The notes beneath the pieces were generated by a model. That model saw only the letters and a list, made by a program, of their open reading frames with translations. It was not told where the DNA came from and ran no database searches. A DNA stretch of 64,000 bases, from contig NZ_CP030139.2 of assembly GCF_003846445.2 (NCBI RefSeq), positions 806,001 to 870,000 of the forward strand, written 5' to 3'. This document shows, in pieces, positions 1 to 64,000 of this stretch (the stretch's first letter is position 1; every line of letters starts with the position of its first letter). The position numbers were made by a program, and so were the translations under genes. This DNA comes from Synechococcus elongatus PCC 11801. GTDB lineage: Bacteria > Cyanobacteriota > Cyanobacteriia > Synechococcales > Synechococcaceae.

Positions 1-652
1 ACCGCTACCGATCGCGCCTGCTGCGCACTACTGGATGGGCGGTGTCTACACCGATCTGAGTGGGGCTACGACATGCCCTGGGCTCTACGCCGTCGGTGAA
101 ACGGCCTGCACCGGTGTACATGGAGCTAATCGGCTGGCCAGCAATTCGCTGCTGGAATGTCTGGTGTTTGGGCGGCAGTTTCAGCAGCTCGAGTTACCGC
201 CTGTTCAGCCCAATAATCCGACTTATCCCCCAGAGGACTTGCGGGTGACGGGTGATCGCGATCGCTGGCAACAGCAGCGTCAAGCGCTTCAGGATTTAGT
301 TTGGAAAGCAGCGGGAATCTGTCGCGAGGCCGATCGCCTGCAGGCAGCATTAGCCCAAGTCAAAGCTTGGCAAGCAGACTTTGAAGCCGAGCCCCTCAGT
401 CAGGCGATCACAGCAGTTCCAGTGGGTCAGGCCCAGCAGCTAGACGGTCTGGATGCCGAAGCCTTACGAGAGTGGGGTGAGCTGCGCAACCTCTTAGCGA
501 TCGCCCAGCTCATTCTCAAAAGTGCTGATTTTCGGACCGAAAGCCGTGGCGGTCACTATCGCAGCGACTACCCTCAGCCCGATCCAGCGTGGCAAGTCCA
601 TACGGATATTCAAGCGGGGCAGTGGTTTACAACCGCGATCGCATGTCAGTGA
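1..652 (+). CDS. nadB: L-aspartate oxidase, C-terminal part (cut by window edge)
   Basis: The reading frame is already open at base 2, so this is the 3' part of a gene that begins before the window. The first residues read PLPIAPAAHYWMGG, then GANRLASNSLLE a little further on. Both are hallmark C-terminal blocks of the FAD-binding domain of L-aspartate oxidase and the related succinate dehydrogenase flavoproteins. The rest is the helical C-terminal domain, ending SRGGHYRSDYP, the usual NadB ending, about 50 residues before the stop. NadB oxidises L-aspartate to iminoaspartate, the first step of NAD synthesis, in the cytosol. Succinate dehydrogenase/fumarate reductase is the alternative, but GANRLASNSLLE and the tail fit NadB better. 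The active-site N-terminal half lies outside the window. Confidence 0.93.
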   Translation, partial: PLPIAPAAHYWMGGVYTDLSGATTCPGLYAVGETACTGVHGANRLASNSLLECLVFGRQFQQLELPPVQPNNPTYPPEDLRVTGDRDRWQQQRQALQDLVWKAAGICREADRLQAALAQVKAWQADFEAEPLSQAITAVPVGQAQQLDGLDAEALREWGELRNLLAIAQLILKSADFRTESRGGHYRSDYPQPDPAWQVHTDIQAGQWFTTAIACQ

Positions 653-683
653 ATTGTCAGGCAGCCCAGCGAGCTGGATCTCG

Positions 684-890
684 CTAGAGCCAAGCGGCCA
701 GTCCGAGAACAGTAACGAAAACACCCAACGTGATCAAGCCAATGATTGTCATCTTGCGTTCATGGCCGTCAATTTCGTTTTCTAGGGTTTTTTCCATACC
801 CTCACGGAAGTTTTGAAAATATTGCTGACGCAGGGCTTCCTGCTCTTCTGGCGTCTTGCCTTCTAGATCTCGATAATGTTTCTGGGGCAC
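684..890 (-). CDS. Small single-span membrane protein, unknown function
   Basis: A 68-residue protein. I chose the GTG at 890 because a GAGGA Shine-Dalgarno lies seven bases upstream; the frame stays open further 5' (to 1043), but that part is Cys-rich and looks non-coding. The first 45 residues are charged and predicted helical (KTPEEQEALRQQYF, then a stretch rich in E and K). The last 22 residues form one hydrophobic helix (IIGLITLGVFVTVLGLAAWL), so it is probably anchored in a membrane by its C terminus. It is convergent with nadB, 31 bases away. I do not recognise the family; short proteins of this layout are common in cyanobacteria. Confidence 0.68.
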   Translation of the reverse strand: MPQKHYRDLEGKTPEEQEALRQQYFQNFREGMEKTLENEIDGHERKMTIIGLITLGVFVTVLGLAAWL

Positions 891-1113
891 GGGATATTCC
901 TCAGTCGCAGTCGAATCAAAACAAACCGTTAGAACCAGCCCTAGCTTGCAGTTTTCGGGGCAGTTTGGCAATTGTGAACTGCAATCAGCACAACCGTGAA
1001 CCCATACGCAATCAGAGGTGCGATCGCCTGCTGAAAATTCCAAAAACAGTGGCGTTCAGCACGTCAGAACCGAGTAGATCAGCGACCATAGAGAAACTGT
1101 TGTTGTCGGACCA

Positions 1114-2052
1114 GTGCCGGTGCTCCCAGAAACCCGCGAAGCGTCGCCTTTAGCTGCTGTCTTAGCTCAATTGCAGACGGTGTTACTGGGGAAGGAGCGA
1201 CAGATTCAACTGGCGATCGCCTGCTTACTCGCCCGTGGCCATTTGCTGATTGAAGACTTGCCCGGCATGGGCAAAACACTGCTCTCGCAAAGCTTGGCGA
1301 ACAGTCTTGGTCTTAGCTATCGACGGGTGCAATTCACCAGCGATCTCCTCCCAGCAGACTTACTGGGAGTCTCGATTTTTGAACAACAAGAGCAACGCTT
1401 TCGGTTTCATCCCGGCCCGATTTTCAGTCAAGTGTTGCTGGCAGATGAAATCAATCGCGCGAGTCCCAAAACCCAAAGTGCACTCCTTGAAGCGATGGCC
1501 GAGCGGCAGGTCAGCCACGAAGGTGACACCTACCCGCTGCCACAGCCTTTTTTTGTAATCGCCACTCAGAATCCGATCGATCAAGCCGGAACGTTTGCGA
1601 TGCCTGAATCCCAGCTCGATCGCTTTTTGATGCGGCTGGAATTGGGCTTCCCGGATCACCAAGCAGAATTAGCGATGTTGCGCGGGAGTGATGGCGATCG
1701 CCCCAGTGCAGCCCTACTGCCCATCCTGAACGCCGACACCTTACAGGATCTGCAATTGGAGGTCTCAAAAGTTCGCGCCAGTGATCCGCTGCTGGAGTAT
1801 CTGTTGGCCTTGGTGCAGGAAAGTCGGCAGCGTTCGCAGATTCCCAATCCCCTTTCACCGCGAGCTAGTAAAGCGATTCTGGCCGCAGCCAAGGCTTGGG
1901 CGTTCTTGGCTGGACGAGACTATGTTCTGCCCGAGGATGTGCAGGCGATTTTTCCAGCCGTCGCGGAACATCGGCTACGGGGCAGCATCACCGGTCAGGG
2001 CGATCGCCGCTACGCTGAATCTCTGCTGGAAAGCGTGGATCCTGTGCGATGA
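1114..2052 (+). CDS. MoxR-family AAA+ ATPase
   Basis: A 312-residue AAA+ ATPase of the MoxR group, which act as chaperones that assemble or activate partner proteins. Visible motifs are the Walker A loop GMGKT near residue 53, Walker B LLADEINR near 110, the MoxR signature ALLEAMAERQVS, and sensor 1 ATQNP near 150. The C-terminal lid domain contains SPRASKAIL. The start is GTG at 1114, after a 223-bp gap shared with the divergent small membrane gene. It overlaps the downstream DUF58 gene by four bases (ATGA), and that gene overlaps a transglutaminase gene the same way. This three-gene MoxR/DUF58/transglutaminase module is widespread in bacteria, but its substrate in cyanobacteria is unknown. 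Confidence 0.9.
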   Translation: MPVLPETREASPLAAVLAQLQTVLLGKERQIQLAIACLLARGHLLIEDLPGMGKTLLSQSLANSLGLSYRRVQFTSDLLPADLLGVSIFEQQEQRFRFHPGPIFSQVLLADEINRASPKTQSALLEAMAERQVSHEGDTYPLPQPFFVIATQNPIDQAGTFAMPESQLDRFLMRLELGFPDHQAELAMLRGSDGDRPSAALLPILNADTLQDLQLEVSKVRASDPLLEYLLALVQESRQRSQIPNPLSPRASKAILAAAKAWAFLAGRDYVLPEDVQAIFPAVAEHRLRGSITGQGDRRYAESLLESVDPVR

Positions 2053-3041
2053 AGCTGAGGCAGTGGCTAAAGCAACTCGGGCGATCGCGCTTTGAAGCTT
2101 GGCTGGCACGACAACTACCACCGCGATCGCCAATCCGCCTGAATCGCGAACGCATTTTTATCTTCCCCAGTCAGTTCGGAGCCGTCTTTTTGGCGTTGGA
2201 TATCGCCTTTTATCTCATTGGCACCAACTATCAAAACAACTTGGTTCTGCTACTCAGCTTGTTACTGCTGAGTTTGTTTTTAGGCTGCATTTTCCAGAGC
2301 TTTCGCAATCTGGATGGACTGGAACTGGAAGCCTTGCCTACAGCCGACGGACAAGTTGGTGAACCGCTCCGGTTGTCAGTGCGTCTGAGGACAGAAACAT
2401 CCCGCTATGCCCTACGGCTGCACCTACCCAGCAGCGATCGCCTGCGGCTTGCAGAACTGCGATCGCCCAGCGAAATCGTGAGCCTAACGGTTGTCCCTAG
2501 CCAACGCGGCTGGTATCGGCCCGGACGACTGCAAGTACGCAGCGACTATCCCCTAGGGCTATTTCGGACTTGGACCGTGCTGGATTTGGATTGGCAAGCC
2601 GTGATTTTGCCCCAGCCCGAACGCTGGCCACTGCAGACTGAGGCGATCGCCACAACGTCGGCAACCCCAGAGCAGCCTGTCAGTACGGTTGAGCTGCATC
2701 AGACCACCAGCGAGGAGTTTGCGGGACTGCAACCCTACCAACCTGGAGAATCGCTGCGGCGGGTGGCTTGGAAACAGTTGGCGCAGGGGCGGGGCTTGCA
2801 CAGCAAAGCTTTTGCAGGTGAGCGATCGCAGCAGTGCTGGCTCAGTTTGCAGCACACCCCCGGTCAAGATTTGGAGCAGCGGCTACGACGTTTGACTTGG
2901 GCAGTACAGGAACTCAGTCGCCGAGGTGAGTTTTTTGGCCTTGTACTCGGATCCCAGCGCTGGGAAGCGGACACTGGGTCGGTTCATCAACGTACTTGCC
3001 TCCAAGCGATCGCGCTCTATGGACTGGAGCGAACGGTATGA
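2049..3041 (+). CDS. DUF58 membrane protein of a MoxR operon
   Basis: A 330-residue protein with two adjacent hydrophobic helices near residues 42-80 (FGAVFLALDIAFYLIG, then NLVLLLSLLLLSLFLG). A beta-rich extracytoplasmic-type segment follows, then the DUF58 (vWA-like) core with the family motif LQPYQPGESLRRVAWKQLA near residue 230. The start codon lies inside the 3' end of the MoxR gene (ATGA overlap) and its stop overlaps the next start in the same way, so the three genes are almost certainly translationally coupled. DUF58 proteins are the usual partners of MoxR ATPases. No catalytic role can be assigned from the sequence. Confidence 0.88.
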   Translation: MKLRQWLKQLGRSRFEAWLARQLPPRSPIRLNRERIFIFPSQFGAVFLALDIAFYLIGTNYQNNLVLLLSLLLLSLFLGCIFQSFRNLDGLELEALPTADGQVGEPLRLSVRLRTETSRYALRLHLPSSDRLRLAELRSPSEIVSLTVVPSQRGWYRPGRLQVRSDYPLGLFRTWTVLDLDWQAVILPQPERWPLQTEAIATTSATPEQPVSTVELHQTTSEEFAGLQPYQPGESLRRVAWKQLAQGRGLHSKAFAGERSQQCWLSLQHTPGQDLEQRLRRLTWAVQELSRRGEFFGLVLGSQRWEADTGSVHQRTCLQAIALYGLERTV

Positions 3042-5029
3042 CGCCTTGGTTCCCGCCCCGTTCTGGCTTAGGACTGCTGAGCAGCGGCTTTGCGATTGCT
3101 GTGCTGCTGCTCCTTGGGGATTTGCCGCCCGTGGCTGCTTTTGTAGCGATCGCCCTCCTAGTTTGGGGGCTGCTTCGCCAGTGGCAGAAGCGATCGCTCT
3201 TACCCCAAACACTGCGCCATAGTCTGACCGCGATCGCCCTGATCTTGGCGCTGTTGGTGGGCTTGCCTCAGGGCTTGCTCAGTGTTTTTCTCGGCCTGTT
3301 GACCTTAGCTTTTGCCCTCAAACTGTTGGAGCTGCAAGAGGAGCGGGACTATCAAGCCCTAGTGCTGATTGCCTACAGCTTAGTGGCGCTTGGTTTTCTG
3401 TTGCGCCAGAGTTTGCTGGAAACACTGGTTTTGTTACTGGCGATCGCGCTGGAAACCTTAGGATTAGCGGCACTCTATCGCCCCCTCAGCCGACCACGGC
3501 AGCCCTTCGCTGCGCTCTTGCGCTTGCTGGCTCCGACGGTGCCACTCTTGCTAGTGCTGTTTTTGATTGCGCCACGATTGCCACCTCTCTGGGGATTGCC
3601 CGTAGCCCAACGAGCCGTAACCGGTTTGAGCGATCGCGTCTCGCCCGGTGAGATTGCTGAGCTCAGCCGCTCCTCTGCACTGGCTTTTCGCTTTAGTTTC
3701 CCTGAAGCTTCCCTACCCAGCGATCGCTTCTACTGGCGAGCAATGGTGCATGAACTGACGGATGGCCGTGGTTGGCAGCCCCTTCCTTTCCGCGATCGCT
3801 TCGACCCAAGTGAAGTGGCACCGGAACTGACGGGTGAAGGGGACATTCCCTACACTGTCATTGCCGAACCCAGTCAGCGCACGTGGCGCTATGCCTTGGA
3901 GTTGAGTCGCCCCAGCAGCGAGGGCATTCTTCTCGATTCACGCTTTGAATTTCGGACGCGCATTCCACTCAGCCAGCAAACGCGCTACCAAGGCATTGCC
4001 TTTGAGCGTTATCAAGCGGATCTAAACCTTTCGCCCCGCGATCGCCAAGTCAATTTGCAGTTACCCCCCAGCGGGAACCCCCAAAGTCGGGCTTGGGCTC
4101 AACGGCTACGCGATCGCTTCCCGAATGACGATGCCGCCCTCGTGCAAGCCAGTTTGCAGGAGTTACAACAACAGGACTTTCGCTACACCCTGCAGCCGCC
4201 CTTGCTCACAGCTAACGACAGCATTGATGACTTTCTGTTTCGCAGTCGGGCGGGCTTTTGCGAACATTACGCCAGCAGTTTTGCCTTTTTGATGCGGGCG
4301 GCAGGCATACCGGCGCGCGTCGTCACCGGCTACCTTGGCGGTGAGTGGAATTCGCAGGCGAATTACTACAGCGTGCTCCAAGCCAATGCCCATGCTTGGA
4401 CTGAAGTTTGGCTGCCGGGGCAAGGCTGGCAGCGGGTTGATCCAACTGCCGCGATCGCGCCACTGCGACTTAGTGAAGGACTGGAAGCTGCTCTGACACC
4501 CGAAGATCGGGCTCAAGCCGCTGGCGGTCTCCTTGGTGCAGCAGCGTTGCGCCGTCTGCCTCTGCTCGATCAGGCTTGGCAATTTTGGGCTTCAGTAGAC
4601 TACCGCTGGACGTCTTGGGTATTGAGCTACGACAACCAACGCCAGCAGGAGCTTTTGGCCGCGTTGTTGGCACAGTTGGGACAGGTTGGCCTATCTCTCT
4701 TGCTCGTTGCGAGCATTCTGATCGCCGCAGGTTTGATGTGGCTACTCTCCCGTTGGCTGGATCGGCGATCGCCAGAAGATCCCAGTCTGCGGATCTATCA
4801 GCAGGCTTGCCGTGCGATCGCCAAAGCGGGTTGGCCGCGCCAACCGCAGGAAGGCCCATCTGCCTATGCTGAACGCCTCGCAAGTCTCAACCAACCTTGG
4901 GCGATGGCGTTTAGCCATTTGACTCAGCAGTACCTAGCTCAGCGCTATGCCCAGCAAGCGGTGCCAACCAACCTTCTACAGCGATCGCTCCAAGACCTAC
5001 GGCAGCTCCTGCGAACCAGTCGTCGTTAA
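3038..5029 (+). CDS. TgpA-like membrane transglutaminase (DUF3488/transglutaminase core)
   Basis: About 663 residues from the ATG at 3038, which overlaps the preceding stop by four bases; an in-frame start at 2996 would reach back into the DUF58 gene. The first 190 residues are a bundle of hydrophobic helices (DUF3488 region). A long extracytoplasmic loop then carries a transglutaminase-like papain fold: the Cys in RAGFCEHYASSF near residue 410, the His in ANAHAWTEVW near 455 and the Asp in QRVDPTAA near 470 form the expected Cys-His-Asp triad. A further transmembrane helix near residue 560 precedes a cytosolic DUF4129-like tail. The family is thought to act on peptides or cell-envelope proteins as a protease or transglutaminase; the substrate here is unknown. 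It ends 29 bases from the convergent argJ. Confidence 0.9.
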   Translation: MTPWFPPRSGLGLLSSGFAIAVLLLLGDLPPVAAFVAIALLVWGLLRQWQKRSLLPQTLRHSLTAIALILALLVGLPQGLLSVFLGLLTLAFALKLLELQEERDYQALVLIAYSLVALGFLLRQSLLETLVLLLAIALETLGLAALYRPLSRPRQPFAALLRLLAPTVPLLLVLFLIAPRLPPLWGLPVAQRAVTGLSDRVSPGEIAELSRSSALAFRFSFPEASLPSDRFYWRAMVHELTDGRGWQPLPFRDRFDPSEVAPELTGEGDIPYTVIAEPSQRTWRYALELSRPSSEGILLDSRFEFRTRIPLSQQTRYQGIAFERYQADLNLSPRDRQVNLQLPPSGNPQSRAWAQRLRDRFPNDDAALVQASLQELQQQDFRYTLQPPLLTANDSIDDFLFRSRAGFCEHYASSFAFLMRAAGIPARVVTGYLGGEWNSQANYYSVLQANAHAWTEVWLPGQGWQRVDPTAAIAPLRLSEGLEAALTPEDRAQAAGGLLGAAALRRLPLLDQAWQFWASVDYRWTSWVLSYDNQRQQELLAALLAQLGQVGLSLLLVASILIAAGLMWLLSRWLDRRSPEDPSLRIYQQACRAIAKAGWPRQPQEGPSAYAERLASLNQPWAMAFSHLTQQYLAQRYAQQAVPTNLLQRSLQDLRQLLRTSRR

Positions 5030-5058
5030 TGACGGCGATCGCTTTTGTTGCAGATAGC

Positions 5059-6303
5059 TCAGGTGGTGTATTCAGCATTGATACGGACATAGTCATAGCT
5101 GAGGTCGCAGCCCCAAGCAATGCCTTGACCCGTGCCTGAGCCGACTTCAACCTGGATCAGTACCGTGTCGTCTTGGAGGTAGGCACCCGCTGCGCGATCG
5201 CGGAGGTATTGACTGGCGGCATCGCGATCGAACGGCAACGGCTGGCCATTACGGAGTAGCTCAAACTGACCCAGACGAACTGCTAAATTCTCGGCATTGA
5301 ACTGAACACCGGCACGGCCAGCTGCAGCTGCAATCCGACCCCAGTTCGGATCACGACCAAAAATGGCCGATTTAACCAGCGAGGAACCGGCGATCGTGCG
5401 AGCGATCGCCCGAGCGGCGGTATCGTCGGCGGTGCCTTTCACCTGCACTTCAATCAGACAAGTCGCCCCTTCTCCATCGCGAGCGATCGCCTTAGCCAAG
5501 TGCTGACAGACAGCAGTCAACATCGCCTCTAGCTGGTCTGCGATCGGGCCGCGCTCCGTAATTGCCGGCGTGCGTGACTGACCGTTGGCGAGGGCAAACA
5601 CGCAATCATTGGTGCTGGTATCGCCATCCACCGTGATTTGATTGAAGCTGCGATCGACCGCTCGGCTGAGCATGTCTTGCCAGAGTTGCGGAGACACCGC
5701 CGCATCACAGGTGATGAACGATAGCATGGTCGCCATGTTGGGGTGGATCATGCCGGAGCCTTTGGCGATGCCGCCAATCCGCACCGTGCGATCGCCCAGA
5801 GGCAATTCCAAGGCAATTTGTTTGGCAATCAAGTCCGTGGTCAAGATCGCTTGAGCAGCAGCAGCGCCACCTTCTGGGGAAAGTGCAGCGATCGCTTGGG
5901 GAATACCGGTACGCAGTGCATCCATCTTGATCCGCTGGCCAATCACCCCTGTGGAGGCAACCAGAACTTGATTGCTGGGAATCTGCAGCGCTTGCCCCAG
6001 TTGTCCCGCCGACTCGACGGCATCAGACCAGCCTTGATCGCCAGTTGCGGCGTTGGCCTGCCCCGAGTTGCAGAGAATCGCCCGAGCAATGCTGTTGCCA
6101 TCTAGTTGCTGACGGCTAAAGTCCACACAAGCGGCGCGAACTTGTGAGGTCGTGAAAACGGCGGCGGCGATCGCATCACTCTCGGAGACAATCAGCGCCA
6201 GATCCGGCTGACCCGAAGCTTTGAGTCCAGCTGTGATCCCTGCGGCTTGAAAGCCCCGCGGTGCGGTAATTCCGCCGGAAATGACCTGCCACGCTGCTTG
6301 CAT
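5059..6303 (-). CDS. argJ: Bifunctional ornithine acetyltransferase / N-acetylglutamate synthase
   Basis: ArgJ of 414 residues, started at the ATG at 6303 (MQAAWQVISGG), which fits the family start; upstream in-frame codons overlap the next gene. It transfers the acetyl group from N-acetylornithine to glutamate, closing the cyclic arginine pathway, and may also use acetyl-CoA. The self-cleavage site is present as HPNMATMLSF: cleavage between Ala and Thr frees the nucleophilic Thr of the beta chain. Other family blocks are CNSGQANAATG, VASTGVIG, DGDTSTNDC and GRDPNWGRI. The enzyme is cytosolic. Another arginine gene, argC, lies at about 32 kb and is not part of the same operon. Confidence 0.97.
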   Translation of the reverse strand: MQAAWQVISGGITAPRGFQAAGITAGLKASGQPDLALIVSESDAIAAAVFTTSQVRAACVDFSRQQLDGNSIARAILCNSGQANAATGDQGWSDAVESAGQLGQALQIPSNQVLVASTGVIGQRIKMDALRTGIPQAIAALSPEGGAAAAQAILTTDLIAKQIALELPLGDRTVRIGGIAKGSGMIHPNMATMLSFITCDAAVSPQLWQDMLSRAVDRSFNQITVDGDTSTNDCVFALANGQSRTPAITERGPIADQLEAMLTAVCQHLAKAIARDGEGATCLIEVQVKGTADDTAARAIARTIAGSSLVKSAIFGRDPNWGRIAAAAGRAGVQFNAENLAVRLGQFELLRNGQPLPFDRDAASQYLRDRAAGAYLQDDTVLIQVEVGSGTGQGIAWGCDLSYDYVRINAEYTT

Positions 6304-6335
6304 TATTTTCTCCGCCCAGTCCGCAGGCGATTTTA

Positions 6336-7226
6336 TCAAGCGAGCTGCCGCTCTAAGGGTAGTTCTTCGGATTGAACTAAGACTCCGGCCGGTGTCCACC
6401 AGCTCTGCTGCGCTCTCAGTGAATCCTCACCTAGCTCAACCCAGAGCAGATGATGCAGGGTGGTTTGTTCGGCCTTCAAGAGGCGCGGACTGGCGGCAGC
6501 ATTGAGGTAGGTCGTGCCCGCTGCATCGCGATGCCAACTACGGCGCAGGCGATCGCGCCGATTCCGCAAGCGGTGGTGCATGTGGCCAAAGCAGACCAAA
6601 GGTACTGATTTCTGGCGTTGCACTTGAGCGATCGCCATGGCTAAATCTGGATCGCCAAAGTCACCACCCGGCTTCGACCAATCCTTGCCGCAGGGATCTT
6701 CTGGTTGATCGCCTAAACCGCTGGGGCCGCAATGGGCGAGAAACAGCACGCGATCGCAGGCTGAAGCGATCGCACAATCGGCAATTCGTTGCGCTGACTC
6801 AGGGAAGCTACCGACTTGGTAGTAGTGGCGGTAGAAGCGGCGATGCTGCCACTGGCTCCCGCCCGCGCTACAAGGTCGCCCACCGACCACGCTCAGATTC
6901 CACTCCGGAAAATCCAAGCGGCCATAACCGACGTGGAGCGATCCCAGCGCCTCAAGCTGTTGCTCAAAGCGGTTTTCGTGCGTCCAGTCGTAGGGACATT
7001 GCGATCGCCGCCAACGGGTCGCCGTGTACCAAGCATCGTGGTTGCCAAGAATCACGGCTTTTCGCAGAGGAATCGCCGCGATCGCTTGAACTAAAGCCAG
7101 CGACTCATTGCCAAAGTCGCCGACAAACAGCGTCAAATCAGGCTGAAGTTGCAGCAGCAGCGCTTGATCCGCTGGTGTCCACTGGTCGTGGATGTCGCCA
7201 ACGATCGCTAGACGCAGAGGCGGCAC
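6336..7226 (-). CDS. Calcineurin-like metallophosphoesterase
   Basis: A 296-residue metallophosphoesterase starting at GTG 7226, directly next to the leuC stop, so it is probably cotranscribed behind leuC. The two-metal site motifs occur in order: GDIHDQW near residue 10, GDFGNE near 37, GNHDAW near 61, an AHCGPSGLG block near 164 and GHMHHR near 213. The layout (GDIH, GDxG, GNHD, GHxH) resembles cyanobacterial and plant proteins of the calcineurin superfamily whose substrates are not established. It could act on a phosphodiester, a nucleotide or a phosphoprotein; nothing here decides between these. Confidence 0.86.
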   Translation of the reverse strand: MPPLRLAIVGDIHDQWTPADQALLLQLQPDLTLFVGDFGNESLALVQAIAAIPLRKAVILGNHDAWYTATRWRRSQCPYDWTHENRFEQQLEALGSLHVGYGRLDFPEWNLSVVGGRPCSAGGSQWQHRRFYRHYYQVGSFPESAQRIADCAIASACDRVLFLAHCGPSGLGDQPEDPCGKDWSKPGGDFGDPDLAMAIAQVQRQKSVPLVCFGHMHHRLRNRRDRLRRSWHRDAAGTTYLNAAASPRLLKAEQTTLHHLLWVELGEDSLRAQQSWWTPAGVLVQSEELPLERQLA

Positions 7227-8633
7227 CTAGTTCAGCCAGTTACGAACGTCCGTCACTTCACCGGCGATCGCAGCGGCGGCCACCATGGCTGGGCTCATCA
7301 GCAACGTCCGTCCCGAGACCGAGCCTTGACGGCCTTTGAAATTACGGTTTGAGGAGGAAGCACTTATTTGACGGCCTTCCAGTTTGTCCGGATTCATGGC
7401 CAGACACATTGAACAACCGGCCTGCCGCCACTCAAAGCCCGCCGCCGTAAAGATTTGGTCAAGACCTTCAGCTTCGGCTTGCTGTTTGACGCGCTCCGAA
7501 CCGGGCACGACAAAGGCTTTAATGCCCGCCGCAACTTTGCGACCTTTGGCCACTTTGGCGGCTTCGCGCAGGTCACTGATCCGGCCATTGGTACAACTGC
7601 CAATGAAGCAGACATCAACTTTCGTCCCTTGCAGCGGCGCACCGGGTGCCAAATCCATGTAGCTGTAGGCTTCGGCAGCCACAGCTCGATCCTCGTCCAG
7701 CAGGCTATCCGGCGTCGGGATAGTCTCCGTGATGCCAATGCCTTGGCCGGGAGTAATGCCCCAAGTTACGGTCGGCGCAATCTCCGCCGCATCAAAGACA
7801 ACAACATCGTCGTATTCCGCATCGGCTTCGCTACGCAGGCTTTCCCACCAAGCGATCGCCCGATCCCATGCTTCGCCTTGGGGGGCAAACTCACGGCCTT
7901 GCAGGTAGTCGTAGGTGGTTTGATCCGGATTGACGTAGCCGCAACGCGCTCCGCCCTCGATCGCCATGTTGCAGACGGTCATCCGCTCTTCCATCGACAT
8001 CGCTGCGAAAGTGCTGCCAGCAAATTCGTAGGCATAGCCAACGCCGCCTTTGACGCCGAGCTTGCGGATGATGTGCAGAATCACGTCCTTGGCGTAGACG
8101 CCGGGCTGCAACTCGCCGTTGACTTCAATCTTGCGAACTTTCAGCTTGCTCAAGGCCAGCGTTTGCGAGGCCAAGACATCCCGCACTTGACTGGTGCCAA
8201 TCCCGAAGGCGATCGCGCCAAAAGCGCCGTGGGTGCTGGTGTGGCTATCTCCGCAGGCGATCGTCATGCCCGGCTGAGTCAAACCTTGTTCCGGCGCAAT
8301 CACATGGACAATGCCCTGACTGCCAGAACCAATGTTGTAGAAGCGGATGCCGTTCTCGCGACAGTTTTTCTCCAGCGTCACGATCATCTCTTCGGCCAAG
8401 CTGTCGGCGAAGGGACGCGCCTGATTTTCTGTCGGCACAATGTGGTCAACCGTTGCCACCGTCCGACCCGGAAATTTCACGCTCAGGCCGCGATCGCGCA
8501 GCATGGCAAAGGCTTGCGGGCTGGTGACTTCGTGGATCAGGTGCAGGCCAATGAACAGTTGCGTCTGACCCGAGGGCAGGGTCGCGACGGTGTGCAAGTC
8601 CCAAACTTTGTCGAACAGGGTACCGCGGCTCAT
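7227..8633 (-). CDS. leuC: 3-isopropylmalate dehydratase large subunit
   Basis: LeuC of 468 residues from the ATG at 8633 ([12 protein letters not shown]), the typical family start; the frame stays open to 8699. It isomerises 2-isopropylmalate to 3-isopropylmalate in leucine synthesis, working with the LeuD small subunit, which is not in the window. The 4Fe-4S cluster ligands are visible as the Cys of FIGSCTNGR and the two Cys of [10 protein letters not shown]. Substrate-binding blocks include [13 protein letters not shown] and [12 protein letters not shown]. leuA, another gene of the pathway, is 48 kb away, so the leucine genes are scattered as usual in cyanobacteria. Confidence 0.97.
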
Positions 8634-8712
8634 TGGCGTTGCTGTGGCGAAAAAATAGCGAGCCTCCATTATCTCACTCGGGCTTCGACGCTGTTGCACT
8701 CCTTCTCGGGAC

Positions 8713-9201
8713 TCAGGTCAGTTGCTCAATCAGCGATCGCGACTCGGGAAAGGCCTGTAGCAATGCCTCCCCTTCCGCCATTTCGAAATCCTCGAAGCTG
8801 AAACCCGGTGCCACGGTACAGCCCACCAGCGAAAATCCGGTTTCAGCAGCGACGGTTGCGCCAAACCAAACGCCCGCTGGAACACCGCCGCACAGTTGCT
8901 GGCCTTGACTGAGATCCGCTCCGATCGTCAGCGCTTGATAGCCCTGTTCAGGAATCAGTTGATGCACGGTCAAGGGCTGGCCGGCGTAGAAATGCCAGAG
9001 TTCATCGGAGCGCAGCCGGTGTAGCCGCGATCGCTCCCCAGCACGCAGCAGGTAATAGATAGCCGTACTCGCCGATCGTTGGCGATCGCCCAAGTTGACC
9101 GTAAGGTTAGCGCGGTAGATCTCACGGTAGAAGCCGCCTTCGGGATGTGGTTGTAAGTCCAGCGCCGTAATCCATTCCTCAGCAGTTTGTGGCTGACCCA
9201 T
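8713..9201 (-). CDS. DUF985 (cupin_5) family protein
   Basis: A 162-residue single-domain cupin of the DUF985 type. The family signature is clear: HPEGGFYRE near residue 18, then [27 protein letters not shown] and [10 protein letters not shown]. The His residues of [11 protein letters not shown] and the glycines around them would line the barrel and may bind a metal. Known structures of the family show a beta barrel, but no reaction is firmly established. It lies 79 bp upstream of leuC on the same strand and is divergent from dcd, which begins 53 bp away. Confidence 0.85.
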
Positions 9202-9254
9202 CGAATAACCTCTGCGATCGCAACTTATGATGAGCTTGAATTGCTGCGATCGCC

Positions 9255-9836
9255 ATGCTCAAGAACGATAAGTGGATTGTTGAACAAGCCCGCGCTGGCA
9301 TGATTGAGCCGTTTGAGGCCAATCTGATTCGCCATAGCGCTGATGCCCCAGTTCTGAGCTATGGCTGCTCCTCCTACGGCTACGACCTGCGGTTATCGCC
9401 CCAGGAATTCCTGATTTTTCGCCACATTCCGGGCACTGTCGTCAATCCCAAGCGCTTCAATCCAGCCAACTTGGAGTCGGTGGAGTTGCATGAGGATCAA
9501 GACGGTCAATATTTCATCTTGCCGGCACATAGCTACGGCCTTGGGGTTGCCTTAGAACGGCTGCGCGTTCCGTCGAACATCACCGTGGTTTGCTTGGGCA
9601 AAAGCACCTACGCCCGCCTCGGCATCATCGTCAACACCACGCCTGCCGAAGCTTCTTGGGAAGGTCATTTGACGCTGGAATTTAGCAACTCCTCGGGTGC
9701 CGATTGCCGTATTTATGCCAACGAAGGCATCTGTCAGTTGCTCTTCCTCGAAGGCGAACCCTGCGACACGACCTATGCTGATCGCTTTGGTAAATACCAA
9801 AATCAACCAGAACGAGTAACCCTCGCCAAGGTCTAA
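9255..9836 (+). CDS. dcd: dCTP deaminase
   Basis: A 193-residue enzyme of the dCTP deaminase/dUTPase trimeric family, which turns dCTP into dUTP for thymidylate synthesis. The substrate-binding block GKSTYARLGI and the catalytic block PAEASWEGHLTLEFSN, with the Glu of WEG as the expected general base, are intact near residues 114-145. The C-terminal YQNQ region probably folds over the nucleotide. The length fits monofunctional Dcd; whether it also hydrolyses dUTP, as some family members do, cannot be read from the sequence. It is divergent from the cupin gene and convergent with the glycosyltransferase gene 44 bp downstream. Confidence 0.94.
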   Translation: MLKNDKWIVEQARAGMIEPFEANLIRHSADAPVLSYGCSSYGYDLRLSPQEFLIFRHIPGTVVNPKRFNPANLESVELHEDQDGQYFILPAHSYGLGVALERLRVPSNITVVCLGKSTYARLGIIVNTTPAEASWEGHLTLEFSNSSGADCRIYANEGICQLLFLEGEPCDTTYADRFGKYQNQPERVTLAKV

Positions 9837-9880
9837 ATTTCAGCCTTTGATTATCGGGGTTAGGATCGGCTGAATTCAGG

Positions 9881-12262
9881 CTATTTCAGCAACCGTTTAA
9901 GCGCGATCGCGTAGTCGCGGGCGATCGCTGGCCAATCAAGCTGATCTTCAACTATCTGACGAGCTGACTGACGAACTTCTAGGTCATGCAAATGGGGATT
10001 GCTGAGAGCTTGTTGCATCAAGTTGGGGAAATCAGTTAAATCTCCAAGCAGACACTGCTCTTGCAGTGCTGCTGGAAGTGCGCGGACCCCAAACTCAGTT
10101 GTAATCAGGGGTAAGCCACTGGCCAAGTACTCTACAACTTTTAGATTCGACCCTGATCCTGAAGACATCGGGTTAAGAGCAACGTCAGCGACACTCAAGG
10201 CAACTTGTTTAGTCCGAGCGTCAACTTCGCCCAAGCAGTGGACGTTAGCTGGCAGCTTTTTAAATTCTTGCTGCAGGGCATGCCCGACACTACCAACAAT
10301 TAAGAATTCTTGCCTTGGAAAGCTGGCTGACCAACCCACAATTGCACGAGCGGCTTCGACATTAGGCGAGTGCCAACTCCCTACAAAGAGGTAGATGAAA
10401 GAGGAATAACCAATTCTTTTTTTCCATTGCGATCGTACCGATGGATTAACAAACAGGACTTCTTGACAGTTGACGCCATTAGGAACTAAGACGTGAGGTA
10501 TAGCTTGGCACTGATAAAGCTCACAGAGTCGCTGCCAGTCTTCCTCTAGGCAGGTCACAACAAGATCAGCTTGTTGGCAAGCTTTAGCTTCAAGCGATAA
10601 CACCTCTTGAGCCAGAGCAATACCTTTCCGATTTTGAGCAAACATCCCTTGCTTCAGATCAAACTCACAGTTGTGAGCTTCGTACACTAATTTGCTCGTA
10701 CTAGTCTTGGGTTGTAACCAAGGCAGTAAATAAGGGTGAGAGGCAACCAGAACATCAGCCTGCGATCGCCGCTGATTGATAGTTTCGATCAGTTGAGGAG
10801 TGCGATCGCCATAGAAGGTTGCAGCTAAATCACCAATCGAGACTCCGGCTTGCCGCTCTAGCTGATGTTCTACTTTTTGGTGAGCTCGTGACTTGGGAAC
10901 AATGATTTCACAAAAGTTCTCAGTCAGCTGATAGGTTTTTGGATCACTATTCACAGGACCGAGACTAATCAACTCAACCTTAAACTCATAGCTGAGTGCC
11001 TTATAAAGATTAAAAATTCGGCTTTGGCCGCCACTACGGGGTGGCGTGACTGGAAACGTAGATCCAATTAAAAGATGCTTGCGCCGTGGAGCAGCGAATT
11101 GCTGAGCAGGTTCAACGAGAGCAAGTAACTCACGAACTGTTTTTTCCCAAGTGATGGTCTCAGCGATCGCTTGTCCAGCTTTGCCATACTCAGCAGCACG
11201 ATCAATATTTTGACTACACTCATCGATTGCCTGAGCGATCGATATAGGTTTTGGTGCAACAACCCAACCTGTTTTCAAATTCCTGACAAACTCTAAAGGT
11301 CCACCTGCATCAGTAACTGTAATAACAGGCTTACCAGAGCGGAAAGCTTCAATGGGAACAAGGCCATAATCTTCATCATAAGGAACATACAAAACTGCAA
11401 GAGCATTAGCATAGAGATCGATCACTTCTCGATCTTTCACAAATCCCAAGAAATGAATGCGAGAATCATTACCTGCTTGCTGTTTGAGAGTATTAGCTTC
11501 AGGACCAGTACCAGCGATCAACAGTGGTATATCTGTTTTAGCTTGCTTCATTGCTGAGATCAGCAAACTAACTCGCTTTGCATTATCCAGACGGCCAACA
11601 GTAAAAAAATAATCATTTTTACCACAATAGAAACTTTCTAAATCAGAAGGATGATGAATTACCTTAGGTTTAATTGAATCAGGAAAGTAGTTTTTTCGAT
11701 GAGCTACATTATGAGAGATTGCTGCATAGCCAGCAATCTCTGAAGGATTCAAGGCAATGCGATCACAATAATGAATGATTTGACGAATTAACTGTCCTGG
11801 AAAATCCAAGAGTTTAGAGTCAATTGGTTCTCGCAGTAAAAAACTTTTAACTTCAGAAAAAAGGAAATTAATCTGTTGGCGATCAACATCATTGCTCAGA
11901 ATCTCAGATATCTTCTTGAGTTGCGAGTAATGTGTCAGCCTAAGATCTCTTTGATGGCCATTGTCAGTATCATAAAGACCACGAAGTCGATGCTGAAGAT
12001 AACAGATGTGGTTAGGATGACTGACCATCCAAGCTGGGTATTTACTACTGATCAGGAGATCAAAGTGATCAAGCTTGAGTTGTGAAAACCTTTGATAACT
12101 CTGAACTAAACTGGAAAAGTCATTTTCAGGTGAGGGAAGCTTAATCAACTCAGCTGAGTGAGGAGTCAGTTCATTAAAGGCACGCTGTAGTCCCCACCAA
12201 AACTTTTCGGCGCCACCAATGCAAAAGGGCACAGGGCTAGGAGCTATAATACCAATCTGCAT
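9881..12262 (-). CDS. Two-domain GT4 glycosyltransferase fusion
   Basis: A 793-residue protein made of two GT-B glycosyltransferases in tandem, started at the ATG at 12262 (MQIGIIAPS). Domain 1 (about residues 1-385) has the acceptor-side start VPFCIGGAEKFWW, a nucleotide-sugar block LIAGTGPEANTL and the GT4 E-x7-E-type motif in DEDYGLVPIEAF. Domain 2 (about 393-793) starts anew with GSTFPVTPPRSGG and has SGSGSNLKVVEYLASG as its donor-site motif. It probably adds two sugars in succession to a surface glycan or a protein in the cytosol. It is the last gene of the secretion/glycan operon, 93 bp after the previous GT4 gene. Base composition looks AT-rich and the HIP1 palindrome is nearly absent from its 5' half. 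Donor and acceptor are unknown. Confidence 0.86.
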   Translation of the reverse strand: MQIGIIAPSPVPFCIGGAEKFWWGLQRAFNELTPHSAELIKLPSPENDFSSLVQSYQRFSQLKLDHFDLLISSKYPAWMVSHPNHICYLQHRLRGLYDTDNGHQRDLRLTHYSQLKKISEILSNDVDRQQINFLFSEVKSFLLREPIDSKLLDFPGQLIRQIIHYCDRIALNPSEIAGYAAISHNVAHRKNYFPDSIKPKVIHHPSDLESFYCGKNDYFFTVGRLDNAKRVSLLISAMKQAKTDIPLLIAGTGPEANTLKQQAGNDSRIHFLGFVKDREVIDLYANALAVLYVPYDEDYGLVPIEAFRSGKPVITVTDAGGPLEFVRNLKTGWVVAPKPISIAQAIDECSQNIDRAAEYGKAGQAIAETITWEKTVRELLALVEPAQQFAAPRRKHLLIGSTFPVTPPRSGGQSRIFNLYKALSYEFKVELISLGPVNSDPKTYQLTENFCEIIVPKSRAHQKVEHQLERQAGVSIGDLAATFYGDRTPQLIETINQRRSQADVLVASHPYLLPWLQPKTSTSKLVYEAHNCEFDLKQGMFAQNRKGIALAQEVLSLEAKACQQADLVVTCLEEDWQRLCELYQCQAIPHVLVPNGVNCQEVLFVNPSVRSQWKKRIGYSSFIYLFVGSWHSPNVEAARAIVGWSASFPRQEFLIVGSVGHALQQEFKKLPANVHCLGEVDARTKQVALSVADVALNPMSSGSGSNLKVVEYLASGLPLITTEFGVRALPAALQEQCLLGDLTDFPNLMQQALSNPHLHDLEVRQSARQIVEDQLDWPAIARDYAIALKRLLK

Positions 12263-12355
12263 GATTAGGCTTTCACAATCCAAGAGTAAGAGGAAATATT
12301 ATTGTAGCCTTTGAAAAAGGTTTATTTTTTGGGGATTTTAGATTGGAATCAGAGC

Positions 12356-13402
12356 TTATTCAATTGCAGCTAGCAAGCGATGAACAACGTTTTCCCAAGA
12401 GATATTTAAGGATTGATAATACTCCCAACCAGCCATACCCATCTCCTGTACTTGATCAGCGTTTAACCAACACCAATCGATTACTTCTGCAATCGCATGA
12501 GGGGTTGGCTCACAAACCCATCCTGTTTGTTGATGCTGGACAATTCGGGCAGGTTCTCCGGAATCCGTACAGGTAATTACAGGTTTACGAGAGAGCATTG
12601 CCTCAAGTGTGACATAACCAAAATCCTCGTCATAGGGAGCATAGAAGACTGCTGTGCAGTTGGCATAAAAAGCAAGTAACTCTGATTGACTGATATGCCC
12701 TAATAGACAAACTCTATCCTGTAACCCTAGTTCTTTGATTTGAGTTTCAAGATATTGGCGGTTACCTCCTTCTCCAGCGAAGACTACAAATACCTTCGGT
12801 AATTGAGCGATCGCTTCGATTAAAAGAGTTTGACGTTTAAGATCTTCTAAACGACTTGGGCAAAAGATAAAAAGCTTGGCTGGTTGATTATAGTATCGAC
12901 CTGCTAATGGAGGTGGATGATACAAAGGTTCTGAAGTAATACCATTAAATTGATAGAGGCGTTCCGTAACAGTTGTCGAGTTGCTGAAACGATGCCGATA
13001 TCGATTTAACTCTTGTGTATCAAGTGTTTGAATTCTTTGACGTAGAACATAACCTTCAGAACTACGCGACAAATTCTGTGTATAGGCTGTATTCCAAAGA
13101 TCATAGACTGCTCGATGTTGATGAAGTAGCCACAGAACACGTCTTGGATGCTGCACGAGATATGCTGGAAACCGTAGTGCAACAATAGCGTCACAACTAG
13201 AAGAAATCAGCTGCTGTACTTCATCAGTTTGCCAAAGATCAATTGACTGGTGAACAGCTTTGGGTGGTGAAAAAGAGAAAGGCAAGGTTAGGATATCTGA
13301 TTGATGTCCATGATCTTCAAACGCGCTTTGTAAACGCTCAGCATGCATTTCAGCACCCCCTTTACAGAAGGGTACTTGAACTGTTGCGATCGCGATGCGC
13401 AT
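12356..13402 (-). CDS. GT4 glycosyltransferase
   Basis: A 348-residue GT-B glycosyltransferase from the ATG at 13402, four bases after the methyltransferase stop. Its N terminus (VPFCKGGAEMHAERLQ) is clearly related to domain 1 of the next gene (VPFCIGGAEKFWW), so the two probably arose by duplication. The donor side has FAGEGGNRQYLE near residue 220 and DEDFGYVTLEAMLSRKPV, the GT4 E-x7-E motif, near 270. It should transfer a sugar from a nucleotide donor in the cytosol. Neighbours suggest a role in decorating a secreted protein or a surface polysaccharide; the exact substrate cannot be read. Confidence 0.85.
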   Translation of the reverse strand: MRIAIATVQVPFCKGGAEMHAERLQSAFEDHGHQSDILTLPFSFSPPKAVHQSIDLWQTDEVQQLISSSCDAIVALRFPAYLVQHPRRVLWLLHQHRAVYDLWNTAYTQNLSRSSEGYVLRQRIQTLDTQELNRYRHRFSNSTTVTERLYQFNGITSEPLYHPPPLAGRYYNQPAKLFIFCPSRLEDLKRQTLLIEAIAQLPKVFVVFAGEGGNRQYLETQIKELGLQDRVCLLGHISQSELLAFYANCTAVFYAPYDEDFGYVTLEAMLSRKPVITCTDSGEPARIVQHQQTGWVCEPTPHAIAEVIDWCWLNADQVQEMGMAGWEYYQSLNISWENVVHRLLAAIE

Positions 13403-13406
13403 AAGT

Positions 13407-14540
13407 CTAATTCTCAGCTGCTTTACGAGCAATAATGGCTAAGTCAGCAGGAAGAGAACCGTATTGCCCTGGATCCTGCAATTGTACTAAATCTGTTGGC
13501 AGCCATTTAATCTCATCACCGTGAGCATCAACATAGGCAGTCTCGATATCAGTAAAGTCTATAGACTCTAGTAAAGTTTGAATCATTTGAGGATGAATCT
13601 TCTGAGTATGAGTAGGATCTCGGTAAAAATCCACTAAGCCCACATGGAATTGGCTAATGTTAGGAGTCTCTAGCAAGAGCAAACCCTGTGGCTTTAAAAT
13701 TCGGTGAATTTGTTGGATCCACCCAACTAAAGTTGAGAACGGCAGATGCTCGATCACATGAAAAGCAGATATAACATCCACACTTTGATCTGATTGGCTA
13801 TGTAGCCAAGCACCTGCATCAGCTAGTTCAACTTGCAATTTTTGCTGTTGACAGATATCCACAAACTCAGGATTGTAATCAACACCTTTCACAAGATGAC
13901 CAAGATCACGAATCAGCGTTAGCCATTCGCCACGACCGCAGCCTAGGTCAACAACTCTCAATGGAGAAGCTGAGTTTGTTAAGCGATCGCGATAGGGTCG
14001 CAATCGGTGTCGAACAGAATCACTAGAACCACGGTACTCAGACTCAAACTTGCAGTAAAAGCGTTCAAGGAGTTTTTCTAATTCAGGGTTGATCGTTGAG
14101 GATGAATCCTGGACATCAATTTGGCGCTGCAAATGCTGAAACTGACGAACCAAAGATTGATCAGTAAGTTCTTGTGCTTCTTTCAGCTCATCATAAAGCC
14201 TCTGTTGAGCAGCATGCAGATTTTGAAGCACACGTAGTAAAGCTAGCTCCGATTGACATCGTCTCCGTTCAATACGATCAAGGAATGATAGAAACAACTT
14301 TCGACATATTTTCTTGAATAAATTATTTGTGCTCGATCGCACCGACAAACGAGCGGCTGCAAGATTTTCTGCCGCTCGTATTGCAGCATTCAAATCTGAA
14401 TCAATATCTGCTGTTGACCGCCAAGAAGATTGAATTTGCGAATCAAATAATCTTTCCTCTAAGTTGGAGAGTTTTGCAGCTTCACGCCGAATTGCTGCAA
14501 CTAAGCCACTTAAACTTTCTCTCTTTTCTCCAGGAGACAT
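13407..14540 (-). CDS. SAM-dependent methyltransferase with N-terminal coiled coil
   Basis: About 377 residues from the ATG at 14540; a TTG one codon upstream is possible. The first 160 residues are charged and helical and look like a coiled coil (AAIRREAAKLSNLEERL, then QLQRQIDVQD-like stretches). A class I methyltransferase domain follows: motif I VVDLGCGRGEWL near residue 195, the acidic ribose-binding end GVDYNPEFV, and FHVIEHLPF and LLLETPNIS further on. Such coiled-coil plus methyltransferase proteins occur in O-antigen and surface-glycan loci, where methylation can cap the chain and the coiled coil can act as a ruler. That role is an inference here. The gene is tightly packed between hlyD-like and GT4 genes. 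Confidence 0.83.
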   Translation of the reverse strand: MSPGEKRESLSGLVAAIRREAAKLSNLEERLFDSQIQSSWRSTADIDSDLNAAIRAAENLAAARLSVRSSTNNLFKKICRKLFLSFLDRIERRRCQSELALLRVLQNLHAAQQRLYDELKEAQELTDQSLVRQFQHLQRQIDVQDSSSTINPELEKLLERFYCKFESEYRGSSDSVRHRLRPYRDRLTNSASPLRVVDLGCGRGEWLTLIRDLGHLVKGVDYNPEFVDICQQQKLQVELADAGAWLHSQSDQSVDVISAFHVIEHLPFSTLVGWIQQIHRILKPQGLLLLETPNISQFHVGLVDFYRDPTHTQKIHPQMIQTLLESIDFTDIETAYVDAHGDEIKWLPTDLVQLQDPGQYGSLPADLAIIARKAAEN

Positions 14541-14553
14541 CAAGAATTTTAAC

Positions 14554-15873
14554 CTAGCGAATAGTCTTCAAGGAATCACTACTGCGTGAGAAGAGATCCG
14601 ACAGTAGAGTAATGACCGGTCGTTGACGCAAACGAATACTCGCTGAAACAGACATTCCTGACTGTATTGGCAGTTCGCGTCCACGACTTACAAGTTTTTG
14701 TTCTTTCAGAGTCACTTCTGCTGGGAATCGAACGTATTGATAAATATCATTAGGTGGCAAGGAATCTGAACCAATTCGAGTCAACTTTCCTTGTAGATCC
14801 CCATACTCGCTAAATGGATAGGAGTCGATCCGGATATCAACTTCTTGACCCGTACGGACAAATCCAATATCTTTATTGGGAATGTAGAGGCGTGCTACAA
14901 GCTGATCATCGGGCACTAGTTTCATCAATGGCTCAGAGGTATTCGCAACATACCCGGGGCCTTGTGCTTTGATATCAAAAACTGTGCCGCTTTGAGGAGC
15001 TCTGACTATCTGATATTTTAGATTCTGTTTTGCTTCAGCAATCTGACTATCAATCTCTGCAATTCGTCGTGCGTTTTCTTCAATTCTGCCTCTAGCCTCG
15101 GAGAAAGTAACCGTTTGTGTATTCGTTAAACGAGCCTCAGCTTGACTGATAGCAAATTGTAGGCGCTGCAGCTCTGCTTGATTCTTCTCCAACGTACTTT
15201 CAAGCTGACTTACAGTTTCTTCCTGTTTTAGATACTGCGTTCTAGCAATCCCACCTTCTTCATACAATGGTCGTAAATCATTCAAAATACGCCGATTTAG
15301 ATCAAGAGAATATTCTACTTGCTGAAGCTCACTCTCAACTTGAAGTCGTTGCTGCTTAAGCTGCGATGCTTCTAGGCGGGCTGCTTCCTGTCTACTCTCA
15401 AATTCCTGACGAGCGGCTTCAATTCGTTGCCGCTGATTCATTGAGGCAACACCGTCTGCAGTTTCTCCAATCTGAGCACGATAGGTTTGGTTTTCAGCGA
15501 CTAGTCGTTCTCTAATTTCCGTTAAAGCTCGGATACGCTCTTCAACAGTCGTTGCATTGAAGCGAGCCAAAATTTGGCCTTGCGTTACGCGCTGACCTTC
15601 TTTAACCTCTAGCTGTTCTAGAACTCCACCAATAGGTGCCTGCACATCTTTGACTGCTGCCTTAGGTTCAAGCTGACCTTGAACTTGTACTGCTTCATCA
15701 ATTTGAGCAATGCACGCCCAAGCAGTAGCACTAGCAGTGACTGCAACCAGCGTCCAAATTGTTAATCGTGACCATAAACGACTCTGGTTTAGACTAACGT
15801 CTTGGTCAGGATTAAGTGGTGCCTCTGCTGCTGTATTTTGGGGTGAATCAGGATTAGAAGAAGAAATAGCCAT
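14554..15873 (-). CDS. HlyD-family membrane fusion protein of a type I secretion system
   Basis: A 439-residue periplasmic adaptor (ATG at 15873; a TTG at 15894 is in frame). A short cytosolic tail is followed by one transmembrane helix near residues 38-58 (WTLVAVTASATAWACIA), the first half of the lipoyl/barrel-sandwich domain (APIGGVLEQLEVKEGQRV), a long alpha hairpin of about 180 residues rich in Q, E and R, the second lipoyl half (IVRAPQSGTVFDI) and a beta barrel. This is the classical HlyD layout. It should bridge the ABC exporter encoded just upstream (34 bp between the genes with this start) to an outer-membrane TolC-type channel encoded elsewhere. Confidence 0.92.
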   Translation of the reverse strand: MAISSSNPDSPQNTAAEAPLNPDQDVSLNQSRLWSRLTIWTLVAVTASATAWACIAQIDEAVQVQGQLEPKAAVKDVQAPIGGVLEQLEVKEGQRVTQGQILARFNATTVEERIRALTEIRERLVAENQTYRAQIGETADGVASMNQRQRIEAARQEFESRQEAARLEASQLKQQRLQVESELQQVEYSLDLNRRILNDLRPLYEEGGIARTQYLKQEETVSQLESTLEKNQAELQRLQFAISQAEARLTNTQTVTFSEARGRIEENARRIAEIDSQIAEAKQNLKYQIVRAPQSGTVFDIKAQGPGYVANTSEPLMKLVPDDQLVARLYIPNKDIGFVRTGQEVDIRIDSYPFSEYGDLQGKLTRIGSDSLPPNDIYQYVRFPAEVTLKEQKLVSRGRELPIQSGMSVSASIRLRQRPVITLLSDLFSRSSDSLKTIR

Positions 15874-15906
15874 GTGATTCTTAGTGCGAAACAACAGAGA
15901 ATTGGA

Positions 15907-18900
15907 TTAGTTCAGAGCATCTTGCTGTCGGTATAAACAGTAATAACGCCCTCGAAGTTCCATCAGTTCATCATGACTGCCCTGCTCAACCATTGCACCC
16001 TTATCCATGACAATAATTCGGTCAGCATGTCGAACTGTACTGAGACGGTGCGTAATGAAGAAGACCGTTCTACCGCGAAAGTGCTGCTGTAGATTGATAC
16101 TAACTTGTCGTTCCGTATCATAGTCCAACGCACTAGTCGCTTCATCAAGGATCAGAAGCTGTGGGTTCTGTAAAACAGTTCTAGCGATCGCGATTCGCTG
16201 CCGTTGTCCACCCGAGAGTGCTCCTCCTCGCTCTCCGACACGGGTGTTGTATCCCAGAGGCAAGGTCATAATGAAATCATGAGCTCCGGCAATCTTAGAC
16301 GCCGTAATGATTTCATCAGTGGTTGCGTTGGGCTTTGTCAACGAGATGTTTTCCTCTACCGTGCCTTGGAATAGCAAGCTGTCTTGAGGAACAATCCCAA
16401 TTTGGCGACGCAAAGAGTATAGTTCAACCTTGCTGATGTCATAACCATCGATCAAAATTTCGCCTTCCAGTGGCAGGTATAGTCTGGGTAGTAGCTTCAT
16501 TAGCGTGCTTTTCCCAGAGCCACTTTGGCCTACTATGCCGACAAACTCACCAGCCGGAATTTCTAAGCTGACATTTGACAATTGCAGAGGGCCTTGCTCT
16601 CCAAAGCGAAAGCTAAGGTTACGAACTTCTACCTTGCCAGTAATCATAGGCATAGGTATCTTGCCCTGATCGTCACTGTCTGACTCTTGAGGTGTGTCTA
16701 CAATATCAGCTAGACGCTCAAGAGAAAGTCCCGTTTCTTGGAAGTTTTGCCAAAGCTGAGCAAGTCGTAAAAGTGGCTGCGTAACATAGCCAGAAATAAT
16801 TCGAAAAGCAATCAGCTGCCCAAGGCTCATCTGGTTATCGAAGACTAGATAGACCCCAACCCAAAGAACTAGCAATCCTGAGAGCTGGTTAAAAAATCCA
16901 GTTAGGGAAGAGGCAGTCGTAGATGTATTAATGTTACGGAAACCCGAGGCAATATAACGGGCATAGCGTTCTTGCCACTGCCAGCGTGCCTTTAATTCAA
17001 TATTTTGTGCTTTGACGGTTTGAATACCGCTGAGAACTTCAACTAATTGAGATTGCGTTTCAGCATTTCGCTCTGCTTTTTCACGTAATTGACGGCGAAC
17101 AATCGGCGAAGCAAAAAACGTGATGCCTACAAAAACAGGAACCGTTGACAGCGCAACAACCGTGAGGAACCAACTATAAAAGAACATCACAAGGATGTAG
17201 ATGACTGAGAACATCGCATCCATCACCGTTGTGAGAGCAGTTCCAGTTAAGAAGCTACGAATTTTTTCTAGCTCTTGAACACGACTACTTAGCTCACCGA
17301 CTGGTCGTCGCTCAAAATAGCGCAAGGGCAATTTGAGCAGGTGGTCAATAATATCACTCCCTAGCTTTAGATCGATGCGGTTTGTAGTGTCTGCAAATAG
17401 ATAGGTTCTTAAACTGGTTAAAAGTCCCTGAAAAATCCCAAGAATAACTAGTAAAATCGCAAAACTATTAAGATTATTGAGACTTCCTTGACCAATAACC
17501 TTGTCAATTACTTGTTGAATAATTAGCGGATTGGCCAGTGTAAATAGCTGAACTACCAATGAGGCTATTAGAACCTCAATTAAGCGCACGCGGTAGCGCT
17601 GAATTGAAGGCCAGAACCAACTCAGACCAAATCGCTGGCTTTGAGTAAATTGGGTCTTGGTTGCTAAGAGAACTGTTCCTGCATTGCCCCAACGCTGCTG
17701 AAAATCAGCCAGAGACAGTTTAAGTAAGCCCTGCCGTGGATCTGCAAGTGTGATGCTGGTTGCATCGACCGCATAGAGAACAGCGTGACCTTCTTCCCAA
17801 GCAATCAAGGCTGGCAAGGGAACACGCGCCAAGTCCACTAAGCGTAATTGCAAAATTTGACTGCGAAGTGCTTGCATTTCCAGCAAGACTGCCAGCTCCT
17901 GTAGGGAGATAGCTTTTAGACGCCGATATTGCTCTTCAATGACACGCTGAATTTGATCGCGCCGAAACGGAATTTGGAGCGATCGCGCAATCATTTTGAG
18001 GCAGGCCTGTGCCTCACTGACTGGATCATTACCCCGCTCGACTGGGAATTTTTGGTTGCGCTGACTGTCGTCATAAAGATCAGAGGACAGACCAGCGGGC
18101 GCCGCTGTACTCCAAAGAGACTCAGAACCGACAATCGCGCTCTCGGTTGTTGGAGGAGGGCTGACAGACTCCTCAATTGCAGCCACTGGATTAGGCGTTT
18201 GTCGTCGGGCTACAGTCCCTGCCGGCAAACCTAGTAAGCGGAGAGCCAAGCTTCCTTTGGGGGCTGGCGGAGTATCTCCACGCTCGATTGCTATGCCAAG
18301 AGCAGCTGCGCCATTGTTGCCACTTACATACCAGTCGTAGTCACTGGATAGATGTGATTTGGGAGCAGTACGAGCGTCATCTATTAGCTGAACACGAGCC
18401 TGAGGCAGTAGCTCCTGTACAAACCCTGACCACTCTTGAACCGTGAGTGGGCTAGGCCAAGACTGAGCTTGCAGAACAGACATGACCTCGCTAGGAGCTG
18501 CCTGGCTACCAAATGATTGAGCTAAATCAGGTAGCTGTTTGAGCATGTCTAGGAAAGCTGCAGCAGGTATCGCAAGCACAACACCCGCTTCGGAACCACT
18601 GGTCGCCTCACCTGGGCAACCTCGCAAGAGCGGTGCCCAGCCCAGACAAGAGCCAACCCCAAATCGGCCCAGACTGATACCACGAGCTTGACCAACAGGT
18701 TGATACACCACGCGAACCTGACCGCTGAGCACCACCAGAACGTGGCTTGGCAACTGTTCTGGCGGTAGCAGAGGTTGCCCAACTGCAAACTTTCCAAGTT
18801 GGAGCTGTTCTCGCCAAGGCTCGTAGGCTGCTGCAGGATAGCTTTGAAAGTAAGCCTGCCCAGCTAAGAGTTCGCAGAGATTCGAAGGGATAGCAACCAT
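15907..18900 (-). CDS. Type I secretion ABC exporter with cyclic-nucleotide-binding-like and inactive C39-like domains
   Basis: A 997-residue half-transporter. Residues about 20-130 resemble a cyclic-nucleotide-binding (CAP effector) domain (LVVLSGQVRVVYQP, GSCLGWAPLL). A poorly conserved linker follows, then a C39 peptidase-like domain near residues 290-410. Its His (EEGHAVLYAV) and Asp (LADPRQG) positions are present, but the catalytic Cys position reads Glu (SEAQACLKM against the usual DCGAACLAM), so it is probably a substrate-binding C39-like domain without protease activity. A six-helix ABC membrane domain spans about 435-720, and the ATPase has Walker A GQSGSGKST, signature LSGGQ and Walker B LLILDEA. 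Exporters of this type (for example Synechocystis sll1180 and HetC, from memory) secrete unprocessed large proteins. It is cotranscribed with hlyD-like and parvulin genes. Confidence 0.9.
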   Translation of the reverse strand: MVAIPSNLCELLAGQAYFQSYPAAAYEPWREQLQLGKFAVGQPLLPPEQLPSHVLVVLSGQVRVVYQPVGQARGISLGRFGVGSCLGWAPLLRGCPGEATSGSEAGVVLAIPAAAFLDMLKQLPDLAQSFGSQAAPSEVMSVLQAQSWPSPLTVQEWSGFVQELLPQARVQLIDDARTAPKSHLSSDYDWYVSGNNGAAALGIAIERGDTPPAPKGSLALRLLGLPAGTVARRQTPNPVAAIEESVSPPPTTESAIVGSESLWSTAAPAGLSSDLYDDSQRNQKFPVERGNDPVSEAQACLKMIARSLQIPFRRDQIQRVIEEQYRRLKAISLQELAVLLEMQALRSQILQLRLVDLARVPLPALIAWEEGHAVLYAVDATSITLADPRQGLLKLSLADFQQRWGNAGTVLLATKTQFTQSQRFGLSWFWPSIQRYRVRLIEVLIASLVVQLFTLANPLIIQQVIDKVIGQGSLNNLNSFAILLVILGIFQGLLTSLRTYLFADTTNRIDLKLGSDIIDHLLKLPLRYFERRPVGELSSRVQELEKIRSFLTGTALTTVMDAMFSVIYILVMFFYSWFLTVVALSTVPVFVGITFFASPIVRRQLREKAERNAETQSQLVEVLSGIQTVKAQNIELKARWQWQERYARYIASGFRNINTSTTASSLTGFFNQLSGLLVLWVGVYLVFDNQMSLGQLIAFRIISGYVTQPLLRLAQLWQNFQETGLSLERLADIVDTPQESDSDDQGKIPMPMITGKVEVRNLSFRFGEQGPLQLSNVSLEIPAGEFVGIVGQSGSGKSTLMKLLPRLYLPLEGEILIDGYDISKVELYSLRRQIGIVPQDSLLFQGTVEENISLTKPNATTDEIITASKIAGAHDFIMTLPLGYNTRVGERGGALSGGQRQRIAIARTVLQNPQLLILDEATSALDYDTERQVSINLQQHFRGRTVFFITHRLSTVRHADRIIVMDKGAMVEQGSHDELMELRGRYYCLYRQQDALN

Positions 18901-18914
18901 TGTTTAGAAGCAAT

Positions 18915-19721
18915 TTACAGGGCGTTTAAAGCATGCTGAACTTCAGCACCTAACCATTCATCGAACAATTCCTGCAACATCTGCTGGCGAATCGTTTCAT
19001 TAAACGCAACTGGTTGGAGTTGATCGAGGCGAATAATGAGCCAGTAAGATTCGAGAGTACAGGGTGGAAGGACTTGCCCTAGCTGAGCAGTACGCAGAAT
19101 TTCAGCGAGAGCTGGATGAGGCTGACTGAGCGGCACAGGCCCTAGTTTGCCACCGGTTTTGGCTTCATGGCCCTGCGAAAATTGAGTTGCTAGCTCTTCA
19201 AAACTAGCTTCCTCATGCAGGATCTGTTGATAGAGCTCCTGAATGAGATTCCCATCAGAATGGCGCAGCAGGGAGTAGCTCACAAGGTCTAGCTGACTCT
19301 TGCGTTTGAGAAAGTGATTTTCGACACGATGGCCAAATTCACGATCTTGGAAAAGACGGAGCCGCAGTCGATTTTCGACTGATGCCTTCCATTGTTCAAG
19401 CGAAATCTTTTGATGCGCCAAGAGTTGTGGCAGCTGCTGCGGAGTAATTCGATTCTGAACACACCAAGCCTGACATTCCTGCTCGAGGGCATCTGGCTGA
19501 ACGTCCATACCCTGCAGTACTTGCTCAAAACGGATGCGCTTAACTAACTCTGCCAGCAGTTGATGCTTTTGGAGTAGGGCGGCTAAGTCGCTTTCTTGAA
19601 CCTCGCGATCGCCCACCACAAGCCGAAAAGGTTTTTGAGAAGACGCTAAGGTCATTGAGTCAAGGAGCGGACGGTCCAAAGTTTTCCCATCATAGAAGGC
19701 AATGGCTGACTTCTGTAGCAT
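18915..19721 (-). CDS. Parvulin-type peptidyl-prolyl isomerase (SurA/PpiC-like)
   Basis: About 268 residues (ATG at 19721; a GTG at 19730 adds three). The N-terminal half is helical and SurA-like, and the C-terminal half contains a parvulin core: HEEASFEELATQFSQGH, then GGKLGPVPLSQ and the closing strands WLIIRLDQL. No signal peptide is visible, so it probably works in the cytosol. It is the first gene of the secretion operon, 14 bp before the exporter. Foldases of this kind are often encoded next to cyanobacterial C39/HlyB-type exporters and could keep the substrate in an export-ready state; that is inference. Some catalytic parvulin positions are divergent, so it could be a chaperone more than an isomerase. 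Confidence 0.82.
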   Translation of the reverse strand: MLQKSAIAFYDGKTLDRPLLDSMTLASSQKPFRLVVGDREVQESDLAALLQKHQLLAELVKRIRFEQVLQGMDVQPDALEQECQAWCVQNRITPQQLPQLLAHQKISLEQWKASVENRLRLRLFQDREFGHRVENHFLKRKSQLDLVSYSLLRHSDGNLIQELYQQILHEEASFEELATQFSQGHEAKTGGKLGPVPLSQPHPALAEILRTAQLGQVLPPCTLESYWLIIRLDQLQPVAFNETIRQQMLQELFDEWLGAEVQHALNAL

Positions 19722-19764
19722 TTCAGCCACAGCCGAGGACCAGGCCAGAAGTCAAACCTTGAAA

Positions 19765-19799
19765 ATGATAAAGCAGGGCAACCAGCCGTTACCCTGCCT
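19765..19799 (-). terminator. Putative terminator of acsF
   Basis: Read leftward from the acsF stop, GCAGGG (19797-19792) pairs with CCCTGC (19778-19773), and the inner AAC/GTT bases can extend the stem. A T-rich stretch (TTTATCATTTT) follows. It separates acsF from the secretion operon downstream on the same strand. Confidence 0.6.
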
Positions 19800-19824
19800 T
19801 AATTGAGATTAGTGCCCTCGATCG

Positions 19825-20901
19825 CTAGCGCACTGCTGGCTGGAATTTCTCAGACTCTAGAGGCTTGATCAGGTAGAGCTTCAGAAGCTGCAGGCCATTA
19901 GAGAGGTAGTAAGGCAGCTTGCGCAGCACTTTAACCGGCTTGGGTGCCTGGGTAGCCTCGATCGCAGCCAACTGGTTGTTGTTGTTGATGCAAGTTTCGA
20001 GGCGATCGTAGAACTTGGGATGATCGACATCGAGAACAACCGGGAAGACGCGAGCCGAAGTCTCGTTCGTCTTAGCGATCACAAGGCGATCGTACTCACG
20101 GGCATCCAGACCGAGTGCTTCGTAGAACTCTTTGCGCTGGACGTCGCGGATGTACATCGTTGCAAAGACAGCCAGAAGGAAGAAGCGGCACCAAAGCTTG
20201 GCGATAAAACCGCGCACGGTCGAAGGCTGTGCCTTCATCAAGGCATCGAAGAAGTCACCGTGACGATTTTCGTCTTGGCACCAGTTCTCGAAGAACTTAA
20301 AGATCGGGTAGATCCGATATTCCGGGTGCTGTTCGAGGTGACGGAAAATCGTGATGTAGCGCCAGTAGCCAATCTTCTCGCTCAGGTAAGTGGCATAGAA
20401 GATATAAGCCGGTTTGAAGTAGGTGTACTTCTTGTTAGCCGTCAAGAAGCCGAGGTCGAGCTGCAGGTTGAAGTCGCTCATCGACTTATTGAGGAAGCCT
20501 GCGTGACGGGCTTCGTCGCGGGCCATCAACTCAAAGCATTCCGCCAACAGCGGGTTGCGGTTTTTGATGCGACGGCTCAGCTCTTTGTAGAGCAAGAAGC
20601 CAGAGAACTCCGAAGTGCAAGACTGCTCGAGGAATTCCACGAAAACCTTTTTAGTTTCCGGATCCATGTCGTCAGCCGAGCCGTCAAATTCCGGCGTGCG
20701 GACGAAGTGCTTGCGGTTGTAATCAGCGCGGAACTCCTCCAAGATGGCCCGCAGTTCATCCTCGTTGGGTGAGAGATCCATCTTGGCCATCGCTTCAAAA
20801 TCGGTGGTGTAGAAGCGAGGCGTCAGGATCGTCTCTTTGGCAGGAGCCTTAATGCCCGGACGCAATTCTTCGAGTTCGGGTTTTTGGAGGGAATCAACCA
20901 T
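19825..20901 (-). CDS. acsF: Aerobic Mg-protoporphyrin IX monomethyl ester cyclase
   Basis: AcsF/ChlA of 358 residues from the ATG at 20901 ([13 protein letters not shown]), the usual family length; upstream in-frame sequence lacks family similarity. It is the di-iron, oxygen-dependent enzyme that forms ring E of chlorophyll, turning Mg-protoporphyrin IX monomethyl ester into protochlorophyllide at the thylakoid membrane. Iron-binding carboxylates and histidines are visible in [21 protein letters not shown] and [10 protein letters not shown]. The conserved core continues through [17 protein letters not shown]. It makes the substrate of the chlL/chlN-encoded reductase subunits found at about 45 kb in this window. 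Confidence 0.97.
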
Positions 20902-21054
20902 AGCAGTGCTGGGAGTTGGTTGTGAAGTTCGCCTGAGCTGGCCGTAAGTCACTCACTGCCGTGTGAGAACTCCAGACCGTCTTCAGTCTATCAACGGCCT
21001 CTAAAGGCAAGGCCGGTAAGGGGTGAAGAGTTACGACAAAGTGTTACGACTCTG

Positions 21055-21480
21055 TTAATTTTGCTCGAGCCATTTTTGACCATCGAGACGCGAGAGGATG
21101 CGGTTGAGGAGCAAAGGCAAAGTGATCTTGCGCTCATCACCCAAAAAGGCTTCTAGGGTTGCCGGGGCAGCTTTGCCGTCCGCCAAGGTAAACACCTTAG
21201 GCGCGGTTAGGTTTTCTTCAGTGAATCCCAGCAAGAACCGCCGTTGACCGTTGGCCCAAGAGCCTTGCAGTTGCCAGCAGCGATCGCCCACGACAGGCAA
21301 AGGGGCTTCAACAAATTGCAGGTCTAAGTCGGCAAGGCCCCGATCGCTGAGGGCTTGACGGACAGCAGGCAGCAGATCGACTTGGACAAACTCTTGGAAC
21401 GGTTTGTCTTCCAAGGCTGGAGGCTTGGCTTTCTTGGCTGCAGGTTGAGCTGGGGGAGTTGCAGTTTGTTCTTCAGGCAT
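21055..21480 (-). CDS. Conserved cyanobacterial protein (DUF2996-like)
   Basis: A 141-residue protein from the ATG at 21480 (MPEEQTATPP). The first 30 residues are rich in P, A and K and probably disordered. The rest is a compact domain containing FVQVDLLPAVRQALSDRG, WQLQGSWANGQRRFLLGF and LLLNRILSRLDGQKWLEQN, which I associate with the DUF2996 family of cyanobacteria and plants. No catalytic motif, signal peptide or membrane helix is visible. It lies 60 bp downstream of a two-helix membrane protein gene on the same strand. Its function is unknown. Confidence 0.75.
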   Translation of the reverse strand: MPEEQTATPPAQPAAKKAKPPALEDKPFQEFVQVDLLPAVRQALSDRGLADLDLQFVEAPLPVVGDRCWQLQGSWANGQRRFLLGFTEENLTAPKVFTLADGKAAPATLEAFLGDERKITLPLLLNRILSRLDGQKWLEQN

Positions 21481-21541
21481 CAGGACTGACCAATGAGCAA
21501 AACGGGTGAGCGCTGCGTTGATCTTACCGATCGCTACTCGC

Positions 21542-22120
21542 CTACCAATCGTCTTGCTCAACAAAATCCCAATCATCTCCCGTCGTGGTCGTCGATGGTG
21601 GCGTTGGGCTGGGGCGACGGCTAGGGGATGATTCTGCAGCAGTCGTCGGGGGCTTCACGACTCGGAAACCGGTATCAATCACCCGTTCGGGGGTGGGTTC
21701 TGGACGAGGCGATCGCGGCGGTGGGGCGGATTCTGCACGGGAGCGAGCTGACCACCCCCCGGTTTCCCAAGGTTCTGCAGGCTCAGTTGATGAGGACTGA
21801 CTGCGTGTTGGGCCACCGGTTTCTCGGCCCATGAAGGTCCAGTCGCCACGACGGCGCGCTCGTGGCTCTGGGCCCGTACCACTGGAACCCGTCGAAGCTG
21901 ATGGAGTAGCTGGGCTTGAGATCGAGCGAATCAGCCAATGGATGATGGCACTCGTGAGCAAGCCCACCGCGATCGCCAGCACAAACCACAGACCCAGCGG
22001 TTGGGGACGGGTCTGCAACGTCAAAAAATAGACCGGTAGGCGGGTGCCCAGATTGCTGACCAGCAGCAAAACACTGATTAGGGCGATCGCCAAAAAACTC
22101 ACGCCAAGCGCCGATCGCAT
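21542..22120 (-). CDS. Two-helix membrane protein with disordered tail (LapA-like)
   Basis: 192 residues from the ATG at 22120, two bases from the ubiX stop. Two hydrophobic helices lie near residues 6-25 (LGVSFLAIALISVLLLV) and 48-65 (GLWFVLAIAVGLLTSAII), a pattern of the LapA/DUF1049 type. A tail of about 110 residues follows, rich in S, P, R and T, ending in an acidic DDWDFVEQDDW. A tryptophan motif DWTFMG earlier in the tail resembles that ending, so the two may be short linear interaction motifs. Its function is unknown. It is probably cotranscribed with ubiX and the RNB-family gene upstream. Confidence 0.7.
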   Translation of the reverse strand: MRSALGVSFLAIALISVLLLVSNLGTRLPVYFLTLQTRPQPLGLWFVLAIAVGLLTSAIIHWLIRSISSPATPSASTGSSGTGPEPRARRRGDWTFMGRETGGPTRSQSSSTEPAEPWETGGWSARSRAESAPPPRSPRPEPTPERVIDTGFRVVKPPTTAAESSPSRRPSPTPPSTTTTGDDWDFVEQDDW

Positions 22121-22122
22121 AG

Positions 22123-22761
22123 TCAGTCCTCGGCTTGATCGACGTTGCCCTGCCAACGATTGAGTGGAACACAGTCCAACCCAAAGCAATCTAAGACCCG
22201 TGCCACAACAAAATCCACCAGATCTTCGATGGTTTGTGGTTGATGGTACCAAGCTGGAATCGCCGGTACGATCCGCGCCCCAGCCTCTGCCAAGGTCGTG
22301 AGATTGCGCAGATGAATCAGGTTGAAGGGCGTCTCCCTTGGGACGATCGCCAAGCAGCGCCCTTCCTTGAGGTGGACATCAGCTGCCCGCTCCAGCAGAT
22401 CGCTACCCACCCCCGAGGCCAACTTACCGACGGTACTCATGCTGCAGGGCAGGATGACCATGCCCCGCGTTCGGAAAGAACCGCTGGCAATGCGAGCACC
22501 AACATTACTGCTGCGATGACAAACCAGTTGACCGCGATCGGGCACACCGGCCTGTTCTCGCCAGAATTTCTCCTGCAGCTCGGGAGCCGAGGGGAAAGGA
22601 ATGTGGGACTCCGATCGCCAGACTTCAGCCGCTGCCCGCGACGCCACTAAATCAACCGCCAGATCCGCCAAGAGCAGATGGCGCAGGGCACGAACCGCGT
22701 AGATCATGCCCGATGCACCACTCACTCCAAGGACGAGGGGCTGGGAAGGAGTGACACTCAC
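22123..22761 (-). CDS. ubiX: Flavin prenyltransferase (UbiX/Pad1 family)
   Basis: A 212-residue flavoprotein that attaches a dimethylallyl group to FMN to make prenyl-FMN, the cofactor of UbiD-type decarboxylases used in quinone synthesis. Family blocks are GVSGASGMIYAVRAL at the N terminus (FMN phosphate loop), SGSFRTRGMVILPCSMST near residue 95, LKEGRCLAIVPRETPFN near 132 and a PAIPAWYHQPQT block near 168. The start is GTG at 22761, overlapping the RNB-family stop by four bases (GTGA), so it is translationally coupled to that gene. No ubiD is present in the window. Confidence 0.94.
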   Translation of the reverse strand: MSVTPSQPLVLGVSGASGMIYAVRALRHLLLADLAVDLVASRAAAEVWRSESHIPFPSAPELQEKFWREQAGVPDRGQLVCHRSSNVGARIASGSFRTRGMVILPCSMSTVGKLASGVGSDLLERAADVHLKEGRCLAIVPRETPFNLIHLRNLTTLAEAGARIVPAIPAWYHQPQTIEDLVDFVVARVLDCFGLDCVPLNRWQGNVDQAED

Positions 22762-24995
22762 AGCATTTCCATGGGTTCGCGATCAGGCGTCACTGGCGGA
22801 ACTTCCGGCAACGGCAACACCCCAAGATCAATTTGCTGGCGGTAGTAATCGACATTGCGAATTTCCACCTCGACGCGATCGCCTAGGCCAAACTGGCGCC
22901 GATTCTTACGCCCAATCAAGCGCTGCTGGCGCGAACGATATTCGTACCAGTCATCTTTAAGGGAACTGACGTGAACGAGTCCCTCAACTTGCAGGGCTTC
23001 AATTTGGACAAAGAAGCCGTAGGACTGAACACCCCGAATCACACCAGCAAAGGTCTGACCGATACAGGCTTTGGCGGCGGCTGCCTTTTTCAGGCCTTGG
23101 AAATCAACACTGGCCTCAATGGCTCGTTTCTCCGCCTCGCTGAGCTGTTGGGCCAGCAGCTTCAAATCGGTTTCCAGTTCTGTTTGGACTTCAGGAGGCA
23201 GAACACTCCAGTTAATTTGGCCATGACTACCGCTGTGGCGGATATTGACGCCTTCCTTGCTGCGGCTGGAGCGGCGATCGCGCCCTTGTTGGAACAGAGC
23301 CAGCAGCACCCGCTGCACCCAAAGGTCCGCATAGCGTTGGCTGGGCGCCACGAAATGACCGTAGGTTTCCAGCCCAAGGTTGAAGTGGGCTACTGGCTGC
23401 GTGCTGTAGAAGCTCGGTTTGAAGGTTTGCAGCAGCAGATGATCGAGCAAGTTGGCAAGTTCTGAGGTTTGCGTGGCATCGCTCAATTGCTGCAGTGCAA
23501 GACGGTTCAGCTCCGTCTCGTTCTCATCGACTTCGATCGCCAGTCCTAAACCAGCCGCCAGCCGCTGCAGATCCTGAATGCTACCCAGATCTGGCGATCG
23601 CTGGCCAACGTAGAGCACGGGTAGTTCCAGAGCCTGCAAATGCTCTGTGACCAAGCGATTGGCTTGAATCAGGATTTCCTGAACGGCTCCCACGATCGCG
23701 GGCGATCGCAACACCACGCCTAGAACACCTTCGTCATTCCCAGTCGTCTGCGTGACCGTCAGTTCAAAGCCGCCCCGTTCACGTCGTTGGGTTCGCCAAC
23801 GGTCAGCGATCGCCTGCAGTTGCTTGAGCGTTTCGACCGCTTCCCCCGCTGCTTTACTATCAGCCAGCAGATCCGTTGCTTCCGCCGGAGACAGCACTTG
23901 CTTCAGCTGCACCAGACTCGGTTGCAGCTCATAGTCCTGTACGACGCCCGTTGCATCGACTCGGATCAGCAAGGAGACAGCCCGTCGGTCGTCGCCCACA
24001 ACAAACCGGCCCAATCCTTGGGTGAAGACTGGCGGTAGCAAGGGCAGTGCCGTTTCACCAAGATGCAGATCGATACCCTGCCGCTGGGCTTCAAGGTCGA
24101 GATCCGACTGAAGCGGTATCGAACTGGCCACCTCTACGGTGTGGACGATGACTTGCCAGCCGCCTGAAGCATCCGACTGGATACTGAGCGCCGCATCGAG
24201 CGGATGGGCTGGATCAGAGGCGATCGCCAAAGTGAAAGACTGGCGGAGATCCAAACGATCTTGAATCGGGTCAGACTCGGGAGCACTCGGGAGACTAACG
24301 ACCGTTGCGATCGCCACCTCACTCAAGTCAGAAGGCAGATTATGCTTGCAGCGAATTAAATCAACCGGCGAGGCCGACTCGGGGTCGCTGCCCAAAATCT
24401 GAGTCACCTTACCGACTGGCGGCAGTTGCGCTAGGGGATAGCGCTGAACAGCCACGCTGGCCAGGTAGTCCCGATTAGCCGCCAAATCGAGACCATTACT
24501 CTCCAAATCGAGCTCGCAGAGCAGGCGATCGTCCAAGGGCACAGCGCGGAACCCTTCGCCTTCAGACTTCTCAGTAATGCGAGCGAGGACACTGCTGTTA
24601 GCCCGCTCGAGGATTAGCTTGACTTCGCCCTCAGGACTGCGCCGCCGACTGCCCTCGCGCAGGACATTGACCAGCACGCGATCGCCATTCCAAGCATGGT
24701 TGAGCTGATGCTCACGGATGTAGATATCCTCTGCATCCTCCGCATCTTGAATCGCGAAGCAAAAGCCTTTGCTCGAGCAGCGCAACCGAGCTTCCACCCA
24801 CTCGTTCTCTTCATTGCGCCGATACTTACCCCGATCCTTGGTCAGCAAGCCCAAACGTTCGAGGGCATCTAAGACGATTTGTAGTTTGCGGCTCTTGTCC
24901 TCGTCTTCGCAGCCCAGTTTTTTCTCTAGCTGTTTAGGGGCAACAAACTTTCCTTCACTGAACTGAGTCAGAAGCGTGGCAATCGAGAAGTTCAT
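22758..24995 (-). CDS. RNase II/R (RNB) family protein with degenerate active site, Zam-like
   Basis: 745 residues from the ATG at 24995 (MNFSIATLL). Order of domains: N-terminal winged-helix and cold-shock-like RNA-binding segments (GKYRRNEENEW, GFCFAIQDAED), a divergent RNB domain near residues 247-600, and a C-terminal S1 domain (GVIRGVQSYGFFVQIEA, EGLVHVSSL). In RNase II four Asp hold the metals. Aligned to that loop this protein reads IASDPAHPLDAAL near residue 258, keeping only one of the four (Asp201, 207 and 210 become Ala, Pro and Ala). The TSPIRRYPDL block is altered to APSQRYADL. It may therefore bind RNA without degrading it. Cyanobacterial Zam (acetazolamide resistance) is a candidate relative. 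RnR is the other possible label. Confidence 0.82.
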   Translation of the reverse strand: MNFSIATLLTQFSEGKFVAPKQLEKKLGCEDEDKSRKLQIVLDALERLGLLTKDRGKYRRNEENEWVEARLRCSSKGFCFAIQDAEDAEDIYIREHQLNHAWNGDRVLVNVLREGSRRRSPEGEVKLILERANSSVLARITEKSEGEGFRAVPLDDRLLCELDLESNGLDLAANRDYLASVAVQRYPLAQLPPVGKVTQILGSDPESASPVDLIRCKHNLPSDLSEVAIATVVSLPSAPESDPIQDRLDLRQSFTLAIASDPAHPLDAALSIQSDASGGWQVIVHTVEVASSIPLQSDLDLEAQRQGIDLHLGETALPLLPPVFTQGLGRFVVGDDRRAVSLLIRVDATGVVQDYELQPSLVQLKQVLSPAEATDLLADSKAAGEAVETLKQLQAIADRWRTQRRERGGFELTVTQTTGNDEGVLGVVLRSPAIVGAVQEILIQANRLVTEHLQALELPVLYVGQRSPDLGSIQDLQRLAAGLGLAIEVDENETELNRLALQQLSDATQTSELANLLDHLLLQTFKPSFYSTQPVAHFNLGLETYGHFVAPSQRYADLWVQRVLLALFQQGRDRRSSRSKEGVNIRHSGSHGQINWSVLPPEVQTELETDLKLLAQQLSEAEKRAIEASVDFQGLKKAAAAKACIGQTFAGVIRGVQSYGFFVQIEALQVEGLVHVSSLKDDWYEYRSRQQRLIGRKNRRQFGLGDRVEVEIRNVDYYRQQIDLGVLPLPEVPPVTPDREPMEML

Positions 24996-25319
24996 CGAGT
25001 CGGGGATAGAGGTGGGGTTGAGGGGCGGCAATGGCCTGAAGCGGAGGGCCGATCGCTAAGGTGACAGTTCACAACAGTCGGACAAGACTGTCAGCTCAGA
25101 CGACGCTACACCTGTGCTGCTCCTTTGCAGGCTGCCAATCTAGGGCAACAAGAACAGCCAGCCAAAACAGAGCACACAAGTGAGCCATTGCCCAGCTTGC
25201 TGGCTATCCTTGGGCTCAAGGGCAAAATCTCAGGCGATCGCTCTTGGAGACGTAGCGGCCCAGCATGACGCGACAACGGCGTCTGTCTATTCTACGGTGC
25301 CCCTGCGATCGGGACCGGC
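24996..25319. other. 324-bp stretch without a gene, upstream of the RNB-family gene
   Basis: No open frame, tRNA, 4.5S RNA or tmRNA signature was found. Two overlapping short inverted repeats lie at 25063-25096: GACAGT/ACTGTC, and ACAGTC/GACTGT at 25074-25091. One HIP1 palindrome occurs near 25234. The promoter of the RNB-ubiX operon should lie here, but I cannot place it. Confidence 0.6.
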
Positions 25320-25994
25320 TTAGTTGGGCATCCGACCGCTCTGGATGAAGCAAATGCGCTGCCCAACGTTCGTTGCATGGTCGGCCATCCGTTCGATATG
25401 GCGGATCACTAAGACAAGCAAGACAGTTGCTTCTAGGTTGAACTGTGCCTGAGAGTCATGGACCAGGCGCTCGTAGAGAGCATCAAAGTCAGCATCGACG
25501 GCATCGTCTTTGTCTTTAATCGCCCGTCCTAGCTCAGCGTCGATATTGGCAATCGCCGCCAAGCTCATGGCCAACATCGATCGCGATCGCTCCAGCATCA
25601 ACCCAACCGGCTCGATGATTGGATGGGGGGCAAGGGCAAACAGTCGCACTGCAATTTCGCCCAAATTTTCAGCGTAGTCACCAATCCGCTCGAGGTCACG
25701 GACGATCTGCATAAAAGCGCTGAGAATGCGCAGATCGCGACTAACCGGGGACTGCAGGGCCACCAAGCTGAGACAATCTTGCTCAATCTTGCGGTAGAGC
25801 GCATCGATCACCTGATCTTGCTGATCGATTTGATCAGGCGCCGATAAATCTCGCTCCACGAGGGCTTGTCGAGCGAGCCAGCAGGAGTTTTCGACCAATG
25901 CCCCCATCCGCAAAATGTCCTGCTGAACATCCTTCACCTGCTTCATAAAGCGGGTGCGGGTCGCTGGCAAGCCCTCAAAGGTGCTGTGGAACAT
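25320..25994 (-). CDS. phoU: PhoU-family phosphate signalling protein
   Basis: About 224 residues from the ATG at 25994 (MFHSTFEGLP); a TTG four codons upstream is also in frame. It is built of two PhoU three-helix repeats. The first holds IEQDCLSLVALQSPVSRDLR and MQIVRDLERIGDYAENL, the second VRHIERMADHATNVGQRI. The E/D-x3-D motifs of both repeats (DLERIGDYAENL, HIERMADHATNV) are the usual metal-binding sites. PhoU links the PstSCAB phosphate transporter to the SphS-SphR two-component system and lowers phosphate uptake and Pho gene expression. No pst or sph gene is in this window. Confidence 0.93.
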   Translation of the reverse strand: MFHSTFEGLPATRTRFMKQVKDVQQDILRMGALVENSCWLARQALVERDLSAPDQIDQQDQVIDALYRKIEQDCLSLVALQSPVSRDLRILSAFMQIVRDLERIGDYAENLGEIAVRLFALAPHPIIEPVGLMLERSRSMLAMSLAAIANIDAELGRAIKDKDDAVDADFDALYERLVHDSQAQFNLEATVLLVLVIRHIERMADHATNVGQRICFIQSGRMPN

Positions 25995-26117
25995 GGGGTC
26001 GAGCAAGGTGGGTGATGAACCTCAAGTTGTTAAATGATGTGAAAAGCGCTGGTTTGACTCTTTTCGATCGCGGAAAGTAATTAGCAATCTAGCGCTGAAA
26101 TCGAGAGAGAGCCTGTA

Positions 26118-26207
26118 ATGACTGATACGCAAGTCTTCGTCGCCCTACTCCTTGCCCTCGTACCAGCTATCTTGGCCTACCGTTTAGGTACTGAACTCTA
26201 TCGCTAA
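26118..26207 (+). CDS. psaM: Photosystem I subunit XII
   Basis: A 29-residue protein, MTDTQVFVALLLALVPAILA followed by YRLGTELYR. The single membrane helix and the ending RLGTELYR match PsaM, a 29-31 residue subunit of cyanobacterial photosystem I that helps trimer formation and binds near PsaB. The start is the ATG at 26118. The nearest obvious terminator is at 26245-26278, so psaM is probably its own transcript. It is divergent from phoU, 123 bp away. Confidence 0.93.
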   Translation: MTDTQVFVALLLALVPAILAYRLGTELYR

Positions 26208-26244
26208 AGCCATCGCTAGTCTATTGGCGTTCATCCCTCCGCAA

Positions 26245-26278
26245 CTCTCTGGTGACTGCAGATCATCAGGGAGTTTTT
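26245..26278 (+). terminator. Terminator downstream of psaM
   Basis: CTCTCTGGTGA (26245-26255) pairs along all 11 positions, with two G-U pairs, to TCATCAGGGAG (26263-26273) around a 7-base loop. TTTTT follows directly at 26274-26278. This is a standard intrinsic terminator 37 bp after the psaM stop. Confidence 0.85.
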
Positions 26279-26358
26279 GCTTGTAGGAGCACAAAGCTTG
26301 GCACTCACCGCGCAAACCCGCTAGAGTTTGGTCTACAAGTTCCCACTCTTTCGATCGC

Positions 26359-26742
26359 ATGGCTGCTCCTCAGGTTCGTTCTGCCTCCCCGCGCGATCGC
26401 CGCCCTGTCACGGTGACTCAAGCCTCGACTGCCAAAGCGACGGGTGAATGGCTCTGGCTGGAACCGACCGTCAAGCTGACGCTACTCTTTGCCGTGGCTG
26501 CACTCCTCAGTACCTCAGGGCTCCGCCTTCTTCAGTCTGCCGCAACCCGCTTGGAACGGTTGCAGGAGCTAGATGCGGAGCTACAGCTCACGGAAAGACG
26601 AGTCCAGATCTTAAAAAACGATTTTGCGCGGGTCTTCTCAACAGCTGAGGCTCGGACGGTCATGCAGGAGCAAGGTAACTGGATTCAGCCCGGTCAGAAA
26701 CGAATTGTGTGGCAAGAGGCGAGCCCAGAAAGCAGTCGTTAG
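26359..26742 (+). CDS. Membrane-anchored coiled-coil protein, unknown function
   Basis: 127 residues. A basic, probably disordered N terminus of about 30 residues is followed by one transmembrane helix near residues 38-58 (LTLLFAVAALLSTSGLRLL), a short coiled coil (RLERLQELDAELQLTERRVQ) and a conserved-looking tail (VMQEQGNWIQPGQKRIVW). Short proteins of one helix plus a coiled coil resemble FtsB/FtsL-type division proteins, but the tail does not, and I would not assign that function. The next gene starts 32 bp downstream on the same strand, so the two probably form an operon. Confidence 0.75.
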   Translation: MAAPQVRSASPRDRRPVTVTQASTAKATGEWLWLEPTVKLTLLFAVAALLSTSGLRLLQSAATRLERLQELDAELQLTERRVQILKNDFARVFSTAEARTVMQEQGNWIQPGQKRIVWQEASPESSR

Positions 26743-26774
26743 GATGGCGCATAGACCTCCTCACTGCTGCCTCC

Positions 26775-27233
26775 ATGCCTGCCACTCCTTGGCCCGTTGA
26801 TGACTTGAGCCCCGAGAGCTACGTTGTCTTGGGCTTGGCCACCTGCTTCCTCAAACAACCTGAAGGACTGCAAGAACTCACCATTATTGAGCCCATTCCC
26901 GCAGCAGCATTGACGACTCTGTTTGCTGGCGTTCCTACGGCCTACCAAACGGCGATCGCAACGACCATTGCCGACTGGATCGATTTGACCGATTGGCAAC
27001 GTCCGAGTGACTGGCCAGAAACCGCTCAGCTCTGCTCAGACTTTGGCGAACGACTGCTAGCAGCAGCCCGCACCTATCGCCGCGATAGCCAGAACCACGA
27101 TCGCTTACCCTTGGGCGATCGCTACGACGGTTTTCAATACTCGCTGGAGCGCAAACGTATCTTGAACGCGGCTCCAGTTGTCCGGCCGGAGGATAACGTC
27201 AAACAACACGCTTACACCCATCAAGTCCTCTAA
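26775..27233 (+). CDS. Conserved cyanobacterial protein of unknown function
   Basis: 152 residues from the ATG at 26775 (MPATPWPVDDLSPESY); an in-frame ATG at 26709 would overlap the upstream gene. The sequence is that of a soluble, mostly helical protein: LGLATCFLKQPEGL, IEPIPAAALTTLFAG and a polar tail RRDSQNHDRLPLGDRYDGFQYSLERKR-type segment of charged residues. No signal peptide, membrane helix or catalytic motif is seen. A very strong hairpin follows 12 bp after its stop. I do not recognise a characterised family. Confidence 0.72.
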   Translation: MPATPWPVDDLSPESYVVLGLATCFLKQPEGLQELTIIEPIPAAALTTLFAGVPTAYQTAIATTIADWIDLTDWQRPSDWPETAQLCSDFGERLLAAARTYRRDSQNHDRLPLGDRYDGFQYSLERKRILNAAPVVRPEDNVKQHAYTHQVL

Positions 27234-27245
27234 ACGAACCTGTCC

Positions 27246-27314
27246 TGCACCAAGGTTGGCTTAGGAATAGTCCGCTATCAGCCCATAAATTCTTAGCTGG
27301 CCAACTCTGGTGCA
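27246..27314 (+). other. Long imperfect hairpin, possible structured RNA or 3' stabiliser
   Basis: The arms TGCACCAAGGTTGGC (27246-27260) and GCCAACTCTGGTGCA (27300-27314) pair at 14 of 15 positions. Inside them TTAGGAAT (27261-27268) pairs with ATTCTTAG (27289-27296), counting G-U pairs, after a 3-base bulge. Together this gives about 22 pairs around a 20-base loop. No T-run follows, so it is not an ordinary intrinsic terminator. It lies between the gene ending at 27233 and the anti-sigma kinase gene. Confidence 0.55.
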
Positions 27315-27443
27315 TCCTCTTCAACCAGCCTTCAAGGACACTGCTGCTCTTGGTCTATCGTCAAGCTGCAACAGTTCGTATCGTTGCTAACAGTTCGCAG
27401 GTGGAGCGGCTGGCTAGGATGAGAAAGGTCAAGCGCGGTTGCA

Positions 27444-27929
27444 ATGAGGGTCTGCCCAGTGGTGACAGTACCAGAAGCGACTTGGGAGCAAGTGAGTTTT
27501 GCTTCTACCTTGCATTTAGAGCCGATCTTGTCTGCCTTGCTACGTCGAGTCCCTGCCCGCCATCGTTCCGAGTTACATCTAGGGTTGCAAGAAGCCCTCG
27601 TCAATGCGGTCAAACACGGCAACTGTTCTGACCCCAGCAAATTAATTACCGTGCAATATACGCGATCGGGAGCCCATCACTGGTGGGTGATTACCGACCA
27701 AGGCTGCGGATTTGGTGATTGCCCACCTTTGAGCGATCGCCACACCTGTCAACTGCCCGATAGTAGTTGGGAATCAGGGCGAGGGCTCTATATCCTCCGA
27801 CAGGTCTTTGATCAAGTGATTTGGAACGAGACTGGTAACCAGCTCAAGCTTTGCCGCTATCTACCCCATCCGCTCTTGGCTTGGCAGCCGAAGCCTGAAC
27901 AGGTCCTGCTGCGCTGGGCAATTTCTTGA
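27444..27929 (+). CDS. Anti-sigma factor-type serine/threonine kinase (HATPase_c_2)
   Basis: 161 residues containing a single GHKL ATPase domain of the RsbW/SpoIIAB type. The N box is LGLQEALVNAVKHGN near residue 45, the G1 box DQGCGF near 90 and the G2 box SGRGLYILRQ near 111. Such kinases bind a sigma factor or phosphorylate an STAS anti-anti-sigma protein and switch on stress regulons. No partner sigma factor or STAS protein lies next to it, so its target is unknown. It converges with the small gene ending at 27946. Confidence 0.86.
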   Translation: MRVCPVVTVPEATWEQVSFASTLHLEPILSALLRRVPARHRSELHLGLQEALVNAVKHGNCSDPSKLITVQYTRSGAHHWWVITDQGCGFGDCPPLSDRHTCQLPDSSWESGRGLYILRQVFDQVIWNETGNQLKLCRYLPHPLLAWQPKPEQVLLRWAIS

Positions 27930-27945
27930 GAATCAGTTCTACTTT

Positions 27946-28224
27946 TTAGCGTTGATGGGTAGGGCAAGGCGGCGGTGTAATGCTGCGATCGAGCAGCCCT
28001 AATGCCTGTTGCAGATGAGCTTGGGCATCGTCCTGACGATCTTGCAAAAGGGCCAGAATTGCAGCGGCAGCTTGTTCGCGAGCGCGGACCGGACGATTGT
28101 TTTTGTAGCGATGCCACTGGTCGTCTGTCAGGGCGAGCCGTTCCAGGAGAACTTGGGCGATCGCGATCGTGTCGACTTCGCGCAGGGCTTGGCTAGCCGG
28201 ACTTTGCAGAGGAGAAGTCGTCAT
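27946..28224 (-). CDS. Small conserved cyanobacterial protein (possibly DUF6439)
   Basis: 92 residues, predicted soluble and helical. The core LALTDDQWHRYKNNRPVRAREQAAAAILALL resembles, from memory, a small cyanobacterial family labelled DUF6439; I am not certain of that label. The C-terminal tail is Pro-rich. No catalytic or binding motif is visible. It is divergent from the membrane coiled-coil gene at 28304. Confidence 0.68.
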   Translation of the reverse strand: MTTSPLQSPASQALREVDTIAIAQVLLERLALTDDQWHRYKNNRPVRAREQAAAAILALLQDRQDDAQAHLQQALGLLDRSITPPPCPTHQR

Positions 28225-28303
28225 GGGGGTTGGGGTCAGAAAGACTTGACGAGCGATGGACTCTCCTTGCAGTGTAGGCGCAGGATGGTCTGGGCAGGGC
28301 TCA

Positions 28304-28750
28304 ATGCAGGGTTCGTCACTTTTCTCTTTTGTGCTGCTGACGGCCGCCGTCGCACTGACGTTGAGCTACCTTTGGCTCTGGTGGCGACGGCTAACCCGCC
28401 GCAAACGGCGATCGCTGCCGGTGCTCAGCCCCGATTGGTGCGATCGCTTTGAGCAATCGATGCGCGAAGCCCAGCAACAGCTGACGGAGGTGGGCGATCG
28501 CTATCGGCAAGTGGTGCGCGATCGCCAACGCTGGGAAACACTGCAAGAAGCTCAAGAAGCCGCTCAACAAGAAGTGAAGTCTGCCCGCGATCAGTTGCGC
28601 AGCCTCGAAGCACAGATTATCGAGTTGCAGGTCAACCTCGAAAGCCGATTGATTGATTGGCCTGCCCTGAAAGAATCGTTCTGGCAGTTCCTACGCTTTG
28701 GCGGTTTGGGATTTCTGCTCGGTTGGTTTTTGCATTGGCTTGCTCGCTAG
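28304..28750 (+). CDS. Membrane protein with central coiled coil, unknown function
   Basis: About 148 residues from the ATG at 28304 (MQGSSLFSF), preceded by an AGGG-type ribosome site; an ATG at 28256 adds 16 residues. There is a hydrophobic helix near residues 7-27 (FVLLTAAVALTLSYLWLWW), a basic stretch RRLTRRKRR, a coiled coil of about 70 residues (EAQQQLTEVGDRYRQVVRD and a long E/Q/R-rich run) and a C-terminal hydrophobic segment (FGGLGFLLGWFLHWLA). Both ends are likely in the membrane, with the coiled coil in the cytosol. The family was not recognised. Confidence 0.7.
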   Translation: MQGSSLFSFVLLTAAVALTLSYLWLWWRRLTRRKRRSLPVLSPDWCDRFEQSMREAQQQLTEVGDRYRQVVRDRQRWETLQEAQEAAQQEVKSARDQLRSLEAQIIELQVNLESRLIDWPALKESFWQFLRFGGLGFLLGWFLHWLAR

Positions 28751-28833
28751 CTCAGGTCAGATCTGTCAATGACTAGTGATTAGCTGGCTGTGCAATCGCC
28801 CATGAAAGAATGGGGCAAGCTGCTGCTGTCACC

Positions 28834-30558
28834 ATGCCGATCGACCCTCGCAATTTCAACACTCTCTGGGCCTCCGTGTTAGCGGAGAGCTTTGTGCAGC
28901 TGGGTCTGCAAACGGTGGTGATTTGCCCAGGTTCCCGATCTGCTCCCTTGGCGATCGCCTTTGCCGAGCATCCAGCGATCGAGGCCATTCCCATCTTGGA
29001 TGAGCGATCAGCAGGCTTTTTTGCCTTAGGGCGTGCCCGCGCTAGCCACCGTCCCGTGGCACTGCTCTGCTCATCGGGAACAGCGGGTGCCAATTTCTAC
29101 CCAGCGGTGATTGAAGCAAAAGAAAGTGGTGTCCCCCTGCTCGTGATCACTGCCGATCGCCCGCCTGAACTCCGCCAGTGTCATGCCGGTCAAGCGATCG
29201 ATCAGCTCAAGTTATTTGGCAGCTATCCCCTCTGGCAAGCCGAGCTCGCATTACCAGCTCTAGATCTGGAGCTGCTGCGTTACCTGCGGCAAACCGTCCA
29301 GCAAGCTTGGCAACAGGCGCTGAGGGGTGGGCCTGTCCATCTCAATCAACCCCTTCGAGAGCCTCTTGCCCCGATCGCTGATCCCACGACCCAGACTTGG
29401 CTGGCGCAACAGTGGCCCGGCGAAGATTTTTTTGCGGAATTGCTGACAGCAGTACCGACCCCGCAGATTCACCAACCGCTACCGCCGCTACCAGCGCAGG
29501 GGCTGATTACCGTCGGCCCGATCGCTCCAGAAGATCCCGCTGCTTTTACGCAGGCGATCGCCCGTCTTTCACGGCATCTCGGCTGGCCGGTGCTTAGTGA
29601 TGCAGTGACGCCCTTGCGTCAGTTTGCAGATGACTGCCCCTTACTGATCAGTGGCTACGACTTCATCCTGCGGCAGTCACACTGGCGGGCAACGCTAAAG
29701 CCGGAGGCAGTGCTACAAGTCGGTGAATTGCCAACCAGTAAGGAATTACGGCTGTGGCTGGCTGAGCAGACCTGTCCGCGCTGGATTGTGGCACCCCGCC
29801 CAGAGAACTTTGATCCACTACACGGATCTAGTCACCATCTCCCGGTGGCAGTAGAAGCGATCCCCATTCCCGCTGCGATCGCACCTCCGAATCCCTACAG
29901 TCAGCAGTGGCAGCAAGCAGAGACAGCCGTTCAGACTGCGATCGCTCAGCATTTGGCGGCAGTGCCGGACTTGACCGAGCCCCTGATTGCCCGCCTCCTC
30001 AGTCAGCATCTACCTGACCAAACGCCAATTTTTGTGGCCAACAGCACCCCGATTCGTGATTTGGAGTGGTTCTGGTTGGCTAACAACAAGCAGCGATCGC
30101 TCTACTGCAATCGAGGTGCCAATGGCATCGATGGCACGCTGTCCACAGCGATTGGGATTGCTCATCAAAATCGCCCCAGCGTCTTAATCACCGGTGATCT
30201 TTCGCTCTTGCACGACAGCAATGGCTTTCTGCAGCGATCGCGCCTCCAGGGCCACCTCACAGTGGTGCTGATCGATAATTCGGGCGGCGGCATCTTTGAA
30301 TTGCTGCCGATTCGTGACTGTGGACCGAGCTTTGAGCCGTTTGTGGCAACACCACAGTCCGTGGACTTTGCTGTGCTTTGCCAAGCCTATGGCGTCGAGT
30401 ATCAGGCGATCGCCACAGAGCAGGAGCTGATCAAGTCCATCCAAACCCTCCCGACAACGGGTATCCGCGTACTGCATCTGTTGACTAACCGCCGTCACAA
30501 TGCAGCTTGGCGGCGTGCCTTATTTACCGAGCTTGCAGCGATCCCCAGTGGGGACTGA
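28834..30558 (+). CDS. menD: SEPHCHC synthase (menaquinone/phylloquinone pathway)
   Basis: A thiamine-diphosphate enzyme of about 574 residues that joins isochorismate and 2-oxoglutarate, the first committed step to phylloquinone, the quinone of photosystem I in cyanobacteria. I chose the ATG at 28834 (MPIDPRNFNTLWAS), the usual family start; an ATG at 28810 is in frame. Family blocks are VICPGSRSAPLAIAF near residue 32, the catalytic Glu in ILDERSAGFFALG, SSGTAGANFYPA near 86, and the ThDP/Mg-binding region GANGIDGTLSTAIG with ITGDLSLLHDSNG in the C-terminal domain. Confidence 0.95.
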   Translation: MPIDPRNFNTLWASVLAESFVQLGLQTVVICPGSRSAPLAIAFAEHPAIEAIPILDERSAGFFALGRARASHRPVALLCSSGTAGANFYPAVIEAKESGVPLLVITADRPPELRQCHAGQAIDQLKLFGSYPLWQAELALPALDLELLRYLRQTVQQAWQQALRGGPVHLNQPLREPLAPIADPTTQTWLAQQWPGEDFFAELLTAVPTPQIHQPLPPLPAQGLITVGPIAPEDPAAFTQAIARLSRHLGWPVLSDAVTPLRQFADDCPLLISGYDFILRQSHWRATLKPEAVLQVGELPTSKELRLWLAEQTCPRWIVAPRPENFDPLHGSSHHLPVAVEAIPIPAAIAPPNPYSQQWQQAETAVQTAIAQHLAAVPDLTEPLIARLLSQHLPDQTPIFVANSTPIRDLEWFWLANNKQRSLYCNRGANGIDGTLSTAIGIAHQNRPSVLITGDLSLLHDSNGFLQRSRLQGHLTVVLIDNSGGGIFELLPIRDCGPSFEPFVATPQSVDFAVLCQAYGVEYQAIATEQELIKSIQTLPTTGIRVLHLLTNRRHNAAWRRALFTELAAIPSGD

Positions 30559-30678
30559 AATCGGGATACCAGCCAATGGTAGATTGATCCCCAGAGGCGG
30601 CGAATTGCCGCACAAGCGGTGATTATCAGAGCCATTAGCTTTTCTCAATCACCTTGGCAGCAGTGAGGGCTACTATTC

Positions 30679-31278
30679 ATGACGAGCGGAAACCCCCGAC
30701 CTTCAAGTCGTCGTCGGACGCCTCGGCCCGCCGCAAACGCTCAACCGTCGCCACCCAAACCGTCTGCCATGACGCCAGAGACGCCGACTGAGCCAGAACC
30801 GACGCCCACTCCTGCAGACACGACTCCCCAGCCCGAACCCATTGCTCCTGAACTTGCTGAGGCTCCTACTATGTCTACCTCCGACGCTGCGATTACCCCC
30901 ACCAAAGGGACTGAGTCCGGTGCGATCGTGCATGATGTGCAAGGCAATGCCTTGATTCTCAAAGGCACGGGTGGACTGCCCAGCAATCGGCCCGTGGCGG
31001 TCAATACTGTGGCTGTCGCAGGTACGTTCGGCACCAATGCTATTCGTCCAATCGGCGTTAGTACGATCACTGTTGTTGGGACCTACCGCGACCCCGAACA
31101 GCGTCCGATCGCAGCCGATAACTTCACGATTGTCAAAGTGCAAAACGATGCGGGCGCCCGCCCCACGATGGCTAGCACGCTCAAAATCGATCGCATTGAA
31201 TCAGCTTTTGGTTTGCGTCCCGTCGCGTCTAATGCGATCGATCCAGTCTCGTCGGAGCTGATGGGATACCTCGACTAG
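30679..31278 (+). CDS. Unknown protein with 19-residue tandem repeats
   Basis: 199 residues. Residues 1-80 are basic then Pro/Thr/Glu-rich (TPETPTEPEPTPTPADTTP) and probably disordered. From residue 104 the sequence repeats with an exact period of 19: units begin RPVAVNTVAVAG, RPIGVSTITVVG, RPIAADNFTIVK, RPTMASTLKIDR and RPVASNAIDP. The pattern is Arg-Pro, a small/hydrophobic stretch of alternating residues, then a polar turn, as in a beta-solenoid or beta-meander. A partial earlier unit (GAIVHDVQGNALILKG) may lie just before. No signal peptide is seen, so it is probably cytosolic. I do not recognise the family; it stands alone between menD and a bidirectional terminator. Confidence 0.75.
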   Translation: MTSGNPRPSSRRRTPRPAANAQPSPPKPSAMTPETPTEPEPTPTPADTTPQPEPIAPELAEAPTMSTSDAAITPTKGTESGAIVHDVQGNALILKGTGGLPSNRPVAVNTVAVAGTFGTNAIRPIGVSTITVVGTYRDPEQRPIAADNFTIVKVQNDAGARPTMASTLKIDRIESAFGLRPVASNAIDPVSSELMGYLD

Positions 31279-31325
31279 ACTCTCGTTCGGTTGAAGACTG
31301 ACTAGCTTAATTGCCACCTCTAAAG

Positions 31326-31364
31326 AATCCCTGTCCAGCACCATTTGGTCTGACAGGGATTTTT
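31326..31364. terminator. Bidirectional terminator between the repeat-protein gene and argC
   Basis: ATCCCTGTC (31327-31335) and GACAGGGAT (31352-31360) form a perfect 9-bp stem. TTTTT follows on the plus strand, and A-rich sequence before the stem gives a shorter T-rich tail on the minus strand. It lies between two convergent genes. Confidence 0.85.
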
Positions 31365-31387
31365 GCTGATTTGTGATCGCGGATGGT

Positions 31388-32446
31388 CTAGGGGTAGTAG
31401 CAGAGGGTGGGCAAACCTAAACCTTCTTCCCAGCCCTGCATCAAGTTCAGGCATTGAATTGCCTGACCTGCTTGTCCCTTGATCAGGTTATCGATCGCTG
31501 AAAGCAGCACGATTCGCCCTGTCCGAGCATCAACTTCTAAGCCGAGGTAACAAAGGTTTGTTCCCGAAGCCCACTTGGTTTGTGGGTAGGTGCCATGAGC
31601 CAGCACCTTGACCATCGGTGAATTGCGATAGAAAGCCTGATAGACCGTCAGGCAGTCCTCTGTTGTCAGGTTGGGATCGCGGAGCTTGGCGTAGATGGTG
31701 GAGTGAATCCCTCGCACCATCGGCATCAAGTGAGGCGTGAACTGGAGCAGCACCTCATGACCGCTCAGATCCGCACAGATCTGTTCAATCTCGGGCGTGT
31801 GACGGTGCCGTGCAACACCATAGGCGCCCACCGAATTCCCAGCCTCAGCTAAAAGCGCATTGGTCTTCGCTTGGCGTCCAGCGCCCGAAGTGCCTGACTT
31901 GGCATCAATCACAATCGTGTCAGGGTCGATCAAGCCCTGCTTGAGCACCGGCGCCAGCGCCAACAGGCTGGCAGTCGGATAGCAGCCCGGGCAACCAATC
32001 AACTGGGCGTTGGCAATGCGATTGCGGTACAGCTCCGGCAAGCCATAGACAGCAGATTGGGCAATCGCGCTGTCCTGGCGATCGCCACCGTACCAGCGCT
32101 CATAGGTTTTGAGATCGTGAAAGCGATAGTCGGCGGACAAATCTAAGACCTTGCAGCCTCGTTCCAGCAAAGCCGGAGCCAAGTCGTAGGCCAGACCGTT
32201 GGGAAGTGAGAGGAAAACCGCTGCACAACGCTCAGCAATGCGGTCAATATCGATCGCTTCAATCGTCAAGTTGAGGTGCGGCCCCAGGTGGGGATAGAGA
32301 TCCGCAAAACTTTTACCCGCGCTGCTGTCGCCTCCGAGATAGGCGATTTCTAGACGCGGATGATCCTGCAACAGCCGGACAAGCTGAACACCGCCATAGC
32401 CTGAAGCGCCAATAATGCCGACGGGAAGACGGGAAGACTCGTGCAT
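31388..32446 (-). CDS. argC: N-acetyl-gamma-glutamyl-phosphate reductase
   Basis: ArgC of 352 residues from the ATG at 32446 ([13 protein letters not shown]). It reduces N-acetylglutamyl phosphate to the semialdehyde with NADPH in arginine synthesis. The nucleotide loop [17 protein letters not shown] lies at the N terminus, the catalytic Cys in [15 protein letters not shown] near residue 155, and the catalytic His region [12 protein letters not shown] near 216. Further family blocks are [11 protein letters not shown] and [12 protein letters not shown] 287-bp gap shared with the divergent ribBA holds both promoters. Confidence 0.97.
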
Positions 32447-32742
32447 GAACGCAGCCACAGGCCAAACAGCAATGGAGCAGCATTTTAGCGCTTCCTGGGG
32501 AGTCTGAGGCAGGGGGGCGATCGCGAGAGCCAGCCATTGACTGCTCCAGCCTGCTCCAAAAGGGCCTCAATCCGCGTCAAGTTCTGCTGTTACTTAGTAG
32601 GCGTTCCAGTCTTGCTTGCTATTCCAAAAGAGTTGCCTGCGCTCCCGCTCTTGTCTGAATCCCGCCTATATCGCTGGCCAGACCGGAGTTTCTCAGAGAA
32701 TTAAGATGAAATCATGACCTTTGTAAGCCTTGATTGGCGGCT

Positions 32743-34428
32743 GTGACTTTGCCAGAAGACTTTCAGTTTGACCCGATCGCCGACGCGATTGCGGAGATCA
32801 AAGCCGGTCGCGCGGTGGTGGTCGTCGATGACGAAAACCGCGAAAACGAGGGCGACCTGATCTGTGCGGCTCAGTTTGCCACCCCCGAAATGATCAACTT
32901 CATGGCGGTGGAAGCGCGGGGCCTAATCTGTCTGGCAATGACAGGCGATCGCCTCGACCAGCTCGATCTGCCACTGATGGTCGATCGCAACACGGATAGC
33001 AATCAAACTGCTTTCACGGTCAGCATTGATGCTGCACCCCATCTTGGGGTTAGCACCGGTATTTCTGCCGAGGATCGCGCCCGCACCATTCAAGCCACGA
33101 TCAATCCCCTGACCAAACCGCATGATCTGCGCCGCCCCGGTCACATTTTTCCGCTGCGATCGCGGGAGGGTGGCGTGCTCAAGCGGGCAGGACACACCGA
33201 AGCAGCCGTCGATCTGGCGGGAATGGCTGGGCTCTATCCCGCTGGTGTGATCTGTGAAATTCAGAACCCCAATGGGTCGATGGCCCGCCTGCCAGATTTA
33301 ATTGACTACGCTCGTCAGCACAAACTGAAACTGATCAGCATTGCTGACTTGATCAGCTACCGCCTGCAACATGAGCGGTTCGTCATCCGCGAAACGATCG
33401 CAACCCTTCCCAGCGAATTCGGTCAGTTCACGATTTTTGCCTACCGCAACAGCTTGGATGGCTCGGAGCATGTGGCGCTGGTTAAGGGTGATCCCAGTTG
33501 CTTTAGCCAGCAACCAGTGATGGTTCGCGTTCACTCCGAATGCTTGACCGGCGATGCTTTTGGTTCACTGCGCTGCGACTGCCGGATGCAGCTCCAAGCT
33601 GCCATGAAGATGATTGAAAACGCCGGACAGGGTGTGATCGTCTACTTGCGCCAGGAAGGACGCGGCATCGGTCTGATCAACAAACTCAAGGCTTATTCGC
33701 TACAAGACTTGGGATTGGATACCGTCGAAGCGAATGCCCGCCTCGGTTTTCCCGCCGACCTGCGCAATTATGGCGTGGGTGCCCAAATCCTTAACGATCT
33801 GGGGGTAACGCGCATCCGCCTGATCACTAACAATCCCCGCAAGATTGCTGGTCTCAAGGGCTATGGATTAGAAGTGGTCGATCGTGTGCCGTTGCTGATT
33901 GAAGCCACACCCTACAACTCTTCCTATTTGGCAACCAAGGGCGAAAAACTCGGGCATCTGCTGTTGAAAACCCATCTCGCGGCGATCGCCCTGCATCTCA
34001 CACCTGAACTGCAGGACAACCCCTACCGTCAGACCTTGATTGGTCAGATTCGCAGCTTGGTGCAAGCAGAAGGACTATTTCTGCAAGAAGAATTGCGATC
34101 AGTAGCTTCGGCGGTCTTTGGCCCCCAAGTGCTGACATTGCAGATTGGTCTCGCTCAGTCAGAAGCGATCGCCTCCGATTGGTACCACCACCCTGATCAA
34201 CCGCTGGCAACACAATTGCAGCGCTGCCTCGAACAAATTGCCGCGATCGATGGGCTTGAAGACCTAGAGTTTCTGTTGGCTGATGGCCACGATCCGCTGA
34301 CAAGCTTGCAGGTTCAGCTCGATCGCCAGTCACTGCCCTTACCTGAGCTCAGCAGTGAGTTCAAGCACTTGAAACTACAGCAGATTTATCACTTGCAGCT
34401 GCAGGAACGACCTAGCTTTGTCAGCTGA
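32743..34428 (+). CDS. ribBA: Bifunctional riboflavin enzyme RibBA with long C-terminal extension
   Basis: About 561 residues. Residues 1-205 are 3,4-dihydroxy-2-butanone-4-phosphate synthase ([36 protein letters not shown]). Residues about 210-400 are GTP cyclohydrolase II, with the zinc cysteines in [16 protein letters not shown] and the catalytic block [11 protein letters not shown] tail of about 150 residues follows that has no known catalytic motif; such tails occur in other cyanobacteria. It supplies both precursors of riboflavin. The start is uncertain: GTG at 32743 or TTG at 32734, with no strong ribosome site. I looked for an FMN riboswitch upstream and did not find one. Confidence 0.93.
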
Positions 34429-34460
34429 GGCTGATCCAGCCCCAGCCTGACTCATGTTGA

Positions 34461-34898
34461 CTAAGCAGGATCCGTCACGATCTTGACGGAGAGGATGCGA
34501 TCGCCATTGCGCAGCGATCGGACCACTTGTAGGCTCTCGTCATCTTCGGTTTGGCCGAAGGTTGTGTGGACGCCATCCAAGTGGGGCTGAGGTTCATGGC
34601 AGATGAAGAATTGGCTTCCTCCCGTATTCCGACCGGCATGGGCCATCGAGAGCGTGCCGGCCAAGTGCGGGTTGTCGTTGATTTCGCAAGGGATTTTGTA
34701 GCCAGGTCCGCCGGTTCCGGTGCCGTGGGGACAGCCACCTTGGCTCATAAAGCCCGGAATCACGCGGTGAAAGGTGAGGCCATCGTAGAAGCCGTCTTGC
34801 GAGAGCTTCACGAAGTTTGCCACCGTATTTGGGGCATCACTATCAAAGAACCGCAGACGAATCGTGCCTTTCTCGGTTTCCAGAATGGCTTGGGTCAT
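34461..34898 (-). CDS. Cyclophilin-type peptidyl-prolyl isomerase
   Basis: A 145-residue single-domain cyclophilin without signal peptide, so cytosolic. The active-site Arg and neighbours lie in [13 protein letters not shown] near residue 44, followed by [16 protein letters not shown] near 86 and [10 protein letters not shown] near 107, which complete the substrate groove. It speeds cis-trans isomerisation of prolyl bonds during folding. It converges with ribBA, 32 bp away. The 237 bp upstream contain an inverted repeat GGCAGGGA/TCCCTGCC at 34953-34992 of unknown meaning. Confidence 0.94.
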
Positions 34899-35135
34899 TA
34901 AAACTGCGTGGATAAGTGGATCTGCTGTGATCCTAGCCCGTTGCCAGGCCGGGGCAGGGAGCTAGCGACTCAAGGCTGAGGCGTTCCCTGCCGATGGAGG
35001 AACAAGATTTTGACGCGATCGCCCACTCCACCCCTTCAGAAGAGAAAGAACTTGTCAAGTTCCTCCAGCACATCATGTTTCTCGTGATATACCTAAATTG
35101 AAATTTCAGTTTTAGCCTTTCTGGGGAGCAAGCTG

Positions 35136-36065
35136 ATGAGAGAGAATTTCCCCTTAGTGAGAGAGTCTCATCAATCAGTAGGTCAGCTATCGCAACCCTT
35201 GACTCAGCCTCCATCATTGACAGTGCTTGAGGAGCTCAATGCTGCCGCACAGTCTTTTGTTGGACCCATTTTTATTCTGTTGCCAAACGCTTATCGGAAT
35301 CCTGAAACCCCCCACCTTCATATTGATTTAGCCAAAATTGGGCTGGTGCGTGGGGGGCAATACCAGGTCTATCAAGAAGGCCACCAATTCATCTATACCG
35401 ATGAAAACCGCTATTTCGGGGAAACGCTGCGCGATCAGCGATTAGTCGCAGCTTCAGCTCATGGGACACGTCTTTTTATTCAATGTTTTGATGGTCGCAA
35501 ACTGAATCGAGCCCTGATTTGGATCTGTAAGCGTCAGGATTGCCCCCCGCTGGCGTCGAGTTTGCGTTACAAAAAATCCCAGAAAGAATCTCTCCAAGAT
35601 CACAATGCTTGGCAGCCTCTAACCCATCCGCGCGATCGCGTTCTGCCGCGGCCCAAGCTCCACGAGGTACGACCCATCCAAGGACAGGTTGTTTCGCGGT
35701 CTACCTCAACAGTGAGGCTGGTCTTGGAACCCATGCTTCAACTTCAGTGCACACTCACCCAATCCCCGCGATCGCAAACCGTTGCCCACGGCATTGAAGT
35801 CAATCTCGGAACATTTCAGCCCTTTGCAGGGCAATCACAGTGCCGAGGGACAGGGTGCACTCTCGTCATTGGCAAGCTACAGACTCAGCGATCACTCTCC
35901 TCAACACTGGAGTCACACTTTCGAGTGCGACCCCGGAACCCCAGCACCCCTGAAGTCGCCTATATTTATGGGGCTTTCGGTCGGGCATTAGTCAAACACC
36001 GCGATCGCTACTGGTTTAGCTTTGACCCGGTTTTGACACCTGTTAGCCCTTTGCCCGAAGCCTAG
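35136..36065 (+). CDS. Unknown protein, 309 residues
   Basis: A start at ATG 35136 is supported by GGGGAG eight bases upstream. The protein is soluble, without signal peptide or membrane helix. The first 30 residues are polar; residues 35-140 form a likely folded domain (PIFILLPNAYRNPETPH, LAKIGLVRGGQYQVYQEGHQ, FIQCFDGRKLNRALIW). The middle is basic and Ser/Gln-rich. A C-terminal segment (VAYIYGAFGRALVKHRDRYW) looks structured. Four Cys are scattered without a metal-site pattern. I do not recognise a family. It may share a transcript with the next gene, which starts 50 bp downstream. Confidence 0.65.
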   Translation: MRENFPLVRESHQSVGQLSQPLTQPPSLTVLEELNAAAQSFVGPIFILLPNAYRNPETPHLHIDLAKIGLVRGGQYQVYQEGHQFIYTDENRYFGETLRDQRLVAASAHGTRLFIQCFDGRKLNRALIWICKRQDCPPLASSLRYKKSQKESLQDHNAWQPLTHPRDRVLPRPKLHEVRPIQGQVVSRSTSTVRLVLEPMLQLQCTLTQSPRSQTVAHGIEVNLGTFQPFAGQSQCRGTGCTLVIGKLQTQRSLSSTLESHFRVRPRNPSTPEVAYIYGAFGRALVKHRDRYWFSFDPVLTPVSPLPEA

Positions 36066-36115
36066 CCACTGGCATTACTCAAGACCGTTTGATTACAACG
36101 AGGTTGACTGTTTAA

Positions 36116-36526
36116 ATGACCGTCACGCTTGGCGAAGAACTCCGCAACAGTTTGTGCGAGCTCATTCGAGATCGAGCTAGTAGTGGCTGGCTCATTCTCG
36201 CTGCAGACTACAACGCCCAGACCCAACAACTCACCGATGAAGTCGTGCGCTTTAGCTTAGCTGCTGTTCCGTTTGGTGCGATTGCTGCAGGTTCCATGGC
36301 AGCGAACCCGATCGCTCCGGCTCGCTGTAGCCGCTCAGCCACGTTGCGCTACTGGGAAATCCGCTCTAATCCCCTGCATCCCACGCATCCAGACCAAATA
36401 CTCTTGCGGGGCACAATTGGCGATATCAGCAACCCTGGGGATGCGGATCTCGTGCTAGATACCGTGACGGTTCAACAAAACCAGGCGATCGCAATCGCAA
36501 GCTTTACTTACTCCGCACCGCTCTAG
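36116..36526 (+). CDS. Unknown protein, 136 residues
   Basis: A soluble-looking protein beginning MTVTLGEELRNSLCELIRDR. It contains SGWLILAADYNAQTQ, a Gly/Ala-rich segment (FGAIAAGSMAANPIAPARCS) and a beta-rich second half (LRGTIGDISNPGDADLVLDTVTVQQNQAIAIASF). No recognised motif, signal peptide or membrane helix was found. The 255 bp that follow, up to purK, hold no gene or clear terminator that I can see. Confidence 0.65.
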   Translation: MTVTLGEELRNSLCELIRDRASSGWLILAADYNAQTQQLTDEVVRFSLAAVPFGAIAAGSMAANPIAPARCSRSATLRYWEIRSNPLHPTHPDQILLRGTIGDISNPGDADLVLDTVTVQQNQAIAIASFTYSAPL

Positions 36527-36781
36527 CCTACCGAGGCTCTACCTAAGCGCGAGGCTGTCAATTATCTGGCAAAGAGAGATCTAACCGCGACGCCGTCTTA
36601 CCTCAGATTTCGACCTGGGGGAACCAGGGGGGAGCTTGCGGCCAACATTAAGTTTCCGAGTCAAGCTCGGTCTACTGCTGTCGGCTCTGCGAGAGCACCC
36701 AACTTCGAAAGGTATAGATCAAAAAACATTGTTGGCAGTCACCAACGCCGCAGCCAGATCTGTGGTCATCCTAGCAGGCTT

Positions 36782-37969
36782 CTAGGGCTGGTGGATGCTG
36801 GAGTAATTAGGCCAAATTGCCTCTACCTGCGCCAGTAAAGTTTGCGCCTGCTGCGATCGCTCATCTGGTGTCGTCCCTGTCAGGGGCAAGGTGATGTGCC
36901 CCAGCTTGCGACCCGGCTTCGACTCTGTCTTGCCATACCAATAGAGGCAGGCTCCGGGCAGAGCCGCTAGTTGCTGGCGCTGTTCAGCGTAGTCACTCTG
37001 GCGATCCTCATAGCCCAAGAGATTGACCATCAAAGCTCCCGGCCACTGTAAGGCTGTCGACCCCAAAGGCAGGTTGGCGATCGCGCGCAACTGCTGCTCA
37101 AACTGCGAGGTCTGACAGGCATCCAGACTGTAGTGCCCCGAGTTGTGGGTGCGGGGCGCAATTTCATTGACCCAAAGGCGATCGCCCTGCTGAAACAGCT
37201 CTAAACCAGCGATGCCTACATAGTCCACGGCTTCAACCAGTCGCTGTGCCATCTGAGCCACCGCTGTTTGAAGTGCGTCACTGACTGCAGCGGGTGCGAT
37301 CACCCAACGGCACACTTGATCCTGTTGATAGGTTTGGACCACGGGGAAAGTGGCGATCGCCCCACTTTGACTACGGGCGACCATCACTGCTAGCTCCTGC
37401 TCAAAGGGAATGAACTCCTCCAGCAGGAGCGGTGTGTCGCCGTAGGACTGCAAAACTTGTTGGAGTTCGGGTAGCGATCGCAGAATCTGGGTGCCTTTGC
37501 CGTCGTAGCCGTGGCGGCGCTGTTTCAGCACCACTGGAAACCCCAACACCGTTAGCTCAGACTCGGTTGCTGTTGCTGGGTCGATCGCCAAAAAGCGCGG
37601 GGTCGGTAATCCTAGACGGTTCAGCAGTTGCCGCTGATCGAGCTTGTCGAGTAGTGAGGCGATCGCAGCAGGACGGGGGCAAAAGCGGACGCCGGAAGCT
37701 TCTAACTCCGTCAACGCCGGTAGGTCGACAAATTCGTTCTCGAAGGTGATTACGTCACAGGCTTGAGCCAATTGGGCGGTTGCCAACGCATCTGCCACGG
37801 CTGCTAGGACGGTTTGATCCGCGATCACCACTGCTGGATCGTGATCATTGGGTGTTTGAACGTGCAGCGACATCCCCAACCGTTGCGCTGCTGGTGCCAG
37901 CATCCAAGCTAACTGGCCACCACCAATCACTCCAACGTGCTGGACAGGGGAGACTGCGATCGCATTCAT
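36782..37969 (-). CDS. purK: N5-carboxyaminoimidazole ribonucleotide synthase
   Basis: PurK of 395 residues, an ATP-grasp enzyme that carboxylates aminoimidazole ribonucleotide with bicarbonate and ATP in purine synthesis. The start MNAIAVSPVQHVGVIGGGQLAWML carries the family's glycine loop. Other blocks are TFENEFVD, KQRRHGYDGKGT, LEEFIPFEQELAV and VNEIAPRTHNSGHYSLDAC, which contains the metal and ATP site. It lies downstream of rbcS on the same strand but is separated from it by a strong terminator, so it is not part of the Rubisco transcript. Confidence 0.95.
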   Translation of the reverse strand: MNAIAVSPVQHVGVIGGGQLAWMLAPAAQRLGMSLHVQTPNDHDPAVVIADQTVLAAVADALATAQLAQACDVITFENEFVDLPALTELEASGVRFCPRPAAIASLLDKLDQRQLLNRLGLPTPRFLAIDPATATESELTVLGFPVVLKQRRHGYDGKGTQILRSLPELQQVLQSYGDTPLLLEEFIPFEQELAVMVARSQSGAIATFPVVQTYQQDQVCRWVIAPAAVSDALQTAVAQMAQRLVEAVDYVGIAGLELFQQGDRLWVNEIAPRTHNSGHYSLDACQTSQFEQQLRAIANLPLGSTALQWPGALMVNLLGYEDRQSDYAEQRQQLAALPGACLYWYGKTESKPGRKLGHITLPLTGTTPDERSQQAQTLLAQVEAIWPNYSSIHQP

Positions 37970-38020
37970 GGGCGTAGAGAAAAAGGGAAAGAGTCCGCCA
38001 TCCTCAAGAATGGCAGACAG

Positions 38021-38048
38021 AAAAAAGCTCCTGCCCGAAGACAGGAGC
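38021..38048 (-). terminator. Terminator of rbcL-rbcS
   Basis: Read leftward, GCTCCTG (38048-38042) pairs perfectly with CAGGAGC (38033-38027) around an 8-base loop containing TTCG, and TTTTTT follows (38026-38021). It lies 23 bp after the rbcS stop. Confidence 0.9.
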
Positions 38049-38070
38049 GGCCATCAAGACCAATCAGGCT

Positions 38071-38406
38071 TTAGTAGCGGCCGGGACGGTGAACGATGAA
38101 GCTCACGGTTTGGCACTGCTTGATATTGTCGAAGCCAGCAACGCGGATATAGCAGTCGCCGTATTCGCTGCGGCACTCACGCACTTCGTCGAGCACTTGC
38201 TGAGGGCTCTTGCAGTCGAACAGGGGCAGCTTCCACATCGTCCAGTAGAACTCTTCTGGGTTCGAGCTCTCGTTGAACTCGATCAAGGGATGGAAGCCTT
38301 GCTCGATCATGTACTCTATTTGAGCAGCGATTTGGCGATCGCTAAGAGGCGGCAAGTACGAGAAAGTCTCGAAACGACGCTCTTTTGGCAGGGTTTTGAT
38401 GCTCAT
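38071..38406 (-). CDS. rbcS: Ribulose bisphosphate carboxylase small subunit
   Basis: RbcS of 111 residues, beginning [20 protein letters not shown]. Eight copies cap the L8 core of form IB Rubisco. The sequence matches my memory of the S. elongatus protein, including [16 protein letters not shown] and the lack of the longer loop seen in plants. An AGGA ribosome site lies nine bases before the ATG. It is separated from rbcL by 89 bp on the same transcript. Inside carboxysomes the holoenzyme is bound by the SSU-like modules of CcmM, encoded 3 kb away. Confidence 0.99.
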
Positions 38407-38495
38407 TATCAGAAATCCTGAAGGGTTGAGTCGAAATGCTGGGGAGCGAGGCTTACTAGGTTGCTCCGACTCCCCAAGAGATAGTCAGAGGCTCC

Positions 38496-39914
38496 TTAGA
38501 GCTTGTCCATCGTTTCGAATTCGAACTTGATCTCTTTCCAGAGTTCGAGGGCAGCAGCCAGTTCAGGCGACCACTTGCCAGCTTCGCGGAGGATGTCGCC
38601 GCCTTCGCGATAGAGGTCACGACCTTCGTTACGGGCTTGGACGCAAGCTTCCAAAGCAACACGGTTTGCAGTTGCACCCGGTGCGTTACCCCAGGGGTGA
38701 CCCAAGGTACCACCGCCGAACTGGAGGACGGAGTCATCACCGAAGATTTCCACCAGTGCGGGCATGTGCCACACGTGGATACCACCGGAAGCGACCGGCA
38801 GCACGCCCGGCAGCGAAGCCCAATCCTGGGTGAAGAAGACACCGCGGCTGCGATCAGCTTCGATGTGGTCTTCGCGCATCAGGTCAACGAAGCCCAAGGT
38901 CGATGCTTTGTCGCCTTCCAGTTTGCCGACGACGGTACCGGAGTGGAGGTGGTCACCACCGGACAGACGTAGACACTTGGCCAGAACACGGAAGTGAATA
39001 CCGTGGTTGCGCTGACGGTCGATCACCGCGTGCATTGCACGGTGGATGTGCAGCAAGACACCGTTGTCGCGGCACCATTTCGCCAAAGTGGTGTTGGCAG
39101 TGAAACCAGCCGTCAAGAAGTCATGCATGATGATCGGCATGTTGAGTTCTTTCGCGAACTCAGCCCGCTTCAGCATTTCTTCGCAGGTCGGCGCGGTCAC
39201 GTTCAGGTAGTGACCTTTGATTTCGCCGGTTTCTGCTTGCGATTTGTGGATTGCATCAGCCACAAACAGGAAGCGATCGCGCCAGCGTTGGAACGGCTGC
39301 GAGTTGATGTTTTCGTCGTCTTTGGTGAAGTCCAGACCGCCACGAAGACATTCGTAGACGGCACGGCCGTAGTTTTTCGCCGACAGACCGAGTTTCGGTT
39401 TGATCGTGCAACCCAGCATCGGGCGGCCGTACTTGTTCAGCAGGTCGCGCTCGACTTGGATACCGTGGGGAGGACCTTGGAAGGTTTTGACCAGGGCGAC
39501 GGGGAAGCGGATGTCTTCCAGACGCAGCGAACGGATGGCTTTAAAGCCAAAGACGTTACCGACGATCGAGGTCAGGATGTTGGTGACGGACCCTTCCTCG
39601 AACAGGTCGAGCGGGTAAGCGATGAACGCAAAGTAGGAGTTCTCTTCGCCTTGCACCGGCTCGATGTGGTAGCACTTGCCTTTGTACCGATCCATGTCGG
39701 TCAGCAAGTCGGTCCACACGGTGGTCCAGGTACCGGTCGAAGATTCAGCCGCGATCGCCGCACCAGCTTCGTCAGCAGGGACACCCGGCTGAGGGCTGAA
39801 GCGGAAAGCCGCCAGCAGGTCAGTGTCTTTGGGGGTGTAATCGGGGGTGTAGTAGGTGAGTTTGTAGTCCTTCACCCCGGCCTTATAGCCTGCGGCAGAT
39901 TGCGTCTTGGGCAT
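38496..39914 (-). CDS. rbcL: Ribulose bisphosphate carboxylase large subunit (form IB)
   Basis: RbcL of 472 residues from the ATG at 39914 ([10 protein letters not shown]), preceded by GGGAGAGACGAC. It fixes CO2 onto ribulose bisphosphate inside carboxysomes. The catalytic Lys region TIKPKLG, the carbamylated Lys of [10 protein letters not shown] and loop 6 in [10 protein letters not shown] are all present. It is encoded 390 bp downstream of ccmO on the same strand, with its own likely promoter in that gap. Codon use is strongly biased, as expected for a highly expressed gene. Confidence 0.99.
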
Positions 39915-40033
39915 GTCGTCTCTCCCTAGAGATATGTCAGATATGCTCGACGATTCAGGATTTCTGGCAGGGGGAGCCTGTACAGCTGCAGTCCCACAGC
40001 GCAAGTCCAGCGGAGCATTCCGTTGCGACGGAC

Positions 40034-40060
40034 GCTTAATTCTTTTGTGGAGAATTAAGC
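40034..40060. promoter_or_regulatory. Perfect 10-bp inverted repeat upstream of rbcL
   Basis: GCTTAATTCT at 40034-40043 and AGAATTAAGC at 40051-40060 are exact reverse complements with a 7-bp spacer, a size suited to a dimeric regulator. It lies 120-147 bp upstream of the rbcL start codon. No known regulator is assigned. Confidence 0.6.
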
Positions 40061-40202
40061 CTTAGATTCCTCATGAATCAACCTATCATCAATCGGAACC
40101 ATTTATTGAAGCCCAGAAGCGAGATTTGATTTGATTTGCTTAACGCTGGCTCATGCCCTGCTTATTAGATCGACGAGCCATCTCGCTAACAACACCAAAA
40201 GC

Positions 40203-40226
40203 CGCCTCCCATCTGGATTGAAGGCG
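40203..40226 (-). terminator. Weak putative terminator of the ccm operon
   Basis: Read leftward from ccmO, CGCCTTC (40226-40220) pairs with GGGAGGCG (40210-40203), with one G-U pair. Only a short T-tract (GCTTTTGG) follows, so read-through into rbcL is possible. Confidence 0.42.
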
Positions 40227-40304
40227 TTGACATTTTTTCTGACTTACTCTGGCTGAACGGTCAACTTTCAGCGAAAAACCAGTGTAATTACGGCGCTTTT
40301 TCCG

Positions 40305-41132
40305 TCACTGATCTGTGCGTGGATTTGGTAACTCTAAGGGTTCTGGAATTGGCGCCTCTTGGGTTAATTCCAAGGCTGCCTGCCGCTCTTCGGCGAGTAA
40401 TCGGGGGGCTTCGATCGCGATCGGCTGGCGCTCTAGTTCAGGCAGCTCTAGGAGTGGCTGTTTCTCGCGAACGCGCAGTGGCAATTGGAGTGGCTGAGTT
40501 GCTTCGCCGTCAAGCTGCGGCTCGGGCAGGCTGTCCATCAGATCGTCTAGCGGTCTGGGGATAACCATGATTGCGTTGAGCTGGCCGATCCGCTCAGCTG
40601 CGTACATGCCGGCTTCAACAGCAACGGTCACATTGGAAACGGTGCCTTGCACGATCGCAGTACAGAGACCGCTGCCCGTTTTCTCATAACAGATCAGCTT
40701 GACGTTAGCTGACTTGAGCATGGCATCGGCTGCTCCAACTAAAGCGGGGAACCCATTGGTTTCAATCAGCCCAATCGCGCCAACATTTTGATGCGATCGC
40801 GTTGCCATTGCCTCTTGCGAGAGCCGCCGACTGATCGGCAGAACGGCTTCTAGATTCGCCTGCGGTCGCGGCAAGATCGTACTAGACACATACTGCTCAA
40901 ACTGGCGAGCAGTAGCGACCCCAGCTTCTAGGGCCAGTTTGATGTCGGCATAACCGCCGCGAATGACCGCTGTACAAAAACCTGAACCCGTCTTCTCGTA
41001 ACCGACCAGCGTGACATCTGCGGACTTGAGCATCATGTCCGCTGTGCCGACAACTGCTGGAAAGCTACGGGTGCAAATGACCCCTAGCGCACCGGCATTG
41101 CGAGGCTGCGAATAGGCGAGAGAAGCGGTCAT
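40305..41132 (-). CDS. ccmO: Carboxysome shell protein CcmO (tandem BMC domains)
   Basis: CcmO of 275 residues from the ATG at 41132 (MTASLAYSQPRN); a TTG two codons upstream is in frame. Two bacterial microcompartment domains lie at about residues 13-95 (GALGVICTRSFPAVVGTADMM) and 117-200 (GAIGLIETNGFPALVGAADAM), so three chains make a pseudo-hexameric shell tile. A tail of about 75 residues rich in L, P, E and Q follows. CcmO is needed to close beta-carboxysome shells. It is the last gene of ccmK2-ccmL-ccmM-ccmN-ccmO. Confidence 0.96.
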   Translation of the reverse strand: MTASLAYSQPRNAGALGVICTRSFPAVVGTADMMLKSADVTLVGYEKTGSGFCTAVIRGGYADIKLALEAGVATARQFEQYVSSTILPRPQANLEAVLPISRRLSQEAMATRSHQNVGAIGLIETNGFPALVGAADAMLKSANVKLICYEKTGSGLCTAIVQGTVSNVTVAVEAGMYAAERIGQLNAIMVIPRPLDDLMDSLPEPQLDGEATQPLQLPLRVREKQPLLELPELERQPIAIEAPRLLAEERQAALELTQEAPIPEPLELPNPRTDQ

Positions 41133-41173
41133 CAACAAAGTACCCTACGGCTCCAAGAGCCGCTGTGCACATC

Positions 41174-41677
41174 TTAGCGATCGGGGAACATGCTCTGGCG
41201 CATCCGCAAAAACTGTTCCTTGCCGTAGACCTTGGTCGGCTGGGCGATCGCACTGGTCTGGGGCGATCGCGCCTCGGATGCTGGCACTGAAGCACTGGCT
41301 ACTGACGCAGCGGTCGGCGTACTTCCGGTTGCCTGCGCACTCAGCAAACTACCAGGAGCAGTGACTCCACCTGCCTCAACCGAAACATCCATCAGCGTTG
41401 TCGAAGGCCCCAAGCAGGCTTGGCGACCCACAACACTCTGACCCACAATCAACACACCGGCAGCCAGCAAAGCACCTGCCTGAATGATGATGGCTCCACC
41501 CCGAGCATGGAGCACTGACCCCAAGCCAATGCAAACCCCGCTGGCAATTTCAATCCGGCTATCGGCCTCGGCAATCAGCAAAACCCCTGGAGCAATCACC
41601 ACATCAGCAGCAATCGTGACCTCACCACTGGCGAAGTAGCGATCGCTGATCGGGGGCTCTAGGGGCGGTAGGTGCAT
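41174..41677 (-). CDS. ccmN: Carboxysome assembly protein CcmN
   Basis: CcmN of 167 residues. Residues about 15-110 are hexapeptide repeats of a left-handed beta helix (IAADVVIAPGVLLIAEADSR and following). A Ser/Ala/Pro-rich linker leads to an amphipathic C-terminal encapsulation peptide (VYGKEQFLRMRQSMFPDR), which in the known system binds the CcmK2 shell, while the helix domain binds CcmM. CcmN thus recruits the shell around the CcmM-Rubisco condensate. The gap to ccmM is 34 bp. Confidence 0.96.
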   Translation of the reverse strand: MHLPPLEPPISDRYFASGEVTIAADVVIAPGVLLIAEADSRIEIASGVCIGLGSVLHARGGAIIIQAGALLAAGVLIVGQSVVGRQACLGPSTTLMDVSVEAGGVTAPGSLLSAQATGSTPTAASVASASVPASEARSPQTSAIAQPTKVYGKEQFLRMRQSMFPDR

Positions 41678-41711
41678 GAAGACAAGGGCGATCGCCGGAT
41701 TGCCGGCAAAC

Positions 41712-42686
41712 TTACGGCTTTTGGATCAACAGTTCAGCCACACGGCGGCGAGCCGCAGGGTCAATGCCAATCAGGCGAACGTATTTACCTTGGTGTTCTT
41801 GCAAGAGAGCGTTCAGCGCAGACAACACAGTCGACTCGCTCTGTCCACTCAAGGTCGGCAAGGTCTGCCAAGAGCTGGTTTGGAAGCGGCGCTTGTCAGC
41901 CACTTCTGCACTGATCCGGTAGCCCTGCGAGAGCAAGCCGCGGACTTGGCTGGCCACGTCACCTGATCCGGAACCATTGCTGGCATAGCTGGGGCTGGAA
42001 GTCGAGGTCGTCCCTGCTGCCGGTGCTGCTGCACCGCTAGACCCAACAGGCCCTTGGGGATTCTGAATCAAGGCTTCAAAGACTCGGCTGCGCGTGCTGG
42101 TATCAATCCCGAGGAGGCGGACGTATTCGCCTTCATGCTCGGCCAAGCAAGTTTCCAGTTCAGCGAGGACTTGGCGTTCGTTGCTGCTTTGGATCGGTGC
42201 ACAGGACTGCCAAGAGCTGGTGCGGAAGCGGCGCTTGTCCGCATGCTCCGTCCCAATCCGATAACCCTGGGCTAACAAGTTACGGACTTGACTGACAACT
42301 TCGGCAGAAAGGTTGCCACTGACACTGGCATAGCTGCTTTGACGACCGCCGCTAGGCGCTACAGCTACCGGCTGACTGCTCAGTGACTCAGGAACCGTAC
42401 CATCGGGCCGTTGAATCAAGGCTTCAAAGACTCGGCTGCGCGTGCTGGTATCAATCCCGAGGAGGCGGACGTATTCGCCTTCATGCTCGGCCAAGCAAGT
42501 TTCCAGTTCAGCGAGGACTTGGCGTTCGTTGCTGCTTTGGATCGGTGCACAGGACTGCCAAGAGCTGGTGCGGAAGCGGCGCTTGTCCGCATGCTCCGTC
42601 CCAATCCGATAACCCTGATTCAACAGGCTCCGAACTTGGTTGATGACTTCAGAACTGAGTCGGCCTTGGCCGTTGTAAGCGCTCAC
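41712..42686 (-). CDS. ccmM: CcmM short form (M35) from an internal start
   Basis: The codon for Val217 is GTG (42686-42684), preceded by GAGG eight bases upstream, exactly where PCC 7942 is known to start its 35-kDa form (Val216 there; this protein has one extra N-terminal residue). The product, about 324 residues, has only the three SSUL modules. In PCC 7942 M35 is the more abundant form and condenses Rubisco in the carboxysome lumen. Both site and codon are seen here; that translation starts here is inferred from the relative. Confidence 0.82.
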
Positions 42687-43334
42687 GGTCGTTGCCTCGC
42701 TAGACGATGGACGAAGGGGAGAAGGAGTTGGTGTGGAATTGAAATCAGCAGTCGCTGCTGGGGTAGACCGCACAATCACCGGAGGTGAGCCGATGATGTG
42801 GCGAGCAAATTCCCGATCTTCCGGACGAACCTCTGGCAGTCGATCGGCCTGCTGCTGGGTCGTGATGATGGCCCCTGAGGGAACGTAGCGACCGGGTGGG
42901 ATCTCTACGTCTTGCACTAGGGCGTGCATCATGATTACCGAACCGGCCCCAACCCGAGCGTTGAAAACGGTGGACCGAAAACCGACAAAGCAATCATCTC
43001 CGAGATAGGCCGGACCATGGATCAGTGCTTTGTGGGTGATGGCCACTCGACGACCGAGCCAGACAGAGTAGTCAGCTTGGTCATCGCCCAAGACACGACC
43101 ATATTCCAAACCGTGGATGACAGCACCTTCTTGCAAAAGGCTGTCTTCTCCGATTTGGAATGGCGCTCCTTCGTCAGCACGGATCGAAACCCCCGCTGCA
43201 ACGCGGACACCTGCTGCCAGCCGAACGTCACCAATAATGCTGGCGATCGCATGCACCTGAGCAGCGGGATCTATATGGGGCTCAGCCAACCGACCTGCCG
43301 TTGAAGCAACGGGGATCGTCGTTGGGCTCGGCAT
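41712..43334 (-). CDS. ccmM: Carboxysome scaffold CcmM (full-length form, M58)
   Basis: CcmM of 540 residues from the ATG at 43334 ([11 protein letters not shown]). Residues about 1-200 are a gamma-carbonic-anhydrase-like left-handed beta helix, with the metal-ligand region [15 protein letters not shown]. Three Rubisco small-subunit-like (SSUL) modules follow at about 225-313, 341-430 and 455-540, joined by Ser/Pro/Ala linkers. The first two hold a Cys pair ([10 protein letters not shown] and [10 protein letters not shown]) that can form the redox disulfide known from PCC 7942; the third lacks it. The first two modules share a 206-bp stretch that is identical at DNA level. A second product, M35, starts internally at Val217. 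Confidence 0.97.
42064..42269. repeat. 206-bp perfect direct repeat in ccmM, copy in SSUL2
   Basis: This stretch is identical base for base to 42412-42617, an offset of 348 bp. It covers most of the second SSUL module. The sequences on both sides differ, and the third module is diverged. Identity at synonymous positions points to recent gene conversion or unequal exchange. Confidence 0.95.
42412..42617. repeat. 206-bp perfect direct repeat in ccmM, copy in SSUL1
   Basis: Identical to 42064-42269. It covers most of the first SSUL module, from [12 protein letters not shown] to the end of VFEALIQ. See the other copy. Confidence 0.95.
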
Positions 43335-43400
43335 CCTCAACCCTCCCAAGCCTGGGCTCAATCCACTCGATGAATAACAGGGGCTCAAAGAGCCTGCCTG

Positions 43401-43700
43401 CTAGCTGTGCTCGCGTTTGTCGTAGACGGAGCGGTTTTCAACATTGACCGTATCGATGATTGCAATAACTGCTGCATCGACTGGGCGATTCTGACAATCC
43501 CGCACATGACGTGCTTGACTGCCACGACTGATCAACACCCACTCATCAACACCCGCGCCAACCATGTCAGCTGCGACTTCATATTCCGGAAGGACTTGTC
43601 CAGCCTCATCAATGAACTGAACAACAAGGAACTTTACCCCTTGCAGGCTGGGTTCCTTGTAGGTGCTGACCACAGTTCCGCGAACCTTAGCAATGCGCAT
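43401..43700 (-). CDS. ccmL: Carboxysome vertex protein CcmL
   Basis: CcmL of 99 residues from the ATG at 43700 (MRIAKVRGTVVSTYK), of the EutN/CcmL pentamer family that caps the twelve vertices of the shell. Family blocks are GTVVSTYKEPSLQGVKFLVV near the start, AADMVGAGVDEWVLISRGSQAR in the middle and DAAVIAIIDTVNV near the end. It lies 147 bp downstream of ccmK2, with a hairpin between the two genes, and 66 bp before ccmM. Confidence 0.98.
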   Translation of the reverse strand: MRIAKVRGTVVSTYKEPSLQGVKFLVVQFIDEAGQVLPEYEVAADMVGAGVDEWVLISRGSQARHVRDCQNRPVDAAVIAIIDTVNVENRSVYDKREHS

Positions 43701-43811
43701 GCTGATCCCACATCGACGGCACAACAGGACAGCCGACCATCGAAGAACAGACAAACAAATCTGCCAAGGTGCATCTTGAAAGACTCACCCAAAGAGTCGG
43801 CAATCAAGATG

Positions 43812-43842
43812 AAAGGGCTATTGAACTTAACTCAACAGCCCT
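43812..43842 (-). terminator. Hairpin between ccmK2 and ccmL, possible partial terminator
   Basis: Read leftward, AGGGCTGTTGA (43842-43832) pairs at all 11 positions (one G-U) with TCAATAGCCCT (43824-43814), followed by only TTTCATC. It starts just after the ccmK2 stop. A leaky terminator or a 3' stabiliser here would keep CcmK2, needed in great excess, above CcmL. That role is an inference. Confidence 0.6.
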
Positions 43843-43847
43843 CAACC

Positions 43848-44156
43848 CTACATGCGGAATTGTTCAACAGCTTCGGTGTAGCGGATCGGGAGGACGTATT
43901 CCAGGTTCTCGTGGGGACGAGCAATGATGTGGTGCGACAGCACTTCACCACCAGCAACCCGTTTCGCCGAGTCGAGACCCGCAGAGACGGAAGCTTGGAC
44001 TTCCGAAACGTCGCCCCGGACAATGACCGTGACGCGGCCGCTGCCGATTTTCTCATAGCCAACCAGCGTGACACGCGCTGCTTTGACCATCGCGTCAGCT
44101 GCTTCCACAACAGCCGGGAAGCCCAGGGTCTCGATCATTCCAACCGCAATAGGCAT
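43848..44156 (-). CDS. ccmK2: Major carboxysome shell hexamer protein CcmK2
   Basis: A 102-residue single BMC-domain protein beginning [20 protein letters not shown]. Hexamers tile the facets of the beta-carboxysome; the pore loop is KIGSGR near residue 36. The C-terminal helix region [21 protein letters not shown] is typical of CcmK2. It is the first gene of the ccm operon, with AAAGGA upstream of the start. It also binds the CcmN encapsulation peptide. Confidence 0.97.
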
Positions 44157-44482
44157 GAGTCCACGTCCTTTAAAAATTCGAGTCAGTCTCTAGCAAGAAG
44201 CTGGAACTTAAGAATCGAGTACGGAGACTCGATGTTCAGCATGCTTCTGGCGCTCTAATCAAAAGATTAGATTGATGGGGATCTATTGACAATATTTAAG
44301 CTGATGGTGATTTTCGATTGGCCCCATCAGTAAAACTAATCGTCCCCATCGGGTTTGGGTTGAGCAAAAGCTCTTGCTTCTGGATAGCTGAACGCTGGGT
44401 TCAACCCCGAGAATCCCTCAATAGTTTCTCATGACTAGGACCGCGATCGCACAGGAACTTTGGTCGGGCGATCGCAGCCAGC
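44157..44482 (-). promoter_or_regulatory. ccm operon upstream region, 326 bp between chlN and ccmK2
   Basis: No gene is seen. The motif CCCCATC occurs three times: inverted as GATGGGG at 44274-44280, then direct at 44322-44328 and 44344-44350, the last two spaced by 22 bp (two helical turns). Nearby are CTAATC/GATTAG (44255-44270 region) and ATCGAGT/ACTCGAT just downstream. The ccmK2 promoter should lie here, and an operator for a low-CO2 regulator is plausible. A GGGTTGA/TCAACCC pair near 44350-44415 might mark the end of the chlN transcript. Confidence 0.6.
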
Positions 44483-45931
<1,449 letters not shown>

Positions 45932-45948
45932 TCAGCCGTGGAACCGCA

Positions 45949-46809
45949 CTACACCAATAAGGCTTCTGAAGCGATCGCTGCAGATGCTTGCTGAGGCGGA
46001 TTGAGATAGAAATCAGATAACAAGCTAAACAATTCGCGATCGGCAGCACTACTAGGAACAACGCCTTCAGGTCGGGCCAAGATTTGATCAGCGATATTGA
46101 GGTAATAGTCACAGACGCTATTCAGGCTCGGATCGCTCTCCGCCATCTCAAAAACAGTCTTGCCTTTGACCCGCGAGATACGAATGTCTTCAATGAGGGG
46201 AAGAACTTCTAGCACGGGCATTGGGACTGCTTCGACATACTTGTCAATCAGATCGCGCTTGCTGGTGCGATTGCCCACTAAACCAGCGAGTCGCAGATTA
46301 TGGGTGCGTGCTTTTTCGCGAACAGAAGCAGCAATTCGATTGGCAGCAAAGAGAGCATCAAAGCCGTTATCCGTGATGATGAGGCAGTAATCAGAATAGT
46401 TAAGCGGGGCTGCAAATCCCCCACAAACGACATCACCTAAAACGTCAAAAAGAATGACGTCATACTCATCAAAAGCATTGAGCTCTTTGAGAAGTTTGAC
46501 GGTTTCACCGACTACATACCCCCCGCATCCGGCCCCAGCGGGTGGTCCACCTGCTTCTACACAATCCACACCGCCGTAACCCCGATAGATCACATCTTCG
46601 GGCCAGACATCTTCGTAGTGATAGCTCTTGGCCTGCAGCGTATCAATGATGGTTGGAATTAAAAATCCAGTCAGCGTAAACGTGCTGTCGTGTTTTGGAT
46701 CGCAACCGATTTGCAGGACTTTTTTGCCCCTTCGCGCTAGTGCAACCGAAATATTGCAGCTCGTGGTTGATTTGCCGATACCGCCTTTGCCGTAGACCGA
46801 AAGTTTCAC
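45949..46809 (-). CDS. chlL: Light-independent protochlorophyllide reductase ATP-binding subunit L
   Basis: ChlL of 286 residues, started at the GTG at 46809 because AAGGAG lies eight bases upstream and the protein then begins [19 protein letters not shown], the family start; an upstream ATG at 46863 would add 18 unrelated residues. It is the Fe-protein-like ATPase that passes electrons to ChlN-ChlB. The P loop GKGGIGKST and the two bridging-cluster cysteines, one in [10 protein letters not shown] and one in [10 protein letters not shown], are present. Oxygen sensitivity of this protein makes DPOR useful mainly in the dark. Confidence 0.97.
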
Positions 46810-47126
46810 GTTGCCGACTCCTTGGCAGTCACAAGCGATAGCTCGAAATGGGTCGAATGCCATCCCTGTGGGAATGCCTGCATTATCAGCGCGTTCAAGC
46901 CAGAACTGCAGTCATTAAACAAGTGATTGACAGCGTTTAGAGTATTTAATGGATTTAAGTTGGCTTGGATATTTAACCAAGCTTTTTGATAGCCCTTAAA
47001 CTCACTTCAAATAATTTGCTTTTTTGTTTTATAGAAAGCAAAAACAAAAAACAAAACTTGCTTTTGCTGAAATTCTAGGAATTTCTCCAAGCGATCGCCG
47101 CCGAGACAGGTGCCCCACTGAGGCTG
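46810..47126. other. 317-bp AT-rich region upstream of chlL
   Basis: No gene is seen. It is one of the most AT-rich parts of the window. At about 47020-47070 runs of T and A give a TTTGTTTT/AAAACAAA inverted repeat and the motif TTTGC/GCAAA appears several times. The chlL promoter must lie here. Whether the repeats matter is not clear. Confidence 0.55.
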
Positions 47127-47471
47127 ATGGTTCCGGACACCAGCGATCGCGCACTAACGACCAGATTTGATAAAAATAGTGAACTTGCTCGGTTGGGGCA
47201 AAGTTCGATGGCTATTGACGATTGCCAGCTATCAGAAGCAGAGCTCTGGGCCCTCCAAGCAGACCCGATCGCCATGCTTCAGTTTCTGATTGAACAGTCT
47301 ACTTTGCCTAAGGATGAGGCTAGTGCGGTTGTCCAACTCGCCCAAGAGCTATGGTCTGGCTTGCAGGCTAGTTCATCTGAACTCTCCGCTGAGGATCGCG
47401 AGAGTATCAAGGCTGAGCAGGAGGCTGCTGGGCCGGAGGACGAGCGGGTGGATTCGCGGGTGCCGGGGTAG
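47127..47471 (+). CDS. Small acidic protein, uncertain gene
   Basis: 114 residues from an ATG preceded by GAGG; an ATG at 47208 (MAIDDCQLSEAE) is an equally good start and would give 87 residues. The part ELWALQADPIAMLQFLIEQS reads like a genuine amphipathic helical protein, followed by an acidic tail. The last 65 bases overlap, in convergent orientation, the Pro-rich tail of the SLH lipoprotein gene. No family was recognised, and it could be chance, but composition favours a real gene. Confidence 0.48.
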   Translation: MVPDTSDRALTTRFDKNSELARLGQSSMAIDDCQLSEAELWALQADPIAMLQFLIEQSTLPKDEASAVVQLAQELWSGLQASSSELSAEDRESIKAEQEAAGPEDERVDSRVPG

Positions 47472-48366
47472 GAGGCGTTGGTGTCGCCGGTGGCGTCTGC
47501 TGCGATCGCAAGACTTGGGCAGCAGATTGGCCTTCCCCTTGGAATCCGATGTACCAAAGAGCCGCCGCAGCTTCCGCACGGGTCACAGCTTTGCGGGGTT
47601 GGAAGAGCTGAGTAAAGCCAAACACTCGCCGGACAACGCTTTGGGCACCATTGTCATCATCGGCAAGCAGCACCCGCTGCAGGCGCGGATCGAGACTACT
47701 CGCATCCTGAAAACCCCAACTGCTGGCTAACTTGTCCGGAGTCGCCGTCGGTAAAGGCTGACGGTGATCCAGCGGTACTTTCCAGAGCAAGAGGTCTGCA
47801 CGGGTCAGAGGCGCTGCGGGCTGGAAACGGGTTGCCGCTGTGTCTCCGCTGAGGCGACTGGGTAGGGTCCCAGCTTCAGCCAGCGATTGGATGGCGATAA
47901 AGTTCGGGTTGCTCGACGGGACATCTGTATAAACGGGCGGGCTGTCTGCGATCGCCAGTCGAATTTGGCGGCCTGGGTCATCCTCAAAAAAACGGTTGTT
48001 GACTGCCAAGAGCCAACGCGCGAACGTGCCGCGATCAATTGGCTGGTTGGGGTCAAACCGACCCTGGCGATCGCCGGGAGTATCCAGTACCCCTAGTTCT
48101 AGTAGCTCTTCCACTTGGCTGCGCAGAGCAGCAGGAATCTGGTCGAGATCCGTAAAGCGATCGCTGCTCTCCGGCGGAGTTGGCGGAGTAACTGGTGGGG
48201 CGGGCATGGGTGTTGTGGGCGAGGTTGGCCCCGTTCCATTCTCTGGCCGTTCAAAGGACTGCTGCAGCGACTGACCAAACGGTGTACCGCTGCAGGATTG
48301 CAATGTGATCGCCAGTAGACCCAACGCGATCGCGGGTCGGAATCGATATCCAAACAGATCTCGCAC
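47407..48366 (-). CDS. SLH-domain lipoprotein
   Basis: About 319 residues from the GTG at 48366, four bases after the topA stop; longer versions would overlap topA. The N terminus is a lipoprotein signal (ALGLLAITLQSC), so the mature protein starts at Cys and is anchored to a membrane. A Pro/Thr linker precedes SLH-type repeats (FTDLDQIPAALRSQVEELLELG with FDPNQPIDRGTFARWLL; YTDVPSSNPNFIAIQSLAEAG with FQPAAPLTRADLLLW; and a third ending FQPRKAVTRAEAAAALW). SLH domains bind cell-wall polymers. The tail is very Pro-rich. It is probably cotranscribed with topA. Confidence 0.84.
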   Translation of the reverse strand: MRDLFGYRFRPAIALGLLAITLQSCSGTPFGQSLQQSFERPENGTGPTSPTTPMPAPPVTPPTPPESSDRFTDLDQIPAALRSQVEELLELGVLDTPGDRQGRFDPNQPIDRGTFARWLLAVNNRFFEDDPGRQIRLAIADSPPVYTDVPSSNPNFIAIQSLAEAGTLPSRLSGDTAATRFQPAAPLTRADLLLWKVPLDHRQPLPTATPDKLASSWGFQDASSLDPRLQRVLLADDDNGAQSVVRRVFGFTQLFQPRKAVTRAEAAAALWYIGFQGEGQSAAQVLRSQQTPPATPTPPTPAPANPPARPPAQQPPAQP

Positions 48367-48370
48367 GGTG

Positions 48371-51022
48371 TTAGCGGCTCGTGGCCCGACGAGTCGTTGT
48401 TTTCTTAGTTGTTTTCGTGGCTCGGGTTTTGGTTTCACCACTCTTCGGCGTACCGCTACTGCGGCGTCCCCCTTTACCCTTGGCCTGACCCGCCTTGGCG
48501 GCTAAAGCTGCGATCGCAGTCTCGAGGCTGATCGTCTCGGGCTTCTCATCCTCCGGCAGCGAGGCATTGACCTTGCCATGTTTGAGGTAGAGACCATAAG
48601 GTCCCTCAAAGATTTGGATTGGCGCTTGATCCTCGGGATGCAGGCCGATTTCCCGAATTGGTTCCTTGCTACGGCCGCGACTCTTCTTCGGTTGCGCCAG
48701 CAATTCTAGAGCGCGATCCAAGTCGATCGTCAGCACATCGTCATCCGCTTTGAGCGATCGGTAGTCTTTTTCGCCCCCACCGAGATCGCAAACGATGTAG
48801 GGGCCAAAACGCCCCAAGCCTGCTTGGATGCGGCGACCCGTTTCCGGATGTTCACCCAAGGTCCGCGGTAGTGACAGCAGACCGACTGCCTGTTCAAGCG
48901 AAATCGTTTCCAAACTCATGCCCTTGGGCAGGGAGGCTCGTTTGGGCTTGGGTTTCTCTTCAGTGGCTTCCCCCAACTGCACATAGGGGCCGTAGGCGCC
49001 GGTCAGCAGATAGATCGGCTCACCGCTTTCCGGATGTGTTCCCAGTTGATCCGGCCCTTCGGTTTTTTGTCGCAGCAGCGTCTCAACCCGCTGAGCATCT
49101 AAATCGGCAGGCGTCAGTTCCTTGGGCAAGTTAGCCTTGATCGCTTCTCCATCCGCTTCGGCTTCCAAATAAGCGCCAAAGCGACCAATGCGGACCTTTG
49201 CGGGCAGTCCTTCCAGTGCAACCGTGCGGGCAGCCGCGGGATCGATCTCACTTTCGCGACGTTTGACCTGCTCTTCTAGACCGCGATCGCCCCGATAAAA
49301 CTGACTGAGATAGGGCAACCAGTCGACTTCCCCATTGGAAATGTCGTCGAGGGATTGCTCCATGCGCGCACTGAAGCTGGTGTCCACCAAGTCAGGGAAA
49401 TGCTGCTCCAGTAGTGCGGTTACGGCAAAGGCGGTAAAGGTCGGCGTTAGGGTGTTGCTGACGAGTTGGGCATAGCCACGATCGACGATCGTGCCGATGA
49501 TGCTGGCGTAGGTACTGGGGCGTCCAATGCCCTCGTTTTCCAGCATCTTGACCAACGACGCTTCGGTGTAGCGGGCAGGCGGTTGGGTTTCGTGACCGAT
49601 CGCTTCCAACTCTTGGCAGGTGGGGCGATCGCCAACTTTCAGGGCCGGCAGCAGAATTTCACGATCTTCCAAGGCTGCATCTGGATCGTCTGACCCTTCC
49701 ACATAGGCGCGGAAGAAGCCGGGGAAGTCGATCCGTTTGCCGCTAGCGCGGAACTCCGCGTTATCGACTTGCAAGAGCACACTCAGCATTGTCTGCCGGG
49801 CCTCGGCCATCTGCGAGGCGATCGTGCGTTTCCAGATCAGGTCGTAGAGCGCAAACTCAGCGCCTGACAGTCCCGTTTCCTGGGGCAGCCTAAAGGTATT
49901 CCCCGCGGGGCGAATCGCTTCGTGGGCTTCTTGGGCGTTCTTACTTTTGGTGGTGAACTGGCGTGGTTGCGGGCTGAGATAGTTCTGGCCGTACATCTGT
50001 TCGACACAGCTGCGCGCCGCCGCGATCGCCTGCTGTGAGAGATGCACCGAGTCCGTCCGCATGTAGGTGATAAAGCCGCGCTCGTAGAGGCTCTGGGCCA
50101 CCCGCATCGTTTCACGGGCTGAGAGGCGCAGCTTACGGTTTGACTCTTGCTGCAGCGTCGAAGTCGTGAAAGGCGGTGCGGGCTTGCGGGTGGTTGGTTT
50201 TTCCTCCAGCGACTTCACCTGCCACGGCTCAGTCTGCAAGCGATCGCGCAGCGCTTCTGCTTCCTGCTGATTGAGCAGACAAACCTGACGGCCAGCGATG
50301 ATTTGACCAGTACTCTCATCAAAATCACTACCAGTCGCAAGGCGTTGGCCCGCTAAGGTCCAGAGTTTGGCCTCAAATTGCCCAGACTCCACTGCCAGCT
50401 GGGCTTTGAGATCCCAATAACTCCCCTGCCGGAAGGCTCGCCGCGCCCGTTCTCGCTGAACAAGCAGGCGAACGGCTACGGATTGCACCCGTCCAGCCGA
50501 CAGGCCCCAAGCAATTTTTTTCCAGAGCAACGGCGAGAGCGTGTAGCCCACCAAGCGATCGAGAATGCGGCGGGTTTCTTGGGCATGGACGAGGCGCTGA
50601 TCGACATCCCGACAGTTTTTAAGGGCCGATTGAATTGCCTCTTGGGTGATTTCGTGGAAGACCATGCGCTTGGTCGGCACGCGAGGTTGCAATAGTTGCA
50701 ACAGATGCCAACTGATACTTTCACCTTCGCGGTCTTCGTCCGTTGCCAGAATTAGTTCATCGGCCTCTTTTAAGGCATCTTTCAATGTTTTGACAATCTT
50801 TTTTTTATCCTTGGGGACGATATAAAGTGGCGCGAAGTTATTTTCGACGTCAACCCCAAGATTGCTCCATTTCTCACTTTTTAGTTCGGCGGGAATGTCG
50901 CTAGCCGATTGCGGAAGATCGCGGACATGTCCCATCGATGCTTCGACGCGGTAATCCTTCGGCAGGTAGTTGCGGATGGTGCGCGCCTTAGTGGGCGACT
51001 CGACGATGACGAGTTTGGGCAT
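48371..51022 (-). CDS. topA: DNA topoisomerase I
   Basis: TopA of 883 residues, a type IA topoisomerase that relaxes negative supercoils. The N-terminal TOPRIM domain shows [12 protein letters not shown] and [15 protein letters not shown]. The active-site Tyr is in [14 protein letters not shown] near residue 310, and [13 protein letters not shown] follows near 495. Three C-terminal repeats ([33 protein letters not shown]) replace zinc fingers, as is usual in cyanobacteria, and the end is a basic Lys/Arg/Thr tail. The SLH gene begins just after its stop. Confidence 0.97.
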
Positions 51023-51260
51023 GGAGTCACGATTCTGCCGAGCTGGCAGCTAGGGAAGTATGAAAGAGCGATCGCAAGAGGCAAACCCAGAGGGGTGATC
51101 AATGGGTAACCTCCTCTTCCACTTATAGCCAAAGATGTGAAGTCTCCTGCAACTGCGATCGCCGAAGGATCAGGCAAAGAGGAGGGTAGAATCAGTGGCT
51201 GATGCCTCAGGTTACAAAATGAACCTGCTGGCGTTCCCCAGTTCTGAGTCGCACCGACCT

Positions 51261-52817
51261 ATGGACTTTTTAACCCTCGCCGGTCAACTCAATGCCGGTG
51301 TGATTCTGCCAGAAGGCATCGTGATCGTCACACTGCTGACGGTTCTGGTCACAGATTTGATTTTGGGACGGCAGTCACTCCGTCTAACACCAGCCCTAGC
51401 GATTACCGGTTTAAGTGCCGCGATCGCAGTGCTGACCCTGCAGTGGGATGCCAGCCAGAGTTTGGCGTTTCTCGGTGGCTTCAACGGCGACAATCTCAGC
51501 ATTGTTTTTCGCGGCATTGTGCTGCTATCAGCAGCCGTCACCATCCTGCTTTCCATTCGCTATGTCGAGCAGTCGGGAACTTCTCTTGGAGAGTTCATTA
51601 CGATTTTGCTCACCGCTTCACTGGGGGGGATGTTTCTCTCAGGAGCCAACGAGCTTGTGACTATTTTTGTGTCACTCGAAACGCTTAGTATTTCGTCTTA
51701 TCTATTGACGGGATATATGAAGCGTGACCCTCGCTCCAATGAAGCAGCACTCAAGTATTTGCTGATTGGAGCCGCGAGCTCAGCGATTTTCCTCTATGGT
51801 GTTTCGCTGCTCTACGGCCTCTCAAGTGGTGAAACCCAGCTGTCGGCGATCGCGGAGAAACTGGGAACAGCTCAACCTTTGGCCTTGCTGATTTCGTTGA
51901 TCTTCGTGATCGCAGGCATCGCCTTCAAAATCTCGGCGGTTCCCTTCCACCAGTGGACGCCTGACGTTTACGAGGGTTCACCGACGCCCATTGTCGCCTT
52001 CCTGTCGGTCGGTTCTAAAGCCGCTGGCTTTGCCTTAGCCATTCGCCTGTTGGTCACTGCCTATCCCGCTTTGACGGAGCAATGGCACTTTGTCTTCACC
52101 GCACTGGCGATCCTCAGTCTGATTCTGGGTAACGTTGTGGCGCTGGCCCAAACCAGCATGAAGCGCCTGCTAGCCTACTCCTCGATCGCCCAGGCCGGCT
52201 TCGTGATGATCGGCTTGATTGCGGGCACCGAAGCAGGGTACTCCAGCATGGTTTACTACCTGCTGATCTACCTGTTCATGAACTTGGGCGGGTTTGCCTG
52301 CGTCATCCTCTTCTCGCTGCGCACGGGCACGGATCAAATCAGCGAATACGCCGGTCTCTATCAAAAAGATCCGCTAGTCACACTGGGCTTGAGTCTATGC
52401 CTGCTGTCGCTGGGCGGCATTCCGCCACTGGCAGGCTTCTTTGGCAAGCTCTACCTGTTCTGGGCGGGCTGGCAAGCTGGTCTGTACGGACTGGTCCTAC
52501 TGGCTTTGATTACCAGCGTCATCTCGATTTACTACTACATCCGGGTGATCAAGATGATGGTGGTCAAAGAGCCCCAGGAGATGTCGGAGTCAGTGCGCAA
52601 CTATCCCGAAACCAACTGGAATCTGCCAGGGATGCAAGCCTTACGGGCTGGGCTGGTGCTCTGCGTGATTGCGACCACCGTTGCGGGTATTCTCTCGAAC
52701 CCGCTGTTTAACTTGGCCAGTAGCTCGGTCAACAGCAGCACTTTCCTGAGCGTGACCCCGCCGGCCAGCGTTACTGTCTCCGCTCCTTTGCTCCCTGAAG
52801 CGGTCTCAGCCAGCTGA
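51261..52817 (+). CDS. ndhB: NAD(P)H-quinone oxidoreductase subunit 2
   Basis: NdhB of about 518 residues from the ATG at 51261 ([19 protein letters not shown]), the family start; a GTG at 51195 is in frame. It is an antiporter-like core membrane subunit of all NDH-1 complexes, with some 14 helices. Family blocks are [38 protein letters not shown] and [19 protein letters not shown], with the Lys of the proton channel in each half. It serves respiration, cyclic electron flow and CO2 uptake; ndhB mutants are known to need high CO2. A strong terminator follows. Confidence 0.97.
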
Positions 52818-52850
52818 CCCTGTAGCTATCACTGACACTCATCCAACCGA

Positions 52851-52883
52851 AGACAGCGCTAGCATGGCGCTGTCTTTCTTTTT
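52851..52883 (+). terminator. Terminator of ndhB
   Basis: AGACAGCGC (52851-52859) and GCGCTGTCT (52867-52875) form a perfect 9-bp stem with a 7-base loop, followed by TTTCTTTTT. The ATG at 52864 lies inside the hairpin loop, which argues against it as the start of the next gene. Confidence 0.88.
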
Positions 52884-52902
52884 GAGCTGTCGTCGCCCTT
52901 CC

Positions 52903-53631
52903 ATGTCAGCCTCTTTGCCACCGGTCATTCAGTTCGAGCATGTCAGCAAGGTCTATGGCGAGGGAGAAACGACCGTCCGCGCCTTGGATCATGTCGACCT
53001 CCAAGTACGGGCAGGCGAATACTGCGCAATTATGGGCGCTTCCGGTTCAGGCAAATCGACGGCAATGAACCTGATTGGCTGTCTCGATCGCCCCACGGCA
53101 GGTCGATATTACTTGGATGGCACCGATGTAGCGGAATTAGATGACGATGCCTTAGCGGCGATTCGCAACCGCAAAATTGGCTTTGTCTTTCAGCAGTTTC
53201 ATCTTCTGCCACAGCTCAGCGCGGTGGAGAACGTGATGCTGCCGATGATCTACGCTGGCATTCCCGGCCAAGAGCGCCGCGATCGCGCGGTCGCTGCTTT
53301 GACACAAGTCGGCTTGGCTCAACGACTGGATAACAAGCCCAGTCAGCTCTCCGGTGGTCAGCAACAGCGGGTGGCGATCGCCCGAGCGATCGTGAACCAA
53401 CCAGTGTTACTCCTAGCCGATGAACCCACGGGAGCTTTGGATTCTCAGACCACCGAAGAAGTGCTGAGTATTTTCGATCAGCTGCATCAGCGGGGTATCA
53501 CGATCGTGATCGTCACCCACGAAGCGGATGTCGCCGATCGCGCTGAGCGGGTGATCTGGTTCCGTGATGGTCAGATTCAGCGCGAAACCCACAACCCACC
53601 CCGAGCAGTCTTAGCTGCGACAGCCTCCTGA
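52903..53631 (+). CDS. ABC transporter ATP-binding protein (MacB/LolD type)
   Basis: 242 residues from the ATG at 52903 (MSASLPPVIQFEHVS); an ATG at 52864 falls within the ndhB terminator. It has Walker A GASGSGKST, Q loop VFQQFHLLPQLS, signature LSGGQQQR, Walker B LLLADEP and switch His VTHE, with the LolD/MacB mark ADEPTGALDS. These ATPases power export or lipoprotein and antibiotic transport by MacB/FtsX-type permeases. No permease gene is adjacent, so its partner is unknown. It converges with the TauE-type gene, 12 bp away. Confidence 0.9.
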   Translation: MSASLPPVIQFEHVSKVYGEGETTVRALDHVDLQVRAGEYCAIMGASGSGKSTAMNLIGCLDRPTAGRYYLDGTDVAELDDDALAAIRNRKIGFVFQQFHLLPQLSAVENVMLPMIYAGIPGQERRDRAVAALTQVGLAQRLDNKPSQLSGGQQQRVAIARAIVNQPVLLLADEPTGALDSQTTEEVLSIFDQLHQRGITIVIVTHEADVADRAERVIWFRDGQIQRETHNPPRAVLAATAS

Positions 53632-53643
53632 GAGTAGCGATCG

Positions 53644-54399
53644 TTAGGGGTTTTGCGCTTTCCAAATGAAATAGATCGCAAAGGTCAGCAGTAGCAGTTG
53701 AAAGCAGCGCTGCACCAACAGGGAGGGTAGTTTGGGCAAGAGTCGAGTCGTGACTTGCACCCCCAGCAGACCGCCCAGCCCCAGCCATAAACCCTCCCGC
53801 CAGAGAACATCCCCCGCGATCGCGTAGCCCGTCAGCGCTGAGCAAGCCGTGACGATGATCACGCCCAGACTGGTCTGAACTGCTGTTTTAATCGGAACGC
53901 CCATCAAGAGGACTTGCAGAGGCACCATCAACGTGCCGCCGCCAATGCCAAACAACCCCGCTAAGATGCCGCCGAGGGAACCGGTCAAGACAATAGCAGC
54001 CAGTGTTGGACGTGGTTGCTGATCGATCGCTTTCTCTCGCGATCGGTTGAGCCACTGGCGTAACTCCACCAAGAAAATATTGAGTAAATAGAGACCAGCA
54101 ATTCCCAGCAGCAACGTCGCCGCTGACAGCTTTTGAGCAATCCATACGCCCAACTGAGCAGTTGCGATCGCCGGTAGTCCCAGTTGCCAAATGCTAGCGG
54201 CTTGCAAATTACCCGATCGCCAGTTTTGCCAAGTCCCAGCAATCGAGGTGATCACGATCGCGAGATTGCTGGTGCCGAAGGCTTGGATCGGACTGACGCC
54301 CAAGCCAACCAAGACCGGAACCATTAAGACACCACCGCCAACCCCCAGTAACCCTGCTAAGAGGCCAGCGCCGATCCCAATCAGGAACAATGTCAGCAT
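53644..54399 (-). CDS. TauE/SafE-family membrane permease
   Basis: 251 residues from the ATG at 54399 (MLTLFLIGIGAGLLAGLLG). The protein is almost wholly hydrophobic, about seven or eight helices in two inverted halves, each with the family motif GxxxGLLGVGGG (GLLAGLLGVGGGVLMVPVL at the start, GILAGLFGIGGGTLMVPLQ near residue 145). TauE/SafE proteins move small anions such as sulfite, sulfonates or organic acids across the inner membrane. The substrate cannot be read here. Confidence 0.88.
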   Translation of the reverse strand: MLTLFLIGIGAGLLAGLLGVGGGVLMVPVLVGLGVSPIQAFGTSNLAIVITSIAGTWQNWRSGNLQAASIWQLGLPAIATAQLGVWIAQKLSAATLLLGIAGLYLLNIFLVELRQWLNRSREKAIDQQPRPTLAAIVLTGSLGGILAGLFGIGGGTLMVPLQVLLMGVPIKTAVQTSLGVIIVTACSALTGYAIAGDVLWREGLWLGLGGLLGVQVTTRLLPKLPSLLVQRCFQLLLLTFAIYFIWKAQNP

Positions 54400-54518
54400 G
54401 GTGTCTTCTGTGGAGTTGGGGACAAGTCTGCAAGACCATACGGCCACGCGGGTTGAACAGTGCTAGAAAGAAAGCAGCGCCGCCCTTACCCGCTCGCTAA
54501 CCGACTCAGGAGATTGGC

Positions 54519-54971
54519 ATGGCTGTGTCTTCCGCTGAAACGACTCTAGAATCCTTGGACGTCACTGCGACTGCGCCGCTAGATTACATCGACATCATCG
54601 AGACCGTCATCAGCAGCTTGGCCGACGCCGACAGTGCCCAAGTCAGTCACACGGGGAGCGGCACTATTTGGAAGTTTCGCTATGGGCAGCTCGAAGTCTT
54701 TGTCCAACTGACAGGATCGAGTGAAGACGACCTGTTTACGGTGTGGTCCAAGGTGTTTCCGCTGAGCACGCCGGCAGATGCCAGTCTTCTGCACCGCTTG
54801 CTCACTCTCAACTGGGCAGAGACCTTGGAAGCTCGGTTTGCGCTATACGACGATCACGTCACGATGGTCGCAAGCCGCACTGTGGCCGATCTCTCAGCGG
54901 GCGAAATTTCGCGAGCCATCACCTTGGTAGCCAGTATTGCTGCCACCTATGTCGATGGACTGCCCGCCTAA
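54519..54971 (+). CDS. YbjN-domain protein
   Basis: 150 residues with an AGGAG ribosome site six bases before the ATG. After a polar start the sequence (YIDIIETVISSLADADSAQVS, WKFRYGQLEVFVQL, HRLLTLNWAETLEARFALYDDHVTMVASR) follows the YbjN / type-III-secretion-chaperone-like fold found in cyanobacteria. Such proteins act as small chaperones or adaptors; no specific role is known. The next gene begins six bases after its stop, so the two are likely cotranscribed. Confidence 0.78.
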   Translation: MAVSSAETTLESLDVTATAPLDYIDIIETVISSLADADSAQVSHTGSGTIWKFRYGQLEVFVQLTGSSEDDLFTVWSKVFPLSTPADASLLHRLLTLNWAETLEARFALYDDHVTMVASRTVADLSAGEISRAITLVASIAATYVDGLPA

Positions 54972-54977
54972 CGCCGA

Positions 54978-55712
54978 GTGGTGCCCTTCTCAACACGGTC
55001 TTGGCAACTGCTGCCTTGGCTCGTCGCATCTGGCGACTGGCAGATGGCCTTGGATGATTGGCTGTTGGAAGAGGTGCGTCGCGATCGCCGACCCCCAACG
55101 TTTCGACTCTTTAGCTGGCCCGAACCGACTCTCTCTTTGGGCTGGCATCAGGCTTCCTTCTCGACCAATTGGTCTTGCCCCATCGTGCGTCGACCAACAG
55201 GGGGGCGAGCTGTCTTGCATGGCGGCGACCTTTGCTATTCCTTGGTAACGCCTGCGCCCGCCGATCGCGATCGCCGTCAGACCTACTGCCTTCTCTCGCA
55301 GTTCCTCCGACAGGCGTTTCAGCGTTTGGAGCAGCCCCTGATCACAGGCAGCGATCGCCCCGATCGCACAGCGATCGATTGCTTTGCTCGCGCAACGGTT
55401 GCTGATTTACGACTCGCGGACGGACGCAAGTGTATTGGCAGCGCTCAGCTTTGGCGCGATCGCACCGTCCTGCAGCAAGGCTCAATTCAGCTGCACCCCC
55501 CCGATTGCTGGCCCCAGGTCTTGGGGACAACACCGCCACCAGTTCTCGACCTCCCGATCGCCACTCTCGCGACCACATTGGTCAGTAGCTTCGCGGATTG
55601 TTATGGCCTGAACCTAACTGATGGGTCCTTGACAGCTGCGGATTGGCAGGCTGTTGATGAGCGGCGATCGCGGTTCCAGATCCACAAGCCACCGTCACCG
55701 CTCACCCAGTAA
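54978..55712 (+). CDS. Lipoate-protein ligase A-like protein (BPL/LPL domain)
   Basis: About 244 residues from a GTG (54978, or the next codon, also GTG). It shows the biotin/lipoate ligase fold: WPEPTLSLGWHQ near residue 47, RRPTGGRAVLHGGDLCYSL near 71, and GRKCIGSAQLWRDRTVLQQGSI near 148, where the Lys of GRKCIGSAQ would be the active Lys. It may transfer lipoate, octanoate or a related acyl group to a carrier domain. Ligase, octanoyltransferase and amidotransferase members look alike, so the exact reaction is open. It follows the YbjN-like gene closely and leuA starts 60 bp later. Confidence 0.84.
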   Translation: MVPFSTRSWQLLPWLVASGDWQMALDDWLLEEVRRDRRPPTFRLFSWPEPTLSLGWHQASFSTNWSCPIVRRPTGGRAVLHGGDLCYSLVTPAPADRDRRQTYCLLSQFLRQAFQRLEQPLITGSDRPDRTAIDCFARATVADLRLADGRKCIGSAQLWRDRTVLQQGSIQLHPPDCWPQVLGTTPPPVLDLPIATLATTLVSSFADCYGLNLTDGSLTAADWQAVDERRSRFQIHKPPSPLTQ

Positions 55713-55772
55713 AACACCGCAAGCGCGAAGTTCGGCACCTAGAATAAAAACAGTTTTTCTGGCAACCGTCCG

Positions 55773-57395
55773 ATGGCCAGCGCAAGCTCGAACGACCGGA
55801 TTCTCATTTTCGATACCACGCTCCGGGATGGCGAACAGTCGCCCGGCGCAAGCCTGAACCTGGAAGAGAAACTGGCGATCGCGCGTCAACTGGCTCGACT
55901 GAATGTCGACATTATTGAAGCCGGTTTTGCCTTTGCGAGTCCCGGTGATTTTGAAGCGGTTCAGCGCATTGCTGCCGAAGTCGGCACAGCCGATGGCCCC
56001 ACGATTTGCAGTTTGGCGCGAGCCACTCGTCAGGATATTAAGGCGGCGGCGGAAGCACTCGCACCAGCGGCAAAAGGGCGCATCCATACCTTCATCGCCA
56101 CTTCTGATATTCACCTCGAATACAAGCTCAAGAAGAGTCGGGCTGAGGTGTTGGCCGTCATCCCTGAGATGGTTGGCTATGCTGCCTCGCTGGTAGAGGA
56201 TGTCGAGTTCTCGCCCGAAGATGCTGGCCGCTCCGATCCAGAGTTCCTCTATGAATGCCTAGAAGCGGCGATCGCGGCGGGAGCCAAGACGATCAACATT
56301 CCCGACACGGTCGGTTACACGACCCCGAGCGAATTTGGGGGCTTGATTGCTGGCATTAGGCACAATGTTCGCAATATCGACCAAGCGATTATTTCCGTCC
56401 ACGGCCACAACGACTTAGGCTTGGCCGTCGCCAATTTCCTCGAAGCGATCAAGAATGGTGCACGCCAGTTGGAATGCACAATCAATGGCATCGGAGAGCG
56501 AGCTGGCAATGCGGCGCTGGAAGAGCTGGTGATGGCGCTGCATGTGCGGCGGCAGTACTTTAATCCTTTCTTGGGCCGTCCTGCAGAATCGGAAGCACCG
56601 CTGACTCAAATCAACACCCGCGAAATTTATAAAACCTCGCGCTTGGTCTCCAACTTGACCGGCATGTTGGTGCAGCCGAATAAGGCGATCGTGGGAGCGA
56701 ATGCATTTGCGCATGAGTCGGGTATTCACCAAGATGGCGTTCTCAAGAACAAGCTGACCTACGAAATCGTTGATGCTGAAACGATTGGCCTCAGCACCAA
56801 TCGCATTACCCTCGGCAAACTGTCCGGACGGAATGCCTTCCGCACTCGTTTGCAGGAGCTGGGCTATGAGCTCAGCGAGGACGATTTGAATCGTGCCTTC
56901 CTGCGCTTCAAGGAGTTGGCAGATAAAAAACGGGAAGTCACCGATCGCGATCTGGAAGCGATCGTCAATGACGAAACTCAGCAAGCCCCTGAGCTGTTCA
57001 AGCTAGAGCTGGTGCAAGTGTCGGCGGGCGATCATGCCCGTCCCACAGCAACCGTGACGCTGCGCACTCCCGAAGGGGAAGAACTGACCGATGCGGCGAT
57101 CGGCACAGGACCAGTCGATGCTATTTATCGAGCCATCAATCGCGTCGTCAATATCCCGAATGAGCTGATCGAGTTCTCGGTCAAGTCGGTAACGGCTGGG
57201 ATTGACGCGATCGGGGAAGTGACGATTCGTCTGCGCCATGACGATCGCATTTTCTCAGGGCATTCAGCCAATACCGATATTCTCGTTGCCTCGGCTCAAG
57301 CCTACATCCACGCACTCAACCGTTTGGCTGAGGCACTCCAAAAAGATAAGCCGCTGCACCCACAAGAACCGGTCACTGCGGGCTTCGGCCGCTAA
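55773..57395 (+). CDS. leuA: 2-isopropylmalate synthase
   Basis: LeuA of 540 residues. It condenses acetyl-CoA with 2-oxoisovalerate, the first step to leucine. The N-terminal TIM barrel has [19 protein letters not shown] with the metal-binding RDGEQ, and [14 protein letters not shown] with the metal HxH near residue 210. [18 protein letters not shown] follows. The C-terminal LeuA dimer/regulatory domain (about 400-520) should bind leucine for feedback control. Alpha-isopropylmalate synthase is favoured over homocitrate or citramalate synthase by these blocks and the full regulatory domain. Confidence 0.96.
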
Positions 57396-57528
57396 CCAAC
57401 CGCTGCAACCAAGAAGCAGTAAGCCACCGTCTGGGATGGCTGAGGCGGATAGGAACAGGGGCCCCCTAAAGGATCCCTGCTCCCACGCATGGTTGCGGAC
57501 AATGAACTTATTTTCAAGCTCGCCTAAT

Positions 57529-57560
57529 AAAAAATCCCTCGCCCATGCAGGCAGAGGGAG
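57529..57560 (-). terminator. Terminator of the cmp operon
   Basis: Read leftward, TCCCTCTGCC (57559-57550) pairs with GGCGAGGGA (57543-57535), with one bulged base, and TTTTTT follows (57534-57529). It lies 34 bp after the cmpD stop, between convergent cmpD and leuA. Confidence 0.85.
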
Positions 57561-57593
57561 TCTTTGAGGCTGTGTTTGGAGTTGAGTTCCGGT

Positions 57594-58430
57594 TTACTCG
57601 TCGTCGTGGGCAAAGCGGTTGTAGAGAAAATCCAACGCGTAGTTGCGCAGGTCGTAGTACTGCGGGTCTTCCATAATTCGCTCGCGATCGCGGGGACGCG
57701 GGAAGGGAATTTCCAAAATTTCGCCAATCTTGGCTGATGGACCATTGGTCATCATCACCAAGCGATCGGCAAGGAACAGGGCTTCATCAATGTCGTGGGT
57801 AATCATCAGCACGGTGCAGCGATGATCGTTCCAGATTTTGAGTAGCTCTTCCTGCAACTCCTCCTTGGTAATCGCATCGAGTGCCCCAAACGGCTCATCC
57901 AGAATCAGCACTTCAGGACGAATCGAGAGAGCCCGTGCGATCGCCACCCGTTGTTTCATCCCGCCCGAAATTTGGGTGATTTTCTTATCAGCCGCTTCCG
58001 TCAAGCCAACCATGGCGAGGTGTTCGCGGACTATTTCCCGCTTTTCTCCTTCCCGCATTTGGGGGTTCACACAATCCACTGCGAGGTAGACGTTCTCAAA
58101 GGCTGTCATCCAAGGCAGGAGCGCATAGTTTTGGAACACCACCATGCGATCGGGACCGGGGCGATCGATTTCTTGACCCTTTAAGCGCACGGAACCATAG
58201 GACGGTTGATTGAATCCCGAAACCATGTTCAAGAGCGTTGATTTGCCACAGCCCGAGTGGCCAATCACGCAGATGAATTCGCCTTCTTGAACGGTGAGAT
58301 TAACGCCATCAAGAACGGTGTAGGGTCCTTTAGGTGTCTCGTAGATTTTGGAGACATTCTCGACAACTAGGAAGGGATCACGCCCCGGCGAGGAAAGCGC
58401 CGTCGGCTGATGGTGACGTAGGGTTTGCAT
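57594..58430 (-). CDS. cmpD: Bicarbonate ABC transporter ATP-binding protein CmpD
   Basis: CmpD of 278 residues, one of the two ATPases of BCT1, the high-affinity bicarbonate transporter of the plasma membrane. Motifs are Walker A GHSGCGKST, Q loop VFQNYALLPWMT, signature ISGGMKQR, Walker B LILDEP and switch THD. It pairs with the ATPase half of CmpC. NrtD of the nitrate transporter is the closest alternative; the Cmp call rests on CmpA and the neighbouring rpsD, as in PCC 7942 from memory. The gap to cmpC is 24 bp. Confidence 0.9.
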   Translation of the reverse strand: MQTLRHHQPTALSSPGRDPFLVVENVSKIYETPKGPYTVLDGVNLTVQEGEFICVIGHSGCGKSTLLNMVSGFNQPSYGSVRLKGQEIDRPGPDRMVVFQNYALLPWMTAFENVYLAVDCVNPQMREGEKREIVREHLAMVGLTEAADKKITQISGGMKQRVAIARALSIRPEVLILDEPFGALDAITKEELQEELLKIWNDHRCTVLMITHDIDEALFLADRLVMMTNGPSAKIGEILEIPFPRPRDRERIMEDPQYYDLRNYALDFLYNRFAHDDE

Positions 58431-58454
58431 GACACAAGTCCTCTGGAGGGGAGT

Positions 58455-60449
58455 CTAGGCGGCGATCGCACGAGGCTGATCGAGGGCGATTTCTGCCACG
58501 CTGAAGTCGCGGTGAATTGGCAAGGAGTTGAGGTAGGCGATCGGGTCTTCGGCGTTGAAGGGCACACCATCAAACAGTTCGACGGGTGTGGTGCGCTGAT
58601 AGCTCACGACTTCTGAAAGACCCAGTTCGCGGGCAGCCGTGCTGAAGACACCCACCCGACAAACGCGCTCTAGAATCTCAACCCAGTTGCGGGGGAAGGG
58701 GATATCACCCCAGCGAGCCAGCTGGGTCATGATCCAGAGATGCTCTGTCCGGCTGGGACGGTTGACGCCCGCGCCTGCAAAGCGATGGTGAGGCACCGTC
58801 AGGTCGGGGCTACCATCGGTCGTCTGGCTGAACTGGATGTATTCCTTCGGGCAACTCAGGTAACGGCGATCGCTCAGCAAGTCGCGCAGTTCATCCCAAT
58901 TAGCGGGATCTTCGCAATATTGGCAGGCTTCCAGTAGCGCCTTGACCAAGGCCACATGGCTGTTGGGATAGCGGTTGGCCCAGTCTTCGCGAACACCGAG
59001 CACTTTGCCCGGATGGCCGTTCCAAATCTCGAGGTCGTTGGCGATCGTGAAACCGACGTCTTTCTGAGCGGCCCAAGCGTTCCACGGTTCACCGATGCAG
59101 TAGCCATCGATCGTGCCGTCCTTGAGATCCGCCACCATCTGCGCCGGTGGAATCGTGCGCAATTGCACCTCGCGATCGGGATCGATCTGATTGGCCGCCA
59201 GCCAGTAGCGCAGCAACAGATTATGCATCGAAGCCGGATGGACAATGCCCATGATGTGCTGCTTGTCTGCCGTGCTGCGCAGCAAGTTTCGGAAGTCATC
59301 AACCGTCCGAATGCCCTCGTCGTACAGGGCTTTCGACAGCGTGATGCCATTGCCATTCCGGCTCATGGTCAGTGAAGAGACAATCGGCAGCGGGCGATCG
59401 CCATGCCCCCCGACTGACATCCAAACCGGCATCCCAGAGGGCATCTGAGCAGCATCTAAGTAGTTGCCAGACAGACCATCAACAATGCCGCGCCAACTGG
59501 TTTCCCGTACGAGGCTGACTTCATCCAGCCCATGCTTGGCGAAGAAGCCTTTTTCTTGAGCGACAACCAGCGGTGCGCAGGCCATCAGAGGCACATAGCC
59601 AATTTCGAGGTTGACCTTTTCCAGACCATGCCGCGCCACGGTAGTCACCTTGCGGGCATTGAGTTTCTTGACCCGCTTTTGCTGATTAAGGAAGTAAATG
59701 ATTTCCGATCGCAGACTGTAGTAGCTGGGGTGGTGCACCACATCCATCCGCTTGCGCGGGCGAGGGATATCGACTTCCAAAATGCCGCCAATTTTCGAGC
59801 CGGGGCCGTTGGTCAGCATCACGATCCGGTCAGACAGCAGCACTGCTTCATCAACGTCGTGGGTGACCATCACAGCCGTGACGTGGTTCTCTTCACAAAT
59901 CTGCATCAGCTTTTCTTGCAGATTGCCGCGGGTCAGCGCATCCAGTGCTCCAAAGGGTTCATCCAGCAGCAGCAATTTTGGTCGGGTTGCTAAGCCTCGG
60001 GCGATCGCGACCCGTTGTTTCATCCCACCAGAAAGTTGAGCAGGTGGCTTATCCGCTGCATGCCCCAAGCCCACCAGTTGGATGTGCTCTTCCACGATCG
60101 CTTGCCGTTCTTCTTTCGGCAGATCGCGCAGCACTTCATCAACGGCCAGTGCAATATTTTCGCGCACCGTTAGCCAAGGGAAAAGCGAGTAGTTCTGGAA
60201 GACCACCATCCGGTCTGGCCCTGGTGCTGTGATCTGCTGACCCTCCAGACTGACTGCACCATCTGTCGGTAATTCAAGGCCAGCGATCAGGTTGAGCAGG
60301 GTCGATTTCCCGCAGCCGGAGTGGCCAATCAGCGAGATGAATTCCCCTTGTTTGATTTCCAGATCAATTCCCTTGAGGGCAAGGTATTCATTCCCACCAC
60401 TCAGAGGGAATGATTTTTCAATGTTTTCAACAGCAACAAATAGACTCAT
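58455..60449 (-). CDS. cmpC: Bicarbonate ABC transporter CmpC, ATPase fused to a substrate-binding domain
   Basis: CmpC of 664 residues from the ATG at 60449 (MSLFVAVENIEKSFPLSGG). The first 260 residues are an ABC ATPase (GHSGCGKST, LSGGMKQR, LLLDEP). From about residue 285 a domain homologous to CmpA follows (LEIGYVPLMACAPLVVAQE, AQMPSGMPVW, IGEPWNAWAAQ). It has no signal peptide, so it lies on the cytosolic side and probably regulates transport, as shown for NrtC. Fusion of an ATPase with such a domain is found only in the Nrt/Cmp group. The sequence is nearly that of PCC 7942 CmpC as I remember it. Confidence 0.94.
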   Translation of the reverse strand: MSLFVAVENIEKSFPLSGGNEYLALKGIDLEIKQGEFISLIGHSGCGKSTLLNLIAGLELPTDGAVSLEGQQITAPGPDRMVVFQNYSLFPWLTVRENIALAVDEVLRDLPKEERQAIVEEHIQLVGLGHAADKPPAQLSGGMKQRVAIARGLATRPKLLLLDEPFGALDALTRGNLQEKLMQICEENHVTAVMVTHDVDEAVLLSDRIVMLTNGPGSKIGGILEVDIPRPRKRMDVVHHPSYYSLRSEIIYFLNQQKRVKKLNARKVTTVARHGLEKVNLEIGYVPLMACAPLVVAQEKGFFAKHGLDEVSLVRETSWRGIVDGLSGNYLDAAQMPSGMPVWMSVGGHGDRPLPIVSSLTMSRNGNGITLSKALYDEGIRTVDDFRNLLRSTADKQHIMGIVHPASMHNLLLRYWLAANQIDPDREVQLRTIPPAQMVADLKDGTIDGYCIGEPWNAWAAQKDVGFTIANDLEIWNGHPGKVLGVREDWANRYPNSHVALVKALLEACQYCEDPANWDELRDLLSDRRYLSCPKEYIQFSQTTDGSPDLTVPHHRFAGAGVNRPSRTEHLWIMTQLARWGDIPFPRNWVEILERVCRVGVFSTAARELGLSEVVSYQRTTPVELFDGVPFNAEDPIAYLNSLPIHRDFSVAEIALDQPRAIAA

Positions 60450-60477
60450 GATCAATCCCCCGAGTGTTTGGAAAACC

Positions 60478-61314
60478 TTACATATTGCGTAGAATCCAGC
60501 GTTGAAGCCAAGCCACACAGCGATCGAGTAACAAGCCAACAGCACCGATATAAATCACAGCCAGAATGATGTCGCTGACGTAGTTTTGCTGATAGGCATC
60601 CCAGATAAAAAAGCCGATGCCAACGATGCCAGACATCACGATTTCAGCAGCAATAATTGCCAACCAAGACAAACCGATCGCAATGCGTAGACCCGTGAAG
60701 ATGTAAGGCAGAGCTGCTGGTAAGACAACCTTGATCAGATACTTACTTTTCGACATCCGCAGCACTCGGGCCACGTTGTTGTAGTCCTGGGGAATCTGAC
60801 GAACGCCTTCCGCCGTGTTGATCAAAATGGGCCAAACTGCCGTGATGAAAATGACGAAGATAGCAGCAGGCTGGTTTTGCTGGAAGGCAACCAATGCGAT
60901 CGGCACCCAAGCCAGCGGCGCAATCATGCGCAGGAACTGGAAGAGCGGATCCAACGTGGCATTGAGTGTGCGATTTAAGCCCACCAAGATGCCAACTGAA
61001 ATACCAACAATGGCAGCAATTGAAAAGCCCTGGGCAACCCGCGTCAAGCTGGCGATCGTCTGCCAGAACAGACCTTTATCCAGCCCGCCGCGATCCAAGA
61101 AGGGATAGAGCAGTAATTCCCGCGTTCTCTCCTCTGTGAATAGGCTGAGCGGGCCGGGCAAGCGGGTTGCCCCGCTGCTAGAAAAGATCTGCCAAATGAT
61201 GAGGAAGCCCAAGATTCCTGCTAGCGGTAGCAAGATACCGTCTAGCTTTTGACGCCATTTCTTCAAGCCAGAGGAACGACTGCCGTTTCGTCTTGTTTCC
61301 CGTGCAGTAACCAT
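60478..61314 (-). CDS. cmpB: Bicarbonate ABC transporter permease CmpB
   Basis: CmpB of 278 residues, the membrane permease of BCT1, which works as a dimer. A basic N-terminal tail (RRNGSRSSGLKKWRQK) is followed by about six helices. The EAA-type loop that contacts the ATPases is near residue 190 (VLPAALPYIFTGLRIAIGLSW). It lies between cmpA (53 bp) and cmpC (28 bp) on the minus strand. Confidence 0.93.
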   Translation of the reverse strand: MVTARETRRNGSRSSGLKKWRQKLDGILLPLAGILGFLIIWQIFSSSGATRLPGPLSLFTEERTRELLLYPFLDRGGLDKGLFWQTIASLTRVAQGFSIAAIVGISVGILVGLNRTLNATLDPLFQFLRMIAPLAWVPIALVAFQQNQPAAIFVIFITAVWPILINTAEGVRQIPQDYNNVARVLRMSKSKYLIKVVLPAALPYIFTGLRIAIGLSWLAIIAAEIVMSGIVGIGFFIWDAYQQNYVSDIILAVIYIGAVGLLLDRCVAWLQRWILRNM

Positions 61315-61367
61315 GGTCTTGTCTATCTCCTGATATTGACTGAACTAAAGTTGAGAATTGATGCGCT

Positions 61368-62720
61368 TTAAGCCCGTTTAATCTTCAAGCTCTGGAGATA
61401 CGCTTGCGGATTTTCTGGGTTGTAAGTGATGCCATCAAAGAAGGTCTCGGTACCACGGCTAGAACCTGTTGGAATATCCGCCGCTGGCACGCCCAATTTC
61501 TTGGCGGCTTCTTGCCATAGGTCTTCGCGAGTCACGCGATCATTGAGTTTCTGAGCAGCGGCAATATCCGGTAGTACTTGCTTGTTGAAGCCCCAGCGCA
61601 TCGATTCGATCAGGAACCACAGGGTCAAACCCTTGTAGGGATAGGAGACACTGCCGCGAGGGCTCTTCCAGAAGAGGGGACCAGCCTCAAAGTTGTTGAG
61701 ATCTTTACCATCCGCTCCAACTTTGATTTGACCTTCCAGAATCGGCTGCAAGATCGAAACCGGCACATTGAAGAAGTTCCGACCAGAGAGGATCTTGGCC
61801 ATTTCTGCCCGGTTTTCCCGCTGGTCACACCATTGCTGCGCTTCCATCAAGCCCATCAGTAGGGCGATCGTGGCTTTCGGATGTTTGTCGACCCAGTCCG
61901 CTCGTACGGCGAGGAACTCTTCGGGGTGGAACGGCCACATTTGCCCCGTCAGAGCCGCTTGATAACCGATGCCATCATTGGCAATTCGCGACGGCCAAGG
62001 ATCCCCAGTACTAAAGCAATCGATCGTGCCATTGCGCATGCTTTGCAACGTTTCTGCACTGGGAACAGTCAGGAGCTCAATATCCTGATCGGGATCAATC
62101 CCAGCTGATGCAAACCAGTAGCGAATCCAAAGATCTTGGTTGGCGTTGGGGAAGGTATAAGAGGCCTTGAACTTACGGCCGTTAGTTTGCGGATAGTTCA
62201 GGATAAAGTCGCGATTGGGGGTGAGGTTTAAACCCAGATTCTGGGCTTTGAGCTGATTGGAGACAGCAATGCCATTGCCCTGAGTATTGAGACAAGCCAG
62301 GACATACATGGGTACTTTCTGGCCATTACTGATTGCGCCCTCAGTCAGCAAGGCAGGCATGGGCATTTGCCACTGACCACCATCAATGCCACCGCCAGCG
62401 GAGCCCAAGATAACGTTATCGCGAGCAGCAGCCCAGCTGGCTTGTTTGGAAACTTCAACATCCAAGCCATACTTGGCAAAAAATCCTTTTTCGCGGCCAA
62501 TGATCAGTGGGGCTGATTCAAAAATGGGAATGTAGCCCAATTTGATCGTTTTGACTTCGAGATCACCTGCGCCAGCGGCGATCGGCTGAGTTGTGCTGGA
62601 ACTGCTATCGCCAGTAGATGAAGGAGGGTTACCACAGGCTTTTAGCAAAATAGAACTGGCTGCTGTTGCACCAAGGGTGAACAGAAACTGACGACGATTG
62701 ACTGGACGAAATTCGTTCAT
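61368..62720 (-). CDS. cmpA: Bicarbonate-binding lipoprotein CmpA
   Basis: CmpA of 450 residues from the ATG at 62720 ([19 protein letters not shown]). The start carries a twin-arginine-like RRQFLF motif and a lipobox (SILLKACG), so the protein is exported and lipid-anchored. The mature part is a type II binding protein with [26 protein letters not shown] and [10 protein letters not shown]. The block [18 protein letters not shown] is, from memory, CmpA-like and unlike NrtA. No nirA or narB lies beside it, as would be expected for the nitrate operon. Expression in relatives is induced at low CO2 by CmpR. Confidence 0.93.
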
Positions 62721-62818
62721 ACGTCTCCCCCTACATCCCACAACAGGAGATGCTGCTAAAGATGGACAAGTTGTGCAAATTGCTTCACGAGAGGCGCAGA
62801 AACGCTCTGTCTTCCTGA

Positions 62819-62852
62819 CATCTATAGAAAGATGATCTGCTCTCTATAGATG
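62819..62852. promoter_or_regulatory. Perfect 10-bp inverted repeat CATCTATAGA in the cmpA leader region
   Basis: CATCTATAGA (62819-62828) and TCTATAGATG (62843-62852) are exact reverse complements 14 bp apart. A third CTATAGAG copy lies at 62891-62898. The pair is 99-132 bp upstream of the cmpA start codon, a likely place for an operator or a leader hairpin. Confidence 0.65.
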
Positions 62853-62962
62853 CGATCGCTGACTCCCTAAACGGACGCTCCTAGGTTTTCCTATAGAGCT
62901 TAGTCAATGGACTTTGCGCTTTGCATGTAGAGATATTTACGGTCTTTTGACAGGATTACGCA

Positions 62963-62975
62963 AGCGTTAAACGCT
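62963..62975. promoter_or_regulatory. Palindrome AGCGTT-A-AACGCT
   Basis: A perfect 6-bp inverted repeat around one central base, overlapping a TTA-N9-TAA pattern. It is about 245 bp upstream of cmpA and could be a regulator site. Confidence 0.5.
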
Positions 62976-63200
62976 GAAATTGCTCTTATTTTTTCAATCG
63001 CCGAGATAAGTTTTTCTATTCGATAAGCTAAACAATCATCACAATTGAGCTGTTGTAATTATTGCGATGACCAACTCAATCCTCAGTACTGGATTGACTT
63101 AATCGTTCTTATGGCACTTGGGACTCAAGATTGTAGGTAGAATCATGCTTTTAGATGCACCATTGCCCAAAACAATTCAAAAACTAGGAATTTTTAATTG

Positions 63201-63240
63201 TTATTAATCATTGAGTTGAGATGAATTCAATGATTAATAA
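63201..63240. repeat. Perfect 14-bp AT-rich inverted repeat with 12-bp spacer
   Basis: TTATTAATCATTGA (63201-63214) and TCAATGATTAATAA (63227-63240) are exact reverse complements. There is no GC-rich stem and no T-run, so it is not an ordinary terminator. It may be an operator for a large regulator or the trace of a small mobile element. Confidence 0.7.
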
Positions 63241-63550
63241 AGCGATCGCATGCCAAGACCAAAAGGCTTGTCATGAGGTTGCAAGCTGACTGCGATCGCC
63301 CGCCTCTGGGCATCTCTAATCTCTAGCCTCAGGCAGCCGATAAGTTCAGCCACGATACCTATGGGTGTCACTCATTAAGCTATTCACCGCATCAGCAGGG
63401 CCGTAGGACGAGTGCCTGCCAGTGCGTTGCGAGGCTATCAACCTAGTCAACTCGCTCAAGCAGACGTCTCGATCGCGATGAAGCACTGCCCATCCAACCG
63501 TGCTTTTGATTGGGATCAGGGGGAGGATGGTTGCAACCGCTGTAGATGCA

Positions 63551-63589
63551 CAAACAACAACAGCCCCCACCCAAAGGCAGGAGCTGTTG
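63551..63589 (-). terminator. Terminator of rpsD
   Basis: Read leftward, CAACAGCTCCTGCC (63589-63576) pairs at all 14 positions, with three G-U pairs, with GGTGGGGGCTGTTG (63571-63558) around a 4-base loop. TTGTTTG follows. It lies 24 bp after the rpsD stop. Confidence 0.78.
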
Positions 63590-63613
63590 CGGTCAGAGTA
63601 AGGGGTGGGGAGT

Positions 63614-64000
63614 CTACACTTTGCGCGAGTAGTACTCGACCACCAGTAGTTCGTTAATTTGCAGCGCAACCCATTCGCGCTCGCAATTACCGGTCACTTT
63701 TGCTTCGAGCTTGTTTTTGTCAAGGTCGAGGTGCACAGGCACGTTAGAGAGACCTGGGTATTCCAGGTTGGCCGTCACCAGTTTGCGAGAGGCTTCTCGC
63801 TGACGAACTCCAATCACTTCACCGGGGCGGCAGTTGTAGCTCGCAATGTCCACGACGCGGCCATTGACCGTGATGTGGCCGTGGTTGACCAGCTGACGAG
63901 CACCCGGGATCGTGGGCGCAAAGCCAAGACGAAAGATGATGTTGTCAAGGCGCATTTCCATCAGCTGCAGCAAGTTGGTCCCGGTGGACCCTTGCATACG
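63614..64000 (-). CDS. rpsD: 30S ribosomal protein S4, C-terminal part (cut by window edge)
   Basis: The frame runs off the right edge; about 128 residues of S4 (usually about 202) are visible. The S4 RNA-binding core is clear: [20 protein letters not shown], then [20 protein letters not shown]4 binds 16S rRNA early in small-subunit assembly. As I recall, rpsD also neighbours cmpA in PCC 7942, which supports the Cmp call. Confidence 0.97.

Follow-up and report, generated by a model that had tools for sequence, protein, structure and literature searches.

The ccmM gene lies on the minus strand of the window, the whole 64-kb stretch of DNA that was analysed, and adjoins rbcL and other ccm genes among the open reading frames. 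The first 210 residues of the encoded protein match the gamma-carbonic-anhydrase-like (gammaCAL) chains 7d6c and 7o4z in a PDB comparison, and its C-terminus consists of three Rubisco-small-subunit-like (SSUL) modules, the first of which matches 6hba_A. All three modules are retained, each with its own linker, and modules 1 and 2 carry a pair of cysteines that module 3 lacks. The CcmM of PCC 7942 (M58/M35; SSUL1 structure 6HBA) is built in the same way, with a gammaCAL domain, three SSUL modules of which SSUL1 and SSUL2 alone carry cysteine pairs, and an internal start for the short form (PMC8580825). For the PCC 7942 protein, Rubisco binding and condensation have been demonstrated (PMC8580825). 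In beta-carboxysomes, the valency of the Rubisco network is determined by how many modules CcmM has and by their redox state.

Table. Parts of ccmM in the window, with window positions
Feature	Position	Strand	Basis or remark
ccmM coding sequence, 540 aa	41712..43334	minus	ATG at 43334; open reading frame and translation
Domain make-up: gammaCAL domain and three SSUL modules			PDB matches 7d6c and 7o4z (CcmM gammaCAL), 6hba (SSUL1)
SSUL module 1, aa 225-309, cysteines C262 and C280	42408..42662	minus	Module HMM, cysteine check
SSUL module 2, aa 341-425, cysteines C378 and C396	42060..42314	minus	Module HMM, cysteine check
SSUL module 3, aa 455-539, without cysteine pair	41718..41972	minus	Module HMM, cysteine check
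Linker between modules 1 and 2, 31 aa, unique sequence	42315..42407	minus	Module spacing, flank differences
Tract copy in module 1, Q240 to second base of codon 308	42412..42617	minus	Identical to 42064-42269
Tract copy in module 2, 206 bp	42064..42269	minus	Identical to 42412-42617
5' flank of module 1 tract (helix 1), not homogenised	42618..42662	minus	7/45 differences to L003 module 1, 20/45 to L003 module 2
5' flank of module 2 tract (helix 1), not homogenised	42270..42314	minus	9/45 differences to L003 module 2, 18/45 to L003 module 1
Likely internal start (GTG) of short form CcmM35, in-frame codon 217	42686-42684	minus	Putative
Block of ~41 bases around this GTG	42674-42714	minus	Identical to L003

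Modules 1 and 2 share a tract that is identical at 206/206 bases. The two copies are offset by 348 bp, which corresponds to 116 codons and keeps them in frame, and the run is maximal, with no further extension on either side, confirming the perfect identity described in an earlier note on this DNA. No other exact direct repeat in the window reaches 30 bp. The tract spans the SSUL core and both redox cysteines, while the first helix lies outside it. Just beyond its borders, modules 1 and 2 differ at 20/45 positions on the 5' side and at 31/45 on the 3' side (gene orientation), and the third member of this family of three copies, module 3, is 60% identical, as expected from the earlier claim that the flanks and the third module differ. 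All 24 mismatches in the 255-bp alignment of modules 1 and 2 fall within the 49 bases outside the tract, for which random placement gives a log10 P of -19.7. Also, synonymous codons are identical at 69/77 positions between the two modules, compared with 29.7 expected (z 9.5). A search of a phage collection gave no match, and a search of a plasmid collection gave one distant Acaryochloris match and nothing else.

The comparison within the genus was made with one other species, L003 (2,696,255-bp contig), and a family-level genome search gave no relatives beyond those from the genus search. The CcmM of L003 is 90% identical in protein to that of the window, and its three modules are arranged in the same way. 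Unlike in the window, its modules 1 and 2 differ across the tract at 26/206 bases, 17/68 third positions and 5 residues. This agrees with the earlier note, which gave several residue differences between the first two modules of PCC 7942, and it means that the equal identity in all strains that would have implied selection was not found in this other species. Compared with the window tract, L003 module 1 has 36/206 differing bases and L003 module 2 has 44/206, with 24-34/68 third positions differing, indicating that the DNA of the tract is not conserved as such. The paralogous copies thus resemble each other more than either resembles its orthologue (0 vs 36-44/206), and this holds at synonymous sites as well. 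Since the copies are identical in the window but diverged in L003 and between the species, the window copies became identical after the species split.

The borders of the tract are sharp, and the flanks keep their positional orthology with L003. This applies to helix 1 on the 5' side (Table) and to the 45 bases on the 3' side, where the differences to the same-numbered and to the other L003 module are 7 vs 31 for module 1 and 18 vs 29 for module 2. Position-orthologous flanks exclude recent duplication of the whole unit as a simple explanation. Within the tract, the phylogeny conflicts with orthology (AU p<1e-4): the pairing of module 1 with module 1 is rejected at a p-AU of 5.8e-5 and that of module 2 with module 2 at 9.8e-5. 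Informative sites between the window and L003 were 26 concerted vs 1 cross for modules 1 and 2, 4 vs 5 for modules 1 and 3 and 6 vs 3 for modules 2 and 3. In these quartet site counts, module 3 shows no sign of conversion with modules 1 or 2.

With 0/206 differences between the copies (95% upper bound ~1.5%) and 17-21% between the species, a rough clock would place the last conversion in the window at less than roughly 8% of the species separation time. Modules 1 and 2 of L003 differ less from each other (26/206) than they do from the window tract (36-44/206), and for this reason they were probably also homogenised, at or after the species split, less recently and perhaps only partly. The tree support for a clade of these two L003 modules is low (47/0). 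Along its length the window tract is a mosaic, agreeing with L003 module 1 at some sites and with L003 module 2 at others.

A survey covered 197 distinct CcmM genes, taken from 80 loci of the genome collection and from an evenly drawn sample of the class. The longest exact internal repeat had a median of 20 bp, and an exact module repeat of more than 100 bp was present in 7/197 genes from four family codes (four genes in f13, including L019, which was taken as genome G071, and one each in f1, f33 and f20). These are L019 (248 bp, modules 1 and 3), L117 (218 bp, modules 1 and 3), L188 (210 bp, modules 2 and 3), the window (206 bp, modules 1 and 2), L104 (191 bp, modules 3 and 4), L111 (176 bp, modules 1 and 3) and L105 (125 bp, modules 2 and 3). 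The module pairs with long repeats also stand out in synonymous-codon identity, with z values of 7.9 to 10.2; the baseline of this test is raised (median z 1.2), and large values alone were used. Within f13, near-identical modules 1 and 3 occur in three species, with a separate pair in each, and a fourth species has such a pair in modules 3 and 4. All four CcmM genes of f13 (L019, L111, L117 and L104) contain long perfect tracts, making this the richest clade.

Across 50 independent species pairs, 6742 sites followed the orthologous pattern vs 450 concerted and 319 cross. The concerted excess by species pair was not significant, either among these 50 pairs (27 vs 15, p 0.09) or after leaving out the genus of the window and f13 (25 vs 15 species pairs, p 0.15), which suggests that conversion between ccmM modules is sporadic and lineage-specific, with a strong effect in certain lineages, and not a steady process across all cyanobacteria.

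The data are best explained by a recent intragenic gene conversion, in which 206 bp of SSUL module 1 or 2 would have been overwritten by the other, and we give this reading a probability of about 0.92. The earlier note had proposed recent gene conversion as well, and the proposal is backed by the sister species, the position-orthologous flanks, the AU test and the survey of 197 genes. The copying would be homologous and non-reciprocal, presumably RecA-dependent or by template switching, and would have left helix 1 and the linkers flanking the tract untouched. Modules 1 and 2 would then evolve in concert and module 3 alone, and the event in the window, which appears to be recent, would be one of several between ccmM modules across Cyanobacteria. 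A tandem duplication or unequal crossing-over, by which a whole 348-bp unit of module and linker was recently gained and the modules are identical by descent, would account for the offset of exactly 116 codons, and it agrees with the changes in module number on the gammaCA tree and with recombination products that are both in frame (see below). However, a recent event of this type would have brought the linker along, while helix 1 and the linkers differ by 44-69% between modules and each agrees with its positional counterpart in L003, which likewise has three modules. In addition, identical modules elsewhere can be non-adjacent (1 and 3), and there tandem duplication is no explanation, so that this origin is very improbable for the tract.

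A repeat of 206 bp can confuse short-read assembly, and the assembler could have filled one module with the sequence of the other. Errors of this kind usually collapse repeats and do not equalise copies in unique flanks, whereas the two copies here lie in distinct flanks inside a contig of 2,716,860 bp. Four further tracts of this kind each lie in a single large contig (4.2 to 4.9 Mb); with the window included, 5/7 genes with long repeats lie within contigs of 2.7 to 4.9 Mb, which argues against misassembly as the general explanation. We therefore regard an artefact as highly unlikely. Slightly less probable still is that the copies are held identical without recombination by selection, acting either on the protein or directly on the DNA, for example on a regulatory signal or an antisense RNA. 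Strong constraint on the protein is expected, with three SSUL modules contributing and disulfides in SSUL1 and SSUL2 (PMC8580825), but such selection is unable to hold synonymous sites identical. The L003 modules differ between themselves and from the window at many third positions, and the DNA is not conserved between the species.

Intragenic gene conversion is a known process. Paralogous photosynthesis sequences within a genome have been homogenised by gene conversion, in that case between separate genes and here between modules of one gene; the paper describing this makes no mention of ccmM. In spider silk genes, recombination homogenises the repeats inside a single gene (reference 17 in PMC6053082). 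Compared with the silk genes, ccmM is bacterial and encodes folded Rubisco-binding domains in few copies, of which the module cores and certain pairs alone are affected. No report of gene conversion between CcmM modules was found in the limited literature searched, and repeated conversion among these modules appears to be unreported there. Modules that repeatedly overwrite one another would confound module phylogenies, conservation scores and comparisons of SSUL1 with SSUL2 across species.

CcmM proteins with three to five modules were already known (PMC7059596), and the number of modules among the 197 genes ranges from 2 to 5. Five modules were observed in seven genes (L142 and L185 among them; open reading frames of ~810-840 aa, several in the genus code g105) and two modules in one gene. 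A quick gammaCA tree contains at least 18 changes in module number, a count that includes tree error. Recombination between the two tracts of the window is predicted to give in-frame products of 424 aa with two modules or 656 aa with four. In PCC 7942, all three SSUL modules contribute to condensation, with disulfides in SSUL1 and SSUL2; removal of one module mildly impairs CcmM-CcaA condensates and removal of two impairs them strongly (PMC8580825). Because the products are in frame, module number varies among species and the removal of modules impairs condensates in PCC 7942, it is plausible, as a prediction, that the tracts of the window could alter module number and Rubisco condensation, as the earlier note had suggested. 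Its proposal that unequal crossing-over is in progress at this gene is likewise a plausible prediction. Conversion, deletion or duplication between direct repeats would offer a simple route to a change in valency, and strains that carry long perfect repeats, as this one does, lend themselves to measuring the rate at which variants with 2 and 4 modules arise.

The genes with the longest tracts were also compared for cysteine status (L001, L003, L019, L104, L105, L111, L117 and L188). The homogenised modules share the same status and modules of the other status are left out, a pattern that may follow from similarity alone. In three f13 genomes, the homogenised modules 1 and 3 lack the cysteine pair that module 2 has, and the homogenised modules 2 and 3 of L188 both have it. 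It is a tentative and rather unlikely idea that recurrent conversion in CcmM stays within a redox class, with modules of the same cysteine status homogenising and the other class staying distinct. If so, conversion limited by selection would preserve the distinction between Rubisco grips that are sensitive to redox state and those that are not, and module-number variants would also arise from the long perfect repeats in polyploid cells.

A further observation concerns the likely internal start of the short form. The putative GTG is preceded by GAGG 8 bases upstream, and the conserved block around it (Table) coincides with the lowest synonymous change of ccmM between the window and L003, with 3/30 codons changed compared with a mean of 38% (p 5e-4, uncorrected for the choice of the lowest window).
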